Source of the DNA: Balneolaceae bacterium
GTDB lineage: Bacteria; Bacteroidota; Rhodothermia; Balneolales; Balneolaceae
Reading direction: 5' to 3'
Assembly: GCA_007693745.1 (NCBI GenBank)
Contig: REDA01000012.1
Location: forward strand, 1-64,000
Length of the DNA: 64,000 nucleotides
Part shown: in pieces, positions 1 to 64,000 of the stretch
How the letters are laid out: the number at the start of each line of letters is the position of its first letter
Position numbering within the stretch: position 1 is the stretch's first letter
The notes under the pieces: generated by a model
Seen by the model: only the letters and a program-made list of their open reading frames with translations
Told to the model about the DNA's origin: nothing
The model's database searches: none
Translations under genes and position numbers: made by a program

Positions 1-193
1 CATACTTCTTTCTACAGCAGCTCCATGCAGATGATCCTGGTGAAGTAAAAGCCCCGGGGTTTCTTCAAACCTGTTCGTACAGAAAATAACCTGAGTTCCC
101 GACTTCACTGAAGTTCGCTATGCTCACTTACATTGCGCCCAAACTGACGAAACCTTAAATTTTATCTTAAAATCACGTTAAAATATCATTTTA
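1..193. other. Left edge; possible 3' end of an upstream gene
   Basis: Two plus-strand frames are open from the window edge: one ends at a TAA at 46-48 and one at a TAA at 87-89. Neither tail (16 or 28 residues) is long enough to identify. The rest, to 193, is AT-rich and probably holds the promoter of the lipoprotein gene at 194. No terminator or RNA gene is visible. Confidence 0.2.
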
Positions 194-1051
194 ATGAACT
201 CTGTGATCCTGAACTTCATCGTACTGTTGTTACTGCTCCCTGCCTGCAGTCCGGGAGCAGCTTCCGATCCTGAAATCGTAAGTAACACCTATCAGATCAC
301 AAAAACAGTCCGACACAACGGACTTTCTGTAGATCTGGTGATTGACAAACCTGAACAGGATGAGCTGGATGTGCTGATAGTTTTCCGGGGCACGGTTCGG
401 AACGACAGTTTAATTGTGCAGGCAGCGAAGAACGCCCTCGACAGGTTTAAAAATATTCTTGAACGGAAGGATCTGTTGATAGTCAGTGTCGCCTATCCTG
501 AAGAAAACCTTCTTTTTGGCGACAATATTCAGCATAGCGAAGCAGCCTTGCTCTGGGTAAGAAATAGTGCCGCCAAAGAATTAGGAATCAAACTAAACCG
601 GATTTTTCTTGCCGGACATTCCCAGGGCGGCTATCTGGTCACGCGGCTCAATACTATGCATCCAACGAATGGTGTAGTAGCCAATGCTCCGGGTCCGCTG
701 AACCTGGTTTTCCGATGTAAACTGGAAGAGAGGGGGCAGGTTTCAGAAGAGATGGAATGCAGAGCACTTTACAATGAGTATGGCTCTGTTTTTGAAAACC
801 CTGACGCATACTACCAACGATCTCTCCTGAATTTTACCGATGGTTTCAAATCAAACATACTGTTCATTCAGGGACTCAACGACAGCCCGATTCAGATGTA
901 CTCATGGCCGCTCTTCAAGGAACAGATAGAGAACTGTGCCAACTGCAGCGAAACCATTTTCAAAGAGCTGGATGGATACGGGCATACAGCGCTCTTTAAC
1001 AACCGGGAAGCGATAGACGAGTTCAACAGATTCCTCAGCAGGAAATTCTGA
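194..1051 (+). CDS. Alpha/beta-hydrolase lipoprotein
   Basis: Predicted secreted hydrolase of 285 residues. The N-terminus is a hydrophobic stretch ending in a lipobox (LLPAC, Cys18), so the mature protein should be lipid-anchored. The nucleophile elbow is GHSQGG with Ser143. Plausible acid and base residues follow at Asp230 (GLNDSP) and His264 (GYGHTALF), in the order and spacing of prolyl-oligopeptidase or dienelactone-hydrolase type folds. Four cysteines in the second half could form disulfides in an exported protein. The substrate cannot be read from the sequence. The gene stands alone, with a convergent S46 peptidase 146 bases downstream. Fold and catalytic triad are well supported; the function is not. 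Confidence 0.75.
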   Translation: MNSVILNFIVLLLLLPACSPGAASDPEIVSNTYQITKTVRHNGLSVDLVIDKPEQDELDVLIVFRGTVRNDSLIVQAAKNALDRFKNILERKDLLIVSVAYPEENLLFGDNIQHSEAALLWVRNSAAKELGIKLNRIFLAGHSQGGYLVTRLNTMHPTNGVVANAPGPLNLVFRCKLEERGQVSEEMECRALYNEYGSVFENPDAYYQRSLLNFTDGFKSNILFIQGLNDSPIQMYSWPLFKEQIENCANCSETIFKELDGYGHTALFNNREAIDEFNRFLSRKF

Positions 1052-1197
1052 TAAAAGCCCCCGCAAACAGGCTGTATGAGGGTGTTAACCTATTGTCCAT
1101 ATTTCTGTTGCGGTTCCACCCCCACCTGTAACGTTTCAACGTTCAACCCATAAACGGATAAACGAACAAATCAGCAACACGTAAAGCGCCAAAACCT

Positions 1198-3378
1198 TCA
1201 CCTGCTCCCTCTGATCTCCTGCACAAGGCGATGCGCCTGATAAACATGAATCAGCGCTTCCAGCATCCCCCGTACATCCGCTGATACCGCCCTTGCACTG
1301 CGGTCATCCAGTATAAAATCGCTGGATCCCATTCCCTCGATATTGCTGTCGAATGCAAGCCCAACCACTTCCAGATTCACATTCACCACCGGTGATCCCG
1401 AATTTCCCCCGATGATGTCATTGGTGGATACAAAATTGACCGGTGTGGAGAGATCCAATCCTGCCGGCGGCGTCAGCCAGCGCTCCGGAAGAGCCCATTC
1501 CGGCTCGCCCACATGGGAAAATGTACGGTCATAGAGTCCGTAAAATGTCGTGTAGGCGGGCGCCACGGTTCCGTTGTACTCATACGACGATACCTTACCG
1601 TCAGAAATACGGAGGGAGAAGGTGGCATCCGGAGGTATGGCAGTCCCATACACCTCATACCACGCACGCCCTGCCTCACTCATCAACTCCACCTCTTCCA
1701 TCATCAGCGAACCGTAATTCTGCTGAGCGTCCATCACGATGGGAGCGATCATTGCCGCCAGTTCAAAAGCCGGATCCTCCAGATCCGGCAACTCTTCATA
1801 TAGCTCCAGCAGCAGTGCCGTGCTTTCGCTGTTCACAAAAGAACTGTGATTGATAATCCGCGCCGCCTGCTCCTCCGGTGTTCTCCCCTGCAGCAGTTCC
1901 TCTGTGAGGTGATGACCCGCCCCAAAAGCATCTGCGAAAAGATGGAGCCTCTGCGTGAGCAGATACTCCTCCAGTTTCAGCGGTTTATCCTCTATCATCC
2001 GGATCTGCATCAGGTATCCGCCCAGATCCGCCGGATCTGCTCCGTTCTGAATTTCACTAACATAGAGCGCCGCATAAAGTGCTCTCTGCAGGGTCGCCGA
2101 CGAGAAATAGGAATTGGGTGAAATTCCCAGAGAGGGATAGTACCCCACAGCATATTCGGTTTTCAGATGCTGGATTTCATCGATCCGCTCCAGCACCGGC
2201 AGATAGCGCTCCGCCAGTTCACTGCCCCGGGTCAGCTCCGACCTGAATTGCATTTCATGATCGGTCCGCCGCCCCATCAGATGCGGATCCTGAAGCGCCA
2301 GAATCTGTCCGCCATAGAGCTTTTCCGCATTTCTGAGTGAAAAAATAAAATTCCGCAGATCCATCTCCTCTGCCGCTTCCGGTTCAATATCACTAAAAGA
2401 CTGCAACGCTTCAGCCACTCTGCGGATCAGCTGATACCTGTAATAATCTGAAAAAAGTGCCCTGTAGGAGAGCTGGGTCACCGTCTCCTGCCTCGACGTA
2501 CTACCCGGATTACCGATCATGAACACCGCATCACCCTCCTCCACACCGGTGTCGGAAAACGGAAAATACCATGCGGTCTCCAGCGGCTCATCCCCGTCAT
2601 ATACCCGTAAAAAAGTCATGTCCAGATTGTACCGCGGGTAGGTAAAATTATCGGTGTCGCCACCGAAGTAACCGATCTGAAGTTCCGGTGCCATCACCAT
2701 GCGAACATCGCTGTAGCGCCGGTAAAAATAGGCAGAGTAGCGTGCACCGTTGTAGAGGGAAACCACCTGAACCACCCCTTCCACAGACTCATCCATTTCA
2801 GATTGCAGCTCCTCCTGCAGTTCATTCACTGCAGCCTGCCTCACCTGCATCCGCTCCGATTCAGGAGCCGCATCCACAACACTCAGTATCCTGTCCGTCA
2901 CATCACGTACCTCAAGCAGCTGATCCACATAATATCCCTCAATCACTCTCTCCTCCTCATACCGCTCTGCGTAGAACCCCTCATCCAGCAGCTGTTCGCC
3001 TTCCCGGCTCACCTGAGATATCTGCTCCCGCGCGCAGTGATGATTGGTCATCACAAGGCCGTTGGGTGACACAAAAGAGCCGGAGCAGTTTGGAAGCCGT
3101 ACAGAACTCAGCATGGCGTGGTTAAACCACTCTTTGTCCGGCTCAAAGGAGTAGGTGGTCCGGAAATAGTCTGCCGGGGGATACTCAAAAGTCCACATCC
3201 GCCCGTTGTCAAAGCGGCCCGCTTCCACCGGCTCATATTCAGGAAACAGGAACAGCGTAACCGGCGCCTCTGCCGCCACACTCACCGGTTCAGGTACAGC
3301 AAGCTGTTCAGTCGCACTGCATGAATAGATGAAGAGGGACAGTAAAATGAGTGAAATCAGAGATCTGAATGATATCAT
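1198..3378 (-). CDS. S46 family dipeptidyl-peptidase (DPP7/DPP11-like), lipoprotein
   Basis: Serine exopeptidase of 726 residues, the usual length for family S46, which removes dipeptides from peptide N-termini in the periplasm. The signal sequence ends in FIYSC (Cys20), a lipobox. The chymotrypsin-like halves carry the catalytic His motif TNHHC (residues 111-115), the Asp motif GGDTDNFTYPR (about 239-249) and the nucleophile GGNSGSP (Ser660). The residue 18 positions after the serine decides S1 preference in the family: Arg in acidic-specific DPP11, Gly in DPP7. Here it is Ser678 (FDSN), which argues against DPP11-type Asp/Glu specificity. The gene appears monocistronic, with the trans-sulfuration gene 36 bases upstream on the same strand. 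Confidence 0.93.
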   Translation of the reverse strand: MISFRSLISLILLSLFIYSCSATEQLAVPEPVSVAAEAPVTLFLFPEYEPVEAGRFDNGRMWTFEYPPADYFRTTYSFEPDKEWFNHAMLSSVRLPNCSGSFVSPNGLVMTNHHCAREQISQVSREGEQLLDEGFYAERYEEERVIEGYYVDQLLEVRDVTDRILSVVDAAPESERMQVRQAAVNELQEELQSEMDESVEGVVQVVSLYNGARYSAYFYRRYSDVRMVMAPELQIGYFGGDTDNFTYPRYNLDMTFLRVYDGDEPLETAWYFPFSDTGVEEGDAVFMIGNPGSTSRQETVTQLSYRALFSDYYRYQLIRRVAEALQSFSDIEPEAAEEMDLRNFIFSLRNAEKLYGGQILALQDPHLMGRRTDHEMQFRSELTRGSELAERYLPVLERIDEIQHLKTEYAVGYYPSLGISPNSYFSSATLQRALYAALYVSEIQNGADPADLGGYLMQIRMIEDKPLKLEEYLLTQRLHLFADAFGAGHHLTEELLQGRTPEEQAARIINHSSFVNSESTALLLELYEELPDLEDPAFELAAMIAPIVMDAQQNYGSLMMEEVELMSEAGRAWYEVYGTAIPPDATFSLRISDGKVSSYEYNGTVAPAYTTFYGLYDRTFSHVGEPEWALPERWLTPPAGLDLSTPVNFVSTNDIIGGNSGSPVVNVNLEVVGLAFDSNIEGMGSSDFILDDRSARAVSADVRGMLEALIHVYQAHRLVQEIRGSR

Positions 3379-3414
3379 GGCAGGTTATTAGAAATGTGTT
3401 GTTAGCGCAGCAGG

Positions 3415-4542
3415 TTACCTTTTGAGTGCCTGATGCAGATCTTCTTTCAAATCGTCCGGATGCTCAAGGCCGATGCTGACCCGGATCAGATTGTCCAGTG
3501 AAACGGATCCCTCTCCTTCCGAGCTCTTACGGTGCTCCCAGGTGCTTTCCACACCGCCCAGGCTGGTTGCCCGTTTAATCAGTTTAGACCTGCCGACAAT
3601 GGCAATCGACTCCTTTTCACCTCCATCCACCAGAAATGAGATCATCCCCCCAAATCCTTTCATCTGTTTTTTGGCGATATCGTGACCGGGGTGCGATTCC
3701 AGCCCGGGATAATAGACATCGGCCACACGCGGATGATCCGAAAGAAAGCGGGCAACCTCTGCTGCATGCTCATTGTGGCCCCGCATCCGGTAGGCCAGTG
3801 TGCGTGTACTGCGGGCAAGCAGCCAGCAGTCCTGTGGTGAGGGGACCGCTCCCCCCATTCGCTGGATCGTCCGGATCCGGCTGAAAAAATCATCCTCCGC
3901 TTTGGTGACCACGGCTCCGCCCAAAATGTCGGAATGTCCGCCAAAATACTTCGATGTGGAGTGCATCACCAGATCAGCGCCCAGTTTAAGGGGAAGCTGA
4001 TTCACGGGCGAGGGCCAGGTGTTGTCAACAACGGTACGGATTCCATGCTTTTGAGCAAGGACTGTCACCGCAGCGATGTCGGTAATTCTCATCAGGGGAT
4101 TGGATGGGGTCTCGATCCAGATCAGACGGGTTTCCGGGCGGATCGCCTCCTCAATCCTCTCCAGTGAGGTCATGTCGATGAAGGAGGAGCGCAGCCCCCA
4201 GCGGTTCATGATCAGTTTCACCAGCTTGCGGTTACCGGAATAGACATCTTCGGGAATGATAATGTGATCGCCCGGATCGAGTGCCTGAAGGATTGCCGAA
4301 GCGGCGGCGATACCGGATGAAAAAGCCGCGGCAGCACTACCCTGCTCCAGAACGGCAATCAGATGCTCAAACTGCAGCCGGTTGGGATTGCCAAGCCGGG
4401 TGTAGTGAAGTTCATCTTCACTACGCCCCTCTTTGCCGATTTCAAAAATGGTACTGGGAGATATGGGAGGAACAATCGACGCAGAAGGATTCTCAATATC
4501 CAGTCCTGCGTGAATCGCCAAAGTTTCAAAACGCATAATCAT
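3415..4542 (-). CDS. Cys/Met metabolism PLP-dependent enzyme (cystathionine gamma-synthase/lyase family)
   Basis: Cytosolic trans-sulfuration enzyme of 375 residues, near the normal family length. The N-terminal FETLAIHAG signature, the PLP-phosphate region, and the cofactor lysine in HSTSKYFGGHSD identify Cys_Met_Meta_PP. Members make or cleave cystathionine or eliminate sulfide or methanethiol; the sequence alone does not separate gamma-synthase, beta-lyase and gamma-lyase. The first residues read MIMRFETL; the second ATG, two codons in, would serve equally well. It lies upstream of the S46 peptidase on the same strand (36-base gap) and may share a transcript with it. No other sulfur-amino-acid gene is in the window. 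Confidence 0.88.
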   Translation of the reverse strand: MIMRFETLAIHAGLDIENPSASIVPPISPSTIFEIGKEGRSEDELHYTRLGNPNRLQFEHLIAVLEQGSAAAAFSSGIAAASAILQALDPGDHIIIPEDVYSGNRKLVKLIMNRWGLRSSFIDMTSLERIEEAIRPETRLIWIETPSNPLMRITDIAAVTVLAQKHGIRTVVDNTWPSPVNQLPLKLGADLVMHSTSKYFGGHSDILGGAVVTKAEDDFFSRIRTIQRMGGAVPSPQDCWLLARSTRTLAYRMRGHNEHAAEVARFLSDHPRVADVYYPGLESHPGHDIAKKQMKGFGGMISFLVDGGEKESIAIVGRSKLIKRATSLGGVESTWEHRKSSEGEGSVSLDNLIRVSIGLEHPDDLKEDLHQALKR

Positions 4543-4608
4543 CTACCTCATCATTGGGTTTAGCATGAAAGGTAATGAAGATTCAAGGAATTTGGAACGG
4601 TTTTGACC

Positions 4609-5055
4609 TCAGCCCGCTATCTTCACCTGCGGTTCAAACACAATCTCCGACTTGATGGATCGTGAAATCAGACAGATCTCCTCAGCTTTTTCCATCAGCC
4701 TGTGCGCTTTTTTCTCTTTGGATGGATCCTGGATGGTCAGAACAGGCCGGAGGATAATCCGGCTCATCACAAATTTCCCCTCCTCTTTGCTCATCACCCC
4801 CTCACTCTCCACCTTCAGTGCGTCAAACTCAAACTTTGAGTATTCCGCTATCGCGGTGAAAGAGGTCATGAAGCAGCTGCTCACCGCAGCGGTAAAGAGA
4901 TGTTCGGGCGACCAGATCCCCTCCACACCTCCGGGAAACTCCGGAGGGGTTGCTACCTGAACCTTCTGCTCCAGTGCGGCCGAGTGCATCGTACCGATCC
5001 GGCCCCCGTCCCACTCTATCGTTACACTATAGTTGTGTTCTTCAGGCGTCTGCAT
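4609..5055 (-). CDS. OsmC/Ohr family peroxide-reducing protein
   Basis: 148-residue OsmC-like protein. The family uses two cysteines to reduce organic or fatty-acid hydroperoxides. Both are present: one in AVSSCFMTS near the middle, the second in EEICLISRSIKS near the C-terminus, with the usual spacing. It is the last gene of an operon: its start overlaps the end of the thioredoxin gene by 14 bases, so the two are likely translationally coupled. The neighbour fits a thiol-recycling role, although classical Ohr is recycled by lipoylated proteins. OsmC-type and Ohr-type activity cannot be told apart with certainty. Confidence 0.88.
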   Translation of the reverse strand: MQTPEEHNYSVTIEWDGGRIGTMHSAALEQKVQVATPPEFPGGVEGIWSPEHLFTAAVSSCFMTSFTAIAEYSKFEFDALKVESEGVMSKEEGKFVMSRIILRPVLTIQDPSKEKKAHRLMEKAEEICLISRSIKSEIVFEPQVKIAG

Positions 5056-5374
5056 ACTGGCTCAGCTTTTGTTGAATCATGGATTGAAGCTGATCTGCCT
5101 GCATCACCCCGGCCTGCTGCCAGAGTACCTTGCCATTTTTAAAAAGCAGTAAATTCGGAATACCGCGTACCTGATACCGGATCGCTATATCCGGATTCTT
5201 TTCCGTATCGATCTTCACAATGGTAAGATCATCTCCCATCCGGTTTTTCAGTTCCTTAAGAATCGGCGCCATCATGCGGCAGGGCATACACCAGTCTGCA
5301 TAGAAATCGACCAGTACCGGGGTATCTCCGTTGATGATATCTGTAAAATTGAGTTTCTTTTCTGTTGTTTCCAT
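5042..5374 (-). CDS. trxA: Thioredoxin
   Basis: 110-residue single-domain thioredoxin, cytosolic because no signal sequence is present. The active site is WCMPC (WCxPC with Met in place of the usual Gly), and the cis-proline loop is RGIPNLLLF. The Met variant should alter redox potential or partner choice slightly. It starts 5 bases after the DUF2892 gene ends and overlaps the OsmC gene by 14 bases, giving a compact redox operon. Probable role: disulfide reductase serving the adjacent OsmC protein or general thiol repair. The symbol is assigned by family; the genome may hold further thioredoxins. Confidence 0.9.
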   Translation of the reverse strand: METTEKKLNFTDIINGDTPVLVDFYADWCMPCRMMAPILKELKNRMGDDLTIVKIDTEKNPDIAIRYQVRGIPNLLLFKNGKVLWQQAGVMQADQLQSMIQQKLSQYADA

Positions 5375-5379
5375 ACTGT

Positions 5380-5637
5380 TTATTTTTTTATCTCTTCAAA
5401 ATCAGGTTCACGGTTCTCTGACCTCAGTTCTGTTTCGTACGGTGAGGCGGGCATACACTGCCCAACCATACATCCGCTGTTGGTAACCGCCTGAAACAGG
5501 AAGAAAAGAGAGAGAAACCCGGAAATCGGTGCACTGTTGAGGATCCAGTTGATCCCCAGGAAGAGGCCGAATCCCAGCGCTACCCATCTCATGGTGTGCC
5601 AGTTTTGAAAAAGCTGATCTTTAATTGATTGAATCAT
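5380..5637 (-). CDS. DUF2892 (YgaP-type) inner-membrane protein
   Basis: 85-residue protein with two hydrophobic segments (about 16-35 and 40-55) separated by a short turn. This resembles the membrane part of YgaP, without its rhodanese domain. Two cysteines sit at the end of the second segment (SGCMVGQC), where they could take part in thiol or sulfide chemistry. It is the first gene of the DUF2892-thioredoxin-OsmC operon. An FNR-like palindrome lies 17 bases upstream of its ATG. Function unknown; the redox context is the only guide. Confidence 0.72.
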   Translation of the reverse strand: MIQSIKDQLFQNWHTMRWVALGFGLFLGINWILNSAPISGFLSLFFLFQAVTNSGCMVGQCMPASPYETELRSENREPDFEEIKK

Positions 5638-5653
5638 ATTCTCTGTTATTTAT

Positions 5654-5667
5654 CTGATTATGATCAA
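5654..5667. promoter_or_regulatory. FNR/CRP-type palindrome upstream of the redox operon
   Basis: CTGAT-TATG-ATCAA matches the FNR/DNR box TTGAT-N4-ATCAA at 9 of 10 fixed positions. It lies 17-30 bases upstream of the start codon of the redox operon, so it would overlap the transcription start or the -7 region, a position more typical of repression. A Crp/Fnr-family gene lies immediately upstream. A second perfect 8-base palindrome, CTGATCAG, is nearby at about 5687-5694. Binding is inferred, not shown. Confidence 0.45.
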
Positions 5668-5794
5668 GGATACGAAGCCCTGCGGCTCTGATCAGCTACT
5701 TTTGTTACAGAAGCGAAACATTTCTGCTTTTACTGTTCACCGCAGCCTCTGGTGAAACCGGATTTTGACTGATGAACCGTCTCATGCGGCCGGT

Positions 5795-6481
5795 TCAATC
5801 CGTCCCGGCGAGGAGTGTAATCCGGTTTCTTCCCAGTTCCACCAGCCCCTCTCTCTCCATCTGTTTCAGCAGGCGGGAGATCACCACCCTGGCTGTCCCC
5901 ATCTCATTGGCCAGCACTTCGTGCGTGATTTCGATGGTGTTGCGGTTCTGAATCGAGCAGGCCTTTTGAAGATACTGAAGCAATCTCTCATCCATTTTTT
6001 TGAAAGCCACTGCATTAACCACATCGAGCAGCTCCTCAAAGCGCTGATGATATACGCGGAAAAGATACTCGATCCACTCCGGGTAGTTTTTCATCAAAAC
6101 ACCCGCTTTCTCCACAGGCAGCAGCAGCACCTCACTCTCTTCATTGGCCACAGCCCTGAGTTTACTTGTCTCATTATAGAGCGATCCCATTACAGACATA
6201 ATACAGGTATCCCCCTCCCGCAGGTAATAGAGCAGCATCTCCCGGTAGTCGTCATCGGTCTGATAGACCCGCACACTCCCGCTCAGGATAATCGGAATGG
6301 ATCGGATAAAGCTCTGCTCCTCAAAAAGCACCTCCCCTTCCTTCAGCGTCTTCACCCTGCCGGCCGCCTTCAGTTCCTCCAGAATTTTGCCCGATGCCCG
6401 GAACTCTGAAATCCGTTTTAATGATTCTGTGCTGAATGTCTGCTCTTTCACCCGTATCTGCCTGAAGTTTGATGAGAGCAC
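5795..6481 (-). CDS. Crp/Fnr family transcriptional regulator
   Basis: One-component regulator with an N-terminal cyclic-nucleotide-type beta-roll (starting near LKEGEVLFEEQ) and a C-terminal winged helix (HEVLANEMGTARVVISRLLK). There is no FNR-type cysteine cluster, so it is not a [4Fe-4S] oxygen sensor of the Fnr kind. The recognition helix keeps the Ser-Arg pair but has Val where the family usually has Glu (ARVVISR against typical AREVVSR). The frame is open to a TTG at 6568, but that adds 29 residues absent from relatives. I chose the GTG at 6481 because a purine-rich AGGGTGGGG precedes it and the length (228 residues) fits the family; a GTG ten codons later is also possible. It is divergent from the NOS gene and upstream of the redox operon. 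Confidence 0.85.
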   Translation of the reverse strand: MLSSNFRQIRVKEQTFSTESLKRISEFRASGKILEELKAAGRVKTLKEGEVLFEEQSFIRSIPIILSGSVRVYQTDDDYREMLLYYLREGDTCIMSVMGSLYNETSKLRAVANEESEVLLLPVEKAGVLMKNYPEWIEYLFRVYHQRFEELLDVVNAVAFKKMDERLLQYLQKACSIQNRNTIEITHEVLANEMGTARVVISRLLKQMEREGLVELGRNRITLLAGTD

Positions 6482-6582
6482 AAAATAGAGAACCCCACCC
6501 TTAGCAACAACTTTCCCGGCAGAAATCCTCCTCTGAACGGTTCTGTCAGATTTCTCTGTTTGTTTCAAAAATTCACACTAAC

Positions 6583-6596
6583 TGAACAGCAGTTCA
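6583..6596. promoter_or_regulatory. Palindrome between crp/fnr-like gene and NOS
   Basis: TGAAC-AGCA-GTTCA is a 14-base inverted repeat (5-base arms, 4-base spacer), the geometry of Crp/Fnr-family operators, although the half-site is not a classical FNR or CRP one. It lies between the two divergent genes, 44 bases before the NOS start codon. It could be an autoregulatory or NOS operator. It was recognised by symmetry and position only. Confidence 0.35.
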
Positions 6597-6640
6597 CTAC
6601 TTTTGGTGCTCTGATATGTTGAATACTGAATACCGGACAG

Positions 6641-7810
6641 ATGGAAAACAGCAAGATGATTACGGATCTCCTTCTTCAGCGCGCCGGGGAGTTTATCCGG
6701 CAATTCTACAGTGAATCGAACAGGGGCAATCCTGACCAAAGGCTTCGTGAGATTGAGGAGGAGATTGAAAAAAGCGGAATCTATACCCACACCTCAGAAG
6801 AGCTTCAATTCGGAGCAAAGATAGCCTGGCGAAACAGCAACCGATGCATCGGCCGCATCTTTCATGAAACTCTCGAGGTGCTTGACTGCCGCAATCTCTC
6901 CTCTGCCGGTGAGGTAATGAACGCCCTTGAAGAGCATCTGATCAGGGCAGCCAATGGCGGGAACATACAGTCTGTCATCTCCGTTTTCCAGCCGCGCCAT
7001 CCCGTTACAGGTAAAGAGATCCGAATCTGGAATCCAAAGCTGATTCGTTATGCAGGCTATCGTACGGAGAGTGGTATCATCGGTGATCCCGAGGAAGCCG
7101 ATTTCACGCAAGCCTGCATGAAACTGGGATGGAAAGGAAAAGGAACATCCTTTGATCTGCTGCCGGTTGTAATAGAGATGCCCGGCGTGGAACCGGTCTG
7201 GTTTGAACTGCCTGAGCGGTGTGTGCTGGAAGTTGAAATGGAACATCCGGAATTTGAATGGTTCAGCAAACTTGGGCTCAAATGGTATGCAGTACCTGTA
7301 ATTGCGGATATGGTTCTCGAAATCGGCGGTCTCCATTATACGGCCGCCCCCTTTAACGGCTGGTTTATGGAGACAGAGATCGGATCCCGTAATTTTGGAG
7401 ATCCGCACCGGCTCAACATGCTTCCGGAAGTGGCTGCAAGAATGGGTCTTGATACAAAAAACGACCGCACCCTCTGGAAAGACCGTGCCATGCTGGAGCT
7501 GAATCAGGCGGTGCTTCACTCTTTCCGAAAAGCGGGGGTGCGGATTGCAGATCATCACACGGCATCCAGACAGTTCATCACCTTTTGCAGAAAAGAGCAG
7601 GCTGCCGGGCGCGAGGTCACGGCCGACTGGAGCTGGATCGTACCGCCCATGTCCGGTTCATCCATGGAGGTTTTCCATCAGAACTGGCCAAATACCGTCA
7701 AAACACCCAATTTCTACTACAACACACCCGCATGGAAGTCAGGCAGTACGCCTGACTCCGCCAAAGGCTGCCCATTTCACATTTCGGGAAGGATCAGACA
7801 TCAAAACTGA
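6641..7810 (+). CDS. nos: Bacterial nitric oxide synthase, oxygenase domain only
   Basis: Cytosolic heme-thiolate enzyme of 389 residues that oxidises L-arginine to citrulline and NO. The heme ligand is Cys69 in AWRNSNRCIGR. Arginine is anchored by Glu246 in GWFMETEIGSRN; most bacterial and animal NOS have Gly or Ser where this one has Glu244. The distal pocket has Ile221 (YAVPVIADM), the bacterial residue linked to slow NO release, where animal enzymes have Val. The pterin-side SWIVPPMSGSSMEVFHQ block is complete. There is no N-terminal hook extension and no FMN/FAD reductase, so electrons must come from host flavodoxin or ferredoxin reductases. The gene is divergent from a Crp/Fnr regulator and overlaps the convergent aldehyde dehydrogenase gene by 17 bases. 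Confidence 0.95.
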   Translation: MENSKMITDLLLQRAGEFIRQFYSESNRGNPDQRLREIEEEIEKSGIYTHTSEELQFGAKIAWRNSNRCIGRIFHETLEVLDCRNLSSAGEVMNALEEHLIRAANGGNIQSVISVFQPRHPVTGKEIRIWNPKLIRYAGYRTESGIIGDPEEADFTQACMKLGWKGKGTSFDLLPVVIEMPGVEPVWFELPERCVLEVEMEHPEFEWFSKLGLKWYAVPVIADMVLEIGGLHYTAAPFNGWFMETEIGSRNFGDPHRLNMLPEVAARMGLDTKNDRTLWKDRAMLELNQAVLHSFRKAGVRIADHHTASRQFITFCRKEQAAGREVTADWSWIVPPMSGSSMEVFHQNWPNTVKTPNFYYNTPAWKSGSTPDSAKGCPFHISGRIRHQN

Positions 7811-9314
7811 TGCCCTGTGCAAGCGGCAGGTCGGTTCCCCAGTTGATCGTGTTGGTCTGACGACGCATATAGGCTTTCCAGGCGTCCGATCCCGATTCGC
7901 GACCGCCACCGGTCTCCTTCTCACCTCCGAATGCACCGCCGATCTCGGCGCCGCTGGTACCGATGTTGATATTGGCAATGCCGCAATCGGATCCGGCATG
8001 ACTCAAAAACGTTTCCGCTTCGCGCATGTTGAGCGTAAACATCGAGGAGCTGAGCCCCTGTTTTACGCCGTTGTGCAGAGCGATCGCCTCCTCCATTGTC
8101 TTGTATTTCATCAGATAGAGAATCGGCGCAAAGGTCTCTTCCTGTACTACCGGGAAGTGATTCTCCACCTCACAAAGTGCCGGTTTCACGTAGTAACCAC
8201 TCATCTCCGTGAGCACCTCTCCGCCTTCCACAAGGCTTCCTCCGCTCTTCTTCACCTCCGCAAGTGCCGTCTGCATGGCATCCACGGCATCCTGATCGAT
8301 CAGCGGCCCCACCAGGGTTCCCTCTGCCAGCGGATCGCCAATGGTGATCTTCTGATAAATTGACACGAGGCGCGATTTCACCTCCTCATACACCGATTCA
8401 TGGATAATCAGACGGCGGGTTGAGGTACATCGCTGGCCGGCCGTACCCACCGCTCCAAACACCACGGCACGGAGGGTCATCTCCAGGTCGGCCTGGTCAC
8501 TGATGATGATAGCGTTGTTGCCCCCCAGCTCCAGAATGGTTTTACCCAGCCGTGCGCCCACCGTCTGCGCCACCCGTTTCCCCATCCGGATTGAGCCGGT
8601 AGCGGAGACCAGCGGAATCCGGTCGTCTGCTGTGAGCCACTCCCCGGCTTCACGTCCACCCGTGATCAGATTAAAAATACCCTCCGGGAGCTGATTCTCC
8701 TTCAATACCTCCGCAACAATATGCTGTACCGCCACACCGCACAGAGGTGTCTTTTCCGATCCCTTCCAGATCACCGTATCCCCGCAAACCGCAGCGATCA
8801 TCGCATTCCAGCTATAGACAGCCACCGGAAAATTAAACGCGGAGATCACACCTACCGGGCCCAGCGGATGCCACTGCTCATACATTCTGTGCCTGGGTCG
8901 TTCCGAGTGCATGGTGAGCCCGTAGAGCTGCCTTGAAAGCCCCACTGCAAAATCGCAGATATCGATCATCTCCTGAACTTCACCCAACCCCTCCTGGTAG
9001 ATTTTTCCCATCTCCAGAGAAACCAGCCTTCCCAGCGGTTCCTTATACTTTCGAAGCGCCAATCCGATCTGCCTCACAATTTCACCCCTCTGCGGTGCCG
9101 GTGTCATTCTCCATTCAGCAAATGCGCTGAGGGAGGCTTCCACCACCAGATCATACTCCTCTTTTGTGGTGGGAGTGACCCTGGCGATTTCGCTTCGGTT
9201 CGAGGGTGAATAACTCACAATCGCCTGATCCGGAGAAGATTCAAAAAAGCGGGCACCTGTAGAGGTACCCGGATTACTGCTTTCTATTCCTAATTCACTG
9301 AGAAAATCGTTCAT
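7794..9314 (-). CDS. ALDH7-type aldehyde dehydrogenase (alpha-aminoadipic semialdehyde dehydrogenase-like)
   Basis: NAD(P)-dependent dehydrogenase of 506 residues, full length for the antiquitin/ALDH7 subfamily, which oxidises alpha-aminoadipic semialdehyde in lysine breakdown. Visible signatures are the Rossmann segment GPVGVISAFNFP, the general-base motif LELGGNN and the catalytic cysteine in GTAGQRCTSTRRL; both GGNN and GTAGQRCTSTRR are typical of ALDH7. Other semialdehydes or betaine aldehyde are possible substrates. No lysine catabolic partner is adjacent. Its 3' end overlaps the NOS gene on the opposite strand by 17 bases, so the two transcripts converge. Confidence 0.9.
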   Translation of the reverse strand: MNDFLSELGIESSNPGTSTGARFFESSPDQAIVSYSPSNRSEIARVTPTTKEEYDLVVEASLSAFAEWRMTPAPQRGEIVRQIGLALRKYKEPLGRLVSLEMGKIYQEGLGEVQEMIDICDFAVGLSRQLYGLTMHSERPRHRMYEQWHPLGPVGVISAFNFPVAVYSWNAMIAAVCGDTVIWKGSEKTPLCGVAVQHIVAEVLKENQLPEGIFNLITGGREAGEWLTADDRIPLVSATGSIRMGKRVAQTVGARLGKTILELGGNNAIIISDQADLEMTLRAVVFGAVGTAGQRCTSTRRLIIHESVYEEVKSRLVSIYQKITIGDPLAEGTLVGPLIDQDAVDAMQTALAEVKKSGGSLVEGGEVLTEMSGYYVKPALCEVENHFPVVQEETFAPILYLMKYKTMEEAIALHNGVKQGLSSSMFTLNMREAETFLSHAGSDCGIANINIGTSGAEIGGAFGGEKETGGGRESGSDAWKAYMRRQTNTINWGTDLPLAQGISFDV

Positions 9315-9447
9315 ATCGGGGTGCTTTCATTGATGGTTACTCATTAAGATAGCAAAACGGAGCAGAAATTTTGAAGATTTAAAATCCATCCATCAAGGGC
9401 ATTGCCCATCACAAAAAAAAGATTACGACCTGCCAGTCCGGCACACA

Positions 9448-9457
9448 GTACCCTTGC
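9448..9457 (+). repeat. Short inverted repeat, left copy (GTACCCTTGC)
   Basis: The decamer GTACCCTTGC recurs as its exact reverse complement at 11016-11025, on the other side of the DUF4143 ATPase gene. Both copies have a GCCAGT...CCGG string within 45 bases. They may be worn boundaries of the AT-rich insertion. With only ten bases of identity, chance remains possible. Confidence 0.25.
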
Positions 9458-9641
9458 TTAGGGCAAAACGAAAAAAATTTACTTGCCCCTTTTATCAGTC
9501 CCCATCACTCCACCATCCGGAAGAGTAGTCGACCTAAATCATTCATTTTGCTTGTTATCGCAGAATTGAGAATATTCCTGAACACGTTTATCTGAGCAGC
9601 TTCTGCTGGAAAACTATAAGATATAAAGCGGGAAACAGACG

Positions 9642-9800
9642 ATGAACAAACATAAAGACTTCATAATGAGAAGGAGATACAGTTCCCGAACAGTTGAGGT
9701 ATACACAAGCCATTCGGGTTCATTTCTTTCCGTGTTAAAATTGATTGAGATAAAAGAAAGCTTCTCGCACAACAGCAAAACGCACACCATACTGCCCTAA
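9642..9800 (+). pseudogene. Integrase (tyrosine recombinase) N-terminal remnant
   Basis: A 52-codon open frame from ATG to TAA contains MRRRYSSRTVEVYTSHSGSF, which resembles the start of the SAM-like core-binding domain of phage/integron-type tyrosine recombinases (RRYSxRTxxxYxxxxxxF). Homology-like sequence ends after about 35 residues and no catalytic Arg-His-Arg-Tyr domain follows, so it is a fragment. It lies in a 537-base stretch between the dehydrogenase and the DUF4143 ATPase that otherwise holds no gene. It suggests that the AT-rich segment arrived by site-specific recombination and has decayed. Confidence 0.45.
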
Positions 9801-9851
9801 AAGCATAACTTTAGGTCATTATGATGTTATTTCGTAGATTTGAAATAAAAA

Positions 9852-10967
9852 ATGTTCGAAAGGATCATTGGAGCCAGAATAATAGACAAAATCAATGGCG
9901 GCAAAGCTATTGTAGTAGTGGGTGCAAGGCAGGTTGGGAAAACAACACTGCTCAGAGAAATTTTAAAAGACAAGGAATATCTTTTCCTTGACGCAGACGA
10001 CCCCTCAACACGAAATCTGCTGGAAAGCCCAACCACTGAACAAATAAGGAGTATCATCGGAGAACATAAATATATCTTCCTGGATGAAGCTCAAAGGATC
10101 CGGGGTATAGGCTTAACACTAAAAATTATTACAGACCAATTCAAAGGAGTTCAACTCTTCGTTAGCGGTTCTTCCTCATTTGATTTAGGCAATGCATTAA
10201 ATGAGCCATTGACCGGAAGAAAATGGGAATACGAATTATTTCCAATAACATGGGAAGAATATGAAAACAAAATAGGCTTTGTTAAATCAGAACAACAAAT
10301 TGAAAACAGATTGCTTTTTGGTCTTTATCCTGAAGTAATAAACAACCAGGGAAAAGAACGTGAAACTTTAAAAAACCTCGTTAGTAGTTACTTATACAGA
10401 GATATATTAGCTTTTTCAGACATTAGAAAACCAGAAGTTCTGGAAAAGCTGTTACAAGCCTTGGCTTTGCAGATAGGAAGCGAAGTCAATTATAACGAAT
10501 TATCAAATCTTGTCGGGATCAATAAAACTACAGCACAAAAATACATTGAGATATTAGAAAAGGGATATATCATATTCAAACTAAATAGTTTTAACAGGAA
10601 CATACGCAACGAAATCAAGCTAAACAGGAAAATTTATTTTTATGATAACGGAATCCGAAATATGCTCATAGGCAATTTCAATCAATTGGATTTAAGAGTA
10701 GATAAAGGAGCATTATGGGAGAATTTTCTGGTTTCCGAAAGGAGAAAACAAAATCTGTACAAGGACACATTTGCTAAAATGTACTTTTGGCGTACAAAAC
10801 AACAACAAGAAGTTGATTTTGTTGAAGAAAAAAATGGAGAAATTTCAGCGTTTGAATTTAAATGGAATAAAAAAAAGGTAAAATTCCCGCAAAAATTTAT
10901 TGATACGTATAAAGCAAAAGGGATTTTGATTGACAGGAGTAACTTTAGAGAATTTGTGAAAATATAA
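9852..10967 (+). CDS. AAA ATPase with DUF4143 C-terminal domain
   Basis: 371-residue P-loop ATPase of the widespread ATPase_AAA/DUF4143 family. Walker A is GARQVGKT (24-31) and Walker B is KYIFLDEAQ (73-81). A winged-helix-like region precedes a C-terminal nuclease-like fold with EVDFV...AFEFKW (about 318-337), the spacing of a PD-(D/E)XK core. These proteins are patchily distributed and laterally moved; their role is unproven, with proposals ranging from defence to toxin-antitoxin-like functions. The gene is visibly richer in A and T, with more AAA and ATA codons, than its neighbours, and sits between an integrase fragment and a beta-lactamase gene. Likely horizontally acquired and intact. 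Confidence 0.85.
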   Translation: MFERIIGARIIDKINGGKAIVVVGARQVGKTTLLREILKDKEYLFLDADDPSTRNLLESPTTEQIRSIIGEHKYIFLDEAQRIRGIGLTLKIITDQFKGVQLFVSGSSSFDLGNALNEPLTGRKWEYELFPITWEEYENKIGFVKSEQQIENRLLFGLYPEVINNQGKERETLKNLVSSYLYRDILAFSDIRKPEVLEKLLQALALQIGSEVNYNELSNLVGINKTTAQKYIEILEKGYIIFKLNSFNRNIRNEIKLNRKIYFYDNGIRNMLIGNFNQLDLRVDKGALWENFLVSERRKQNLYKDTFAKMYFWRTKQQQEVDFVEEKNGEISAFEFKWNKKKVKFPQKFIDTYKAKGILIDRSNFREFVKI

Positions 10968-11015
10968 ATATGCCAGTGCCGGACATCACAAAAAACTTAA
11001 GGAGTGGTGGTCAGT

Positions 11016-11025
11016 GCAAGGGTAC
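11016..11025 (+). repeat. Short inverted repeat, right copy (GCAAGGGTAC)
   Basis: Exact reverse complement of the decamer at 9448-9457, in the 158-base spacer between the DUF4143 ATPase and the beta-lactamase start. The same spacer holds an open frame of about 43 codons without a start that I cannot identify. See the left copy for its possible meaning. Confidence 0.25.
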
Positions 11026-11125
11026 CGTTTTGAAGCCCACATAAGCTTCATCTCGGGGGATAGTAAATTAGCCCGCATCCAGCCACAGGTCTTGTGTGAG
11101 GAACCTTAACTCCAATTTAACAGAG

Positions 11126-11992
11126 ATGAATACACTCTATATCATATCGACATTTATATTCTTTTTCTCCTGCATTGACAAGAATTCTGACTCTAACAAA
11201 ATTCAGGAGAAAAAGACAGAGTTTGAGATTATAGTTCCTCAATTTCAAACCATTATTGATTCCGCACATGTAGAGGGAGCAATCTTAATTTTCGATTTAG
11301 AAGATGATAAATACTATTCGAACGACTTTATGTGGTCGAAGAGTGGACATTTACCTGCATCTACCTTCAAAATAACAAATTCAATCATCGCACTTGAGAC
11401 AGGTACTGTGGAGAACGAAAATTCGCTTTTTGAATGGGACGGAGAGAAAAGAATGCTTGTTGATTGGGAACAAGATTTAGTATTCAGAGAAGCATTTCAT
11501 TACTCGTGTGTTCCTTGTTATCAAGAGATAGCAAGGAACATTGGTAAGAAGAATATGAAAAAATACCTTGACACCCTTGATTATGGAAATATGGATGTTC
11601 ATTCCAATAATATTGATTTATTCTGGCTGGAAGGAGAATCTCGAATAACTCAATTTCAGCAGATTGACTTTTTAAAAAGATTCTATCAATCAAAACTTCC
11701 CATTTCACAGCGTACAGAATCAATAATGAAAAAAATGATGGTAATAGAAGAAAATGAATCATTCAGACTAAGTGCAAAAACAGGTTGGTCAATAATAAAT
11801 GGGATTAATAATGGTTGGTTTGTTGGATATATCGAAACCAACAATAAAACATTCTTTTTTGCGACAAATATTGAGCCTAAACAAACATTTGATATGGACT
11901 TGTTTCCAGTGATAAGAAAGGATTTGACCTTTCATGCATTAGAACAAATGGAAATCATAAAAACTGGTGCTGTCAACGTGTATGAAAAATAG
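11126..11992 (+). CDS. Class D (OXA-type) beta-lactamase, lipoprotein
   Basis: Serine beta-lactamase of 288 residues with every class D motif: STFK (79-82, nucleophile Ser79, Lys82 probably carboxylated), SCV (127-129), YGN (153-155), the Lys-stabilising Trp167 in FWLEG, KTG (218-220) and WFVGYIE. I start at the ATG at 11126 rather than the GTG at 11096, because this gives a clean signal sequence ending in lipobox FFFSC (Cys16). The enzyme should be anchored in the periplasm and hydrolyse penicillins; its spectrum cannot be predicted. The gene is AT-rich like the ATPase before it and unlike the housekeeping genes after it, consistent with lateral transfer. I see no integron attC site beside it. 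Confidence 0.93.
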   Translation: MNTLYIISTFIFFFSCIDKNSDSNKIQEKKTEFEIIVPQFQTIIDSAHVEGAILIFDLEDDKYYSNDFMWSKSGHLPASTFKITNSIIALETGTVENENSLFEWDGEKRMLVDWEQDLVFREAFHYSCVPCYQEIARNIGKKNMKKYLDTLDYGNMDVHSNNIDLFWLEGESRITQFQQIDFLKRFYQSKLPISQRTESIMKKMMVIEENESFRLSAKTGWSIINGINNGWFVGYIETNNKTFFFATNIEPKQTFDMDLFPVIRKDLTFHALEQMEIIKTGAVNVYEK

Positions 11993-12051
11993 CTGGTTCA
12001 GTGTTTAAAACCACCTCTTCCGGTCCGGATTGGGGGTGCAGTATATTCAAG

Positions 12052-12159
12052 GTGTATCCATACAAGATCTTCGTACTACTAATCGGTGGTAAGAAATCAA
12101 GGCAACAAAAGAACATACAGAATGCAAAAGAAATCTGGAATAAACTGAAGAACGAGTAA
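12052..12159 (+). pseudogene. C-terminal remnant of a RelE/HigB-like toxin
   Basis: The frame reads VYPYKIFVLLIGGKKSRQQK and continues NIQNAKEIWNKLKNE to a stop at 12157-12159. This matches the conserved end of addiction-module killer proteins (pattern LLxGGxKSxQxxDIxxAKExW). No start or N-terminal two-thirds of a toxin precedes it, and no antitoxin gene follows; the TrmH-type methyltransferase begins 20 bases later. The toxin gene was therefore truncated, probably when the beta-lactamase segment arrived. The frame stays open upstream to about 11992 without further resemblance. Confidence 0.6.
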
Positions 12160-12179
12160 CAAATCTTATTTTGCTGCTT

Positions 12180-12944
12180 ATGAAACCTACAGCACAACAG
12201 CTTAAAGAGTGGCGGAAACTGCGGATGGGAAAGTACCGCAAACGAAACCGGCTTTTTATTGCGGAGGGTGTTCGAACGGTTGAACAGATTTTGATGAACG
12301 GTGCCGTCAGGCCGGCAGCTGTTCTTCGCAGGGAGGGCCATCCGGATCCCCTCTCTTTTGAATCGGATATTCCTCTTTTTGAGGTCTCCGCAGAGGAGTT
12401 CAACTCCCTCTGTGATACAGAGACCCCTCAGGGAGTCCTGGCTGTGTGTGAAGTACCGGAACCAGCCGGCACTGATATACTTATTCGCACTCAAGGCATT
12501 ATTCTCGCACTGGATGCAGTGCAGGACCCGGGGAATCTGGGTACCATTATCCGTACAGCCACCTGGTTTGGGGCCGGAGCTATTCTGTTCGGCAGAGGAT
12601 GCGCCGATCCGTTTCATCCAAAAGTGGTACGAAGCACCGCAGGAGCCACAGGAGCTCTCCCCTACCTGCATGGGGATCTCACAGAACTGCTTCCCCTGTT
12701 CGAAGAGAGCGGACGCAACGTGATTCTGCTCGATGCAGGTGAAAACAGCCTGAATCTGAAGGAGGCCGTCCCTGTCCAAAATCCCGTCCTGGTGATTGGC
12801 AATGAGGCAAACGGAATTGACCCGAAACTCTTTTCCGGAGAGCGAACGGCCGTCCATATTCCCGGCGCCGGCTCCATGGCAGAAAGCCTGAACGCCTCCG
12901 TCGCCTCCGCTATCGCTCTCTTTTATTTCACTGATTTTTTATAA
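12180..12944 (+). CDS. TrmH/SpoU-family RNA 2'-O-methyltransferase
   Basis: 254-residue SPOUT methyltransferase. An N-terminal substrate-binding domain (KYRKRNRLFIAEGVRTVEQ) is followed by the knotted catalytic domain with motif 1 DPGNLGTIIRTATWFGA, motif 2 VLVIGNEANGI and motif 3 IPGAGSMAESLNASVAS. Family members methylate ribose in 23S rRNA or tRNA using S-adenosylmethionine; RlmB-like activity is likely but not proven. I use the ATG at 12180; a TTG three codons earlier also opens the frame. Codon use returns to the chromosomal norm here, marking the right edge of the AT-rich island. Confidence 0.9.
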   Translation: MKPTAQQLKEWRKLRMGKYRKRNRLFIAEGVRTVEQILMNGAVRPAAVLRREGHPDPLSFESDIPLFEVSAEEFNSLCDTETPQGVLAVCEVPEPAGTDILIRTQGIILALDAVQDPGNLGTIIRTATWFGAGAILFGRGCADPFHPKVVRSTAGATGALPYLHGDLTELLPLFEESGRNVILLDAGENSLNLKEAVPVQNPVLVIGNEANGIDPKLFSGERTAVHIPGAGSMAESLNASVASAIALFYFTDFL

Positions 12945-13399
12945 TTTTGGTGAATAGAAAATTCATAAGCAACGGCTTTTTAAATAATTTGCACGGATAA
13001 GTCATTAATTTTATGAACCCGATACCCATTTTTCAGCGGCCGGAACTGGATCAACAGCACCAAGGGTAGTGGAATGGGTACACTCTTCAACTCCATCAGG
13101 AAACCGATCCGTTAAAAATTACTCCAATTGAAAAGATGCTTTTCGAATCTTTCTTTGGCCTCCGGCACCGAACGGGTTTTTCCCCACCCCGCTTGCTGTT
13201 TGCTTCCTGCAGGTCTCAGGCATCTTCATTTTTTTTCAAAAGCGTTCTTATTCCGAAACGCGCCTAAGCAGAGCTGTAAACCTATTGTTAACTTTCAGCT
13301 CACAATTGCTTCTGATCGATTGTTTAAGTATAGTACCTGAAATCATCACAGATTCAGCACAACGCCTATTCCTATCCTTTCACTTAAATATCCAGGCCT
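12945..13399. other. Intergenic region without a supported gene
   Basis: 455 bases with no convincing gene. It holds an 8-base inverted pair TACCCATT/AATGGGTA (13022-13083 as a whole) that is too weak to call a structured RNA, and several short frames without family resemblance. The last part presumably carries the promoter of the PIN-PhoH gene. Confidence 0.4.
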
Positions 13400-14734
13400 A
13401 TGCCCGCTAAGAAGAAAGTGAAGAAGATCTTTGTTCTTGACACTTCTGTACTTCTCTATGATTCAGACGCCGTAAAAAATTTTGAAAAACATGATATCGC
13501 CATCCCGATCACGGTACTTGAAGAGCTGGACTCTTTCAAGAAGGGAAATACGGTAACCAACCTTCACGCACGCGAATTTATCCGCTATCTGGATAAAATC
13601 ACAGATGCAAATATGCTTCAGCAGTGGATCCCGCTGAATGGCCGCACTCACGGCAAGATCCGTGTGATCAGCGATGAAGGCAGTTCCACCAACGCCTCAA
13701 AGGTTTTTGGTTCGGAAAAAAATGATCACCGTATCCTGAATGCCGCCCTCAGGCTCAGGGAGATTGAACCTGAAAAGAAAGTGACCCTCGTCTCCAAAGA
13801 CATTAACCTCCGCCTGAAAGCGCGTGCACTGAGCCTCGACGCGGAGGATTATGAGACCATTCGGATTAAGGATATCGACCATCTCTACAAGGGAAAGAGC
13901 CTGATCACACTGGAGGATAACACCGCCATCAACCAGCTCTATGAAAAAGGAAGGGTGAAACAGTCGGAGATTGAACCCAGCCAGCCGGTGAGCAACCACT
14001 ACTACATCCTGAAAAACCATTCCAGTTCCGCCCTGGGCTATTACAACCCGAAGAGTAAAAAAGTGGAACTGGTGAAATCGGTCTGCGCCTACGGTGTCAC
14101 CCCCCGAAATGCAGAACAGACATTTGCCATGCATGCGCTGATGAATCCGGATATTCTGCTTACCACCATCACCGGAGCCGCCGGTACAGGGAAAACACTC
14201 CTTGCCCTGGCCTGCGCCATAGAGCAGCGCCGTTATTACCGCCAAATCTATCTTGCCCGGCCTATTGTACCACTGAGTAACCGCGACCTCGGTTTTCTTC
14301 CCGGAGATGTGAAATCCAAAATTGATCCCTATATGCAGCCTCTGTGGGATAACCTCAGCATTATCAAAAATCAGTTCAGCGAAAGCAGCAAGCAGTACAA
14401 AAAAATCGATGAACTGGTGCAGACAGACAAGCTCTCGATTGTCCCCCTGGCCTATATACGGGGCCGAAGCCTGAACAACGTGATCTTTATCATCGATGAG
14501 GCGCAGAATCTTACCCCGCATGAAATCAAAACGATTATCACCCGGGCCGGAGAAAATACCAAAATCATTTTTACCGGGGATATCTTCCAGATCGACACCC
14601 CCTACCTCGACGCGCAGAGTAACGGCCTTTCCTATCTGGTGGACCGGATGCACAACAACGACCTCTATGCCCATATCGCACTCGAGAAGGGAGAGCGGTC
14701 GGAACTGGCCAACCTGGCAAGTAAATTTCTATGA
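13400..14734 (+). CDS. PhoH2-type protein (PIN domain fused to PhoH ATPase)
   Basis: 444-residue cytosolic protein. An N-terminal PIN RNase domain (about 10-150) has acidic residues at Asp14 and Glu41-Glu42, then Asp109 and Asp134. The C-terminal PhoH helicase-like ATPase has Walker A GAAGTGKT (259-266) and Walker B VIFIIDEAQN. PhoH2 proteins unwind and cut RNA; in mycobacteria the gene is paired with an antitoxin-like gene, but no small partner gene lies upstream here. An esterase, a DoxX protein and a permease follow on the same strand with gaps of 62, 3 and 16 bases, so they may share transcription. Confidence 0.92.
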   Translation: MPAKKKVKKIFVLDTSVLLYDSDAVKNFEKHDIAIPITVLEELDSFKKGNTVTNLHAREFIRYLDKITDANMLQQWIPLNGRTHGKIRVISDEGSSTNASKVFGSEKNDHRILNAALRLREIEPEKKVTLVSKDINLRLKARALSLDAEDYETIRIKDIDHLYKGKSLITLEDNTAINQLYEKGRVKQSEIEPSQPVSNHYYILKNHSSSALGYYNPKSKKVELVKSVCAYGVTPRNAEQTFAMHALMNPDILLTTITGAAGTGKTLLALACAIEQRRYYRQIYLARPIVPLSNRDLGFLPGDVKSKIDPYMQPLWDNLSIIKNQFSESSKQYKKIDELVQTDKLSIVPLAYIRGRSLNNVIFIIDEAQNLTPHEIKTIITRAGENTKIIFTGDIFQIDTPYLDAQSNGLSYLVDRMHNNDLYAHIALEKGERSELANLASKFL

Positions 14735-14796
14735 TATCTGACGATGACACCGTAACTATCAACCGTTACATACCTAACCATAAATCCTTTTCGCTT

Positions 14797-15606
14797 ATGA
14801 AACTTTCCAGCTTGCTGATGTCTGCCATCCTCATTTTTTTCTGCGGACTCCATTCTGCATCGGTTGCACAAACCCCTGAACCCATAAACCCTGAGGAGCT
14901 TTTTGAATTTTATGAGGCGAGGGAGTTTGTTTCGGAGACCGGCGACACTCTCCGCTACCGGATTATGCTTCCCGATTCCTTCGAGCCGGACAGGCTCTAT
15001 CCACTGATTCTCTTTCTTCACGGCGCCGGTGAACGGGGCAGTGACAATCAGGCTCAGCTGGTGTGGGGTGCTCACGCCTTCGCCGAAGAGAGCTTCCGCT
15101 CGGAACATCCTGCCATTGTGATAGCACCACAGGCACCTTCTGGCAGCTTCTGGTCCGACCTGACCTGGCTCCGCGGTGAAGACGCCCCCTGGAGCGGCCC
15201 TTCCAGGCCGCTGGCTCTCGCTCATGAAGTGGTTACCCGTTACGCCGAATTCTATCCTGCCGATCCCGACAGAATCTATATCACCGGACTTTCGATGGGC
15301 GGATTCGGAACCTGGGATATGATCACCCGCTATCCCGATTACTATGCAGCGGCCATGCCGATCTGCGGAGGCGGAAACCCGGCTCTCGCCGAACGGCTCG
15401 CCTCTTTTCCGGTCTGGACCTTTCACGGAGCCCTGGATACGGTTGTACCCCCTGAGCTCTCAAGGGCGATGATCGAAGCCATTCGTGAAGCGGGCGGCCT
15501 GCCGGGCTATACTGAATATCCCGACATGGATCACTTCTCCTGGGTGCCGGCGTATGAGGACCGTTTTGCACTGAACTGGTTATTTTCCCAGAGAAGAGGT
15601 GAATAG
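14797..15606 (+). CDS. Secreted alpha/beta-hydrolase (esterase / PHB-depolymerase-like)
   Basis: 269-residue exported hydrolase. I start at the ATG at 14797, which gives a cleavable signal peptide ending in SVAQT; the frame opens 22 codons earlier without a signal-like start. Visible elements are LILFLHGAGERG (oxyanion region), nucleophile elbow GLSMGGFG, acid loop HGALDTVVP and a histidine in DMDHFSW. This pattern is that of the predicted peptidase/esterase group related to LpqC and feruloyl or PHB esterases. The substrate is unknown. It ends 3 bases before the DoxX gene, so the two are probably co-transcribed. Confidence 0.82.
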   Translation: MKLSSLLMSAILIFFCGLHSASVAQTPEPINPEELFEFYEAREFVSETGDTLRYRIMLPDSFEPDRLYPLILFLHGAGERGSDNQAQLVWGAHAFAEESFRSEHPAIVIAPQAPSGSFWSDLTWLRGEDAPWSGPSRPLALAHEVVTRYAEFYPADPDRIYITGLSMGGFGTWDMITRYPDYYAAAMPICGGGNPALAERLASFPVWTFHGALDTVVPPELSRAMIEAIREAGGLPGYTEYPDMDHFSWVPAYEDRFALNWLFSQRRGE

Positions 15607-15609
15607 ACG

Positions 15610-16077
15610 ATGCAACTGAAAAAACTGATCCAGACAGACCAGGCCAAAACCACCATTCTGATCCGGTTCCTGGTGGGAGTGGTATTTCTCTCTGAAGGAA
15701 TTCAGAAATTTCTCTATCCGGAGTTCAGGGGCTCCGGCCGGTTTGAATCGATCGGCATACCATTCCCGGAATTTACAGGCTATTTTGTGGGTGGTTTTGA
15801 AATCGTGTGCGGACTCCTTGTGCTTGCCGGTTTCCTCACCCGATTTGCCGTAATTCCTCTGATTATCATCATGCTGACGGCGCTCTTTACAACAAAATTA
15901 CCGATCCTGCTGGGCACCGGCTTCTGGGGTTTCAGCCTCAGGGAGCTGAATCATTACGGATTTCTGAGTATGATGCATGAATCCAGAAATGATCTGGCCA
16001 TGCTGATTGGCAGCATCTTTCTCTGGTTTACCGGTGGCGGGCGCTGGTCACTCGATTACCGCATGAGCCAAAGGTAA
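15610..16077 (+). CDS. DoxX family membrane protein
   Basis: 155-residue inner-membrane protein with four predicted hydrophobic segments. The first contains the family signature RFLVGVVFLSEGIQKFLYP, followed by GYFVGGFEIVCGLLVLAGF. DoxX-like proteins are linked to thiol or oxidative stress and respiratory-chain side functions, without a single proven role. It sits between the secreted esterase (3 bases) and the APC permease (16 bases) on the same strand. Confidence 0.85.
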   Translation: MQLKKLIQTDQAKTTILIRFLVGVVFLSEGIQKFLYPEFRGSGRFESIGIPFPEFTGYFVGGFEIVCGLLVLAGFLTRFAVIPLIIIMLTALFTTKLPILLGTGFWGFSLRELNHYGFLSMMHESRNDLAMLIGSIFLWFTGGGRWSLDYRMSQR

Positions 16078-16093
16078 AAAACCACTGCGTCCG

Positions 16094-17362
16094 ATGGAAA
16101 ATCAACTGAAACGGGACATCAGAACACCCGGAGCTGTTCTGATGGGGCTCGGATCTATTGTTGGGACCGGTATTTTTGTGAGTATTGCGATTGCTGCCCA
16201 GATCGCAGGAAACGGTATTATTATCGCCATCGTGATTGCCGCACTGCTGGCTGCTTTCAACGGCCTGAGCAGCGCTCAGCTGGCAGCAGCGCATCCGGTG
16301 AGCGGCGGCACGTATGAGTATGGCTACCGGTTTCTTGGGCCCTGGTTTGGTTTCACGGCCGGTCTGATGTTCATGGTGGCCAAATCGGCTTCAGCTGCTA
16401 CAGCGCTCCTGGGAACGGTTGGATACCTATTCTACGCTTTCGAGATGAGTACAAATCGCTTTGTAACCGTCGCAGCAGGGCTCCTGCTGCTTACGGTGAT
16501 GACCCTTCTCGTTTCAGGTGGCATCCGCAGAAGCAATCTCGCGAACAAGATTATTGTCAGTATCACTCTGCTGGGCCTGCTTTTCTTCATCGCAGCGGGA
16601 CTCTGGACACAGGGCCTGCCTGTTCAGCCTCTTGCAGACTCCTTCCCGGATTTCTCGCTCTCTGCTGTTCTCTATGCCTCTGCCCTGATGTTTGTCGCCT
16701 ATACCGGCTACGGCCGGATCGCGACCCTTGGTGAGGAGGTCTCGGATCCGAAAAAAACTATCCCGAGAGCTATCATCCTCTCCATGGTTGTGATCGTACT
16801 TCTCTATCTTGCGGTCTCACTTACCGCAATTCAGGTGATGGGTGCCGATGCATTTGGAGCCACTGTGGGTGGTGAAGCAGCTCCTCTGATGATCGCGGCA
16901 CAGGCTTTATCCGTTCCGTTTTTAGGCGGCTTAATCACCATCGCGGCGATTACAGCAATGCTGGGTGTTTTATTAAACCTGCTTCTGGGCCTCTCCAGGG
17001 TTCTGCTCGGCATGGCCCGAAGAGAAGATGTTCCGAAAAGTCTCGCAAAAATCAATCCTGCAAATCAGAGCCCTGTGAGAGCCGTATGGGTTACAGGAGG
17101 GATCATCGGTCTCCTGACATTAAGCGGCGACGTCGTATTCACCTGGTCTTTTAGCGCATTTACGGTGCTCATATACTACGCAATTACCAATTTATCAGCA
17201 CTTTTTTTGCCGGAGGAGCTCAGGTTATACCCAAGAGCCATCCCCGCAGCCGGACTTCTGGGATGCCTCTTTCTTGCATTCTGGATCGACCCCGGCATCT
17301 GGATATACGGGGTGTTGCTGATTATTGCAGGGAGTTTTTATAAAGTCGCCCGCCCTTCATAA
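16094..17362 (+). CDS. APC-superfamily amino acid permease
   Basis: 422-residue integral membrane transporter, about 12 hydrophobic segments. The first helix carries the substrate-binding break GLGSIVGTGIFVS typical of amino-acid/polyamine/organocation transporters, and PVSGGTYEYGYRFLG marks the third helix. The substrate is not predictable. It is last in the 13.4-17.4 kb gene run; a strong hairpin at 17518-17545 lies 156 bases downstream. Confidence 0.88.
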   Translation: MENQLKRDIRTPGAVLMGLGSIVGTGIFVSIAIAAQIAGNGIIIAIVIAALLAAFNGLSSAQLAAAHPVSGGTYEYGYRFLGPWFGFTAGLMFMVAKSASAATALLGTVGYLFYAFEMSTNRFVTVAAGLLLLTVMTLLVSGGIRRSNLANKIIVSITLLGLLFFIAAGLWTQGLPVQPLADSFPDFSLSAVLYASALMFVAYTGYGRIATLGEEVSDPKKTIPRAIILSMVVIVLLYLAVSLTAIQVMGADAFGATVGGEAAPLMIAAQALSVPFLGGLITIAAITAMLGVLLNLLLGLSRVLLGMARREDVPKSLAKINPANQSPVRAVWVTGGIIGLLTLSGDVVFTWSFSAFTVLIYYAITNLSALFLPEELRLYPRAIPAAGLLGCLFLAFWIDPGIWIYGVLLIIAGSFYKVARPS

Positions 17363-17517
17363 TGATGGCAGTATTTGCATCGGGATCTCTGATCAGGTCT
17401 GTATTCTCCAGTGGATTCCCGGCTGCACTGCACTTGTGAACGTTCCGGATTGGCAATGCCGGATCACAGTTTCTGTTGTTCAACAAGATCAAAACAGTTA
17501 CAAAATCACAATAAAAA

Positions 17518-17545
17518 AACCCCGGCAATTCGCATTACCGGGGTT
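17518..17545 (-). terminator. Intrinsic terminator of the pyrophosphatase gene
   Basis: AACCCCGG (17518-17525) pairs perfectly with CCGGGGTT (17538-17545) around a 12-base loop. On the minus strand the stem is followed by a T-rich run (the A7 tract at 17513-17519 on the plus strand), so it terminates transcripts from the pyrophosphatase gene whose stop is 37 bases away. On the plus strand it lacks a good T tract but could weakly stop the permease transcript. Confidence 0.85.
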
Positions 17546-17581
17546 GGTATCAAAGGCTGTAAAACTGATTTCAGCTCCCGT

Positions 17582-19777
17582 TTAGATCATCGTGGCGATC
17601 ACAAGCGCAACAACAGCCATCAGTTTGATCAGAATGTTCAGTGAGGGGCCGGACGTATCCTTGAACGGATCTCCAACCGTATCTCCTACTACGGCTGCCT
17701 TGTGCGGCTCGGAGCCTTTTCCATAGTGAACACCGTCGATTTCCACACCTTCTTCGATCATCTTTTTGGCATTATCCCATGCGCCACCCGAGTTGGCCTG
17801 GAAGAGCGCCAGAAGTACTCCGGAGGCCGTTACACCAGCCAGCAGCCCGCCCAGCATCGCTGGTCCGCCAATAAACCCAAACAGAACGGGTACAATCACA
17901 GCCAGCAGACCCGGCACTACCATCTCCCGGATGGAAGCTGTTGTGGAGATTTCCACACATTTGGCAAACTCTGCCTTGCCGTCGGCCGCGTCAAACACCT
18001 TGCGGTCGGCATCGCTCCAGTCTGCCATCGCCTTGCCTTCGTTCTTGGTCATCATCTTCAGGGCTTCTGTCAGCTCAGGAATGGTTTTGAACTGACGTCT
18101 CACCTCTTCGATCATGGACATCGCTGCACGACCCACAGCTTGAATTGAGAGGGCAGAAAAGAGATAGGGAAGCATTGCGCCCACAAAGAGTGCAGCCATT
18201 ACTTTCGGATCCGTGATATCGATTCCGGTCAAAATACTTTCAGGATTTGCCACATTGTAGGAGGTGATAAATGCAGCAAAGAGCGCGAGTGCGGTCAGTG
18301 CAGCAGAGCCGATGGCGAATCCTTTTCCGATGGCGGCTGTGGTGTTGCCCACGGCATCCAGTTTATCCGTTCTCTGACGCACTTCTTCAGGCAGTTCAGA
18401 CATCTCGGCAATACCACCTGCGTTATCGGAAATCGGACCGTATGCATCTACTGCAAGCTGGATTCCTGTATTGGAGAGCATTCCCACTGCGGCGATTGCG
18501 ATACCGTAGAGACCTGCAAAATGGTAGGCTCCCAGAATCGCGGCTGCAATAATGATAATCGGAATGGTAGTGGAGATCATCCCCACACCTACACCTGCGA
18601 TGATGTTGGTAGCTGAACCTGTAACAGACTGACGCACAATACTCCAGACCGGTTTGGTTCCGGTTCCTGTATAATACTCGGTGATCAGTCCGATCAGAAG
18701 TCCGGCAGACAGGCCGAAAATTGTTGCCCAGAATACACCCATGGCTGTCAGGGTCTGTCCTGCAAATTCCCAGCTATCCGGAAGCATCCAGTTGATAATC
18801 AGGAATGAAGCAACCAGCATTACACCGGCAGATACAAACTCTCCTGTATTCAGAGCCTTCTGTGGATTACCGCCTTCTTTTACTTTCACAAAGAAGGTAC
18901 CCAGAATAGAGGTGAGGATTCCCACACCTGCAAGGACCAGTGGCAGCAGAACGGCATTGAGACCGCCAAACTCATTGGAAGTATCAAACCCTGCCAGGCC
19001 CATAAAAGCGGCGCCAAGTACCATGGTGCCGATGATGGATCCTACATAAGACTCGAAAAGGTCGGCTCCCATACCGGCAACGTCGCCCACATTGTCACCC
19101 ACGTTATCTGCAATGGTAGCGGGATTGAGCGGGTGATCTTCCGGGATGCCGGCTTCCACTTTACCCACCAGGTCAGCACCCACATCGGCAGCTTTGGTGT
19201 AGATTCCGCCTCCCACACGTGCAAAAAGCGCAATGGAGGACGCACCGAATGAGAAACTTGTGATTACTGTGAGTACCTGCTGGATGTTGTCAATTCCAAC
19301 ACCAAACATGTTGGTATAGAGCATAAAGAGCATTCCGATACCGAGTACACCGAGGCCAACAACACCGAGGCCCATTACGGAACCGCCGTTAAAGGCTACA
19401 TTCAGGCCCTCAGCAAGGCTCGTTCTGGCTGCGTGTGTGGTTCGCACATTGGCCTTGGTAGCCACACGCATCCCGATGAAACCTGCCAGGCCGGAACAGA
19501 ATGCTCCGACCACGAAGGAGAGGGCTATCAGCGGTGAGGAACTCTCCTGAAGGGATCCCTGGATGGCGAGAAGAATGGCCACGAAAGCAACAAAGATGCT
19601 GAGAACTTTGTATTCAGCCTTCAGAAACGCCATCGCTCCGTCAGATATATTTTTTGCAATACGCTCCATTTTTTCAGTACCTGCATCCTGCCGGGCTACC
19701 CAGGCTGATTTCAGGTAGGTAAACGCCAGTGCCACAACACCTGCCAGCGGTACCAGATAGATAATTGTTTTAATCAT
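17582..19777 (-). CDS. hppA: K+-dependent membrane-bound pyrophosphatase
   Basis: 731-residue integral membrane pump, around 16 helices, that couples pyrophosphate hydrolysis to cation export across the inner membrane. The substrate/Mg loops are intact: [20 protein letters not shown], and [20 protein letters not shown] downstream. The signature [18 protein letters not shown] has Ala at the position that is Lys in K+-independent enzymes, so this is the K+-dependent type. Whether H+ or Na+ is pumped cannot be settled by eye. It is monocistronic with a terminator downstream; one of the five dispersed repeats lies just upstream (19823-19953). Confidence 0.95.
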
Positions 19778-19822
19778 GAGTATGTTATTGGTTATCAGTT
19801 GTGATTATGTAGTCGAAAGCTA

Positions 19823-19953
19823 TGTAAACTGTTTTTTTTGCCCGATCTCATCGTTGTCGCAAATTTAAAATCCTCTCGTATGGTTAAAACGCAGTGTTTT
19901 AAATTTACTTCCACCACGATTCTGAACAAACCTCCTGTTTTTCCAAAGCCTCC
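19823..19953 (-). repeat. Dispersed intergenic repeat, copy 1
   Basis: About 131 bases between the pyrophosphatase and pth genes. Read on the minus strand it starts GGAGGCTTTGGAAAAAC, has the inner blocks GAATCGTGGTGGAAGTAAAT and GAGGATTTTAAATTTGCG, and ends near GGGCAAAAAAAACAGTTTAC. The middle holds a local TAAAAC/GTTTTA hairpin. It is the copy with the most worn right end. See copies at 33201, 36773, 45017 and 53163. Confidence 0.7.
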
Positions 19954-19956
19954 GGG

Positions 19957-20517
19957 TCATTGGTTAAAATGATTCATTGCCAGATTTATCCCCCCACGAA
20001 GAAAAAGGAAAATTGCTTCTGATGCAACATCAAGTGCGCTGTCTATTTCTGTTCTCTGCTGTGAAGTGAAAGGTGAAAGAACATAATCAGACTGCCTTCC
20101 TTTGGAAAAATCACTGCCTATTCCGATTCTCAGCCGTGGAATATCCCGGGTCTGCATTCGCTCAATAATATCAGCCATCCCGTTGTGACCACCTGCACTG
20201 CCGACGGGCCTGATCCGGATTTTCCCCGGCTCCAGATGAATATCGTCATAACAGATCATACACTCCGGGGGTGGAGTGGAAGTGAGAGCCAGAGCTTTCG
20301 TTACAGCCTTGCCACTTCTGTTCATGTAGGTAGTTGGTTTCATCAAAACAACTTTTTTCCCTTTGTACTTTCCCTCTCCCAAAAAGAAAAGACCACTACC
20401 CTGAGACAGAGTAATGGTCATATGCTCTGAAAGTTTATCAATGAGCTCAAATCCAACATTATGGCGCGTACCCTTGTATTCTATCCCGGGATTTCCCAGG
20501 CCCACAATCAGTGCCAT
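19957..20517 (-). CDS. pth: Peptidyl-tRNA hydrolase
   Basis: 186-residue cytosolic enzyme that frees tRNA from peptidyl-tRNA dropped by stalled ribosomes. It carries the N-terminal signature VGLGNPGIEYKGTRHNVGF with catalytic His19, the CYDDIHLEPGKIRIRP block and GSAGGHNGM. Length is normal. It is the last gene of a prs-rplY-pth run with gaps of 15 and 17 bases, an arrangement common in many bacteria. Confidence 0.96.
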   Translation of the reverse strand: MALIVGLGNPGIEYKGTRHNVGFELIDKLSEHMTITLSQGSGLFFLGEGKYKGKKVVLMKPTTYMNRSGKAVTKALALTSTPPPECMICYDDIHLEPGKIRIRPVGSAGGHNGMADIIERMQTRDIPRLRIGIGSDFSKGRQSDYVLSPFTSQQRTEIDSALDVASEAIFLFLRGGINLAMNHFNQ

Positions 20518-20534
20518 AAGAGCGTTGAATTGGT

Positions 20535-21224
20535 TTAATTAGTCGCTTCGTCCGCTTCCGCCTCAGCTTCTCCGCCGGCAGCCTCAACGCCCTCTGCACC
20601 CTCTTCAGCCTCTTCGAGACCCAGCTCATCGTCATCATCAAGAGCAGACGATGTGAACGCAGATTCGGATTTGGGAGGCACAATGGTTACGATGGTTCTT
20701 CTCGCGTCGTCCAGGGTATTAATTCCTTCCATATCGAGATCCCCGATCGTCAGTGAGTCCCCGATTCCGAGATTTGAAATATCCAGAAGGAAGAGAGCCG
20801 GAATTTTATCCGGAAGTACCTTGATATTCACAATCCGGAGTGGCTGCAAGACCCGGCCACCCGCATCGCGAACTCCCTTGGCAATACCTGTCAGACGAAC
20901 CGGCACCCGAAGTTTAACCGGTGTTTTTTCATCCAGAAGATAAAAATCGGCATGGAGCGGACGGTCAGATACCGGATCATATTCAACCTTCTTGAGAAGG
21001 GTTTTGTACTCCTTGCCATCAATAGACAGATTCTGGAGTTTCGTCTGGCTTACGGAAAGAATCTTTTCCAGATCCGACTCCATAATTGTAAAGTGAACAT
21101 TTTCTTTCACTTTTGGGCCATACATTACGCAGGGAACCTTCAGGTCTTTGCGGAGTCCGGAAAGATGTCTTCTCCCCGATTCTCTCAATTCACCTTTAAG
21201 GTCATATAGTTCTGGTTGCTTCAT
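20535..21224 (-). CDS. rplY: 50S ribosomal protein L25 (long TL5/CTC form)
   Basis: 229 residues, the extended form found outside enterobacteria. The N-terminal 5S rRNA-binding domain (about 1-90, with SGRRHLSGLRKDLKVPCVMY) is followed by the CTC beta domain (about 95-180) and a strongly acidic tail (DDDDELGLEEAEEG and on). It belongs to the large ribosomal subunit and contacts 5S rRNA. It sits between prs and pth with short spacers and is expected to be in one operon with them. Confidence 0.95.
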   Translation of the reverse strand: MKQPELYDLKGELRESGRRHLSGLRKDLKVPCVMYGPKVKENVHFTIMESDLEKILSVSQTKLQNLSIDGKEYKTLLKKVEYDPVSDRPLHADFYLLDEKTPVKLRVPVRLTGIAKGVRDAGGRVLQPLRIVNIKVLPDKIPALFLLDISNLGIGDSLTIGDLDMEGINTLDDARRTIVTIVPPKSESAFTSSALDDDDELGLEEAEEGAEGVEAAGGEAEAEADEATN

Positions 21225-21239
21225 AGGTTTATTTATCTG

Positions 21240-22172
21240 TTAATCATCAAAAAGTGCACTGATGGTATCGTTTGTATGTATCCGCTGTATCGCTTCAGCA
21301 AAAATTCCCGCTACGCTCAATACTTTGATTTTATCGGATGGTTTTCTCAGCGGTACAGTATCTGTTACAAGCATCAGGTCGATCGGTGAATCCTCAATCC
21401 TCTGATAGGCCGGCCCCGACAGTATCGGGTGAGTGCATGTCGCTTTCACACTCAGCGCTCCCCTCTCTTTGAGGGCTACCGCCGCATTGGTAATGGTTCC
21501 GGCTGTATCTATCAGATCATCAACGATCAGTACATGCCTGCCATCCACTTCACCAATGATGTTCATGACCTCAGCTACATTCTGTTTAGGCCTTCTTTTA
21601 TCAATAAAAGCCAAACCGGCTCCCAGTTTTTTTGAATAGGCCCTTGCCATTTTCAAACTTCCGACATCCGGCGCTACAACTACCAGATTCTCTATGGGAT
21701 GCCTTGTAAAGTGATCAATAAAAATCCTGCTTGCGTACAGATGATCCAGAGGAATGTCAAAAAAGCCCTGTATCTGAGAAGCGTGCAGATCCATGGTCAG
21801 GATCCGGTCTGCCCCCGCTTCTACAAGAATATTTGCCATCAGTTTCGATGCTATCGAAACCCTCGGTCGGTCTTTTCTGTCCTGCCGGGCATAACCGAAA
21901 TAGGGGATTACTGCAGTTACCCTTTTCACGGATGCCCGTTTCGCTGCGTCGAGCAGCAACAACAATTCTATGATGTTATCTCCGGGCGGAGGCGTGGACT
22001 GCACTACGAAAATATCCTCTCCCCGTATGCTTTGCTCGTACTTGACATAGAGCTCACCATCTGAAAACGACCGGATGGTGAGATTCCCCAGTTCCACTCC
22101 ATAATTCTCAGCTATGGCACGTGCAAGTGCAAGGTTACTGCGTCCCGCAAATATAGCTAATGGCGTTTCCAA
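21240..22172 (-). CDS. prs: Ribose-phosphate pyrophosphokinase
   Basis: 310-residue class I PRPP synthetase, which makes PRPP from ribose 5-phosphate and ATP for nucleotide, His and Trp synthesis. Motifs seen are the flexible-loop region AKRASVKRVTAVIPYFGYAR, the metal/ATP segment MDLHASQIQGFFDIP, VVAPDVGSLKMA, and the PRPP-binding loop VLIVDDLIDTAGTI. The start ATG at 22172 gives the usual compact N-terminus. It is the first gene of prs-rplY-pth, and tRNA-Gln lies 61 bases upstream in the same direction. Confidence 0.97.
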   Translation of the reverse strand: METPLAIFAGRSNLALARAIAENYGVELGNLTIRSFSDGELYVKYEQSIRGEDIFVVQSTPPPGDNIIELLLLLDAAKRASVKRVTAVIPYFGYARQDRKDRPRVSIASKLMANILVEAGADRILTMDLHASQIQGFFDIPLDHLYASRIFIDHFTRHPIENLVVVAPDVGSLKMARAYSKKLGAGLAFIDKRRPKQNVAEVMNIIGEVDGRHVLIVDDLIDTAGTITNAAVALKERGALSVKATCTHPILSGPAYQRIEDSPIDLMLVTDTVPLRKPSDKIKVLSVAGIFAEAIQRIHTNDTISALFDD

Positions 22173-22233
22173 CCAGCTGATCAGTCAAGTTAAAAAAAAG
22201 AAAGGAGTGCCATTCGGCAATCCTTTTTAGATG

Positions 22234-22304
22234 TTGCCCGGGGAGGATTCGAACCCCCACATACGGGACCAAAACCCGCTGTCCTGCCATTAGACGACCG
22301 GGCA
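22234..22304 (-). tRNA. tRNA-Gln (TTG)
   Basis: Cloverleaf on the minus strand: acceptor TGCCCGG/CCGGGCA, D stem GTCT/GGAC, anticodon stem GCGGG/CCCGT with loop TTTTGGT (anticodon TTG), a 4-base variable loop and T arm GGGGG-TTCGAAT-CCTCC. The discriminator is A and CCA is not encoded. It may be transcribed together with prs. Confidence 0.95.
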
Positions 22305-22353
22305 AAATAAATTAGCAGACAGAAAATAAAGATAGAGAGAGATATGAAATCAG

Positions 22354-22614
22354 TCAAGGACGAATTACACTTTTAAATACTTTACAGGAAGTGCAGTTTT
22401 TTTGAAGGCAATAACGCTTCAGCTGATGTGCCAGACCCGGTCGCAGCACTTCTTTTCCCGGGGAAAAGCCGGCGGCAGCAAATGGCTTTTTCACCTCCCG
22501 GGGCAGGCGGAAGGGTTCCCTTCGCCAGCCTTCTCCCCTCCCCGTGATTCTGCCGGCCGGGATCGAGCACACGGATCTGCTTGCCACCGTCGCCGCAAAC
22601 CTGTTCAGATCCAA
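22354..22614 (-). pseudogene. Possible C-terminal remnant (DUF2851-like tail)
   Basis: The open frame runs to 22707 without an ATG (TTG at 22614). Only the end looks familiar: HQLKRYCLQKNCTSCKVFKS resembles the Cys-rich tail of DUF2851 proteins (pattern LxxxYCxxKxCxxC). The rest is GC-rich and Arg/Pro-rich without resemblance, and about 300 N-terminal residues are missing. An intact small protein is possible but less likely. The opposite-strand frame at 22402-22722 has nothing to support it. The rest of 22305-22773 holds no other gene. Confidence 0.25.
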
Positions 22615-22773
22615 CTCAAGATGCTTCCAGATCCACTGGATCAGATCTTCTCTGAATGGCTGCCGGCCCGTATTCCTGCTGGTTTTGAGGAATGTCTGCG
22701 GTTCTATTTAATTATTTTCTAAGTATCTTATATTTCTTACTTTTTATAACTGTTCACCGTGCAGCTAACTACT

Positions 22774-23247
22774 ATGATACTTCTTGACAAAGGCCGAATC
22801 GACCGCACCTTAAGACGAATGAGCTATCAGATCCTCGAAGAGGCTCAGCAGCATCCGGTCAGAATTCTGGGACTTAACAGAAGAGGCTACTCCGTTGCAA
22901 AAAGAATCGGATCGATTCTTGAAAAAGCATCCGGTATGGATGTCCCCGTGATGAATATCCAGTCGGATGATGAATCCCCGTTCGAATTTTCAGAACCCTC
23001 CGAAAATGAAGTTCTGGTTCTAACGGACGATGTAATTTTCAGCGGGAGCTCCATGTTCAGGGCGATTCAGAAAATTCCGGACCTCTCCCGCTATCACAAG
23101 ATCATCGTGGCTGTACTGGTCGATCGCGGACATCGAAAATTCCCCATTCTGGCCGGAATCGTTGGACTGCATGTTCCGACAAAGCTAAATGAACATGTTG
23201 CTCTGAGCCTGCATGAGCATTCTCCCGCTGAAGTGGTTCTCAGCTGA
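22774..23247 (+). CDS. PyrR-like phosphoribosyltransferase-fold protein
   Basis: 157 residues from the ATG at 22774 (a GTG five codons earlier is possible). The start MILLDKGRIDRTLRRMSYQI and the segment VLVDRGHRKFPI resemble PyrR, the uracil phosphoribosyltransferase/pyrimidine attenuator. The PRPP loop, however, reads VLTDDVIFSGSSMFRA where PyrR has VDDVLYTGRT: the hydroxyl-acidic core is present but the usual Gly-Arg-Thr is Gly-Ser-Ser. It may bind nucleotides or PRPP weakly, or act as a regulator only. No pyrimidine gene is adjacent; a DUF3078 gene follows after 31 bases. Confidence 0.75.
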   Translation: MILLDKGRIDRTLRRMSYQILEEAQQHPVRILGLNRRGYSVAKRIGSILEKASGMDVPVMNIQSDDESPFEFSEPSENEVLVLTDDVIFSGSSMFRAIQKIPDLSRYHKIIVAVLVDRGHRKFPILAGIVGLHVPTKLNEHVALSLHEHSPAEVVLS

Positions 23248-23278
23248 ACTGAACTGCAAATTTTTATATTTATACCGA

Positions 23279-24148
23279 ATGAAACATCTGCTTTTTCTCC
23301 CGCTCTTCTGCTTTTGGGCTGTGACCCTGAATGCACAGGATACGGTTTCCATTCCCGACAGTCTGAGCGGCTGGCAAACATCCTGGTCGGTTGGTATCAG
23401 CGGCTCACAGGCTTCCTACTCCAACTGGTCGCAGGGTGGAATCAACAACATCGCTGCCACAGGTCGAACCACGTTTACTTCTGTCTATAAAATGGATCGG
23501 TTCTCATACGGAGTCCTGCTTCACGGGCGGTTCGGGAAAACCAAAGTCCAGAATGAAGGTGTCAGAAAAATTGACGACCGCTTTATGCTTCTGAACCGTT
23601 TCCTGTATGACCTGAGCGATGATTCTGCTGATTTTAAATTATTTGCCAATCTGCGCTTCAGAACACAGTTTGATGACGGTTTTGAGTATGGAAAGGGAGA
23701 AGATGGCAGCGACCGGCTTATTTCTGGGTTTCTGGCTCCTGCCTATTTTACGCAGGATGCCGGTCTCGCCTGGGTGCCGTCAGAATCTTTTTCTGTTGAG
23801 GCGGGTCTTGGTCTGCAGCAAACGTTTGTAAAAAACCGTTCACTCGGCCCCGTTTTTGGCCTTGCACCCGGCGATAGATTCCGTTCCGAGGCCGGACTCA
23901 CATTTGCTACTTCGGTAAAGACGGGCCTCTCAACAAACCTTTCCTATGAGGGTACTTTCAGCACCTTTACGAGCTTCAATAAATCCCTTAAAAGTACCGA
24001 CGTTTTTTTCACCAACACTGTTACCGGTAAAATTAACAGTTTCATGAATGCAACAGTGAGCCTCGATTTCGTGTTTGATGATGACTTCTCAACCGAACTC
24101 CAGGTTGCACAGGTACTTTCCCTCGGGATTGTTTTCACGCTTCGCTGA
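23279..24148 (+). CDS. DUF3078 outer-membrane-type protein
   Basis: 289 residues from the ATG at 23279, chosen because MKHLLFLPLFCFWAVTLNAQ is a clean signal peptide; the open frame begins 22 codons earlier, inside the previous gene. The mature part, with SNWSQGGINNIAATGRTTF and alternating aromatic strands, matches DUF3078, a family common in Bacteroidota and relatives and thought to form a small beta-barrel. It ends in a strand-like VFTLR. Function unknown. The decarboxylase gene begins immediately after it. Confidence 0.8.
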   Translation: MKHLLFLPLFCFWAVTLNAQDTVSIPDSLSGWQTSWSVGISGSQASYSNWSQGGINNIAATGRTTFTSVYKMDRFSYGVLLHGRFGKTKVQNEGVRKIDDRFMLLNRFLYDLSDDSADFKLFANLRFRTQFDDGFEYGKGEDGSDRLISGFLAPAYFTQDAGLAWVPSESFSVEAGLGLQQTFVKNRSLGPVFGLAPGDRFRSEAGLTFATSVKTGLSTNLSYEGTFSTFTSFNKSLKSTDVFFTNTVTGKINSFMNATVSLDFVFDDDFSTELQVAQVLSLGIVFTLR

Positions 24149-24152
24149 CTCT

Positions 24153-25514
24153 GTGAATCATTTCGAGCCATACCTCACCCTGCTTCAAAAGCAGCTCAAT
24201 GAACTGGATCGCTGGAGGCAGACCTACGGTAAAACGGATGCCACCGGCTCCAGTAATGCCAGAGAAGAAGAGATCCGTGAAGTTCTCCGCCAGCTAACTG
24301 ATAAACTGAAGGGAAATTATCCGTTCCACCACCCCCGCTATGCAGGGCAGATGCTGAAACCTCCCCATCCTGTTGCCTGGCTTGCCTATACGCTGGCGAT
24401 GACCGTCAATCCGAATAACCACGCGCTGGATGGAGGGCCCCCAACATCAGCTCTGGAAAAGGAGTGCATCAACAAGCTTGCCGGCATGATCGGTTATGAT
24501 ACACCCTTTCTCGGGCATCTCACATCCGGCGGAACTATCGCCAATCTTGAAGCTCTTTTCGTGGCCAGGGAACTGCATCCCGGTAAAGCGGTTGCTGCCA
24601 CTGCAAATGCCCATTACACGCATCAGCGAATGTGTAAACTGCTGAATATCCCGTTTATCAGGATTCCGGTTAATCCCGAAGGAGTTCCGGATCTCGCCTT
24701 TATCCGAAACCAGAGCAGCCGCATCGGAACCCTTGTGGTCACACTCGGCACCACGGGTACGGGAACGGTGGAACCCCTGGCCGGTCTGCTCCCTCTCTGC
24801 AGAGAAGCCGGCATTCGTATTCATGCTGATGCTGCCTACGGCGGATTTTTCAAATTACTGGAAGATGAGCTTCCCTCAAAACCGCACTGGCAGCTGCTGA
24901 ACCAGTGCGACAGCGTGGTTATCGATCCTCATAAACACGGCCTGCAGCCTTACGGATGTGGTTCTGTACTCTATAAAGATCCTGCAGTCGGGGCATTCTT
25001 TAAACACGACTCTCCCTATACCTATTTTACATCCGATGAACTGCATCTGGGCGAAATCAGTCTCGAGTGCTCCAGAGCCGGTGCATCTGCCGCAGCGCTC
25101 TGGGCAACTCTGGAACTCCTTCCGCTAACAGCAGAAGGCCTGGGCAGCATCCTGCATTCAGCACTTACCGCTGCACGAGTATTCTCCAAACGGATAGCAG
25201 AGAAACCCGGTTTCACACTCTACATGAGACCTGAACTTGACATTGTAACCTGGTTCAGAGATCCCCCCGACAAAAGTCTCTCTTCACTGAATACGTACAA
25301 CAAAGAACTGTTTCAAAAAGGCATGGATCTGAACAAAGAGGGATTTTTCCTCTCACTGTTTACTGTACCGGCCGAACAGTTTACAACCCTTTTCCCCGGT
25401 TACAGTGCTGATGAGGAGAAGGCTGTTTTGCTCCGAAGCGTTTTCATGAAGCAAGAGCACGAAGAGTGGGCCGACACGCTTGCAGAGCTCATCTTCTCGG
25501 CTGCCGGGTTGTGA
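24153..25514 (+). CDS. Group II pyridoxal-dependent decarboxylase
   Basis: PLP enzyme of the aromatic-amino-acid/glutamate/diaminobutyrate decarboxylase group, about 453 residues. Cofactor lysine lies in VVIDPHKHGLQPYG; other family blocks are HLTSGGTIANLEAL, TLGTTGTGTVEPL and RIHADAAYGGFF. The open frame reaches back to 24075, inside the DUF3078 gene. I prefer the GTG at 24153, four bases after the DUF3078 stop, though TTG at 24129 is possible. The substrate cannot be assigned. It converges with the glycosyltransferase gene, 5 bases between stops. Confidence 0.85.
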   Translation: MNHFEPYLTLLQKQLNELDRWRQTYGKTDATGSSNAREEEIREVLRQLTDKLKGNYPFHHPRYAGQMLKPPHPVAWLAYTLAMTVNPNNHALDGGPPTSALEKECINKLAGMIGYDTPFLGHLTSGGTIANLEALFVARELHPGKAVAATANAHYTHQRMCKLLNIPFIRIPVNPEGVPDLAFIRNQSSRIGTLVVTLGTTGTGTVEPLAGLLPLCREAGIRIHADAAYGGFFKLLEDELPSKPHWQLLNQCDSVVIDPHKHGLQPYGCGSVLYKDPAVGAFFKHDSPYTYFTSDELHLGEISLECSRAGASAAALWATLELLPLTAEGLGSILHSALTAARVFSKRIAEKPGFTLYMRPELDIVTWFRDPPDKSLSSLNTYNKELFQKGMDLNKEGFFLSLFTVPAEQFTTLFPGYSADEEKAVLLRSVFMKQEHEEWADTLAELIFSAAGL

Positions 25515-25519
25515 CCGGT

Positions 25520-27943
25520 TCACACGTTGAGTGAAAATCCGCCTGAATAATGGCGGTATTTTACCGGATGAAGCTGATGGGCCATCGCATAAAACGACTC
25601 CGCTTCCGCCATTTCCTGATTCTGTTTATAAATTTCAGCTGCATGTGAATAGAGTTCCGGACTGGAGGGATAGTGTGCAAGCAGATCATTCAGCAGAGGG
25701 ATGGCCCTGTCATACTCCTTCTCCGCGATCAGCATCCTCAGGTTGAACAGATCAAACTCTGGATCCTCCTCTTCCGCCATCCCTACATAGTGCCGGCATC
25801 TTGAAAAGATATTTTTCCTGTAGTAATAGAGTATAAACAACTTTAAGAGCGCAGGGTCCGGTTTCAGCCCTTCGATTCGCTCTTCAAGTGTCCGCAGAAG
25901 CTCCCGTTCATCGGCGATGAGAAGTGTAAGCATGATTGTAAACAACTCCTCTTCATTCCAGCTTCCCCTCAAAATCTCGGTTCTGACTTCACTGGTTAGA
26001 TAATCACGAACCCTGTTCAGCCAGTCAGAGTCTGGCTGGAGAGGGTTCAGCGGGGCACCAAGCCTGCGAAACCGTTCTGCATGATTGCCTTCCTGTGGTA
26101 TCACTGCAGTGCGCCCGGGAAACCATTTCATGCGGAAGCGGGCTCTGTTTTTCCAAAGCTCCTCCGGATCGAGATGCAGTGCCATCGCAACCGTTGAACC
26201 TCCTCCCCGGTGATCAGCATGCGCCTTTTTCTCCACAATAATTTTTCTGCCTGCTGTACGGATCTGCCTGCAGTAATCCTCCATCTCATAAAAACAAGGG
26301 CGGAATTCTTCATCAAATCTGAAAGAAATACCCCCCTCTACCATAAAACAGCAGCTATCAGCCGTTTCTACTTCCGAATCAGCTCCCTCAACCTGCTTTC
26401 CTGCAAGTTGCGGGGCGTATTCAGTGTTATTCAGAACCGGGACTGCCATCACCGCTTCTTCTGATTTCCTGAGCGCTTCAACCAGATGATCTATGCTCTC
26501 CGGTTTCAGATGCACATCATTATGCATAAACAGGATGTAGTCTCCTTTTGCAAGTTCGAAAGCCTGATTCCAGGCAGCCGGAACACCCTTGTTCACCTGA
26601 TTGACAATCACTTTTATGTTTAGAAACTTCTTCTGTGTGAGCTGCTCCAGATAGTCAAATGTATCATCCAGACTGGCATTGTCCACTACAATCAGTTCAA
26701 GTGTGTGCCGGCCTTTACTCCTGTCCAGATGGATCAGTGCCTCTTCGAGGAGTGATTTTCCATGTGCTGTGACAGGTATCACCACAGAGACCAAAGATTC
26801 AGCCATCTCCGGCTCCAAACCCTCAATTTCAACCGTTTCTGCTGCCTCATCCCCGTTGATACCCTCATGTGCGTCAGTTGTCTCATCTTCGAACTGCGGT
26901 TCCTCTACGGAGAGGTTTTGGGAAATCAATCCGGCAGAACCGCTCTGCGTTTCAACCGGAGAGTCTGCAGTCAGAGTCTCAGAATCGGAAACCTTTTCCT
27001 CTGTTGCATGAGCTTCTGATTTCGCTCTCTTAAAGAGCCGGTGTTTCAACTCTGCAGCTTCTACATGCCTTCGCATTTTCTCAAGTGATGCAATCTTGAT
27101 GCGTAAAGCCTCCGGATTCTCCGGATTCCGTTTCAGATACCTGTTTACCAGTTCCAGGGATTTATTCGCGTTGTTGTCTGTGAGTAACTGCCTCGCCTGA
27201 TAGAGAGTGAGGTCATCGGCTTCTCTTTTCTTCAGATACTGCTCTGCTGACTGAAACGCACTGATGAGCTGCTCCGTTATCGTTTTTTCTTCGGTCATGC
27301 GAAGCGCCGAAAAAATCAGTTCTTTCATATCACCGATCTGAGCAACCGGAGACTGATCTTCAGCAACCACGAAAAAAGGATCCGTAAGTACCCAGGAATG
27401 ATCCATGGCAATTCTCATAGCCAGTTCAGCTCCATGCAGACTCTCCATAAACGGATTGAAAAAGAGATACTCCTGCTGTATGATATTGCGATTCCAAAGC
27501 AGACAGCTGTCGTCGGGAAGATCTCCTTCTTCAGCCGCGGATATCCAATCCGGAAGCTGTTTCGGCAGATGATAATCCAGGGACCAGAAAGCTGCCGGAT
27601 CAGATTTAAAGCGCTGCATGGCTTCAAGCAGCAGCGATTCATTAAGCCTCTCCGCACGCAGAGGGGCCCAGATGTATGCACCTTCTGCATGCATCAGTCC
27701 TTCGTTGAGCGAACTCCCCCGGCCAAGAGGGCGGCTGTGTTCGTACAAAAAAACCCGTTCATTACTGCTTTTTTTAATCTCACTGTCAATAAATTTTGAG
27801 AGAACAGTGTCACTGCCGTCCTGGATAATGATCACCTCGAACCGCCCGTTTTCAAACCGGAGCAGATCACTCAGAAGAGAGTTGAAATGGATCGGATCGC
27901 CATGGTTCGTCAGAATAACAGAAAGTTGAACAGGTTGTTTCAT
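25520..27943 (-). CDS. Double GT2 glycosyltransferase with TPR segments
   Basis: 807 residues with an unusual layout: an N-terminal GT-A domain (1-235, QLSVILTNHGDP, no clear DXD), a helical TPR-like stretch (about 250-315), a low-complexity acidic linker (320-385), a second, more canonical GT2 domain (385-610: SVVIPVTAHGKS, VDNASLDDT, GDYILFMHNDVHL with the metal site) and C-terminal TPR repeats (about 690-800). It is probably a cytosolic sugar transferase for surface polysaccharide or protein glycosylation; the first domain may be non-catalytic. It is alone, flanked by a convergent decarboxylase gene and an upstream VOC gene (50 bases). Confidence 0.82.
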   Translation of the reverse strand: MKQPVQLSVILTNHGDPIHFNSLLSDLLRFENGRFEVIIIQDGSDTVLSKFIDSEIKKSSNERVFLYEHSRPLGRGSSLNEGLMHAEGAYIWAPLRAERLNESLLLEAMQRFKSDPAAFWSLDYHLPKQLPDWISAAEEGDLPDDSCLLWNRNIIQQEYLFFNPFMESLHGAELAMRIAMDHSWVLTDPFFVVAEDQSPVAQIGDMKELIFSALRMTEEKTITEQLISAFQSAEQYLKKREADDLTLYQARQLLTDNNANKSLELVNRYLKRNPENPEALRIKIASLEKMRRHVEAAELKHRLFKRAKSEAHATEEKVSDSETLTADSPVETQSGSAGLISQNLSVEEPQFEDETTDAHEGINGDEAAETVEIEGLEPEMAESLVSVVIPVTAHGKSLLEEALIHLDRSKGRHTLELIVVDNASLDDTFDYLEQLTQKKFLNIKVIVNQVNKGVPAAWNQAFELAKGDYILFMHNDVHLKPESIDHLVEALRKSEEAVMAVPVLNNTEYAPQLAGKQVEGADSEVETADSCCFMVEGGISFRFDEEFRPCFYEMEDYCRQIRTAGRKIIVEKKAHADHRGGGSTVAMALHLDPEELWKNRARFRMKWFPGRTAVIPQEGNHAERFRRLGAPLNPLQPDSDWLNRVRDYLTSEVRTEILRGSWNEEELFTIMLTLLIADERELLRTLEERIEGLKPDPALLKLFILYYYRKNIFSRCRHYVGMAEEEDPEFDLFNLRMLIAEKEYDRAIPLLNDLLAHYPSSPELYSHAAEIYKQNQEMAEAESFYAMAHQLHPVKYRHYSGGFSLNV

Positions 27944-27993
27944 ACAATAGCTAAAGGTTTCACTTAAAACAGGGACAGTTACATGGGTCCGGA

Positions 27994-28413
27994 TCAGACT
28001 GCAAATATCTGACTCTCATCCCGAAATGCCTTGAATTCAAGTGCATTTCCACTTGGATCTAAAAAAAACATGGTTGCCTGTTCTCCGGGTTTTCCTTCAA
28101 ACCGGATATAGGGCTCAATTACAAATACCTGCCCTGCCTCTTTCAACTTTCCGGCCAGCTTCTCAAACTCATCCCATGAAAGGATTACCCCGAAATGCCT
28201 GGCGGGTACTGCATGACCATCTACCTCATTGGAGGCTGATTTTCCCGCATCTTCCGGACTCAGGTGAGCGACCACCTGATGACCCCAAAAGTCGAAATCA
28301 ATCCATTTATCGGACATTCTGCCGGTCTTGCAACCCAGCAGATCGCGGTAAAATGTGAGTGTTTTTTCCAGATCACTGACCGGAAATGCAAGATGGAAAC
28401 GGGGAATACTCAT
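27994..28413 (-). CDS. VOC (glyoxalase/bleomycin-resistance) superfamily protein
   Basis: 139 residues, two beta-alpha-beta-beta-beta modules of a glyoxalase-like fold. The first starts [20 protein letters not shown] and the second [20 protein letters not shown]. Candidate metal ligands are His7, His68 (AVPARHFGV) and a C-terminal Glu (NALEFKAF), so a metal-dependent dioxygenase or lyase is possible. This version is often annotated as a dioxygenase-like VOC protein. Substrate unknown. Confidence 0.82.
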
Positions 28414-28809
28414 AATTTGGAGATTTAATTGATTTTCCGGACTCCCTCACTCAATCCGCACCACTTTTGAGAAGAGGGAAATTTCCTGACACCACAGCGA
28501 GGAGAATAGCTCTTCTCTGTGTCACTTTGTATAAAATATCCTACAGCTTTGACCTTAATTTATTGTTTTACAAGAGGTGTTCTCAAGGCTCCTCTTCTGC
28601 TTCTGCAGTTCACCCTAAACTACGTAATTTTCTAAATTAGTGAGAGAAATTTCTGCGGATCCGGAATCAGGAGAACTAAATGCCGTACTCTTCCCCTGAA
28701 AGCCCTTAAAGCCAGGCCCTGCAATTCAAACCTGTGGCCTGATTTAATTAGCCATCGTATAGAAATCACCGTATTTTCAGATTTGAATTAAATAACTCAA
28801 TTTATTCCA
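28414..28809. other. Intergenic region upstream of gltX
   Basis: 396 bases between the divergent VOC and gltX genes. I see promoter-like AT-rich stretches near both ends and an imperfect inverted repeat around 28490-28535 (GACACCACAG...CTGTGTC), but no gene, tRNA or recognisable T-box. The region should hold both promoters. Confidence 0.4.
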
Positions 28810-30300
28810 ATGAAATCATCTGTCAGAGTACGATTTGCACCCTCTCCTACCGGATACCTTCATATCGGAGGGCTCCGTACAGCACTTTATAATTACCTTT
28901 TTGCAAGAAATCAGGGCGGGGTTTTTGTTCTTCGGATTGAGGATACGGATCAGAACCGCTATGTAGAAGGTGCGGAAGAGGATATCATCCGCTCACTGGA
29001 ATGGTGTGGTATTGAGATTGATGAAGGCCCGCAGAAACCCGGATCCTTTGGGCCGTACCGGCAGAGCGAGCGGGGTGAACTCTACAAAAAATACACGGCA
29101 GAACTTATTGAAAAAGGAGCTGCCTACTACGCGTTTGACACTACGGAAGAACTGGACGAGATGAGGGAACGGTTGCAGAAATCCGGGAATCCGTCACCTA
29201 AATATGATGCCATCACACGGCAATCGATGAAAAACAGCCTCACCCTTTCACAGGATGAAGTGACACGGAGACTCGAAGCAGGAGAGGAATATGTAGTTCG
29301 TCTGAAAGTCCCGCGAAGGGAAACCATCCGTTTTGAAGATCTCATCAGGGGCCATGTGGCTTTTGAATCGAAGGGGCTGGACGATCAGGTGCTCCTGAAG
29401 TCGGACGGGATGCCCACGTACCATCTCGCCAATGTAGTGGATGACCATCATATGCAAATCTCACATGTGATTCGGGGTGAAGAGTGGCTGAGCAGTACAC
29501 CAAAGCATGTGCTCCTCTACCAGGCTTTTGGATGGGATATCCCGCAGATGGCACACCTTCCGCTGATTATGTCGCCCAGCGGTGGAAAACTCTCCAAAAG
29601 AAAAGCCGAGTCGGAGGGAATTCCCATCAACACCAGAGACTACATGGAGAACCATTATGAGCCCAAAGCCCTGATCAATTTTCTGGCTTATCTTGGATGG
29701 AGTCCCGGAGACGACAGCGAAATTCATTCTCTGCAAAAACTTGCCACACTGTTCACTCTTGATCGAGTTAGCAAAGGCGGAGCGGTCTTCAATCATAAAA
29801 AACTTCTATGGTATAATGAACACTACCTGCGGGAGCAGAGTGACGCCCTGCTGGCTGACCGACTGAAGTCTATCACTAAGGACGACCATTTACACAAGCT
29901 GGATAAGGATTTTCTTGAAAACGCCATCGGCCTTGTAAAAGAAAGAATCAGTAAACTGGACGAGATCCTCTCTGTGGGAGGGTTCTTTTTCCGTGATCCG
30001 GATAACTATGACGAGCAGGCGCTTAAAAAATGGACGGATCAGAGTGCCGGACTGGTCACAATTTACATGGATGAAATCAGCGGGATTCATGAAAATGAAT
30101 TTAAAGCAGCCCGCCTGAAAACAGCCCTTGAACATACCGTCGAAGCAGAGGGCATTGGATTCGGCAAGTTGATGATGCCGGTTCGAATTGCCGTTACCGG
30201 ACTCGGATTCGGACCCGATCTGTTCTCTTCCATGGAGTTGCTTGGAAAAGAGACTGTACTCAGAAGAATGCGATATGCACTGGAAAAACTCGGTTCCTGA
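28810..30300 (+). CDS. gltX: Glutamyl-tRNA synthetase
   Basis: 496-residue class I aminoacyl-tRNA synthetase that charges tRNA-Glu (possibly also tRNA-Gln in organisms using the transamidation route). The HIGH motif is in RFAPSPTGYLHIGGLRTALY, the KMSKS-type motif is GGKLSKRKAE, and the Glu-binding DTD/EDTD segment reads LRIEDTDQNRYVEGAEED. Length is normal. Without seeing GatCAB or GlnRS it cannot be said whether it is discriminating. The ATG at 28810 immediately precedes the conserved start. Confidence 0.97.
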   Translation: MKSSVRVRFAPSPTGYLHIGGLRTALYNYLFARNQGGVFVLRIEDTDQNRYVEGAEEDIIRSLEWCGIEIDEGPQKPGSFGPYRQSERGELYKKYTAELIEKGAAYYAFDTTEELDEMRERLQKSGNPSPKYDAITRQSMKNSLTLSQDEVTRRLEAGEEYVVRLKVPRRETIRFEDLIRGHVAFESKGLDDQVLLKSDGMPTYHLANVVDDHHMQISHVIRGEEWLSSTPKHVLLYQAFGWDIPQMAHLPLIMSPSGGKLSKRKAESEGIPINTRDYMENHYEPKALINFLAYLGWSPGDDSEIHSLQKLATLFTLDRVSKGGAVFNHKKLLWYNEHYLREQSDALLADRLKSITKDDHLHKLDKDFLENAIGLVKERISKLDEILSVGGFFFRDPDNYDEQALKKWTDQSAGLVTIYMDEISGIHENEFKAARLKTALEHTVEAEGIGFGKLMMPVRIAVTGLGFGPDLFSSMELLGKETVLRRMRYALEKLGS

Positions 30301-30392
30301 GCGGCGCAATGTATTTTTTTTCCGAAATACCATCCAGGCCGGGTATTGACTCACTCATTCCGGATAACCATATTGGCTGAAAACCGAGGATT

Positions 30393-30878
30393 ATGAAAAA
30401 ATTCAGATATTTTTTTCTGTTCCTGGCCACTGTTGCCCTGCTGCCAGCCTGGGGTTGTGAATCCGGCCTGGAACCACCACCGCCTGAACCCGAGCCTGTG
30501 GGCGCTATTCAGGGTACGGTCACCTACAGCGGAAACTGGCCGCCGGGCAGCCAGCTTCGACAGCTTTTTTTTGTGCCTCTCGACTTTAAACCATCCACTC
30601 TTTTAGAGATTCTTACTGAATTCAATCAGGGAAATCTGAAAGCGAGCGAACCCCTCTCCCTGAATGTGGACTCCGATACTTTTTTCGTTGGTGACCTGGA
30701 TAACGGGACCTACGTTTACAATATCATCGCCAACCAGTTCGGGCCAAATCTTTTCACCGACTGGAGGCCTGTGGGTGTTTATGAGGAGAATGGAGGAATC
30801 ATTGAGATTCTGGGAGACACGGTTCAGATCTCAATCCATGTTGATTTCAGCAACTTTCCACCCTTCCCACCGGAATAA
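30393..30878 (+). CDS. Small surface lipoprotein preceding a TonB receptor
   Basis: 161 residues. The signal sequence ends in LPAWGC (Cys22), then a Pro/Glu-rich spacer (EPPPPEPEPVG) leads to a single compact beta domain starting GAIQGTVTYSGNWPPGS, reminiscent of a carboxypeptidase-regulatory-like or transthyretin fold. Its stop lies 4 bases before the ATG of the TonB-dependent receptor, so the two are almost certainly one operon and may form a receptor/lipoprotein pair for ligand capture. Ligand unknown; no family assignment beyond the fold impression. Confidence 0.7.
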   Translation: MKKFRYFFLFLATVALLPAWGCESGLEPPPPEPEPVGAIQGTVTYSGNWPPGSQLRQLFFVPLDFKPSTLLEILTEFNQGNLKASEPLSLNVDSDTFFVGDLDNGTYVYNIIANQFGPNLFTDWRPVGVYEENGGIIEILGDTVQISIHVDFSNFPPFPPE

Positions 30879-30882
30879 TGCC

Positions 30883-33165
30883 ATGAAAAAACTTCACTTT
30901 TTTACGCTGTTGTTTCTGCTTTTCTGTCCGGCAATAACGAAGGGATTTTCCGTTTTCCCTCAAAGCGGTAACGCCGCCATTGAAGGCGTTGTGAGGGATG
31001 CTGCCGGAGAACCGCTGCCCGGTGTACACATTTTTATCTCCGAAGCCGGCAGGGGAGCTGTAACCGGAAGAGAAGGAACATTTCGTATAGCCGATCTGCC
31101 AGCCTCGAATTACAGAATTCGAATTTCGATGGTGGGCTTTGAAACCCTTCATCAGGAAATATCACTGCAGGAGGGAGAAACCAAAAGGGTCGGATTTACG
31201 CTGAGTCCTATTACACTTCAATCCGGCGAACTGGTCGTTACCGCTTCCAGAAGAAGCCAGCTGATCGGAAAAGTATCCGTCAGTATGAGCACCGTAACTC
31301 CGGAGGAGATTCGTTCGCGAAATGCAGTGAGCCTGAATCAGGCTCTGGAACATGTTCCCGGAGTTCAGATTCTCGGGAACTCCGTGAATATTCGCGGCTC
31401 TTCCGGTTTCACCTACGGTGTGGGCAGCCGTGTGCTTCTGCTTGTGGATGGTGTGCCGCTTATGGGACCCGATCAGGGCGGAATGGACTTTGACGGATTG
31501 CCGTTAACCCAAACCCGCCAGATCGAAGTTTTGAAAAGCCCTGGCTCCGCTCTTTACGGGGGCGGAGCACTTGGAGGTGTGGTAAATCTGATCACAAACG
31601 ATTATGCAGAGATTCCGGAGACAACCCTGCGCCTGATTGGCGGTCTCTATCAACCGGTTCGATTTGGAGAATGGAAGCAGAATTGGGACGGGGCTTCCGA
31701 TTACAGGCCTTTCAGCGGACTCCTGTTCGGCCGCTCTCAAAAAGTTACTCAACGGTTTGGATACTGGTTCAGCGGCAGGCTTCAGCACAATGAGGGATAC
31801 CTTCAGGATAACCGGACACGCGGAGCAGAATTCTACAGTAAATTTGGATGGGAATTTAGTAACAGCAGTGAATTCTCATTATACAGCAGTGTCAGAAGAA
31901 ACCGTAATCAGCAGTTTCTCTACTGGAACGGGCTGGCTGATGTGTTGCGTCCGGGTCAGATACAGACGGGTGGCAACGAATCGGCTTCGGGTTCAAACGA
32001 AGGTCTCTCCGACCGAATTACACTTCTGCCGGTCTATACTCATCAGATAAATGACGCAATCCGGCTCACTGCCAGGGGACGTCTTTTTGGAGTCGCCTTT
32101 CGCCCCATCGACAGCGAAGGCAACGTCAGGCCGTCCGACAAACATAATGTGGGGGTTCGTTACGGAGGGGAGCTGCAGGCAGATATTTATGCTACAGAAC
32201 AGCTCTTTGTTACAGCCGGCGCTACCTTTGATGAAAATTACATCCGCGCTGATGTCTACATAGGAACCGACTCCCTGACTGTCAGAAATCAGCCGGAGGG
32301 CTCCCTTTTCCTGCAGGCCGAAATGGAGTGGACCCGAAGGCTTACCACTACCGGCGGGATCCGGTATGATGCCTACCAGGTTCACACACTCAGCACTGCC
32401 AGCCAGATCAGCCCGAAATTCAGCTCTTCCCTGCTGCTCACCGAGCAGCTGATAGCCAGAGCCTCTTTTGGGAAAGGATTCCGGGTACCGAGTGTTGCAG
32501 AGCGCTTCTTCAGCAACAGTGATTTTTTTCCTCTTGAATCCAATCTGGGCCTGAAACCCGAAACCAGTACCGGCTATGAGGCCGGCCTCACCTGGCTTTA
32601 CCTGCTGGCAAACCGGTTCAGCCTCAAGGCAGAGATTACCGGGTTCTGGAATGAATATAAAAATCTGGTTGAACCCACTTTTTTTCAGGAATCCGGTTCG
32701 TTTCGTTTCATCAATCTGACCAGCGCCAGGATCCGGGGTGCTGAAATGGCTCTCTCCCTCTCCTCGGTTGACCAGAGACACCATCTTAACGGAGCCTATA
32801 CACATCTGGACGCCTTCGACAAGATGCTGAATCGTCCCCTTGCTTACAGATCTTCCCATCTTGTTCAGTTGTCAGGCAGAACCGGTGTCACTCCTAAACT
32901 GGAATTGGGAGCAGATTTCAGGTGGTCTTCTGCCCCCGAACAGGTGGATACGGATTTCTCCCTTTTTGTGCCGGATGCGGAGCTCTTTCCGGCCATTTAT
33001 GTAACCGACCTGCGTGTGAGATATCAGATCACGTCAGGCAACAATGCAGTGAACCTTAACGCTTCACTTCTCATACGTAACCTTTTTGATTACTACTATG
33101 TGGAGCGTCCCGCAATTTTCGCCCCGCCACGCAATGCCCAGATTGTGTTCGAAGCCAGGTTCTGA
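30883..33165 (+). CDS. TonB-dependent outer-membrane receptor
   Basis: 760 residues from the ATG at 30883, which gives a signal peptide (MKKLHFFTLLFLLFCPAI); the open frame upstream runs through the lipoprotein gene and is not used. Order: signal, carboxypeptidase-regulatory-like domain (AAIEGVVRDAAGEPLPGVHI), plug (EEIRSRNAVSLNQALEHVPG, LVDGVPLMGPDQGG), then a beta-barrel ending in the insertion signal IVFEARF. It imports a ligand with TonB-ExbBD energy; siderophore, cobalamin or metal are all possible. There are no adjacent SusD or siderophore genes. A dispersed repeat follows 36 bases after the stop. Confidence 0.93.
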   Translation: MKKLHFFTLLFLLFCPAITKGFSVFPQSGNAAIEGVVRDAAGEPLPGVHIFISEAGRGAVTGREGTFRIADLPASNYRIRISMVGFETLHQEISLQEGETKRVGFTLSPITLQSGELVVTASRRSQLIGKVSVSMSTVTPEEIRSRNAVSLNQALEHVPGVQILGNSVNIRGSSGFTYGVGSRVLLLVDGVPLMGPDQGGMDFDGLPLTQTRQIEVLKSPGSALYGGGALGGVVNLITNDYAEIPETTLRLIGGLYQPVRFGEWKQNWDGASDYRPFSGLLFGRSQKVTQRFGYWFSGRLQHNEGYLQDNRTRGAEFYSKFGWEFSNSSEFSLYSSVRRNRNQQFLYWNGLADVLRPGQIQTGGNESASGSNEGLSDRITLLPVYTHQINDAIRLTARGRLFGVAFRPIDSEGNVRPSDKHNVGVRYGGELQADIYATEQLFVTAGATFDENYIRADVYIGTDSLTVRNQPEGSLFLQAEMEWTRRLTTTGGIRYDAYQVHTLSTASQISPKFSSSLLLTEQLIARASFGKGFRVPSVAERFFSNSDFFPLESNLGLKPETSTGYEAGLTWLYLLANRFSLKAEITGFWNEYKNLVEPTFFQESGSFRFINLTSARIRGAEMALSLSSVDQRHHLNGAYTHLDAFDKMLNRPLAYRSSHLVQLSGRTGVTPKLELGADFRWSSAPEQVDTDFSLFVPDAELFPAIYVTDLRVRYQITSGNNAVNLNASLLIRNLFDYYYVERPAIFAPPRNAQIVFEARF

Positions 33166-33200
33166 TTTCACCTGTACAGTGCCTTCAGGAATCGTTGTTT

Positions 33201-33341
33201 GGGGGGCTTTGAAAAACTGTTCTTTTGCCAACTATCTTCGTTGCCGTAACTTTAAAATTCTCACGGCTGGCAAAGAAACTGATGATTAAAATGGTTTCCG
33301 CCTTGATTTTGCGCAAAACTCCCGTTTTTTCAAAGGCCCCC
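33201..33341 (-). repeat. Dispersed intergenic repeat, copy 2 (best terminal inverted repeats)
   Basis: 141 bases between the TonB receptor and the AsmA-like gene. The ends GGGGGGCTTTGAAAAAC and GTTTTTTCAAAGGCCCCC form near-perfect terminal inverted repeats of about 16 bases. On the minus strand the inner blocks read AAATCAAGGCGGAAACCAT and GAGAATTTTAAAGTTACGGC, then GGCAAAAGAACAGTTTTTC. No open frame of note spans it and I see no target duplication. Confidence 0.75.
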
Positions 33342-33489
33342 TGTTTAGTGTACTTCTGTTTACTGAAGAGTGAACTGCATCCGAAAATCAGATTCAGGCC
33401 CGGCAGCCGTTAATGAAATGAACACCGAACAGAAGGGTTAGGCTGCTTTTTGAAGTTATAACCACACCCCCCATACCCCACAGGCTCAA

Positions 33490-36400
33490 ATGTCTATGAA
33501 TGATACCCCTGAAAACCAAAAAAAACATTCACGTCCCCTGAGGATCGTACTGATCATTGCCGGATCACTGCTGCTCTTTTTCACGGTGATGATAGCAGGT
33601 ATCAACTTCTGGCTCACAGATGAGCGCCTTCGTTCCATGATAGCAGAGCCTCTCAGGGAAACTGCGGGGCAGGAGGCTGACATTCAATCTCTTTCGGTCA
33701 CGTTTTTCCGAACCTTCCCCCGGTTTGGAATTGAACTTAAAGGAGTAAGGATTCCCGACAGCTCCGGTGAAGAGATGATTCTTGCAGACGATCTGCTCGT
33801 TTCTCTTGACCTGATTCCATTACTGCGTAACGAAATCTCTGTTTCCAGACTACAGATGACCGGAGTCTTTATTCACTATCGGATCTTGCCGGATGAACGA
33901 TCCAATTTCGATTTCCTGCTCAGCAGGGAACCCGAATCCGTGGGTACCGGAGCTGGCTACACATTCTCTGTTCCTGAGATCATCATCAGAGAGACCTCAC
34001 TTTATTATACTGATGAGAACACCCGTACTGAACTGCGTTTAAACGGCCTGGAAGCCGACATGGCTTTTTTCTACGGAGAACACATTCAGACAGATATGGC
34101 TCTCTTCCTTGAGTCACTCTCCTTTGCCAGAGATGGAACACAGTGGATCACAAACCTTTCACTCTCTCTGAATCAGAGCTCCGTGATCCGCTCCGAAGAG
34201 GAACTTTTCCAGATTCTGGATGCTGAACTTTCTATTCGCGGACTTGCTCTGGATCTGTCCGGTTCGGTTTCGGAATGGAGCAGCGGACAACCGTTGCTGG
34301 ATCTTGCATTCAACTCATCCTCTGAAAATTTTGGGGAACTGCTCAGGCTCGTTCCTCCCCATTTCATGGAGAATGTGAGCACGATTCGCACTGACGGGAG
34401 CCTCGTTCTTGAGGGAGAGATTTCGGGCAGGGTAACAGATGACTCACTGCCAGATATCGGATTCAGGCTCAACGTGTCTGACGGATTCCTTCAGTATCCG
34501 GATCTTCCGCAGGGTGTTGAGGAGATCTCATTCAATTTTTCCTTTACAAATGATCTTGCCTTTTTGTCCCATTTTCAGGCAGTTACAGCAGACAACCGGA
34601 TCCGGGCTTCCGGTCAGATCGAAAACCCGCTTTCCGATTCTGCTCCCCTTCATCTCGATCTGAATGCAGATATAGATCTGGGAACTGCAGCTCTGTTCTA
34701 CCCGCTTTCCAATCACAGGATTGATGAACTTGGGGGACAGCTCTCACTTTCCGGTGAACTCAGCGGTAATCTCCACGACCCCGACAGTTTTACACTGAGC
34801 GGACTGCTGAAACTTGAAGATGGAATGTTGAAATTTGAAGATGTACCCGGTCGGATTGAAGATTTTTTCTTCCATGCTGAGGCAAGTGAGGAACGTCTGT
34901 TTATTCATGAGTCCGGATTCAGATCTGGACAGAACCTGTTCACACTTTCCGGACTGATCAGTAATCCGATGAGTGAACAGAGCCGGGAGCTTGATCTGAA
35001 GAGTTCACTCCGGTTTGATCTTGAAAGCCTGCGGACTTTCTACCCGATAGATGAAGATACACTTCAGATGAGAGGACTTTTGAAAAGTGAGATTCATCTT
35101 CGGGGCAATCCTCAGAGAGATGATCCGGAGAGGTTGCTGCAGCAGAGCCGGATTACAGTTGAGGGTGGATATCTTTTCCATATCAGATTGAACCAACCGA
35201 TAGAGGAACTTGTATTTCGTGCGGAAGGAGATGGCCGGAGGCTGGCCATTTCTGAAGCCGGCTTCAGGTCGGGCAGTAACCGCCTCTCATTTCACGGAAC
35301 TCTCCTCGAATATCTGGGGGATAATCCCTACGCAGACCTTACGTTCGATGGGTTGGCTTCACTTTCATCCATTGCTGAAATTTACTCCTTTGAACCCTGG
35401 ATCCAACAGCTTGAAGGCGATGCCGAAATGACGATCCGGAGCCGTGGGCGCATTCAGGAAATCAGTACGCTTGAACTGGACGGCTCGCTGACTGTAAACA
35501 GCGTTTCAGCTTCCGGCGACTCCCTCTTTCTTCCGGTGACCGGTCTTTCAGGGGAGCTCACAGTTACCCCTGAGCAGATGACCCTTCAGGATTTTCGGAT
35601 GTTTTACGGTTCCTCTGATATTCAGCTTGAGGGTAGTGTGAGTGATTACATGCTTTTCTTTCGGGAGTCTAATGTTAATGCTTTTAATGATATTTATGAC
35701 ACTAATGTTTATCCTGCCATTAATGGTATTTTTAAATCAAATCATCTGAATTTTGATGAATTGATTGACTGGGATGCAGAGAAAAGCGACGATCCCTATC
35801 CTGTTCACCTTCCCAATCTCACTGCCAATACCGACATAGAAATCACAGGAATTACTCTTTTCGGCCTTGAGATCAGGGATCTTCACGGAACCGGAACACT
35901 CTCCCGGGAAAAACTGGCGCTAAATCGGGCCTCTGCGCGACTCTTTGACGGCAAGGCGACAGGCAGTATGACCTGGAATACTACGCTTCCCCTGGCGACT
36001 TCTGTTGCGTTTGAGGGCGCCCTTGAAGGAGTGACAGCTGAAAATTTCTTACGCGACACCGGATTTCTCGGAAAAAACAGTACACTGTACCGATACATCT
36101 CAGGCGAACTGAATACACGGTTTCAATACCAATCGAAACTGACCCCATCGCTCGACCCGGATATTTCCTCGACAAAAGCATCGGGGTCTTTCGGCATGAC
36201 CGGGGTGAGAATGAGGGATCATCCCATACAGCGGGAGTTGTCCCGCTTTTTGAACAGTACTGAATTCCAAACCCTGACACTCGATGAGTGGGAGGCTGTC
36301 TATTCCATCGAGGAAAGTGTGATGACCCTGACCGGAATGAGTATTACAAGCGGTAACCTGGGGATGCAACTGGACGGTTCCGTCCATCTGATTTCCGGTG

Positions 36401-36645
36401 AGCTTGACTACCGGGCAACACTGCTGCTTCCATCGAGGTTCAAAAACGGTATCGCTTCCATCATTTCGTCACAGGCAGCGAGTGCCCTCGAACTGGATGA
36501 CGGGCGGCTGGCTGTTCCCGTTCTGATCAGCGGCACAATAGATTCCCCTCGGGTGGGCCCGGACACTCAACTCATCGAACGAATTATCAGAGATCGTGTC
36601 AGAGATGGAGCTGAGGATCTGCTGAGAAGACTTTTCAGAAACTGA
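33490..36645 (+). CDS. AsmA/TamB-like (DUF3971-type) envelope protein
   Basis: 1051 residues: short cytosolic N-terminus, one transmembrane anchor (about 17-38, IVLIIAGSLLLFFTVMIAGI), then a long periplasmic beta-rich body with repeated strand pairs, including the AsmA N-terminal block RTFPRFGIELKGVRI and an AsmA_2-type C-terminal region near ISGELDYRATLLLPS. Such proteins form hydrophobic grooves thought to carry phospholipids between membranes. The AsmA-like class is clear; which paralogue it is cannot be said. It is alone on its strand between two dispersed repeats. Confidence 0.82.
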   Translation: MSMNDTPENQKKHSRPLRIVLIIAGSLLLFFTVMIAGINFWLTDERLRSMIAEPLRETAGQEADIQSLSVTFFRTFPRFGIELKGVRIPDSSGEEMILADDLLVSLDLIPLLRNEISVSRLQMTGVFIHYRILPDERSNFDFLLSREPESVGTGAGYTFSVPEIIIRETSLYYTDENTRTELRLNGLEADMAFFYGEHIQTDMALFLESLSFARDGTQWITNLSLSLNQSSVIRSEEELFQILDAELSIRGLALDLSGSVSEWSSGQPLLDLAFNSSSENFGELLRLVPPHFMENVSTIRTDGSLVLEGEISGRVTDDSLPDIGFRLNVSDGFLQYPDLPQGVEEISFNFSFTNDLAFLSHFQAVTADNRIRASGQIENPLSDSAPLHLDLNADIDLGTAALFYPLSNHRIDELGGQLSLSGELSGNLHDPDSFTLSGLLKLEDGMLKFEDVPGRIEDFFFHAEASEERLFIHESGFRSGQNLFTLSGLISNPMSEQSRELDLKSSLRFDLESLRTFYPIDEDTLQMRGLLKSEIHLRGNPQRDDPERLLQQSRITVEGGYLFHIRLNQPIEELVFRAEGDGRRLAISEAGFRSGSNRLSFHGTLLEYLGDNPYADLTFDGLASLSSIAEIYSFEPWIQQLEGDAEMTIRSRGRIQEISTLELDGSLTVNSVSASGDSLFLPVTGLSGELTVTPEQMTLQDFRMFYGSSDIQLEGSVSDYMLFFRESNVNAFNDIYDTNVYPAINGIFKSNHLNFDELIDWDAEKSDDPYPVHLPNLTANTDIEITGITLFGLEIRDLHGTGTLSREKLALNRASARLFDGKATGSMTWNTTLPLATSVAFEGALEGVTAENFLRDTGFLGKNSTLYRYISGELNTRFQYQSKLTPSLDPDISSTKASGSFGMTGVRMRDHPIQRELSRFLNSTEFQTLTLDEWEAVYSIEESVMTLTGMSITSGNLGMQLDGSVHLISGELDYRATLLLPSRFKNGIASIISSQAASALELDDGRLAVPVLISGTIDSPRVGPDTQLIERIIRDRVRDGAEDLLRRLFRN

Positions 36646-36772
36646 AACTAAACCATTCGTAAAGTTGCTGCTGTAAACAGATTCAGACTGGACCCATCCA
36701 TCTGCATCCTGTTTCTCTCTTTTTTTTAATCTTCAGACGATCCTTCTCTGGATACCGGGGAGATCCGCCCGC

Positions 36773-36913
36773 TGGGCTTTGAAAAACAAGGAGCATTGAA
36801 CAAGATCAAGGCGAAAGAATATTTTAAACCGAAGCCTTTTACTACACGTGAGGATTTTTAATTTGCCACAACGTAAATAGTGATTAAAGGAACTTTTTTT
36901 TTAAAAAGCCCCG
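36773..36913 (+). repeat. Dispersed intergenic repeat, copy 3
   Basis: About 141 bases between the AsmA-like gene and lgt. It starts TGGGCTTTGAAAAAC, has blocks AAGATCAAGGCGAAAGAAT and GTGAGGATTTTTAATTTGCC, and ends TTTTAAAAAGCCCCGG. Orientation is opposite to copies 1, 2 and 5. The remaining bases of the 36646-37001 spacer presumably hold the lgt promoter. Confidence 0.7.
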
Positions 36914-37001
36914 GATACTACTGCAGATTGGAAAGAGTGCAATCTTTTACAGATCTCTTTCGTATTTTCTCCTGTCAAACAGGAACAGTCATATAAATTT
37001 C

Positions 37002-38000
37002 ATGAACTCACACACCCATTTCGTCTGGAACGCCGATCCTGTCCTCTTCTCCCTGAACGAGATGACTCTTCCGTTTCCCGTCTCAGTCTGGGGTCTGATC
37101 CTTTCCGCAGTTCTGATCTATTTCGGTTTACAGAAAATCAATCCTCCTTCTAAAAAAAAGGAGAGTGAAGCTCCGGCATGGCAATTCTGGTCAGTTGTTC
37201 TCGGATCACTGCTGATTGGTCAGCTTCCATTTCTTTTCATCGACTCACCCGCTTTAGAGACCATTGGCCCTGTTGCTCCGCGCTGGTACGGGTTGATGTT
37301 TGCTTTTGCATTTATATCAGGATACGCGATCGGATTCAGACTTTTCCTGGACGCCGGACGGTCTCAGGAGGATCTGGACCGCCTCCTGATTTATGTGCTT
37401 GTTGCCACAATCATTGGCGCTCGCCTCGGGCACGTCTTTTTCTATGAAGCTGATTTTTATCTGCGAAATATACATCTGATTCCACAGGTCTGGACCGGCG
37501 GGCTTGCAAGTCACGGTGCAGCCATCGGCATCATACTGGCCATGGCTCTCTATGCCAAAAATACAGCGGGAACCAGTTTTCTCTGGGTGGCCGACCGGGT
37601 AGTGCCGGGGGTCGCCATCGGAGGTATGTTTATCCGGATCGGAAATTTCTTTAATTCTGAAATCCTGGGTATGCCCACTGACCTCCCATGGGCCGTAATC
37701 TTCGCAAGAGTAGATATGCTTCCCCGTCACCCCTCCATGCTTTATGAATCAGTTCTCTGTATCATCGTACTGATCTCCCTTGCCGCCATCTATTACAGAT
37801 ACGACAAAAAACCGCCTGAAGGCTCACTGTTTGGCACTTTTCTGGTCATGCTCTTCTCCGGGCGCTTCCTGATTGAGTTTACAAAGGAAACCCTGGCTGA
37901 TTTTCTTGCCGGAAACCTTCTCGACATGGGGCAGCTTTTAAGCATTCCCTTCGTCCTGACCGGAGCCTGGCTGCTGATCAGAATCGTGAAGTGGAAATAG
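37002..38000 (+). CDS. lgt: Prolipoprotein diacylglyceryl transferase
   Basis: 332-residue inner-membrane enzyme, seven hydrophobic segments, that attaches diacylglycerol to the lipobox cysteine of prelipoproteins. Signatures seen: GGLASHGAAIGI with the essential His, RIGNFFNSEILGMPTDLPW (phosphatidylglycerol-binding Arg-Asn), HPSMLYESV and GRFLIEF. A 40-residue insertion after the first helix (PPSKKKESEAPAW) makes it a little longer than the E. coli enzyme. It processes the several lipoproteins predicted in this window. Confidence 0.95.
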   Translation: MNSHTHFVWNADPVLFSLNEMTLPFPVSVWGLILSAVLIYFGLQKINPPSKKKESEAPAWQFWSVVLGSLLIGQLPFLFIDSPALETIGPVAPRWYGLMFAFAFISGYAIGFRLFLDAGRSQEDLDRLLIYVLVATIIGARLGHVFFYEADFYLRNIHLIPQVWTGGLASHGAAIGIILAMALYAKNTAGTSFLWVADRVVPGVAIGGMFIRIGNFFNSEILGMPTDLPWAVIFARVDMLPRHPSMLYESVLCIIVLISLAAIYYRYDKKPPEGSLFGTFLVMLFSGRFLIEFTKETLADFLAGNLLDMGQLLSIPFVLTGAWLLIRIVKWK

Positions 38001-38180
38001 AAGCTGCATCGCCTGCTCATCCCACCGATCAAGGCAACCGGAGCCAACAATTGCCGGCACTCTCCTCCACAGTAAGCCGGTTCCTATATTCCGGCCGGCT
38101 TTCTAAAATCGCAGCATCCTTTATGTCACCCTGTCATTTTGAACTCCCGATGCACTTCTCCATGAACGATATCCGGGTCA

Positions 38181-39023
38181 TTGACGTTATTATTCTGTGT
38201 TCAAAACAAAAATAATAAATTACTTACGACATTGTATTCTCTGCCTTTGACACTACTCCTGCGGGCTTCTCTTTTCCTTCTTTTATTTGGCTGCCCCGCC
38301 GTACTTAATGCACAGGAAAAGATCATGGACAGCGACCGTGCCCGTGCCATTTTTGAAGAGATGGACCAACGCAGAAGTTCCATTGACACAGAGCAGGCCT
38401 CCATGCAGATGGTGATTACCGACTCCAGGGGAAGAACCCGGACCCGTACTCTTTACTCCTGGACTCAAAACAGCGGAGAGGATACGATGAGCCTTATTGT
38501 CTTTGCAGATCCGGGAAATGTGAGGGGAACGGCCTTTCTCTCTATATCTGAATCCGGGGTTGAGACTCAGAGGCTATACCTTCCTGCAACAGGCAGAATC
38601 CAGCTGATCGGGGCTTCTGAAAGAGGTGACAGGTTTATGGGCAGTGATTTTACTTATGAAGACCTCGGTGACCAGAGCAGCGATGATTTTGAATTTGAGT
38701 GGCTCACAGACAATGAAAACTATTACACGATCCGGGCTGAAAATACCACTTCGCAGCAATACTCCTCGGTTGAGTTCGATATCCTGAAAGAGAAATATGC
38801 CATCCAAACCGTTCGCTATTTTGACAGTGAAGAAAGAATGATAAAAAGACTTGAGGCAGAACAGTTTGAACAGCTTACTGAAACGCTCTGGAGCGCGTCT
38901 GTCATGACCATGTTCGATCTGCGTGAAAACCGAAAAACTGAACTTTCCTGGAGTGAGAGAGAGATTAACCGTGAAATAGAAGAGTGGCGATTCACTGAAA
39001 GGGGACTCCGGCGGGGCATCTGA
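38181..39023 (+). CDS. Outer-membrane lipoprotein-sorting-like protein (LolA-like fold)
   Basis: 280 residues with an N-terminal hydrophobic stretch (LLLRASLFLLLFGC, then AVLNAQ), either a signal peptide or a lipobox. The body (MQMVITDSRGRTRTRTLYSW, VRGTAFLSI, GDRFMGSDFTYEDLG) matches the COG2834 group that has a LolA/LolB-like half-barrel and often accompanies RND-type lipid exporters; no exporter is here. The TTG at 38181 is the furthest start; no ATG precedes the signal, so the exact start is uncertain (TTG at 38232 is an option). The mature protein ends 2 bases before the convergent rlmN stop. Confidence 0.78.
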   Translation: MTLLFCVQNKNNKLLTTLYSLPLTLLLRASLFLLLFGCPAVLNAQEKIMDSDRARAIFEEMDQRRSSIDTEQASMQMVITDSRGRTRTRTLYSWTQNSGEDTMSLIVFADPGNVRGTAFLSISESGVETQRLYLPATGRIQLIGASERGDRFMGSDFTYEDLGDQSSDDFEFEWLTDNENYYTIRAENTTSQQYSSVEFDILKEKYAIQTVRYFDSEERMIKRLEAEQFEQLTETLWSASVMTMFDLRENRKTELSWSEREINREIEEWRFTERGLRRGI

Positions 39024-39025
39024 AC

Positions 39026-40168
39026 CTACGTTTTTACCAGGCTCTTCCCCCTGGGCTGCCCTTCACGGATGGCAAGCTGACCACATCCGGCATCGATATC
39101 ATCCCCGCGGCTTCGGCGTACTGTTGCCGTTACCTTATGGCGGATCAGAACTTTCATGAACTCATTCAGCCTCTCCTCGCGTACTCTTTTCAGAGAAACC
39201 CCGGCAACGTTATTGTACATGATGATATTCACTTTTGAGGGAACCCATCGTGCAATTTTAACAAGATTGAGTGCATCTTCGGCGTGATCATTAAACCGGT
39301 CGAACAGAAGATATTCGTAGGTGACGGCAGATTTCGTGATCCGGTGATATTCCCTGACCGCCTCTTCCAGTTCTTTGAGATTTAGCGATTCATTGATCGG
39401 CATGATCTCATTTCTTTTCTGATCATCGGCCGCATGAAGCGAAATCGCCAGATTGGCTCCAAGCCCCTCTCTTGCCAGCTGCCGGATCTGTTTAGTGAGG
39501 CCCACCGTGGATATGGTAATCCGGCGGGGAGACAAATCCACTCCCAGCGGATCTGTGATGATACGAACAGATTCGACTACTGCATGGTAGTTGTGGAGAG
39601 GTTCTCCCATCCCCATGTAGACGATATTGGTGATTTTTTTTCCAAAACGCTCCTCAGACAGCTCATTAATCGCCTGCACCTGATCCGCAATTTCGCCATG
39701 ACTCAGATTTCTGAAAAAACCCATCCTGCCGGTTGCACAGAAAGAACAGCCAAACATGCATCCTACCTGAGATGATACGCAGACAGTGATCCGCTTCACC
39801 ACACCATCCTCATAAAAATCGGGGATCAGCACTGCCTCCACTTTGTAATCGCGGGGATCGTCGAGGCGGAAAAGAAATTTAATGGTTCCGTCTGCAGCCT
39901 CCTGCCGGGAGAATTCCTTTGCACGAGTGATGCATGCTACTTCTTCAAGCCGCTTTCGAAGCTCTTTCGAGAGGTTGGTCATCTGCGCGAATGAATCGGC
40001 TCCCTTCTGATAAAGCCACTGGAAGACCTGATCGGCCCGGTACCGGGGAAGCCCCATCTCCGCGAGAAAATCAGAGAGCTCAGACCTGCTGAGCTGTTTC
40101 AGATCTCTTTTCTCATCTGTTGTGGTGGCGGGGATCTCGGGGTCGGAAAGGTTGCTGTTATTCATCAT
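39026..40168 (-). CDS. rlmN: 23S rRNA/tRNA adenine-C2 methyltransferase
   Basis: 380-residue radical-SAM enzyme that methylates C2 of A2503 in 23S rRNA and A37 of some tRNAs. The cluster motif is CMFGCSFC, and the second catalytic cysteine is in RSRGDDIDAGCGQL; NIVYMGMGEPLHN is the SAM/GGE-type block. I start at the ATG at 40168; a GTG 8 codons earlier opens the frame, and the ATG at 40165 is equal. The N-terminus is about 20 residues longer than E. coli RlmN. Likely monocistronic, convergent with the LolA-like gene. Confidence 0.95.
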   Translation of the reverse strand: MMNNSNLSDPEIPATTTDEKRDLKQLSRSELSDFLAEMGLPRYRADQVFQWLYQKGADSFAQMTNLSKELRKRLEEVACITRAKEFSRQEAADGTIKFLFRLDDPRDYKVEAVLIPDFYEDGVVKRITVCVSSQVGCMFGCSFCATGRMGFFRNLSHGEIADQVQAINELSEERFGKKITNIVYMGMGEPLHNYHAVVESVRIITDPLGVDLSPRRITISTVGLTKQIRQLAREGLGANLAISLHAADDQKRNEIMPINESLNLKELEEAVREYHRITKSAVTYEYLLFDRFNDHAEDALNLVKIARWVPSKVNIIMYNNVAGVSLKRVREERLNEFMKVLIRHKVTATVRRSRGDDIDAGCGQLAIREGQPRGKSLVKT

Positions 40169-40294
40169 CCAAGATACGGTTCTCTGATCCACGGTTCAAA
40201 AAAGAGCCTGCAGTAAAATTTGCCCTTGTTGCAGCCTGCTCACACTGGAGACAGAGAATAAAGGATATCTCCATTTTCCGTTGCGAAAAACCGG

Positions 40295-41545
40295 TCAGAA
40301 CCTCGGATTTACGATATTGTTGTAAATTGAGCCGAATGTGTAGGAAAGGCCAAAAGAAAACGAGTAACTGTAGGAAGTGGGCCTCTGCACTCCTGCAATG
40401 ATCGATGCAGGATCATTCGGATCCACACCGGATGGCAGCTCCAGGGAGAGCTGGTCATTGATAATCTGGTAATTACCCGACATGTTTACGGAGAGCCCAC
40501 GGGTTACACGCACATTCAGGGAAGGGTTAAACTGAATCCTGTTAATTGAGGTATCATGGAAGAAATGCCTTCCTGAAATTCGGATATCCACACGCCCCCA
40601 TCGCTGATCGTAGCGGAGTCGCGTGGAGAGCTCCTGCGACATGATCAGCTCCTCATCTTTAAAAAAGATTGTCGTATTGTAGTACCTCCTGAAGTTTGGC
40701 GTAACCTGATACTGAATAACAAACCGCCTCGACTGAAACTCGCTGTAAGGAAAGAAATTGTACTCAACCGCCGGAGCAATATAGGCGCTGAGCGCGATGT
40801 TATTCACTTTATTAAAGCTGGCTCCGGTGAAAAAACCCAGTGAAAAGTGATCACTCAGGCTGTATGCTGCCATTCCCCAGTAACTGCCCCAATCCCTGTT
40901 TACCCGCAACGTGCGGTCGGTCAGTTCTACATTCCGCCGGCGGATTTCACCCTGGGTCCGCGCTCTGAGCTTCCAGGTATGTGTGGTTCGTTCCGCCTCA
41001 AACCCGCTGTACAAACCAAAATTAAAATCTCCAGGCTGACCCCACATATTGGATCGAAGATTCACATCAAACACCCAGTTATCCCACGGATCCTCAATAG
41101 TTTCCGCCCCCTCTTCCTCTTCATCTGGCTCCTCATAAAAAATATCCAGACTGTTTATAGCCACTGTACCCGTCACGTATGGAACCAGACCAATGCGGAT
41201 AAAACGGTTCAGATTCCTGCGGCGTTCATCACTTGTTTCGGTACTTGAGGAGATATAACGCAGTGTGTCATTCCTCGAAGAGGCCACATTGATATCCGAA
41301 AAGATGAGCGTGTACTCTCTTCCACCACCGGCTGTCCGCTGATCCTGAATCAGCAGGTAAACCGAGGCATCTCCCTGATCCCTCACATAGTTCACAAACG
41401 TTATATTGGAACGAATGAACGTGATGTCGCATGCACTGCAGTCGAGATAGACATTGGGAATCGGAGAAAGCCGGGCAGATGACTGCGCATGAATGCTCTC
41501 TGCACAAAGCAACAGAGCGATAAATAAGATACCGGAACGTATCAC
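40295..41545 (-). CDS. Predicted outer-membrane beta-barrel protein, unknown family
   Basis: 416 residues with a signal peptide (LLLCAESIHAQ). An N-terminal globular part (about 20-135) holds a Cys pair in LDCSACDITFIRS, where two cysteines three residues apart may form a disulfide or metal site. An acidic linker (EEPDEEEEGAE) follows, then alternating amphipathic strands to a terminal Phe (IVNPRF), typical of proteins inserted by BamA. I do not recognise a named family; similar hypothetical proteins in related genomes are expected. Neighbours give no functional hint. Confidence 0.72.
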   Translation of the reverse strand: MIRSGILFIALLLCAESIHAQSSARLSPIPNVYLDCSACDITFIRSNITFVNYVRDQGDASVYLLIQDQRTAGGGREYTLIFSDINVASSRNDTLRYISSSTETSDERRRNLNRFIRIGLVPYVTGTVAINSLDIFYEEPDEEEEGAETIEDPWDNWVFDVNLRSNMWGQPGDFNFGLYSGFEAERTTHTWKLRARTQGEIRRRNVELTDRTLRVNRDWGSYWGMAAYSLSDHFSLGFFTGASFNKVNNIALSAYIAPAVEYNFFPYSEFQSRRFVIQYQVTPNFRRYYNTTIFFKDEELIMSQELSTRLRYDQRWGRVDIRISGRHFFHDTSINRIQFNPSLNVRVTRGLSVNMSGNYQIINDQLSLELPSGVDPNDPASIIAGVQRPTSYSYSFSFGLSYTFGSIYNNIVNPRF

Positions 41546-41806
41546 AGGAGCAAAAGCTGAGAAATTCTGTTAATATGGAAAAGTAACCATTTAAGTGGAT
41601 GAATTTCCACTCATTCGATTTATACTTTGTAAAAAGCATTGGGTTCCCCTCATTTCCCCAACCGGTTACCTGCTGTCGGATTGTTTGTAAAATCTGTATT
41701 TTTACATGATTTTTTAACAATCCTTAATACACTTTAACCAGTCTGAGGCGTTCAATTTACCGGGTTCCCTCAGAACTCCTTATAACCATCACTCAATCAG
41801 ATCTTC

Positions 41807-43510
41807 TTGAAATTTCTCGGCTCTCAGCTCACCTACTTCTTCGCGAATCGGCGGACACAGACAAACATCCGGAAGCTGATGAAGTTTGTCGGTGTACTTA
41901 TACTGCTGTTTATCACCTACAGTATTGTCTTCCATTTTGTAGCACTGTATGAGGGACAGTCCTATTCCTGGCTCACCGGATTTTACTGGACACTGGTTAC
42001 CATGAGTACCCTCGGTTTCGGAGATGTCGTCTTTACCACGGATCTGGGTAAGGCATTCTCCATGCTGGTTATCTTATCCGGCGTTCTTTTTCTTCTGGTG
42101 ATGCTGCCTTTCACATTTATCGAGTTTTTCTACGCGCCCTGGATTAAGGCCATGAATCAGGCAAAGGCTCCGAAAACCCTCGATCCGCCCATGAAGGGTC
42201 ACCTGATTATCACCCACCTGGATGCGGTAACCGATGCACTGATTAAAAAACTCGCATCGTATAAAATCGACTACATACTGCTCGAGCCGGATCTGCAGAA
42301 AGCCGTTGAATTGACTGAAAACGACTATAAGGTCCTGAATCTCGATCCAACCGACTCTCATACTTATGATCATGTCTGCCTGAACGAAGCGGCGATGGTT
42401 GTGGCTTCGGGGCCGGATACCGTGAATACCAATGTAACGTTTACCGTGAAGGAGTTTAATCCGGATATCCGGGTGGTGGCTACCGCAAACTATTCAGATT
42501 CGGTGGATATTCTTCAGCTGGCCGGAGCCGATCATGTGATACAGACCGGTGAAATACTCGGCAGATCTCTGGCACGCCGCACCCTTGGCGGTAACGCACG
42601 TGTTCATGTAATCGGCCACATCGATGAACTTGTGATCGGGGAGGCCACTGCACAGGAGACCCCTTTGATAGGAAAAACACTGCTGGAAAGCCGCCTGCGT
42701 GAAACCACCGGGGTTACCGTTGTAGGTATTTGGGAAAGAGGTAAATTTAAGCAGCCCTTCCCCGATACCCTCATCACGGAACGTACCGTTCTGGTATTGG
42801 CCGGATCCGTTGAGCAGCTCAGAAATTATGATGAACTGGTAAGTATTTACCATGTATCCGACAGGCCTGTCATCATCATCGGCGCCGGGCGCGTCGGAAG
42901 AGCGGCAGCCAAATCTCTTTCTGAGCGGAAAATCGACTACCGTATCATCGACAAGGATCCGACCCGTGTGCATGATGACGGCAAATATGTTCTGGGAGAT
43001 GCAGCCGATCACGATGTGCTCAAAAAAGCCGGGCTGGAAGAAGCGCATACCACTCTTTTGACAACCCACAGTGATGATGTGAATATTTACCTGACCATCT
43101 ACTGCCGGCAGCTGAGTCCGAACATGCAGATTATCAGCCGGGCAACATTTGAAAAGAATGTGAACACAATGCACCGCGCCGGAGCCGATTTTGTCATGTC
43201 GTATGCTTCCATGGGTGCCAACTCCATTTTCAATATTCTGGAGGGTCAGGATGTGCTGGTGCTCGCCGAAGGGCTCAACATCTTCAACCACCGGGTGAAC
43301 AGAAAACTGGCAGGAAAGAGTCTGATCGAGTCCAATATCCGCCAGGAAACAGGTTGCACGGTGGTCGCCATCAAATGTAAAGATAAAGGAATGATCGTGA
43401 GCCCGGAGCCTGCACGAGTACTAAAAATTGATCAGGATATCATCCTCATCGGATCGCCGGAAGGGGAGAGTACCTTTACAAAAACCTATGAGATGGGAAG
43501 TTACCGCTGA
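41807..43510 (+). CDS. Two-helix potassium channel with two RCK domains
   Basis: 567 residues: two transmembrane helices (about 25-48 and 84-110) flank a pore loop with selectivity filter TLGFGD (68-73), a variant of TVGYGD. The cytosolic part has two TrkA-N/TrkA-C units. The second (GAGRVGRAAAKSL, acidic residue in IDKD) keeps the nucleotide-binding GxGxxG; the first (THLDAVTDALIKKL) has lost it. This is a MthK/GsuK-like ligand-gated K+ channel. The start is a TTG at 41807; an ATG 24 codons later would cut into the first helix. It is convergent with the phosphohexomutase gene. Confidence 0.88.
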   Translation: MKFLGSQLTYFFANRRTQTNIRKLMKFVGVLILLFITYSIVFHFVALYEGQSYSWLTGFYWTLVTMSTLGFGDVVFTTDLGKAFSMLVILSGVLFLLVMLPFTFIEFFYAPWIKAMNQAKAPKTLDPPMKGHLIITHLDAVTDALIKKLASYKIDYILLEPDLQKAVELTENDYKVLNLDPTDSHTYDHVCLNEAAMVVASGPDTVNTNVTFTVKEFNPDIRVVATANYSDSVDILQLAGADHVIQTGEILGRSLARRTLGGNARVHVIGHIDELVIGEATAQETPLIGKTLLESRLRETTGVTVVGIWERGKFKQPFPDTLITERTVLVLAGSVEQLRNYDELVSIYHVSDRPVIIIGAGRVGRAAAKSLSERKIDYRIIDKDPTRVHDDGKYVLGDAADHDVLKKAGLEEAHTTLLTTHSDDVNIYLTIYCRQLSPNMQIISRATFEKNVNTMHRAGADFVMSYASMGANSIFNILEGQDVLVLAEGLNIFNHRVNRKLAGKSLIESNIRQETGCTVVAIKCKDKGMIVSPEPARVLKIDQDIILIGSPEGESTFTKTYEMGSYR

Positions 43511-43551
43511 CCTTCAATGATTTCCCTGAATCAGGTCTTTTCCACAATCTG

Positions 43552-44973
43552 TTACACCTCAAGAATTCCGGGATCATCAACCCTGCTGCACACCTGCTCT
43601 ACCAGCTTCCTTGCGTGCGCAACATTTGACGCCTCCGCATAGATCCGCAGCACCGGTTCCGTTCCTGACGGACGCACCAGCAACCAGGAGCCATCTTCCA
43701 TCAGGTGTTTGATGCCATCTGTGGTGTCCCACGCGGTTACCCTGACTCCGGAAATTTCTTTCAGCTTTTGTTGCGTGCAGTAACGGATCATTGCCACTTT
43801 TTTGCGCTCTTCGGTCAGTATATCGCTGCGATAATACTCATGCGGACCAAACTCGTCAAACAACTCCTGAACAAGGATACTGAGAGGCTTCCCTTCTGCC
43901 ACTACCATTTCAGCGATCAGCAGGCCGATATAGATCCCGTCCCGTTCCGGAATGTGTCCCTTCACTGCAAGGCCACCCGACTCCTCACCTCCGGCCAGCA
44001 CATCACCGGTTATGATGTGCTCCGCAATATATTTGAACCCGATGGGAGTCACAACAAGCGGAAGACCATACGCCTTCGCCTGCCTGTTCAGCATATCCGA
44101 CGTGGAGAAGGTTTTGACAACACTCCCATTTAACCCCTTCTTCGTAAACAGATACTTCACAAGCAGGCTCAGAATACGGTGAGAGTCCACAAACTGCCCT
44201 TTTTCATCCACCATGGCAATGCGGTCGGCATCCCCGTCGTTCGCAATACCCAGATCCGAACCGGTCCCGGTTACAAATTCCGGAAACTCAGCGAGGTTCT
44301 TTTCTATCGGTTCCGGCGGGCAGCCTCCAAAAAGCGGATCACGATAATGATTCATTTCCGAAACCTGCTCTCCCAGCAACTGCCTGATCACACCCATACC
44401 GGATCCAAACATCGGATTGTGAGCAATCCGGAGACCGCTTTTTCGAATCTTCTCAAGATCAAGACCCTCCGCAAGTAATTCGAGATAGTCTGCCGCCAGA
44501 TCCAGCTCCCTGATCACTCCCATTTTCAGACAGGATTTGTAAGGAGTCACAGCGACAGGCTCCGTCACCCTGCTGAGTTCCTCCTCGACTTCGGCAATCT
44601 GCTCCGGGCTTGCCGAACCGCCGAACGGAGCCTTAATCTTAAAGCCGTTGTACTCCGGCGGGTTATGGCTTGCCGTGATGACAATACCAACCGCATCAAA
44701 TTTTTTGGCAGCCCAGCTCACCGCCGGAGTCGGGGTTACGGAAGTGGCTATCCTGACAGGTATCTCCATAGCCGCAAAGACCTCCGCTGAGTGACGGGCA
44801 AATTCACGGCTGAGAAACCGGCAGTCATACCCGATCACCACACCATTTTCAGAAATTCCGCTCTGCTGAATCCACCTTGCCGCAGCCTGAGAGACCCGGT
44901 TCAGGTTTTCAAAGGTGTATCCGTCTGCGATCACAGCTCTCCAGCCATCGGTACCGAATCTGACAGGTCTCAT
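43552..44973 (-). CDS. Phosphoglucomutase/phosphomannomutase family enzyme
   Basis: 473-residue alpha-D-phosphohexomutase. The phosphoserine loop is ITASHNPPEYNGFKIK, the metal loop GIANDGDADRIAMVDEKG, the sugar-specificity loop GGEESGGLAVKG, and the phosphate-binding end VRPSGTEPVLRIYAEA. It converts hexose 1- and 6-phosphates (glucose or mannose; GlcN is less likely given the GEESGG loop) for polysaccharide or glycogen metabolism. Normal length. A dispersed repeat lies 43 bases upstream of its start. Confidence 0.92.
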   Translation of the reverse strand: MRPVRFGTDGWRAVIADGYTFENLNRVSQAAARWIQQSGISENGVVIGYDCRFLSREFARHSAEVFAAMEIPVRIATSVTPTPAVSWAAKKFDAVGIVITASHNPPEYNGFKIKAPFGGSASPEQIAEVEEELSRVTEPVAVTPYKSCLKMGVIRELDLAADYLELLAEGLDLEKIRKSGLRIAHNPMFGSGMGVIRQLLGEQVSEMNHYRDPLFGGCPPEPIEKNLAEFPEFVTGTGSDLGIANDGDADRIAMVDEKGQFVDSHRILSLLVKYLFTKKGLNGSVVKTFSTSDMLNRQAKAYGLPLVVTPIGFKYIAEHIITGDVLAGGEESGGLAVKGHIPERDGIYIGLLIAEMVVAEGKPLSILVQELFDEFGPHEYYRSDILTEERKKVAMIRYCTQQKLKEISGVRVTAWDTTDGIKHLMEDGSWLLVRPSGTEPVLRIYAEASNVAHARKLVEQVCSRVDDPGILEV

Positions 44974-45016
44974 AATGTTTTTTTATATTTAAGTATTGGT
45001 GAAAACTAACGTGTTT

Positions 45017-45159
45017 ACAAAGATTTTGAAATACCAGGAGTTTTGCTCAGGATCAAGGCGGAAGCAATTCAAAAAAGACGCAGCACATTTGCTATACGTG
45101 AAGAGTTTACATTTGCGGGAACAAAGATACCGTGCAAAAGAACAGTTTTACAAAGTCCT
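45017..45159 (+). repeat. Dispersed intergenic repeat, copy 4
   Basis: About 143 bases in the 399-base divergent spacer between the phosphohexomutase and the porin. It starts ACAAAGATTTTGAAATACC (the most diverged left end), has blocks GGATCAAGGCGGAAGCAA and GTGAAGAGTTTACATTTGCG, and ends GCAAAAGAACAGTTTTACAA. It contributes to the promoter region of both genes, unlike the other copies. Confidence 0.68.
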
Positions 45160-45326
45160 CTTATAATAATTCCTGCTGATTGCATCCTGTTATTCTGCCA
45201 AACCTGAACCATGGTCTTTACTGCTTACACTCCGGGGAAAAGAGCAAAATTTCAAAACAAGGGTTGTGATCTGAATCCCCGGCAGATAATTCAAAGTTAA
45301 GATAACTGATTAAAAAACGATAACAC

Positions 45327-45343
45327 ATTCCTGTATCAGGAAT
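45327..45343. promoter_or_regulatory. 17-base palindrome upstream of the porin gene
   Basis: ATTCCTG-TAT-CAGGAAT is a perfect inverted repeat (7-base arms, 3-base centre) ending 29 bases before the porin ATG. Position and symmetry suggest an operator for a dimeric regulator or a 5' UTR hairpin. It does not resemble a Pho box. The regulator is unknown. Confidence 0.4.
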
Positions 45344-45372
45344 TGCGATAGTTCAACATAAATAACTCAAAA

Positions 45373-46386
45373 ATGACCGTTATGAATAAAATCATCCCCT
45401 TATTTGCACTCTTTTTTTTCATTCCTTTTACTCTTACGGCGCAATCTGAGGAACCCCTGGCTGATCGCCTTACCGAAATGCTGAAGACCGATGTGTTTAA
45501 CATTGGAATTCTTCTGCAGTCGGAAGCTGTTTTTTCCCTGGATGACGACAACTTCAACGGGGGAAGAGCTTTCGACCTTGGAGCTACAAGAATGGACGTA
45601 CGAGGGGCGGTTGACGGTAACTTTACCTACCGGTTTCAACTTGACTACCGCCAGCAGATCAGTATTCTCGATGCGCAGGTGGGGTACCGCTTCAGTGACA
45701 AAGCTCATCTGATAGCCGGAGCGTTCAAGCCATTCACCAGCCGCGAGCTGGATCCCGGACCCGGCGATACCGACTTCATCAACCGGGCCCGACTGGTTCG
45801 GGCGATGATGAATCCGAGAGAGATCGGCCTGACTCTCCGCGGCAGGTCAGACCAGTTTAACTACGCCCTGGGAGTCTATAACGGAACCGGACTGAGCCGT
45901 ATGAACGACAACAAGTTTCTTTATACAGTGAGGTTGGGTTATCAGGTTGAAAGTGAATTCGGAACCTTTGACTTCGGCTTCAATGGTGCTTTCCACAATA
46001 CGGAATCGGACTCTGTAGGCGGAACCAAAGTCTGGTCTACCGGAAACCGCACCACCTACGGTGGTTTTGTCACCTACAACAGTGATACTTTTTTCGGTAC
46101 TGTCGAGTTTCTCCAGAGCAGTTTCGAAAGAGCGTTTACCGGAGATGAAACACTCACGGGCTTCTATATAACAGCCGGGCGTAACCTTACGGATAAAGAC
46201 CAGGTACTGGCACGCTACGACTACATCGGTTACGATGCCGTGGATGACAAATCAGATCTGATTGTTTTGGGATGGAACCATCAGGCTACAAGCCTGATCA
46301 GTTTTCAGGTGAACCTTCAGGCGCTGATACGCGAAGATGCCGACAATCAAATGGGTATCAGTGCACTGATGCAGTTTCAGTTTTAA
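45373..46386 (+). CDS. Porin of the phosphate-selective porin O/P family
   Basis: 337 residues: signal peptide (IPLFALFFFIPFTLTAQ) and a 16- to 18-strand barrel with family-like segments YRFQLDYRQQISILDAQVGY and GAFKPFTSRE, ending in LMQFQF with a terminal Phe. It gives passive entry of anions or small solutes through the outer membrane; phosphate preference is not certain from family alone. ATG at 45373 is used; an ATG three codons later (MNKIIPLF) is as good. No phosphate-transport genes are nearby. Confidence 0.85.
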   Translation: MTVMNKIIPLFALFFFIPFTLTAQSEEPLADRLTEMLKTDVFNIGILLQSEAVFSLDDDNFNGGRAFDLGATRMDVRGAVDGNFTYRFQLDYRQQISILDAQVGYRFSDKAHLIAGAFKPFTSRELDPGPGDTDFINRARLVRAMMNPREIGLTLRGRSDQFNYALGVYNGTGLSRMNDNKFLYTVRLGYQVESEFGTFDFGFNGAFHNTESDSVGGTKVWSTGNRTTYGGFVTYNSDTFFGTVEFLQSSFERAFTGDETLTGFYITAGRNLTDKDQVLARYDYIGYDAVDDKSDLIVLGWNHQATSLISFQVNLQALIREDADNQMGISALMQFQF

Positions 46387-46443
46387 AAAAGGTGTCTCCC
46401 TTTTAAACGTACGACGTTGTATCTGGGCTGAAAAGCTTGTAAT

Positions 46444-46478
46444 TTTGGCAACAAAACCGGCAAAAAACTGTATATTTG
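46444..46478 (+). promoter_or_regulatory. Bacteroidota-type promoter of tRNA-Met
   Basis: TATATTTG at 46471-46478 fits the -7 consensus TAnnTTTG used by the primary sigma factor of Bacteroidota, and the tRNA begins 7 bases later, where the transcript should start. A TTTG at 46444-46447 could be the -33 element, although the 23-base spacing is slightly long. Confidence 0.6.
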
Positions 46479-46484
46479 CCACAG

Positions 46485-46558
46485 GGGCCCGTAGCTCAGT
46501 CGGTCAGAGCAGTCGACTCATAATCGATTGGTCGGGGGTTCAAGTCCCTCCGGGCCCA
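46485..46558 (+). tRNA. tRNA-Met (CAT), elongator type
   Basis: Complete cloverleaf of 74 bases: acceptor GGGCCCG/CGGGCCC, D arm GCTC/GAGC, anticodon stem GTCGA/TCGAT with loop CTCATAA (CAT), variable TGGTC, T arm GGGGG-TTCAAGT-CCCTC. The first acceptor pair is G-C, so it is not an initiator tRNA with a mismatched 1-72. The CAT anticodon with this loop suits elongator Met; an Ile2 tRNA after lysidine modification is the alternative. CCA is not encoded. Confidence 0.93.
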
Positions 46559-46709
46559 CTTGGAAGTGGCTATCTGGCTGCTCCTGCGTAAGGAATTTTC
46601 TCAGTTTACCGGTACTTTTTATTATGTTACTGAAGCAAGACTGTACATATCTTCCAGGAGTAGTTTAAATGCCACAGACGTTCCAATCAGCACCCTGTAA
46701 AATGACCTG

Positions 46710-47090
46710 ATGTCCGAAAATGAATCTTTAAACCAATTTAAGGGCCTTGCCGTCTGGGACGATAAGGGAATGATGGAACGAATGCTTGGCGACTCAGATC
46801 TGGCTAAACTGATTATTGAACAGTTTTTAATCGATGCTCCCACCCAGATCGATGCTCTTTCAGAGCTTATAGAAAAAGGAGATCTGGCCATGATCAAACA
46901 GAGGGTACATGCCGTAAAAGGCGCATCTGCCAATGTTGGGGGAGAAGCCTTTAGAAAAGTTGCCTGCGCTGTTGAGGAGCTGGCTCAAAACCAGGATCTT
47001 GAGCAGATAAAAATTCTCTATCCGCTTTTATTGAAGAACTTTAAAGACCTTCAGGAGAGATTGAACAACTACTTAAAAAATCAGAACTGA
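46710..47090 (+). CDS. Hpt-domain phosphotransfer protein
   Basis: 126-residue four-helix Hpt protein with the phospho-accepting histidine at His67 in RVHAVKGASANVGG. It would shuttle phosphate between receiver domains of a phosphorelay. The next gene, 5 bases on, encodes a free receiver, so they probably act together, perhaps with a hybrid kinase elsewhere, for instance the one at 50014-53064, which already has its own Hpt. No output domain is present. Confidence 0.88.
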   Translation: MSENESLNQFKGLAVWDDKGMMERMLGDSDLAKLIIEQFLIDAPTQIDALSELIEKGDLAMIKQRVHAVKGASANVGGEAFRKVACAVEELAQNQDLEQIKILYPLLLKNFKDLQERLNNYLKNQN

Positions 47091-47095
47091 TCACT

Positions 47096-47488
47096 ATGAA
47101 AGCACTCATCGTTGAAGATGATCTTACCAGCAGGATGCTGCTTCAGGAACTTCTCAGGAAGTTCGGAAACTCTCATGTTGCCATTAACGGAGCCGAGGCT
47201 GTTGAAGCAGTAAAAATTGCGCTCAACAACAACGAACCCTATGATCTGATCTGCCTCGACATCATGATGCCGCAAATGAACGGACAGGAAGCGCTGAAAA
47301 AAATACGCGCCATGGAGGAAGAGAGAGGTATATTGTCCACCCGGGGATCAAAAATCATCATGACCACCTCACTTGCCGATCTGAACAACGTAACCAGTGC
47401 ATACAGTAATTTTTGCGATGCCTATATTGTGAAGCCTGTTCACGGTGAAACACTCTATAAAGAACTGGAAAAACTGAATCTTGTTTAA
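47096..47488 (+). CDS. Single-domain response regulator (CheY-like)
   Basis: 130 residues of receiver domain only. Phospho-acceptor Asp55 (LICLDIMMPQMNG), acidic pair Glu7-Asp8-Asp9, Thr90/Thr91 and Lys113 (YIVKPVHG) are all in place. The motif CxDAYIVKP and lack of an output domain make it a shuttle or a CheY-type effector of protein partners. It follows the Hpt gene by 5 bases and precedes the glycosidase lipoprotein by 36 bases. Confidence 0.9.
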   Translation: MKALIVEDDLTSRMLLQELLRKFGNSHVAINGAEAVEAVKIALNNNEPYDLICLDIMMPQMNGQEALKKIRAMEEERGILSTRGSKIIMTTSLADLNNVTSAYSNFCDAYIVKPVHGETLYKELEKLNLV

Positions 47489-47524
47489 TAAACACGATTC
47501 AGTTTGGTGATCCGTTCCTTCAGC

Positions 47525-50002
47525 ATGGCATCCTACCGAATACGATCTGCTTTTTTCTATCTGTTGCTGACCCTGACACTCTCCTTTCAGGCATGCAGAA
47601 CGGGAAGTCCTGTAACGGCAGACCATCCGATCGGTCAGCATTCGGACAGCTCTGTCACCGGCCAGCCTTATGCTCCGTCACTGCTCAGTGAATTCCGGGC
47701 TGCCTGGGTTGCCACTGTAGCCAATATCGACTGGCCTTCTCAACCGGGCTTAACTACTGATCAGCAAAAGGAAGAACTGATCCGGATTCTCGACAGAGCG
47801 GCATCCCTTCATCTCAATGCAGTCCTGTTTCAGGTGCGTCCAGCCGGAGATGCATTCTATAAATCTTCCTATGAACCCTGGTCTCCGTGGCTCACCGGTG
47901 AGATGGGAAAGGCTCCCGAACCCTATTATGATCCTCTTGAGTTTGCCGTGAAAGAAGCTCACAAGCGGGGACTGGAACTTCATGCCTGGTTTAATCCCTA
48001 CAGGGTTGGACATTCCAGCCATTCAGGAATCTACTCTGATGACCACATCAGTGTAACCCACCCCCATCTTGTTCACCAGTACGGCGATTTTCTCTGGCTT
48101 GATCCCGGATTGCCGGAAGCGCGCGAACATACACTGCGGGTGATTCTCGACGTCGTGCGCCGATATGACATCGACGCCGTTCACTTCGACGACTATTTCT
48201 ATCCCTATCCCTCCTATGCCGGCGGGGCAGATTTTCCGGATAGCCTCAGCTGGAATAAAGCAGCGGATCCCAACATCCTCATAAGCCGGGATGAATGGCG
48301 CAGAGAGAATGTAAATCAACTGATCCGGGAACTGTACGACAGAATCAGGGAGGTGAAACCTTTTGTCCGGTTTGGCATCAGTCCCTTTGGTATCTGGCGG
48401 CCCGGAACCCCCTGGCTTACCACGGGATTCGACACATACAGAGAACTTCATGCAGACGCCAGGCTCTGGCTGAACAGTGGATGGGTTGATTACTTCTCCC
48501 CTCAAATCTACTACCGAACGGATCAGATTGCGCAGCCTTTTCCAGTGATACTCAACTGGTGGAGTGATGAGAACATCAAGCAGCGCCATCTCTGGCCGGG
48601 CCTCTATACCAGCCGCCTCTGGACCGAAGAGAATCTGTGGCAGTCTTCTGAAATTACAGGACAGGTCTACACAGCAAGGGCCTTTCCCGGGGTTACGGGT
48701 GTGATCCACTTCAGCATGAAAACATTCCTGCAGAACAGTCAGCAGATTAATCAGATCCTTACTTCCGGTCCCTATGCACTTCCGGCAGTGGTTCCGGCTA
48801 CTCCCTGGCTGGATGAACCGCTTCCCGCACCCCCCCTTTTCTCCGTAACTGAGAATGAACAGCAGTGGAGACTCCGTTTTTATCACGACCCTGATAACCG
48901 AATCCGAAACCGGGTATTACAGATCCGGCGAAACGGAAATACTGATTCGGTCACGATTCCGGGTTCCCGAAAAGAGCTGATCTTTGATAACAGTCACAGA
49001 ATCCTCCCCGATTCATTTTCGCTTTTCTCGATGAATCAAACCGGAGGCACAAGCAGCAGTGTTGAATATTACTTTCAAAAACCGGCCCCCTTTCCTAAAT
49101 TCTCAGATCCCGCCATATTGCCTCGATCAGTCTGGAGTGAGGAACCGGCGGCGGGGATTCATGCCCATGCGGCCCGGCTCAGCGGCGGTGTCGAAGACAC
49201 CCTCCGTTTCGAAGATCTCTCTCTCACGATACACTCCCTTATGCGGTCCATGGCCTTTCCTGACAGGCTCCTGAAGCTGGATCTGGGCGAGGTGATGGAT
49301 GGGGACAACTACAGTGAGCTGGTTTCGTTTTCCCTTCGCCGTGGGGATGTCACAGAAACGGTTTCCATGCAGAGCGGAACCGCGATGAACTGGTACGGAT
49401 ATCACATTTCACTCCTTAAAACAGATTTTCAGCGAGAGATCGCCCATTTCGAACTTGCAACCACAGGGTCTCTGTCTGTTTCAAGAGCTTCACAGAGGGT
49501 TCCAGGAGATCATCGCCAACGGTTCAGGATACCCCATCTCGTAAACCGGATTGTTTATATTCAAACTTCTCTTCCGCCACACACTGACCAGGGTTCCGGT
49601 TTTAAAGATCGTCTGCGTTCTTATCAGGAGTTTAGTCAGAATCTAAACCTCTTCACCGATATTCCACACCACTTCTATATCTCACCGGACGGTGACATCT
49701 ACGAGGGAAGAAATCCGTCTATTGCCGGTGATACTGCAGGAAGGATGAATCCGGCCGGAGCTCTGCTTATATGGCTGCCTTCAACCCTCACCTCGGACGA
49801 ATCAGAAGCTGCTTCTGAGGCTGCATTGCGACTTACAACAAATCTGATGCAGCACTTTGATCTGGATCACAGTGATCTCTGTATGAGTGATGCTGCTGAA
49901 AGTAACTGTGTCTATGCCTGTTTTGGGGAAGAATGTGATAAATGGGATCGTGACAATCTCAGGAATTGGCTCAGAGAGCAGGTAATAGCAGGAGAGCTGT
50001 GA
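47525..50002 (+). CDS. GHL10 (DUF187) glycoside hydrolase-like lipoprotein fused to a degenerate amidase-like domain
   Basis: 825 residues from the ATG at 47525, which gives a lipobox signal (LTLSFQAC). The first half is a GHL10-type barrel: EFRAAWVATVANIDWP, LNAVLFQVRPAGDAFY, HAWFNPYRV, DAVHFDDYFYPYPSY with acidic candidates Asp-Asp. After a beta-sandwich-like linker the last ~140 residues look like an N-acetylmuramoyl-L-alanine amidase/PGRP fold: PHHFYISPDGDIYEGR is the family core, but the zinc-binding IVxHH block reads RIVYIQTSLPPH and the third ligand His is absent. The domain is therefore probably a binding module. It likely acts on cell-wall or surface glycans. Confidence 0.8.
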   Translation: MASYRIRSAFFYLLLTLTLSFQACRTGSPVTADHPIGQHSDSSVTGQPYAPSLLSEFRAAWVATVANIDWPSQPGLTTDQQKEELIRILDRAASLHLNAVLFQVRPAGDAFYKSSYEPWSPWLTGEMGKAPEPYYDPLEFAVKEAHKRGLELHAWFNPYRVGHSSHSGIYSDDHISVTHPHLVHQYGDFLWLDPGLPEAREHTLRVILDVVRRYDIDAVHFDDYFYPYPSYAGGADFPDSLSWNKAADPNILISRDEWRRENVNQLIRELYDRIREVKPFVRFGISPFGIWRPGTPWLTTGFDTYRELHADARLWLNSGWVDYFSPQIYYRTDQIAQPFPVILNWWSDENIKQRHLWPGLYTSRLWTEENLWQSSEITGQVYTARAFPGVTGVIHFSMKTFLQNSQQINQILTSGPYALPAVVPATPWLDEPLPAPPLFSVTENEQQWRLRFYHDPDNRIRNRVLQIRRNGNTDSVTIPGSRKELIFDNSHRILPDSFSLFSMNQTGGTSSSVEYYFQKPAPFPKFSDPAILPRSVWSEEPAAGIHAHAARLSGGVEDTLRFEDLSLTIHSLMRSMAFPDRLLKLDLGEVMDGDNYSELVSFSLRRGDVTETVSMQSGTAMNWYGYHISLLKTDFQREIAHFELATTGSLSVSRASQRVPGDHRQRFRIPHLVNRIVYIQTSLPPHTDQGSGFKDRLRSYQEFSQNLNLFTDIPHHFYISPDGDIYEGRNPSIAGDTAGRMNPAGALLIWLPSTLTSDESEAASEAALRLTTNLMQHFDLDHSDLCMSDAAESNCVYACFGEECDKWDRDNLRNWLREQVIAGEL

Positions 50003-50013
50003 ACAGAATCCCT

Positions 50014-53000
50014 TCAGAGGGAGCTTATGTTATCCAGAAGATACTGAATCTCGTCGATTGTCTTCTCAAGGCAAGCCTTCACATACTCCGGATGATCACG
50101 ATCCAGATTTTCCAGCCCGCGTGCAAGAAATGTAAGTCTGTCAAAGCTGACTGAAAGTGCAGTCCCTTTCACTTTGTGGGCTGTTTTCCTGATTTCATCC
50201 AGATTCAGATCCGAATCCTCCACATCAGAAAGCTCCCGGAAACGTCTCTTTGATTCTTCGAGAGACTGTTTTGCAGCCGGTAGCAATGCACTTAAAATAT
50301 CATCACTGCCATAAAAACGTTTCTTTAGCTGCCCCTCATTATAGTGCAGTTCTGAAGAAATAGTCCCATCGGCAGTTGTGTCTTCATCCGGATCCATGTC
50401 GCCAATGAGCCATCTGTCCACGATGCTCTTGACCTCCTCCCTGGTTACCGGTTTGCTCAAATAGTCATCCATGCCGGCTTCAAGGCACTTCTCCCTCTCA
50501 CCTTTCATTGTGCCGGCAGTGCATGCAATGATAGTTACCTCTTTGCCCGCCTCGCTGCGCCGAATGGCTTCCGTGGCGTCGTACCCGCTCATGATTGGCA
50601 TTTGAACATCCATAAAAATCATTTCGGGAAGCACTTTTAAAAATTTCTCCACAGCCTCTTCACCGTTTACAGCCTCTTCACATTGTACATTCGGATAGAG
50701 AGTCTTCAGAATCACCTTCAGGAGAAACCTGTTGGTTTCGTTATCCTCTGCGAGTAAAACCGTAAATTTCTGATCCGGATTGATCATGGGACGACTGCTC
50801 TCTGTCTGCAAGCCCGGTTTCCCGGTTTCACCCCGTCGAACTGTTTTTCCATTACCTGAAGGGGATCCATCCCCCGTATCGATTCCCGTTTCCACCAGGG
50901 CGTCCTCTTCTGTAACGGGCACTGCAGATATCTCAAAAGAGAAGGTGCTTCCCTGCCCGGGAACACTCTCCAGGGATAACGTACTTTTCATCAGTTTTAA
51001 AATACGGTTTGAAATGGCAAGACCCAGGCCGGTACCTCCAAACTCTCTGGTTACGGAACCGTCCACCTGAGAAAAGGCCTGGAATATTTTCTCCTGATTC
51101 TCCTCTGATATACCGATACCGGTATCCTTCACAGAAAAACGAATCCTTGGTTCATCACTGCCATTTACAATCCCAATGATAAGCTCCACATACCCTTTCT
51201 GAGTGAATTTCACAGCATTTCCCAAAAGATTCATCAGAATCTGCCGTATTCTGAGCTCATCCAGAACAAGCTTCTGCGGAACTTCTTCACTGATGTTGAT
51301 ACGAATTTCTATCTCTTTCTGCTCAGCCTGATACTGCAGAATTTCCCTCACCTTACTGCAGAGCAGATGCAGGTCTGTGACTACAGGATAGAGCTCCATG
51401 CGTCCGGCCTCAATCTTCGAGAGATCGAGAATATCATTCAGAATATCAAGCAAGGACTTCGCAGAATAATAGACCGTGCTCATGTACTTTTTCTGAACCT
51501 CATTCAGCCTGGTTTTTAACAGCAGATCACTGAAACCGATAATCCCATTCAACGGCGTTCGAATTTCATGACTCATGTTGGCAAGAAACTCAGATTTAGC
51601 CTGATTTGCAGATTCTGCCATTCTTTTGGAATCCAGAAGCTCTTTTTCCGCTTTCTTCCGAAGAGTAATATCCTGCACAGAGCCTACAAGCCTTACACAT
51701 TTTCCATGTTCCATAACGGGCTTACCAAAAAGGGCAATCCAGATTTTTTTTCCCGTAGCTGTGGATGCAGGGAGTTCCAGTTTATAAGACTGGTTTGTTT
51801 TAACCGCAGATTCGATAGCGGCCCTCAACTGAGCCCTGGAATTTTTAGAAATATATTTCTCAATCGCATCATCCAAAGCTTTGGTATTCTCATCCCGGAA
51901 TTCAAAAATCCTGCAGGTCATCTCCGTCATTTCAAGCCGGTTCGACTGAACATCCAGCACCCATCCGCCCACTTTCGCCAGCTCTCCGGCTTCCTCGAGT
52001 ATATCCTTGGCATTCCGCAGTTCATCCTGTATCATCCGCGATCCCGTCACATCCCTGAAACCGAGAAAGTACCCATTGATCAGATCCCGATGATCCACAA
52101 GAGGTTTGATAAATACCTCGTAGATCGTCACCGATTCTTCACTAATCTTCCGGTACTCGAATGAATCTTCTTTCTTTCCCTCAAGAATACGAATAAACTC
52201 CGGATCGTCTCTGAGCATGGTAAATGCAGATTTGCCCAGTATGCTTGTTTCGGTCTCGTTCAGAATCGTACGCATTGAGTGATTGGAATCGATCACGTGG
52301 AAAAATGAGTCGAGAATCAGAATCCCGGTATTCATCTCCTCTACAATTCTCTCCTTCGCAAACGGAACAATTTCGAATAACTTATATCGAAGCAAACCCA
52401 GCGAAATCAGAATGCCCGTTACCACAAATGTGAACGGTGTGAGATCCAGATAGTCCAGGGGTTTGATATCTGACAGATAGAGCATATTGGCAAGCCAGGG
52501 GACAAATGTCCCGATCAGAATGACACGGATCTGTTTTCTGTAAAGCGGGTTTACTTTGAAATATTTACGTACCAGCAGTATGGTGCCAAAGACCAGATAG
52601 CAATAGAATGTGACCGTAAAAAAGAGGTACCAGATGCCCGGCTGAAAATTAAGAAGCATCAGCCCGTCAGTTTCAATCAGACTGGACATGGTGTAATGGA
52701 GCTGATGCCACTCATTCGTCCAAACGATCAGCAGTGTTGCAACCGGCACAAAAAAGATCAGAGCCCGAATTTTTCTATCCAGATAGGAGTCGTATCCTGA
52801 ATACTGAAGAGTAAAAATTAACCAGAAAGCCGGTATCAAAGAGATGCCAATGTATTCTACTTTAACCCAAAAGAGTACCGTTTCAATATTGGTTGAAGCG
52901 AGTTCAAACGAGTAGGCAAGTGCCCAGATCGTCACCCCGCCCATCATGATGGCAAAAGTGCGTACTGGGCGGCCCGCCCTCAGAAAAATTATGGTTGTCG

Positions 53001-53064
53001 TAATGGCGGAGATGACCCCTGCTACAAACAGGGAGACCGCTATGACATTAACGTTGATATCCAT
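50014..53064 (-). CDS. Hybrid sensor histidine kinase (7TM-PAS-PAS-HisKA-HATPase-REC-Hpt)
   Basis: 1016 residues. Order: seven-helix N-terminal sensor of the histidine-kinase 7TM type (about 1-230), PAS (about 240-345), PAS (about 355-470), HisKA with His499 in [15 protein letters not shown], HATPase (N box LLGNAVKF, G boxes DTGIGIS and [11 protein letters not shown]), receiver with Asp819 ([13 protein letters not shown]) and a C-terminal Hpt with His963 ([13 protein letters not shown]). The phosphate path His-Asp-His is complete within one chain. The signal is unknown. Downstream receivers could include the CheY-like protein at 47096. It converges with the glycosidase gene, 11 bases between stops. 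Confidence 0.93.
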
Positions 53065-53162
53065 CCGGCAACCGTGTGAAGTTATAACTCAGGGTTTCTT
53101 AATTGTACAGCAAAAAAATCAGAATAGAAAAACTACTGCCACAATTTCCCAAACAAATAGAG

Positions 53163-53301
53163 AGGGCTAAGCAAAACTGTTCAATGACCCAATCTCATCT
53201 TTGCCGTAAATTTAAAATCCCTGCATTCAGTAACTATACAACTGAATTAAATTTGCTTCCGCCTTGATCTTGTGCAAAACTTCTGGTTTTTCAAAGCCCC
53301 C
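53163..53301 (-). repeat. Dispersed intergenic repeat, copy 5
   Basis: About 139 bases between the hybrid kinase and isocitrate dehydrogenase genes. On the minus strand it starts GGGGGCTTTGAAAAACC, has blocks AAGATCAAGGCGGAAGCAAA and AGGGATTTTAAATTTACGGC, and ends GAACAGTTTTGCTTAGCCC. The variable middle forms an ATTCAGT/ACTGAAT stem. This is one of the least worn copies on the left half. Confidence 0.75.
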
Positions 53302-53334
53302 TTTTACATAAATCATACCCATCATCAAATGCGA

Positions 53335-54345
53335 TCAGTCGCGAAGCAGTTTACAGACGGCCTCTGTGAAGCTGCTGGTGGTACCTTCGCCTCCAATATC
53401 TTTTGTGCACTTTTCCTTGTGATCCTGAAGCACCGTGTAAACAGCCGAGCGAATTTTTTCTGCTTTACGGGTTTCTCCAAGATACTCAAGCATCATCAGT
53501 GCAGAAAAAAGAAGTGCCGTCGGGTTTGCAAGTCCCAAACCTGCAATATCCGGGGCTGATCCGTGCACTGCTTCAAAAATTGCAGCATCGTCACCGATAT
53601 TGGCCGCTCCCGTAACACCCAGGCCACCCACCAGCCCTGAGGCAAGATCAGAAAGAATATCCCCGAACAGGTTGGTGGTCACCACAACATCGAAGCGCTG
53701 CGGTCTGATCACCATCTGCATGGCCATGTTGTCAACAATGAGATCTTCAAATTCAATATCCGGATAGGAAGCAGCCACTTCTTTTCCAATCGTGAGAAAG
53801 AGCCCGGTTGTCAGTTTCAGAATGTTCGCTTTGTGAACCAGTGTCACCTTCTTTCTGTTGTGACTTCTTGCATATTCAAAAGCAGCCTTTATAATTTTCC
53901 GGCTCGCGTCACGGGTTACCACAGCAATACTCTCCGCATGCTCCTCATTCTCGCCAACCCAATGCTCTCTTCCGATGTAGAGCCCCTGGGTATTTTCCCG
54001 GAACAGTACAATATCCACTGCACGAAACGGGCTTTCAATGTTAGGCAATGATTTGGCCGGTCGGATATTGCTGTAGAGGTTGAACTTCTGCCGCAGCAGA
54101 ACATTTACTGACCTGAAACCGGACCCCACTGGTGTGGCCAGCGGTCCTTTCAGTGCTATACGATGTTTTTCAATAGCCGCGACTGTATCATCGGGTAAGG
54201 GTGTGGACAGATCCTTAAAAGCTCCTTCCCCGGCTCTTCTTTCAACCCAACCGATTTCTGCGCCTGATGCGCCGAGTATTGTTTTAACAGATTCAGTGAT
54301 TTCAGGGCCTATTCCATCACCCGGAATTATGACTACAGTATGCAT
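53335..54345 (-). CDS. icd: NAD-dependent isocitrate dehydrogenase
   Basis: 336 residues of the isopropylmalate/isocitrate dehydrogenase fold. VIIPGDGIGPEI opens the chain; GSGFRSVNVLLRQKFNLYSN carries isocitrate-binding Ser/Asn/Arg; the catalytic Tyr is in ENTQGLYIGREH and Lys in TLVHKANILKLTTGLF; the coenzyme loop IFEAVHGSAPDIAG lacks the NADP-specific Lys/Tyr/Arg, pointing to NAD. It converts isocitrate to 2-oxoglutarate in the TCA cycle. Homoisocitrate or 3-isopropylmalate dehydrogenase is less likely because of the Ser in GSGFRSVN. The symbol is by function. Confidence 0.9.
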   Translation of the reverse strand: MHTVVIIPGDGIGPEITESVKTILGASGAEIGWVERRAGEGAFKDLSTPLPDDTVAAIEKHRIALKGPLATPVGSGFRSVNVLLRQKFNLYSNIRPAKSLPNIESPFRAVDIVLFRENTQGLYIGREHWVGENEEHAESIAVVTRDASRKIIKAAFEYARSHNRKKVTLVHKANILKLTTGLFLTIGKEVAASYPDIEFEDLIVDNMAMQMVIRPQRFDVVVTTNLFGDILSDLASGLVGGLGVTGAANIGDDAAIFEAVHGSAPDIAGLGLANPTALLFSALMMLEYLGETRKAEKIRSAVYTVLQDHKEKCTKDIGGEGTTSSFTEAVCKLLRD

Positions 54346-54629
54346 TTTTTCTCGAAAATTTAACCGTGTGTTTATCTGCCAAATCAGATAGGTTCAGCGT
54401 TCGATCTGCCAGATTCCATTGCACCAGGCATTCTTTTACCCTCAATGACTTCCCGGCAAGGTCTCTTGAAACAGACAATATACCTCTGAATATAGGTAAA
54501 TCTGAATCGCCAAACACTTAAAACAGGTTGCCTCACTTTTGAGACGCTCCTGCAGCTCATTCCAGACTGAAGCATGAATCCCAACAGCTCTTTAATGAGA
54601 CCGGGCAGAGGTTCTTAATCATCACCGAG

Positions 54630-54648
54630 GCGTGAAGTTACTTCACGC
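54630..54648. promoter_or_regulatory. 19-base perfect palindrome upstream of the UMF1 gene
   Basis: GCGTGAAG-TTA-CTTCACGC, 8-base arms with a 3-base centre, ends 72 bases before the ATG of the transporter. No T tract follows, so it is not a terminator; an operator for a dimeric regulator is the better guess. The rest of the 375-base spacer holds no gene. Confidence 0.45.
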
Positions 54649-54720
54649 ATTTCGATTCTATTTCACTGTTGTTGATTTCAGAAAAATGTCCTATCTACCT
54701 CATCAATAATTGCACCGCAG

Positions 54721-56076
54721 ATGAAGAAAAACCGAAATAGTATTCCGAGAGCTTCCAAAAAAGAGATTTTTGGATGGTCGATGTTTGATTTTGCCAATCA
54801 GGCCTATACGCTACTGATCATCACCGTCATTTTCCCGGTTCTGTTTACCACTGTGATTGTAGGTGATTCAGACCAGGATTACAGCCTGGGCAATCTTTTA
54901 TGGAGTGTTGCCCTCTCTGCGAGTTACTTTTTAGTTGTACTAAGCGGTCCTGTGTTCGGCGCAATCATGGATTACTCTGCGTTGAAAAAACGGTTTCTCT
55001 TCTACAGTTATCTGCTCACCGTATTCTCTACAGCACTTCTCTATTTTGTTGAACCGGGACTTGTCGTAAGAGGGGTGATCCTGATCATCATCTCAAATTT
55101 CGCCTACGCCATCGGTGAAAATTTTATCGCCTCCTTTTTGCCCAGTTTGGGACCACCCGGTGATCTGGGAAAAATTTCAGGCTTTGGTTGGGCATTGGGC
55201 TATGCCGGGGGACTCTTTTCTGCTGGTTTTGTAATTCTTTTTCTGGGTGAGCCTGTACTTGAGAATTTTGACAACATCCGGTGGGTGGGTCCATGGGCGG
55301 CACTCTTTTTTTTGCTGGCCGCTATTCCCACATTTGTATGGGTAAAAGAACCGGGTGCACGAAAATCCCTGCCGGCCGGGGAGACCTATTTTTCTGTCGG
55401 ATTCAAACGGCTGGGTGAAACGATGAGAATGGTACAACAGTTCAGAGATCTTCTCATATTTTTAATTTCCGTCTTTTTTGCCATGGCGGGAATCTACATT
55501 GTGATCTCCTTTGCTTTTATTTACGGAGATCAGGTGGTTCGCTGGGATGAAAGTGTAAGGGTTCTCATGTTTGTGATTGTTCAGATTACTGCTGCTGCCG
55601 GTGCCTTTACATTCGGCTTTATTCAGGATAAGGCCGGAGCAAAACGAACCTATATCTTTACGCTTGGACTCTGGTTTATTTCCGTTCTTGGTATCTGGGC
55701 TGTAGCTGATATTACTGAATTTGTGAACCGCATGTTCTCCCAGGAGTTTGAAATGCAGTATGTATTCCTCTTTATCGGAATTTTTGCCGGATTAAGCCTG
55801 GGATCGAGTCAATCGGCCAGCCGCGCCCTGGTCGGCATTTTTACTCCTGAGGAAAAATCTGCCGAATTTTTCGGTTTCTGGGGGCTCTCAAACAAAATTG
55901 CCGGAGTCTTTGGAATCATCGGAATCGGACTGCTTCAGGCACAGTTTGGTTTGCACATGTCAGTTCTTTTCTGTGCATTTCTCTTTATAGCAGCCATTCT
56001 GGTCTGTCTCTTTGTGAACGAAACAAGAGGAGAATTGACCGCGGATAACTTTATTGAACAGGATCCGCAGAACTGA
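54721..56076 (+). CDS. UMF1-family MFS transporter (Atg22-like)
   Basis: 451 residues with about 12 hydrophobic segments. The N-terminal signature EIFGWSMFDFANQAYTLLI and GLSLGSSQSASRALVGIFTP are those of the UMF1/Atg22 branch of the major facilitator superfamily. Yeast Atg22 exports amino acids from the vacuole; bacterial substrates are unknown. Monocistronic by appearance, with a perfect palindrome in its promoter region. Confidence 0.9.
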   Translation: MKKNRNSIPRASKKEIFGWSMFDFANQAYTLLIITVIFPVLFTTVIVGDSDQDYSLGNLLWSVALSASYFLVVLSGPVFGAIMDYSALKKRFLFYSYLLTVFSTALLYFVEPGLVVRGVILIIISNFAYAIGENFIASFLPSLGPPGDLGKISGFGWALGYAGGLFSAGFVILFLGEPVLENFDNIRWVGPWAALFFLLAAIPTFVWVKEPGARKSLPAGETYFSVGFKRLGETMRMVQQFRDLLIFLISVFFAMAGIYIVISFAFIYGDQVVRWDESVRVLMFVIVQITAAAGAFTFGFIQDKAGAKRTYIFTLGLWFISVLGIWAVADITEFVNRMFSQEFEMQYVFLFIGIFAGLSLGSSQSASRALVGIFTPEEKSAEFFGFWGLSNKIAGVFGIIGIGLLQAQFGLHMSVLFCAFLFIAAILVCLFVNETRGELTADNFIEQDPQN

Positions 56077-56233
56077 CCGCTCACTCTTTAACAGACTCAT
56101 GTAAGCACGATCACAGCCATGCAGAGAACATAAACAGCCCATTCTGGGTCAATAAACTGATTCATTTGGCCACTGCCGCGTTCTACTCAACCCAAAACAA
56201 TGTGCTTCTACCTCACACGATCTTTTATAAAGG

Positions 56234-56263
56234 TTATCAATAAAAACATCAAATTATTGATAA
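56234..56263. promoter_or_regulatory. Inverted repeat in the AT-rich region upstream of the histone-like gene
   Basis: TTATCAATAA (56234-56243) and TTATTGATAA (56254-56263) are exact reverse complements separated by 10 bases, in a 401-base gene-free AT-rich spacer. It may be an operator or a bent-DNA site, about 215 bases upstream of the histone-like gene. No further gene is seen in 56077-56477. Confidence 0.4.
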
Positions 56264-56477
56264 TATTTAATTTATATTTATTAAGCTCAGCGGGAAACCC
56301 CAAATACCGCTTCTGCTGCTGTTTTTTTTAAAAAAATGTGATTTTTTGTGCTTACTTACCTGTCAGATTGTTACATTTACAATTCGTAAAAAGAATTTTA
56401 TTTTTACTTGATATACAAAATAGCGTATATGCTGTCCGAAACTATAATTTTATAACTAACACTAAACGGAGATAATT

Positions 56478-56651
56478 ATGAGCAGAATTGATGAAGTTAA
56501 AGCACTTATGAGCAGTCTGGAAGAAGATCTTGTGAAGTTCTATGAAAAAGAGAACAAAGCTGCAGGAACAAGAGCCAGAAAGCAGCTTCAGGATCTAAAG
56601 AAGCTTGCACAGGATATTCGTGTTGAAATTCAGAACATGAAAAACAACTGA
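56478..56651 (+). CDS. Small histone H1-like DNA-binding protein
   Basis: 57 residues, all helix-forming and Lys-rich: starts MSRIDEVKALMSSLEEDLVK, continues FYEKENKAAGTRARKQLQDL and ends KKLAQDIRVEIQNMKNN. This fits the short histone H1/Hc1-like family typical of Bacteroidota, thought to bind and compact DNA; the KxNKAAGTRxRK core is the family mark. It has a strong Shine-Dalgarno (GGAG, 8 bases before ATG), unusual in this window, and a perfect terminator follows 16 bases after the stop, so it is a highly expressed monocistronic gene by appearance. Confidence 0.85.
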   Translation: MSRIDEVKALMSSLEEDLVKFYEKENKAAGTRARKQLQDLKKLAQDIRVEIQNMKNN

Positions 56652-56667
56652 TTGAATCTGTTTATCC

Positions 56668-56697
56668 TAAAAAAGCTGCGTCTTCGCGGCTTTTTTT
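56668..56697 (+). terminator. Intrinsic terminator of the histone-like gene
   Basis: AAAAAAGCTGCG-TCTT-CGCGGCTTTTTTT: an 11-base stem (one G-T pair) with a 4-base loop and T7 tail, starting 17 bases after the stop codon. The A-rich left arm would let it act in both directions. Confidence 0.9.
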
Positions 56698-56721
56698 ATT
56701 TATAGCAGCCTGAGCACCCGA

Positions 56722-57198
56722 ATGAACAGTTCATTTCATAAACTGACTCCCAGAGCCATTCGTGTATGGCAGTGGGGGAATGGCATCGGAAATCTCTTCT
56801 TACTGGCAGTTCCGGCAGGGTATTTCTTCATTTTTGGTGTCAGTGGCCTCCATACCTGGCTCCTTTCCCTGCTGTCTCTTTTCAGTTTTACTCTCTGGGT
56901 CTCATCACTCACGTGGTTTCCCTATCTGACCTGGAAAAACTGGCGGTACTGTGTAGATGAAAAGGAGATTGATCTGAAGCGGGGGGTAATTGTAAAGACG
57001 AGAACACTGATCCCGCTCAGCAGGGTACAGCATGTTGATACCCGGCAGGGTCCTCTCCTTCGCTGGTTTGGGCTCTCTACCGTTACCATATCCACTGCGG
57101 CAACCACTCATGAAATTCCGGCACTCGACAGCGTTATTGCTGACAGGGTGAGAAAGAAAATCTCAACCTATGCCCGATTAGCTGAAGAAGATGTCTGA
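56722..57198 (+). CDS. Bacterial PH-domain (bPH2, YdbS-like) membrane protein
   Basis: 158 residues: two hydrophobic helices (about 22-42 and 45-65) followed by a bPH2/DUF304 domain (WRYCVDEKEIDLKRGVIVKT, IPLSRVQHVDTRQGPLLRWF, GLSTVTISTAA). This is the short partner of the YdbS-YdbT pair known in Firmicutes, where it affects antimicrobial-peptide resistance; function in this phylum is unproven. The stop overlaps the start of the long partner by 8 bases, so they are coupled. Confidence 0.85.
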   Translation: MNSSFHKLTPRAIRVWQWGNGIGNLFLLAVPAGYFFIFGVSGLHTWLLSLLSLFSFTLWVSSLTWFPYLTWKNWRYCVDEKEIDLKRGVIVKTRTLIPLSRVQHVDTRQGPLLRWFGLSTVTISTAATTHEIPALDSVIADRVRKKISTYARLAEEDV

Positions 57199-58717
57199 GT
57201 TTGAAAGGCAGCATCCCATAGCGGCCATCAGCCGGGCAGCGGGCCTTATCCGGGGAAATCTGATCACCATTCTTGTATTCCTCTTTGTGGGTGCCCAGAG
57301 TGATAACTTCCCCTTTTTATGGTGGATTGGAGGAGGGTTTGGATTTCTACTCGCCACTGGAATAGTGAACTGGTGGCGCTTTCTCTATAAGCTCGAGGAT
57401 GATACACTTCACATCAGGAGCGGCATTTTCGTCCGGAAGGATCTCTATCTCACCCGGGACAGGGTTCAGGTGATTGATATCTCCTCTGGTGTTTTACAGC
57501 GTCTGTTTGGGCTGGTAAGGCTCGATATACAGACGGCGGGGTCCAGCTCCAGGCAAGCCGCTATCGATGCCATAACCGTGGAGAAAGCTGAGGAAATCAA
57601 TCAAAATCTGCGGAAGCAGAGAATCTCAGATACCGGAGAGCATACTGAAGAGGAGGCCGGAACAGATCGTTCTTCGGCGCCGCCGCTCATCATTGCTATG
57701 CCGTTCAAGGAACTGATCATCGCAGCATCCACATCCGGCAGTTTTGGAATCGCACTCTCCATTCTGGGTACACTTTTTTCCCAGGCTGAACCTTTTATCA
57801 GTGACTCCGGTTTTTTTGATTTCATTTTTGGTTTGCTTCCCTCCGAAAGCGACACCCTGATGATCGCATCGGTCATTCTGCTCTTTGTTCTCTTTGCCTG
57901 GCTTCTCTCGTTTTTTGGCACTCTTTTCACCTATGGAAATTTCAGCCTCGAACTGCGAAAGGATGAAATTATCATTTCCAGGGGTATTTTTGAAAAAAAG
58001 AGAGTCACAATCCCTTTCAACCGGATACAGGCAGTACATGTCACAGAAGGCCTCATACGGCAACCGCTTGGATACGCGTCCATTCACCTGGAAAGTGCCG
58101 GTTACGGTGATGAAAAGGGTACCGGATCCATCGTTCTCTTCCCACTGATCCACAAAAAATCCATACAGCACTTTTTCCGGGATGTGCTTCCACACTGCAA
58201 TACAGAGGCTGCCGGAATAAAGCCTCCGCCAAGGGCGCTGAGGCGATATCTGTTCAGATCCACCCTGCCGGCGCTTCTGCTTGCCGGAGCACTCTACCAG
58301 TTTCTTCAGTTCAACCTGCTTGTCTGGATTCTCCCGATACTGGCACTGATCTGGGGATGGCTGAAATTCAGGGATACCGCACTGGGTTTTCAGGACGATC
58401 TCTACATCATCCGAAGCAGGCGTTTCTCAAGATCAACTGCCTACATCCGAAGAAAGAGAATTCAGGATGCTACACTCTCAGAGAGTCCCTTCCAACGCTT
58501 CAGGGCACTCTGTTCGTTTGAGCTTCATGTCGCATCCGGAGATCAGGGCAAAACATTCTCTGTCAGGGATATTGAACAATTGCACGGACTCGGGCACCTC
58601 TCACAACTCAAAAAAGAGCATACCATACACGATACCCAAGCGGAAGAGATACGAACCGATCAGATCCGGCTTCCGGGGTGGATGAATCCAAACCTTTCAA
58701 AAACTATTGAATCATGA
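57191..58717 (+). CDS. Bacterial PH-domain (YdbT-like) membrane protein, two to three bPH2 modules
   Basis: 508 residues with at least three hydrophobic hairpins and bPH2 repeats. The first repeat is FLYKLEDDTLHIRSGIFVRK with DRVQVIDISSGVLQRLFGL; the second is ELRKDEIIISRGIFEKKRVT with FNRIQAVHVTEGLIRQPLGY; the third, weaker, is around LYIIRSRRFSRSTAYIRRKR. It is the usual long partner of the preceding gene (8-base overlap) and its own stop overlaps the creatininase gene by 4 bases. A membrane complex is likely; the bound ligand is not known. Confidence 0.87.
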   Translation: MSEFERQHPIAAISRAAGLIRGNLITILVFLFVGAQSDNFPFLWWIGGGFGFLLATGIVNWWRFLYKLEDDTLHIRSGIFVRKDLYLTRDRVQVIDISSGVLQRLFGLVRLDIQTAGSSSRQAAIDAITVEKAEEINQNLRKQRISDTGEHTEEEAGTDRSSAPPLIIAMPFKELIIAASTSGSFGIALSILGTLFSQAEPFISDSGFFDFIFGLLPSESDTLMIASVILLFVLFAWLLSFFGTLFTYGNFSLELRKDEIIISRGIFEKKRVTIPFNRIQAVHVTEGLIRQPLGYASIHLESAGYGDEKGTGSIVLFPLIHKKSIQHFFRDVLPHCNTEAAGIKPPPRALRRYLFRSTLPALLLAGALYQFLQFNLLVWILPILALIWGWLKFRDTALGFQDDLYIIRSRRFSRSTAYIRRKRIQDATLSESPFQRFRALCSFELHVASGDQGKTFSVRDIEQLHGLGHLSQLKKEHTIHDTQAEEIRTDQIRLPGWMNPNLSKTIES

Positions 58718-59484
58718 GACCATACATACTCGCAGAAAACAACTGGAGAGATATCAGGGATATGAATATTGAGGTTGCACTGCTTCCCTGGGGAGCAACT
58801 GAAGCTCACAACACCCACCTCCCCTACGCAACCGATAATTTTCAAGTGGAGGAGCTTGCGGCAGAAGCAGGCAGAATCGCTCATGAAAATGGCGCCGGAG
58901 TGATCGTTCTTCCTGCTGTGCCATTTGGTGTGAATACAGGTCAGGCCGACATCCGGCTGGATATGAATCTGAATCCTTCCACCCAGCTTTCAATCCTCCG
59001 CGATCTGATCACAGTGCTGAACCGTCAAAAGATCCATAAATTTCTGCTTTTGAACGGTCATGGGGGGAATAACTTTAAACCGCTCCTGAGAGAACTCGGG
59101 CTCGAATTCCCCGACATGTTTCTCTCGCTCTGCGACTGGTTTCAGATCGCGAAAAGAGAAATCTCTTTCAGAGAGTCCGGCGATCACGCTGATGAGATGG
59201 AGACCAGCCTGATGATGAAACTCCGGCCCGGCCTGGTACAGCCTCTCCATACTGCAGGCGAAGGGAAAGCAAAGGTTTCTGTGATAACAGGTATCACTGA
59301 GGGTTGGGCCTGGGCAGAACGGGAATGGTCGAAGGTTACCGCCGATACCGGCATCGGCAACCCAAAATATGCAACTCCTGAAAAGGGTGAGGAGGTCTTC
59401 CGGGTAGTCTCGGGCAAAATTGCAGTGCTGATCAGTGAAATTGCATCCATGAAAATGGACCAGCGGTATCGGAATCCCGAATGA
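58714..59484 (+). CDS. Creatininase-family metal-dependent amidohydrolase
   Basis: 256 residues. The family metal site is seen in WGATEAHNTHLPYATDN (Glu, His, His and Asp), LLNGHGGNN and the acidic DEMETSL. Members cleave creatinine, or act as formamide/amidohydrolases in flavin or mycofactocin-related pathways; here the substrate is open. It starts at ATGA overlapping the stop of the PH-domain gene, so all three genes form one operon, an association I would not have predicted. Confidence 0.88.
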   Translation: MRPYILAENNWRDIRDMNIEVALLPWGATEAHNTHLPYATDNFQVEELAAEAGRIAHENGAGVIVLPAVPFGVNTGQADIRLDMNLNPSTQLSILRDLITVLNRQKIHKFLLLNGHGGNNFKPLLRELGLEFPDMFLSLCDWFQIAKREISFRESGDHADEMETSLMMKLRPGLVQPLHTAGEGKAKVSVITGITEGWAWAEREWSKVTADTGIGNPKYATPEKGEEVFRVVSGKIAVLISEIASMKMDQRYRNPE

Positions 59485-59611
59485 ACTGCATACCATCCTG
59501 ATGGTCATATTCACCATTTACTGAGGAGACGGCGGGTGATTCAGACTACTCCCTGATCCTCACTTCCTAAGCCGGATTCACACTTCAAAAAGAAACCGCA
59601 TCCGGCTCTTT

Positions 59612-62521
59612 TCAGAGTTCTCCCACACCCATTCCCTCAGAGTACGCTTCAATGGGCAGGCAGCTGCAGACCAGGTTTCGGTCTCCGTAGGCATCATCGA
59701 CCCTGCTTGCAGCGGGCCAGAATTTATTGAATCGTAGTCCTGGCAATGGAAACACAGCTTTCTCCCTGGTATAGGGGCGTGTCCACTCCCCGCTGAGCAC
59801 CACCCGCATCGTATGGGGCGCATGTTTCAAAACATTGTTTTCGCTGTCGGCCTGCCCTGTTTCGATCTCCCGTATTTCATTACGGATTCCGATCATCGCC
59901 TCACAAAAACGATCCAGCTCTGCTTTCGATTCACTCTCGGTAGGTTCAATCATCAACGTACCCGCAACAGGAAAAGACATGGTTGGAGCATGAAAACCGT
60001 AATCCATCAATCTCTTGGCAAGATCTGTGGCTTCAATACCGGCACTCTGCTTAAAGCCTCTCAAATCAATGATAAACTCATGAGCACTCCGGCCGCTTTT
60101 TCCGGTAAACAGGATGGGATAATGATCCTTCAGGCGGTCTTTAATATAGTTCGCGTTCAGAATCGCAATCTCTGTAGCCTCTCTAAGCCCTTCGGCACCC
60201 ATCATACGGATATAGGCGTGTGAGATAGTGAGGATGCTCGCACTTCCCCAGGGTGCTGATGATACTGCCGGAATCGCATGATCGCCGCCGGTAGGGACGA
60301 TATCATGACCCGGTAAAAACGGTTTCAGTTTTGCATTCACCCCGATCGGACCCATTCCGGGTCCGCCGCCGCCGTGCGGAATACAGAAGGTCTTGTGAAG
60401 ATTCAGGTGACAAACATCCGCGCCGATCAGTGCCGGTGAGGTGAGCCCTACCTGAGCATTCATGTTGGCACCATCCATGTACACGAGTCCGCCATGCTGA
60501 TGGATCAGTTCACAAATTTCACGAATATCCTCCTCAAATACACCGTGAGTGGAGGGATAGGTCACCATGAGGGCCGCCAGGCGGTCGCTGTACTTTTCCG
60601 CCTTTTCCCTGAGGTCGGCCAGGTCAATATTGCCCTGATCGTCGCATCGCGTCACTACAACTTCCATCCCTGCCATGACTGCGCTTGCCGGGTTTGTGCC
60701 GTGTGCCGAAGAGGGTACGATCGTTATCGTACGCTGGGTATCACCATTGGCAAGATGATATCCGCGTATCGTCATCAGTCCGGCATACTCTCCCTGAGCG
60801 CCGGAGTTGGGTTGCAGCGACATCGCCTCGAATCCGGTAATCTCAGAGAGCCACTCATTCAGCTCTTCAAACAGTTGCTGATATCCCTGCGCCTGATCCA
60901 CCGGAGCAAACGGATGTATTTTCCCAAATTCCGGCCATGTCAGCGGGATCATCTCTGCCGTGGCATTCAGCTTCATTGTGCAGGATCCAAGTGAAATCAT
61001 GGAGTGCGTGAGGCTCAGGTCTCTGTTTTCAAGTTCCTTCAGATAGCGAAGCATTTCATGTTCCGAATGAAACTGATTGAAAACCGGGTGCTCCATAAAC
61101 GGTGAAGTTCGGTTCAGTGAGCCGGGAAACTCAACCACTGTATTTTCCAGCTCTTTCCGGATATCCGGTGCAGATTTTCTGCCGGAAACTTCAGAAAAGA
61201 TCCGGACAATCTCTTCCGCATCTTCCACTGTTTTTGTTTCATCAAATGAAATGCCAATCCGGTTTCCGCTGTACCGAAAATTCATCTGATGACTCTCGGT
61301 ACGTTCTCTTATTGTTTGTATCAGATTTTCATCCTGAACAACCAGGGTTACTGTATCAAAAAAGCAGTCTGATACCAGTTCAAACCCCATTTCAGTGAGT
61401 GCCGAGGCGGTCAGTTTTGCCAATCCGTGAATTCGGGATGCGATTCTTCGAAGACCTTCCGGGCCGTGATAGACCCCGTAGGCCCCTGCCACAACAGCAA
61501 GCAGAACCTGAGCAGTACAGATGTTGGACGTAGCTTTCTCCCTGCGAATATGCTGTTCCCGTGTCTGCAGAGCCATTCTGTATGCCGGATTTCCTTCAGA
61601 ATCTTTGGTAATGCCGATTATCCGGCCAGGTATCTGTCTTTTGAATTCCTCCCGTGTGGCAAAATATGCAGCATGAGGGCCGCCATATCCCATCGGAACC
61701 CCAAAACGCTGCGTGGTTCCGACCACAACATCTGCCCCCATATCGCCTGGAGGTGTCAGGAGAGTCAGGCTCAGCAGATCCGCTGCCACAGTAACAAAGA
61801 GATCATTTTCCTTTGCGGCAGCGATCAGGCTCCGTAAATCCCTGACCGTGCCGAAAGTGTCCGGATACTGCAAGAGAATACCAAACAGGGATGGATCCGT
61901 CACATCCAATGTTGCGGGGTCTCCCGTAATGAGTTCAATGTCGAGCGGCTCCATTCTGCTTTGGATGACGGAAAGTGTCTGCGGGTGACAAAACTCCGAT
62001 ACAAAGTAGCGTCTGGCAGACTTCCGCTTCTCCCCCTTTCTCTGACTGAAGAGCATGGAGATGGCTTCGGCAGCGGCAGTGCCCTCATCCAGCAGAGACG
62101 CATTGGCAATCTCCATACCGGTAAGATCCGTTACCATCGTCTGGAAATTGATCAGTGCTTCCAGTCGGCCCTGTGCAATCTCTGCCTGATAGGGAGTATA
62201 GGCTGTGTACCAGCCCGGATTTTCAAGAATATTACGGAGAATCACATTCGGAGTGTGAGTGTCATAATATCCCATTCCGATATAACTTTTAAAAATCCTG
62301 TTCCGGGATGCAATCGATTTGATATGACTCAGATAATCATGTTCAGAAAGAGCTTCCGGAAGCTTCAGAGACTTCTGCATCCGAATTTGGGCAGGAACCG
62401 TTTCACTGATAAGCTGCTCCACAGATTCTGCTCCAATCAGCTGAAGCATTTCTGCAATCTGCTGTTGATCAGGGCCATTGTGCCTTGATGAAAATTTCTC
62501 CTTATCAAACTGGATCTGCAT
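59612..62521 (-). CDS. gcvP: Glycine dehydrogenase (decarboxylating), P-protein
   Basis: 969-residue full-length single-chain P-protein of the glycine cleavage system. It decarboxylates glycine on PLP and passes aminomethyl to lipoyl-H-protein. Both homologous halves are present; the PLP lysine lies in [17 protein letters not shown], with the glycine-binding [16 protein letters not shown] and the N-terminal [15 protein letters not shown]. GcvH and GcvT are not in the window. Convergent with the creatininase gene, 127 bases apart; 213 bases separate its start from the DtxR-type gene. Confidence 0.97.
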
Positions 62522-62734
62522 AGTGTCTGGAACTTTTTAGTGCTGGATTGAATATGAGTTGTGAAGAACAGAAATTGCTTTAATACGGTTCACTTGCGCA
62601 GCAAAATCCATCATCTTTTTTTTCGCGAAATCACCTTTCAAATATACGTTTTTTCACCGCTTCAATCCGTCACTCAAACAAACTTTTTTAATTTTTTCAA
62701 TAGAAGGGGACCTTTAAAAACCCGGCGGCAGCAG

Positions 62735-63403
62735 TCAGCTCTCTCTGTTCATTGCATTGACCAGCAGCACACTGCACACCTTTTCTGAAAAAACCTGAGC
62801 GGTCTGTCCCGGCCAGGAGAGTGTCATGCTCCCGTCAAACTCTTCCACTTTTACAATGCGGATAACGCTCTCCAGTGCGAGCTCTTTTTCATCCAGATAC
62901 CGGAGAAATTGTTCTGTGGTATTGCCAAGTGCCTTCAGAATCACAATATCACCTCCACTGAATTCTGAGAGCTTCCTGAGATCCTGTGCTTCAACCTGTC
63001 CGTTTTTGTCCGGTATCGGAGAGCCGTGCGGATCGTGCGAAGGGTATCCGAGCATTTCATCCAGGCGGTCAAAAAAAAGCGGGGATTTCAGATGCTCTAT
63101 ATGTTCGGCAATCTCATGAACCTCATCCCAGCCTATGCCCATTTTCTCCGCAAGAAACATCTCTGTGAGCCGGTGTTTACGAATAATCAGTGCCGCCTGC
63201 TTTTTACCGGCATCGCTCAATTCCAGTGGTTTGTACTTCTCATATTTTACAAAGCCCATAGAGGCCAGTCTATTTACCATACTGTTAACCGTGGGCAGGC
63301 TCACCTCCATTCGCTTTGCAAGATCGGTAACGTTGATCGTCTCCGTCTGTTCCGCGAGGCTGAAGAGCGCTTTCAGATAATTTTCAATGGTTTGAGTAGC
63401 CAT
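62735..63403 (-). CDS. DtxR/MntR-family metal-dependent repressor
   Basis: 222 residues: winged helix (TETINVTDLAKRMEVSLPTV), dimerisation domain and C-terminal SH3-like FeoA-type domain (about 150-215). Metal ligands resemble MntR more than DtxR: VHEIAEHIEHL has Glu where DtxR has Cys102; the N-terminal ligand position is Asn (ENYLKALFSL), as in many FCB relatives. Mn2+ is the likelier co-repressor, but Fe2+ is possible. It is divergent from a ZIP transporter gene, with a clean inverted repeat between them at 63578-63619. Confidence 0.9.
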   Translation of the reverse strand: MATQTIENYLKALFSLAEQTETINVTDLAKRMEVSLPTVNSMVNRLASMGFVKYEKYKPLELSDAGKKQAALIIRKHRLTEMFLAEKMGIGWDEVHEIAEHIEHLKSPLFFDRLDEMLGYPSHDPHGSPIPDKNGQVEAQDLRKLSEFSGGDIVILKALGNTTEQFLRYLDEKELALESVIRIVKVEEFDGSMTLSWPGQTAQVFSEKVCSVLLVNAMNRES

Positions 63404-63577
63404 AAAGAAGAAAATATCGATTCTAGTTCTATCGTATCATCACGTTTAAAAACCCCGGATTTTGGGCGTGTGCAACAAAGACTCCAAAGAATTCACCCTG
63501 TTCAGTCGTGATCACCACTGGCGCTGTATTGCAGAAAAACCGTAATCGTGATCGTACATATTTAACAGATGCCTGTT

Positions 63578-63619
63578 TTATTAGACTAATATAACTATTA
63601 TATTCTTATAGTCTAATAA
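63578..63619. promoter_or_regulatory. Candidate DtxR/MntR operator pair
   Basis: TTATTAGACTA (63578-63588) and TAGTCTAATAA (63609-63619) are exact inverted copies with a 20-base AT-rich spacer. Each arm holds TTAG-N-CTAA (the second with one mismatch), a near-palindrome of the kind bound by MntR/DtxR dimers. The site lies between the repressor gene (start 63403) and the ZIP gene (start 63782), about 160-175 bases from either. Binding is inferred. Confidence 0.55.
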
Positions 63620-63781
63620 TTATAGGGGTCTTTACAAGCCTGATCGTGGTTAGGCAGAATTCCGGAGAAAACGCAAACCGGCGGCCTCAAATAGTGGTCA
63701 GGAATTTTTGACTGGCTCAGCGTCATCATCGTACAGATTCAGTTGTTTCACAATGCCCTTACACTTTTCATTCAAATCATC

Positions 63782-64000
63782 ATGGACGGTCAGCTGACAG
63801 CGAACTGGTTTTTACAGGCAGACCCACTGCTGCAGGCTTTTCTGGCGGGGACACTTGCCTGGTTCACCACTGCTGCCGGTGCCGCAGTTGTTTTTTTAAA
63901 CAAAAATGTGAGTCGTAAATTTCTGGATGCGGCACTCGGTTTTGCTGCCGGTGTTATGATTGCCGCCTCGATCTGGTCACTTCTTGAGCCGTCCATGAGT
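63782..64000 (+). CDS. ZIP family metal transporter, N-terminal part (cut by window end)
   Basis: The first 73 codons of a membrane protein. AFLAGTLAWFTTAAGAAVVF is helix I and LGFAAGVMIAASIWSLLEPS is helix II with the ZIP-type pattern G-x-x-x-A-x-x-x-x-L, resembling the GufA/ZIP11 branch. It should import zinc, manganese or iron. The frame is also open upstream to about 63695 and could encode an extra hydrophobic stretch, but no ATG precedes 63782. Divergent from, and probably controlled by, the DtxR/MntR-type repressor. Confidence 0.8.
   Translation, partial: MDGQLTANWFLQADPLLQAFLAGTLAWFTTAAGAAVVFLNKNVSRKFLDAALGFAAGVMIAASIWSLLEPSMS

Follow-up and report, generated by a model that had tools for sequence, protein, structure and literature searches.

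The ALDH7–TrmH gap of a Balneolaceae genome: a probable reused accessory slot with a DUF4143 gene and a class D beta-lactamase gene

The dehydrogenase–methyltransferase gap and its contents

What occupies the 2.86 kb that separate the starts of two divergent chromosomal genes in a Balneolaceae bacterium, and how did it get there? The interval lies in the window, by which we mean the whole stretch of 64,000 nucleotides that was analysed, part of a 69.6-kb contig of a 2.87-Mb genome. An initial annotation, made from the letters alone, had read the interval as an A+T-rich island in which a DUF4143 ATPase, an intact class D beta-lactamase, a toxin tail and the N-terminal fragment of an integrase record repeated insertion and decay at one site. 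We consider it likely that the interval serves as an accessory slot within an otherwise fixed gene pair, filled by at least two acquired genes, namely a PDC-S01 candidate defence gene and a class D beta-lactamase gene, together with remnants. The initial annotation is partly supported: the idea at its heart, that one slot was used repeatedly and contains both complete and decayed pieces, holds, whereas the agent that it proposed does not. The features are as follows.

7794..9314, minus strand: ALDH7-type L-piperidine-6-carboxylate dehydrogenase gene, left border (NF050084, 819 bits, cut-off 730)
9315..9783: non-coding filler (no plasmid match, no protein family in its frames, no match elsewhere in its own genome)
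9784..9827: imperfect 44-bp palindrome before the DUF4143 gene (15 of 18 pairs; P 0.006 in 2000 dinucleotide shuffles)
9852..10967, plus strand: intact gene for a DUF4143/AAA_14 ATPase of 371 aa, PADLOC PDC-S01 (Pfam DUF4143 E 4e-44, AAA_14 E 1e-29)
10968..11125: spacer with no recognisable gene
11126..11992, plus strand: intact gene for a class D beta-lactamase, predicted lipoprotein (NF012161, 263.5 bits, cut-off 250)
about 12049..12159, plus strand: C-terminal remnant of a RelE/HigB-type (HI1419-upstream family) toxin gene (TIGR02683, phrog_3445)
12180..12944, plus strand: SpoU/TrmH-type RNA methyltransferase gene, right border (SpoU_methylase E 1e-28)

Orthologues of the dehydrogenase occur in nearly all of 92 family genomes and those of the methyltransferase (ATG at 12180, alternative TTG start at 12171, followed by PhoH2 at 13400) in 79 of 89. 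The gap statistics cover the 74 family genomes in which a single contig carries both genes. Their orientation is divergent without exception (74/74), the median gap is 148 bp, and most gaps measure about 100–250 bp. In one genome, G052, the two genes lie 94 kb apart. Gaps of 1–3 kb are found in four of the 74 genomes only, G049 (1351), G019 (1630), G020 (2182) and the window genome (2856), the last being the longest. In several relatives, gaps of 230–550 bp contain short tandem repeats, (TTTCACT)n for example.

The cargo of the long gaps differs. In G049 the gap is occupied by an unrelated lipoprotein-like gene, and the congeners G019 and G020 each carry one DUF4143 gene inside it; a third congener, G013, has its DUF4143 gene one gap further on, where the methyltransferase gene is followed by PhoH2. 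In a tree of 30 DUF4143 proteins these three congeneric copies form one clade (support 100/100) and the window copy falls into the other main clade, so that the slot has gained a DUF4143 gene at least twice. Since the same gap holds DUF4143 genes of the other clade in G019 and G020 and an unrelated gene in G049, the site has taken up DNA more than once. Two or three DUF4143 genes would share one gap by chance with P about 4e-4 and 4e-6, respectively, a rough estimate that takes about 85 DUF4143 matches in the sample, assumes roughly 3000 gaps per genome and treats gaps, which are unequal targets, alike. The DUF4143 genes of G019, G020 and G013 could go back to one ancestral insertion followed by losses instead of separate gains. 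The idea of repeated insertion and decay at one site is therefore borne out by the reuse of the gap and by the decayed toxin tail, but not by the supposed integrase piece.

The insert as a whole has a GC content of 0.36. Its complete DUF4143/AAA_14 gene (GC 0.340, z −6.4) and its complete class D beta-lactamase gene (GC 0.332, z −6.8) stand out from the window's remaining long ORFs (about 0.50). The sharp shift to A+T that had been described at the start of the interval thus stands for both genes, but not for the first ~60 bp: the empty intervals of relatives are themselves A+T-rich (GC about 0.29–0.41), and the shift in these ~60 bp is on its own no proof of foreign DNA. This stretch may be the former promoter region of the dehydrogenase gene, and for the rest of 9315..9783 no relative was detected. 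The part of the spacer at 10968–11095 has a host-like GC content of 0.492 and looks as if two foreign pieces had come to lie with other DNA between them. When the frames of the non-coding parts of the insert were compared with Pfam, no match to further gene remnants emerged, and an Rfam search of the window for structured RNAs returned two tRNAs and nothing else.

The proteins encoded in the insert

The three gene products other than the integrase that the initial annotation had named were all recovered with profile searches. The model PDLC04789 of PADLOC PDC-S01 matches residues 1–369 of the DUF4143 protein (E 5.9e-159), and the Walker motifs are intact, GARQVGKT and IFLDEAQ being conserved. 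Within the full-length structure model (pLDDT 90.6), residues 1–275, which comprise the ATPase and a winged helix, match the archaeal STAND-like ATPases PABY2304 (2qen, Z 16.5) and Sso1545 (2fna, Z 15.7) as well as the ATPase cores of NLR/CED-4 proteins (Z about 14). Whereas the ATPase and winged-helix fold is common to all of these, the DUF4143 protein is without a tandem-repeat sensor and has a nuclease-like domain at its C-terminus instead. Modelled alone (pLDDT 88.6), this C-terminal domain matches mostly PD-(D/E)XK nucleases with Z 5–7, including Can2, McrC, Hjc, EcoRV and TnsA, matches that are singly weak and consistent as a list; E290, E320 and D322 of the domain are invariant, and E335 and K337 nearly so. 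Judged by these models, the protein most likely joins three parts: a STAND-like AAA+ ATPase, a winged helix and, at the C-terminus, a PD-(D/E)XK-like nuclease.

The same layout, a single gene for an AAA_14 ATPase with winged helix and DUF4143/PD-(D/E)XK domain, characterizes PDC-S01 (COG1373/DUF4143 ATPases). The available text of PMC12988326 describes PDC-S01 as an ATPase fused to PD-(D/E)XK and ranks it fourth among the most common defences of prokaryotes; for most candidates of this kind, it states, experimental validation is pending. The window gene can be regarded as a candidate single-gene anti-phage system.

For the beta-lactamase gene the start at 11126 is preferred over an alternative GTG at 11096. 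The class D motifs STFK, SCV, YGN and KTG are all present, plus a lipobox, and the predicted activity is beta-lactam hydrolysis at the cell envelope. With the OXA-209/OXA-347-type enzymes of Bacteroidota it shares the class D family and all catalytic motifs; its closest plasmid relatives are a Myroides protein (67.9% identity), OXA-209 (56.5%) and OXA-347 (53.5%). In contrast to these plasmid-borne relatives, from which it differs at 53–68% identity, the window enzyme is encoded by a solitary chromosomal gene, and it represents an environmental, chromosomal relative of the OXA enzymes found on Bacteroidota plasmids. The gene is patchily distributed, with matches in 6 of 89 family genomes and, at E 1e-60, in 11 of 394 phylum genomes.

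The toxin remnant consists of the last ~35 codons, the start being absent (TIGR02683, 27 bits, E 3e-6, profile positions 66–94 of 95; phrog_3445, E 9e-6). No antitoxin ORF was recognised in the insert, which accordingly does not hold a complete type II toxin–antitoxin system of the HI1419/HigB type.

Palindromes and tandem arrays upstream of DUF4143 genes

Palindromes directly before the start codon were first noticed when the DNA upstream of DUF4143 genes was read side by side. DUF4143/PDC-S01 genes tend to carry upstream palindromes that are specific to the subfamily and often form tandem arrays of 32–33 bp. Counting inverted repeats with a score of at least 9 in the last 110 bp before the start, we found them at 22 of 30 family DUF4143 genes as opposed to 13 of 234 control genes, which were other genes of the same loci (p 8e-17); in a shuffle test at p 0.05 the corresponding numbers were 20/30 and 21/234. 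Tandem repeats precede 18 of the 30 genes but only 22 of 192 controls (p 2e-8), with a period of 32–33 bp in the clade of the window copy and of 51–53 bp in the other main clade. The best repeat has a period of 32 or 33 bp in 13 of the 30 family genes (p 6e-10) and in 18 of 29 genes of a second set (p 5e-16), which was drawn from the phylum, plasmids and phage contigs and includes a Treponema plasmid, compared with 13 of 379 controls; all these p-values assume independence although the genes are related, and start codons were picked by rule. Among more distant DUF4143 genes from viral contigs, where a narrow alignment gave 0 matches and a wider one 32 loci, palindromes are weakly enriched (6/25 versus 4/70, p 0.02).

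The repeat sequences are unrelated between subfamilies, as exemplified by TAGTTATAACCATTTTGGATTATATTCCTG (G049), TTTGGTGAATGTAATCACCAAA (L284) and TCGAAAATTATTATAATATTT (Treponema L194), while their spacing remains close to three helical turns. The repeats might instead be transposition ends, terminators of upstream genes or chance products of AT-rich DNA, and not operators. Their AT-richness and their shared descent in related genes speak for this, but the enrichment over dinucleotide shuffles and over 192–379 control genes, the constant pitch in spite of unrelated sequences, the proximity to the start codon and the lack, by eye, of a matching copy downstream of the gene make such an origin unlikely. 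Operator sites through which DUF4143 genes would regulate themselves agree better with these observations.

In front of the window copy itself, the palindrome at 9784..9827 lines up in register with a near-perfect one of 44 bp (score 17) that precedes an 83% identical copy in G102. A 32–33 bp array is absent upstream of the window copy, where we found no significant direct repeat and one eroded palindrome only; its own regulation may therefore be lost.

Several short palindromic repeats in front of defence genes are also known from the RptR system, in which palindromic repeats over the promoter control restriction–modification islands through an island-encoded repressor (PMC12255303). RptR is a small, separate repressor whose repeats measure 9 bp, whereas the DUF4143 sites differ by subfamily and have a 32–33 bp pitch, and the sole candidate binder of the DUF4143 arrays is the ATPase itself. 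The open-access literature on DUF4143, COG1373 and tandem palindromes contained no report of such arrays. For PDC-S01, the available portion of PMC12988326 covers the protein and its distribution, to which the present analysis adds the upstream palindromes, the 32–33 bp arrays and the apparent spread of one-gene units across families.

Taken alone, the insert is an ordinary example of a well-documented type, the reused accessory slot. What gives it importance is a regularity, helically phased and subfamily-specific promoter arrays, in a very common family of defence candidates that, going by the available text of PMC12988326, is without a tested mechanism. The arrays recast the function of DUF4143 proteins as a set of questions: whether they bind their own array, whether this controls expression or the nuclease, and whether units of different subfamilies exclude one another. 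As a tentative answer, which we hold to be somewhat less probable than its opposite, PDC-S01 genes would travel as one-gene units, each with a subfamily-specific array (32–33 or 51–53 bp pitch, about three or five turns) that is bound by its own winged-helix ATPase–nuclease; this private code of self-recognition would set the expression of each unit and perhaps also make units incompatible with one another. The ALDH7–TrmH gap would be one of their recurrent landing sites.

Arrival of the insert

The insert is of horizontal origin, as its foreign GC content and the nearest copies of its DUF4143 gene, which lie in other families, document. DUF4143 (PF13635) is patchy, being present in 36 of 89 family genomes, and no copy in its own family exceeds 57% identity to the window protein. 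Its best copies among 394 phylum genomes are those of G102 (83%) and G352 (81%), both members of other families. By reading of ORFs, the gene lies between hypD and hypE in G352 and adjoins a glyoxalase-type gene in G102. DNA homology between the window and G102 begins at −74 and ends with the stop codon; that between the window and G352 starts 47 bp upstream of the ATG, its upstream part covering −47 to +1, and likewise does not pass the stop codon. In G023, two paralogues that occupy different loci are alike from −114 to +4 (84%). Because a nucleotide identity of ~75% leaves neutral flanks unalignable, the end of homology at the stop codon is the weaker evidence for a one-gene unit. The changed neighbouring genes are the stronger.

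Apparently, then, the gene has spread singly with its own control region, the promoter palindrome plus the coding sequence. We propose that the PDC-S01 gene of the window arrived horizontally as such a unit. Under the proposed mechanism the winged helix would bind the array as an oligomer and repress its own promoter, until infection or DNA damage shifts the state of the ATPase, upon which expression would be freed and the nuclease would act. The gene for the class D beta-lactamase lipoprotein would be a second acquisition and the remnants, at least the toxin tail, an earlier or partly deleted one; the acquired genes of the insert probably arrived separately. As to the possible route by which DNA enters the gap, neither an insertion junction nor a target duplication turned up, the search for flanking repeats at the insert gave short pairs at chance level only, and neither attC nor a nearby tRNA was seen there.

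One such route would be a tyrosine-recombinase element that inserted repeatedly at this site and left an integrase fragment and its cargo behind. The slot is reused, and genes for an IS91-family transposase and a tyrosine recombinase flank the best plasmid relative of the beta-lactamase, that of Myroides. However, the supposed integrase fragment, a 52-aa ORF at 9642..9800 on the plus strand, has no match in Pfam, NCBIfam, PDB or plasmids, and in PHROGs only one to a 93-aa family of unknown function (E 0.03). Compared with 31 tyrosine recombinases it scores no better than its own shuffles (P 0.6), it has no significant match to the Myroides recombinase, and no congener encodes a fuller version. 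With no search in its favour, we did not count the ORF as a part of the insert, and this leaves no evidence for an integrase as the maker of the site. As the insert also holds neither a recombinase gene or remnant nor att-like repeats, we regard an integrative element of this kind as improbable.

Old vertical inheritance, with a DUF4143 gene ancestral in the gap and lost in most lineages, has in its favour that three congeners carry DUF4143 genes of a single clade beside the methyltransferase gene. The G013 gene, however, sits on the opposite side of the methyltransferase gene, and G023, the sister of G019 with a 99% identical dehydrogenase, has a gap without an insert. For the window copy the tree and the phylum search refute vertical descent, placing it in the other main clade and its nearest relatives in other families, so that as an account of the interval it has little probability. 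That AT-rich genes of one orientation were captured at attC as integron-type cassettes is highly improbable: there are three AT-rich coding pieces on one strand, a beta-lactamase and a toxin remnant among them, but the non-coding parts of the insert contain no attC-like core-site pair, the sole such pair lying inside the DUF4143 coding sequence, and Pfam, NCBIfam and a recombinase alignment gave no match to an integron integrase in the insert.

Separate acquisitions into a reused slot remain the preferred reading. In G060, a 61% identical relative of the beta-lactamase adjoins a HigB/HigA-like gene pair, as judged by reading of the ORFs.

The dehydrogenase-methyltransferase gap and its borders

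Beyond the left border of the insert lies a gene whose 3' end overlaps that of the ALDH7-type dehydrogenase gene (7794-9314, minus strand).
This gene, at 6641-7810, encodes a nitric oxide synthase oxygenase domain (PF02898, E 2e-158).

Short tandem repeats, for example (TTTCACT)n, (AGAAGTC)n, (GGTTTCT)n and (CAGAACT)n, occupy the gap between the dehydrogenase and the SpoU/TrmH-type methyltransferase genes in many relatives (loci L068, L069, L066, L065, L064, L067 and L268). Long inverted copies are found at both ends of the gap in genome G020 (L062), and the same gap in another genus holds a lipoprotein-like gene of unknown family (G049, L265:258-1142). The gene pair is separated in two sister genomes, G022 and G011 (L071, L072), where a TerC-like membrane protein gene lies opposite the dehydrogenase gene; in G022, an OxyR-like regulator gene lies opposite the methyltransferase gene (L070).

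DUF4143 genes and their upstream palindromes

Tandem palindrome arrays with a pitch of 32-33 bp, the sequence of which differs from subfamily to subfamily, are located upstream of DUF4143 genes at L107, L100, L284, L292, L294, L278 and L194; the array pitch in the other DUF4143 clade (L111, L128, L024) is 51-53 bp. The genome containing the window carries three further DUF4143 genes, all divergent (G000:C37:56717-57835, G000:C93:21688-22512 and G000:C43:2037-2441). Outside the family, a DUF4143 gene 81% identical to that of the window is flanked by hypD and hypE within a hydrogenase maturation gene set (G352, L273). A broken DUF4143 gene in G022 (L151:5198-6128) adjoins a membrane hydrolase gene, and the same hydrolase gene flanks an intact DUF4143 copy in G023 (L148).

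Neighbours of the class D beta-lactamase

A class D beta-lactamase 61% identical to that of the window adjoins a complete HigB/HigA-like pair in G060 (L158:4959-6593), in parallel to the window, where the beta-lactamase gene adjoins the toxin tail.
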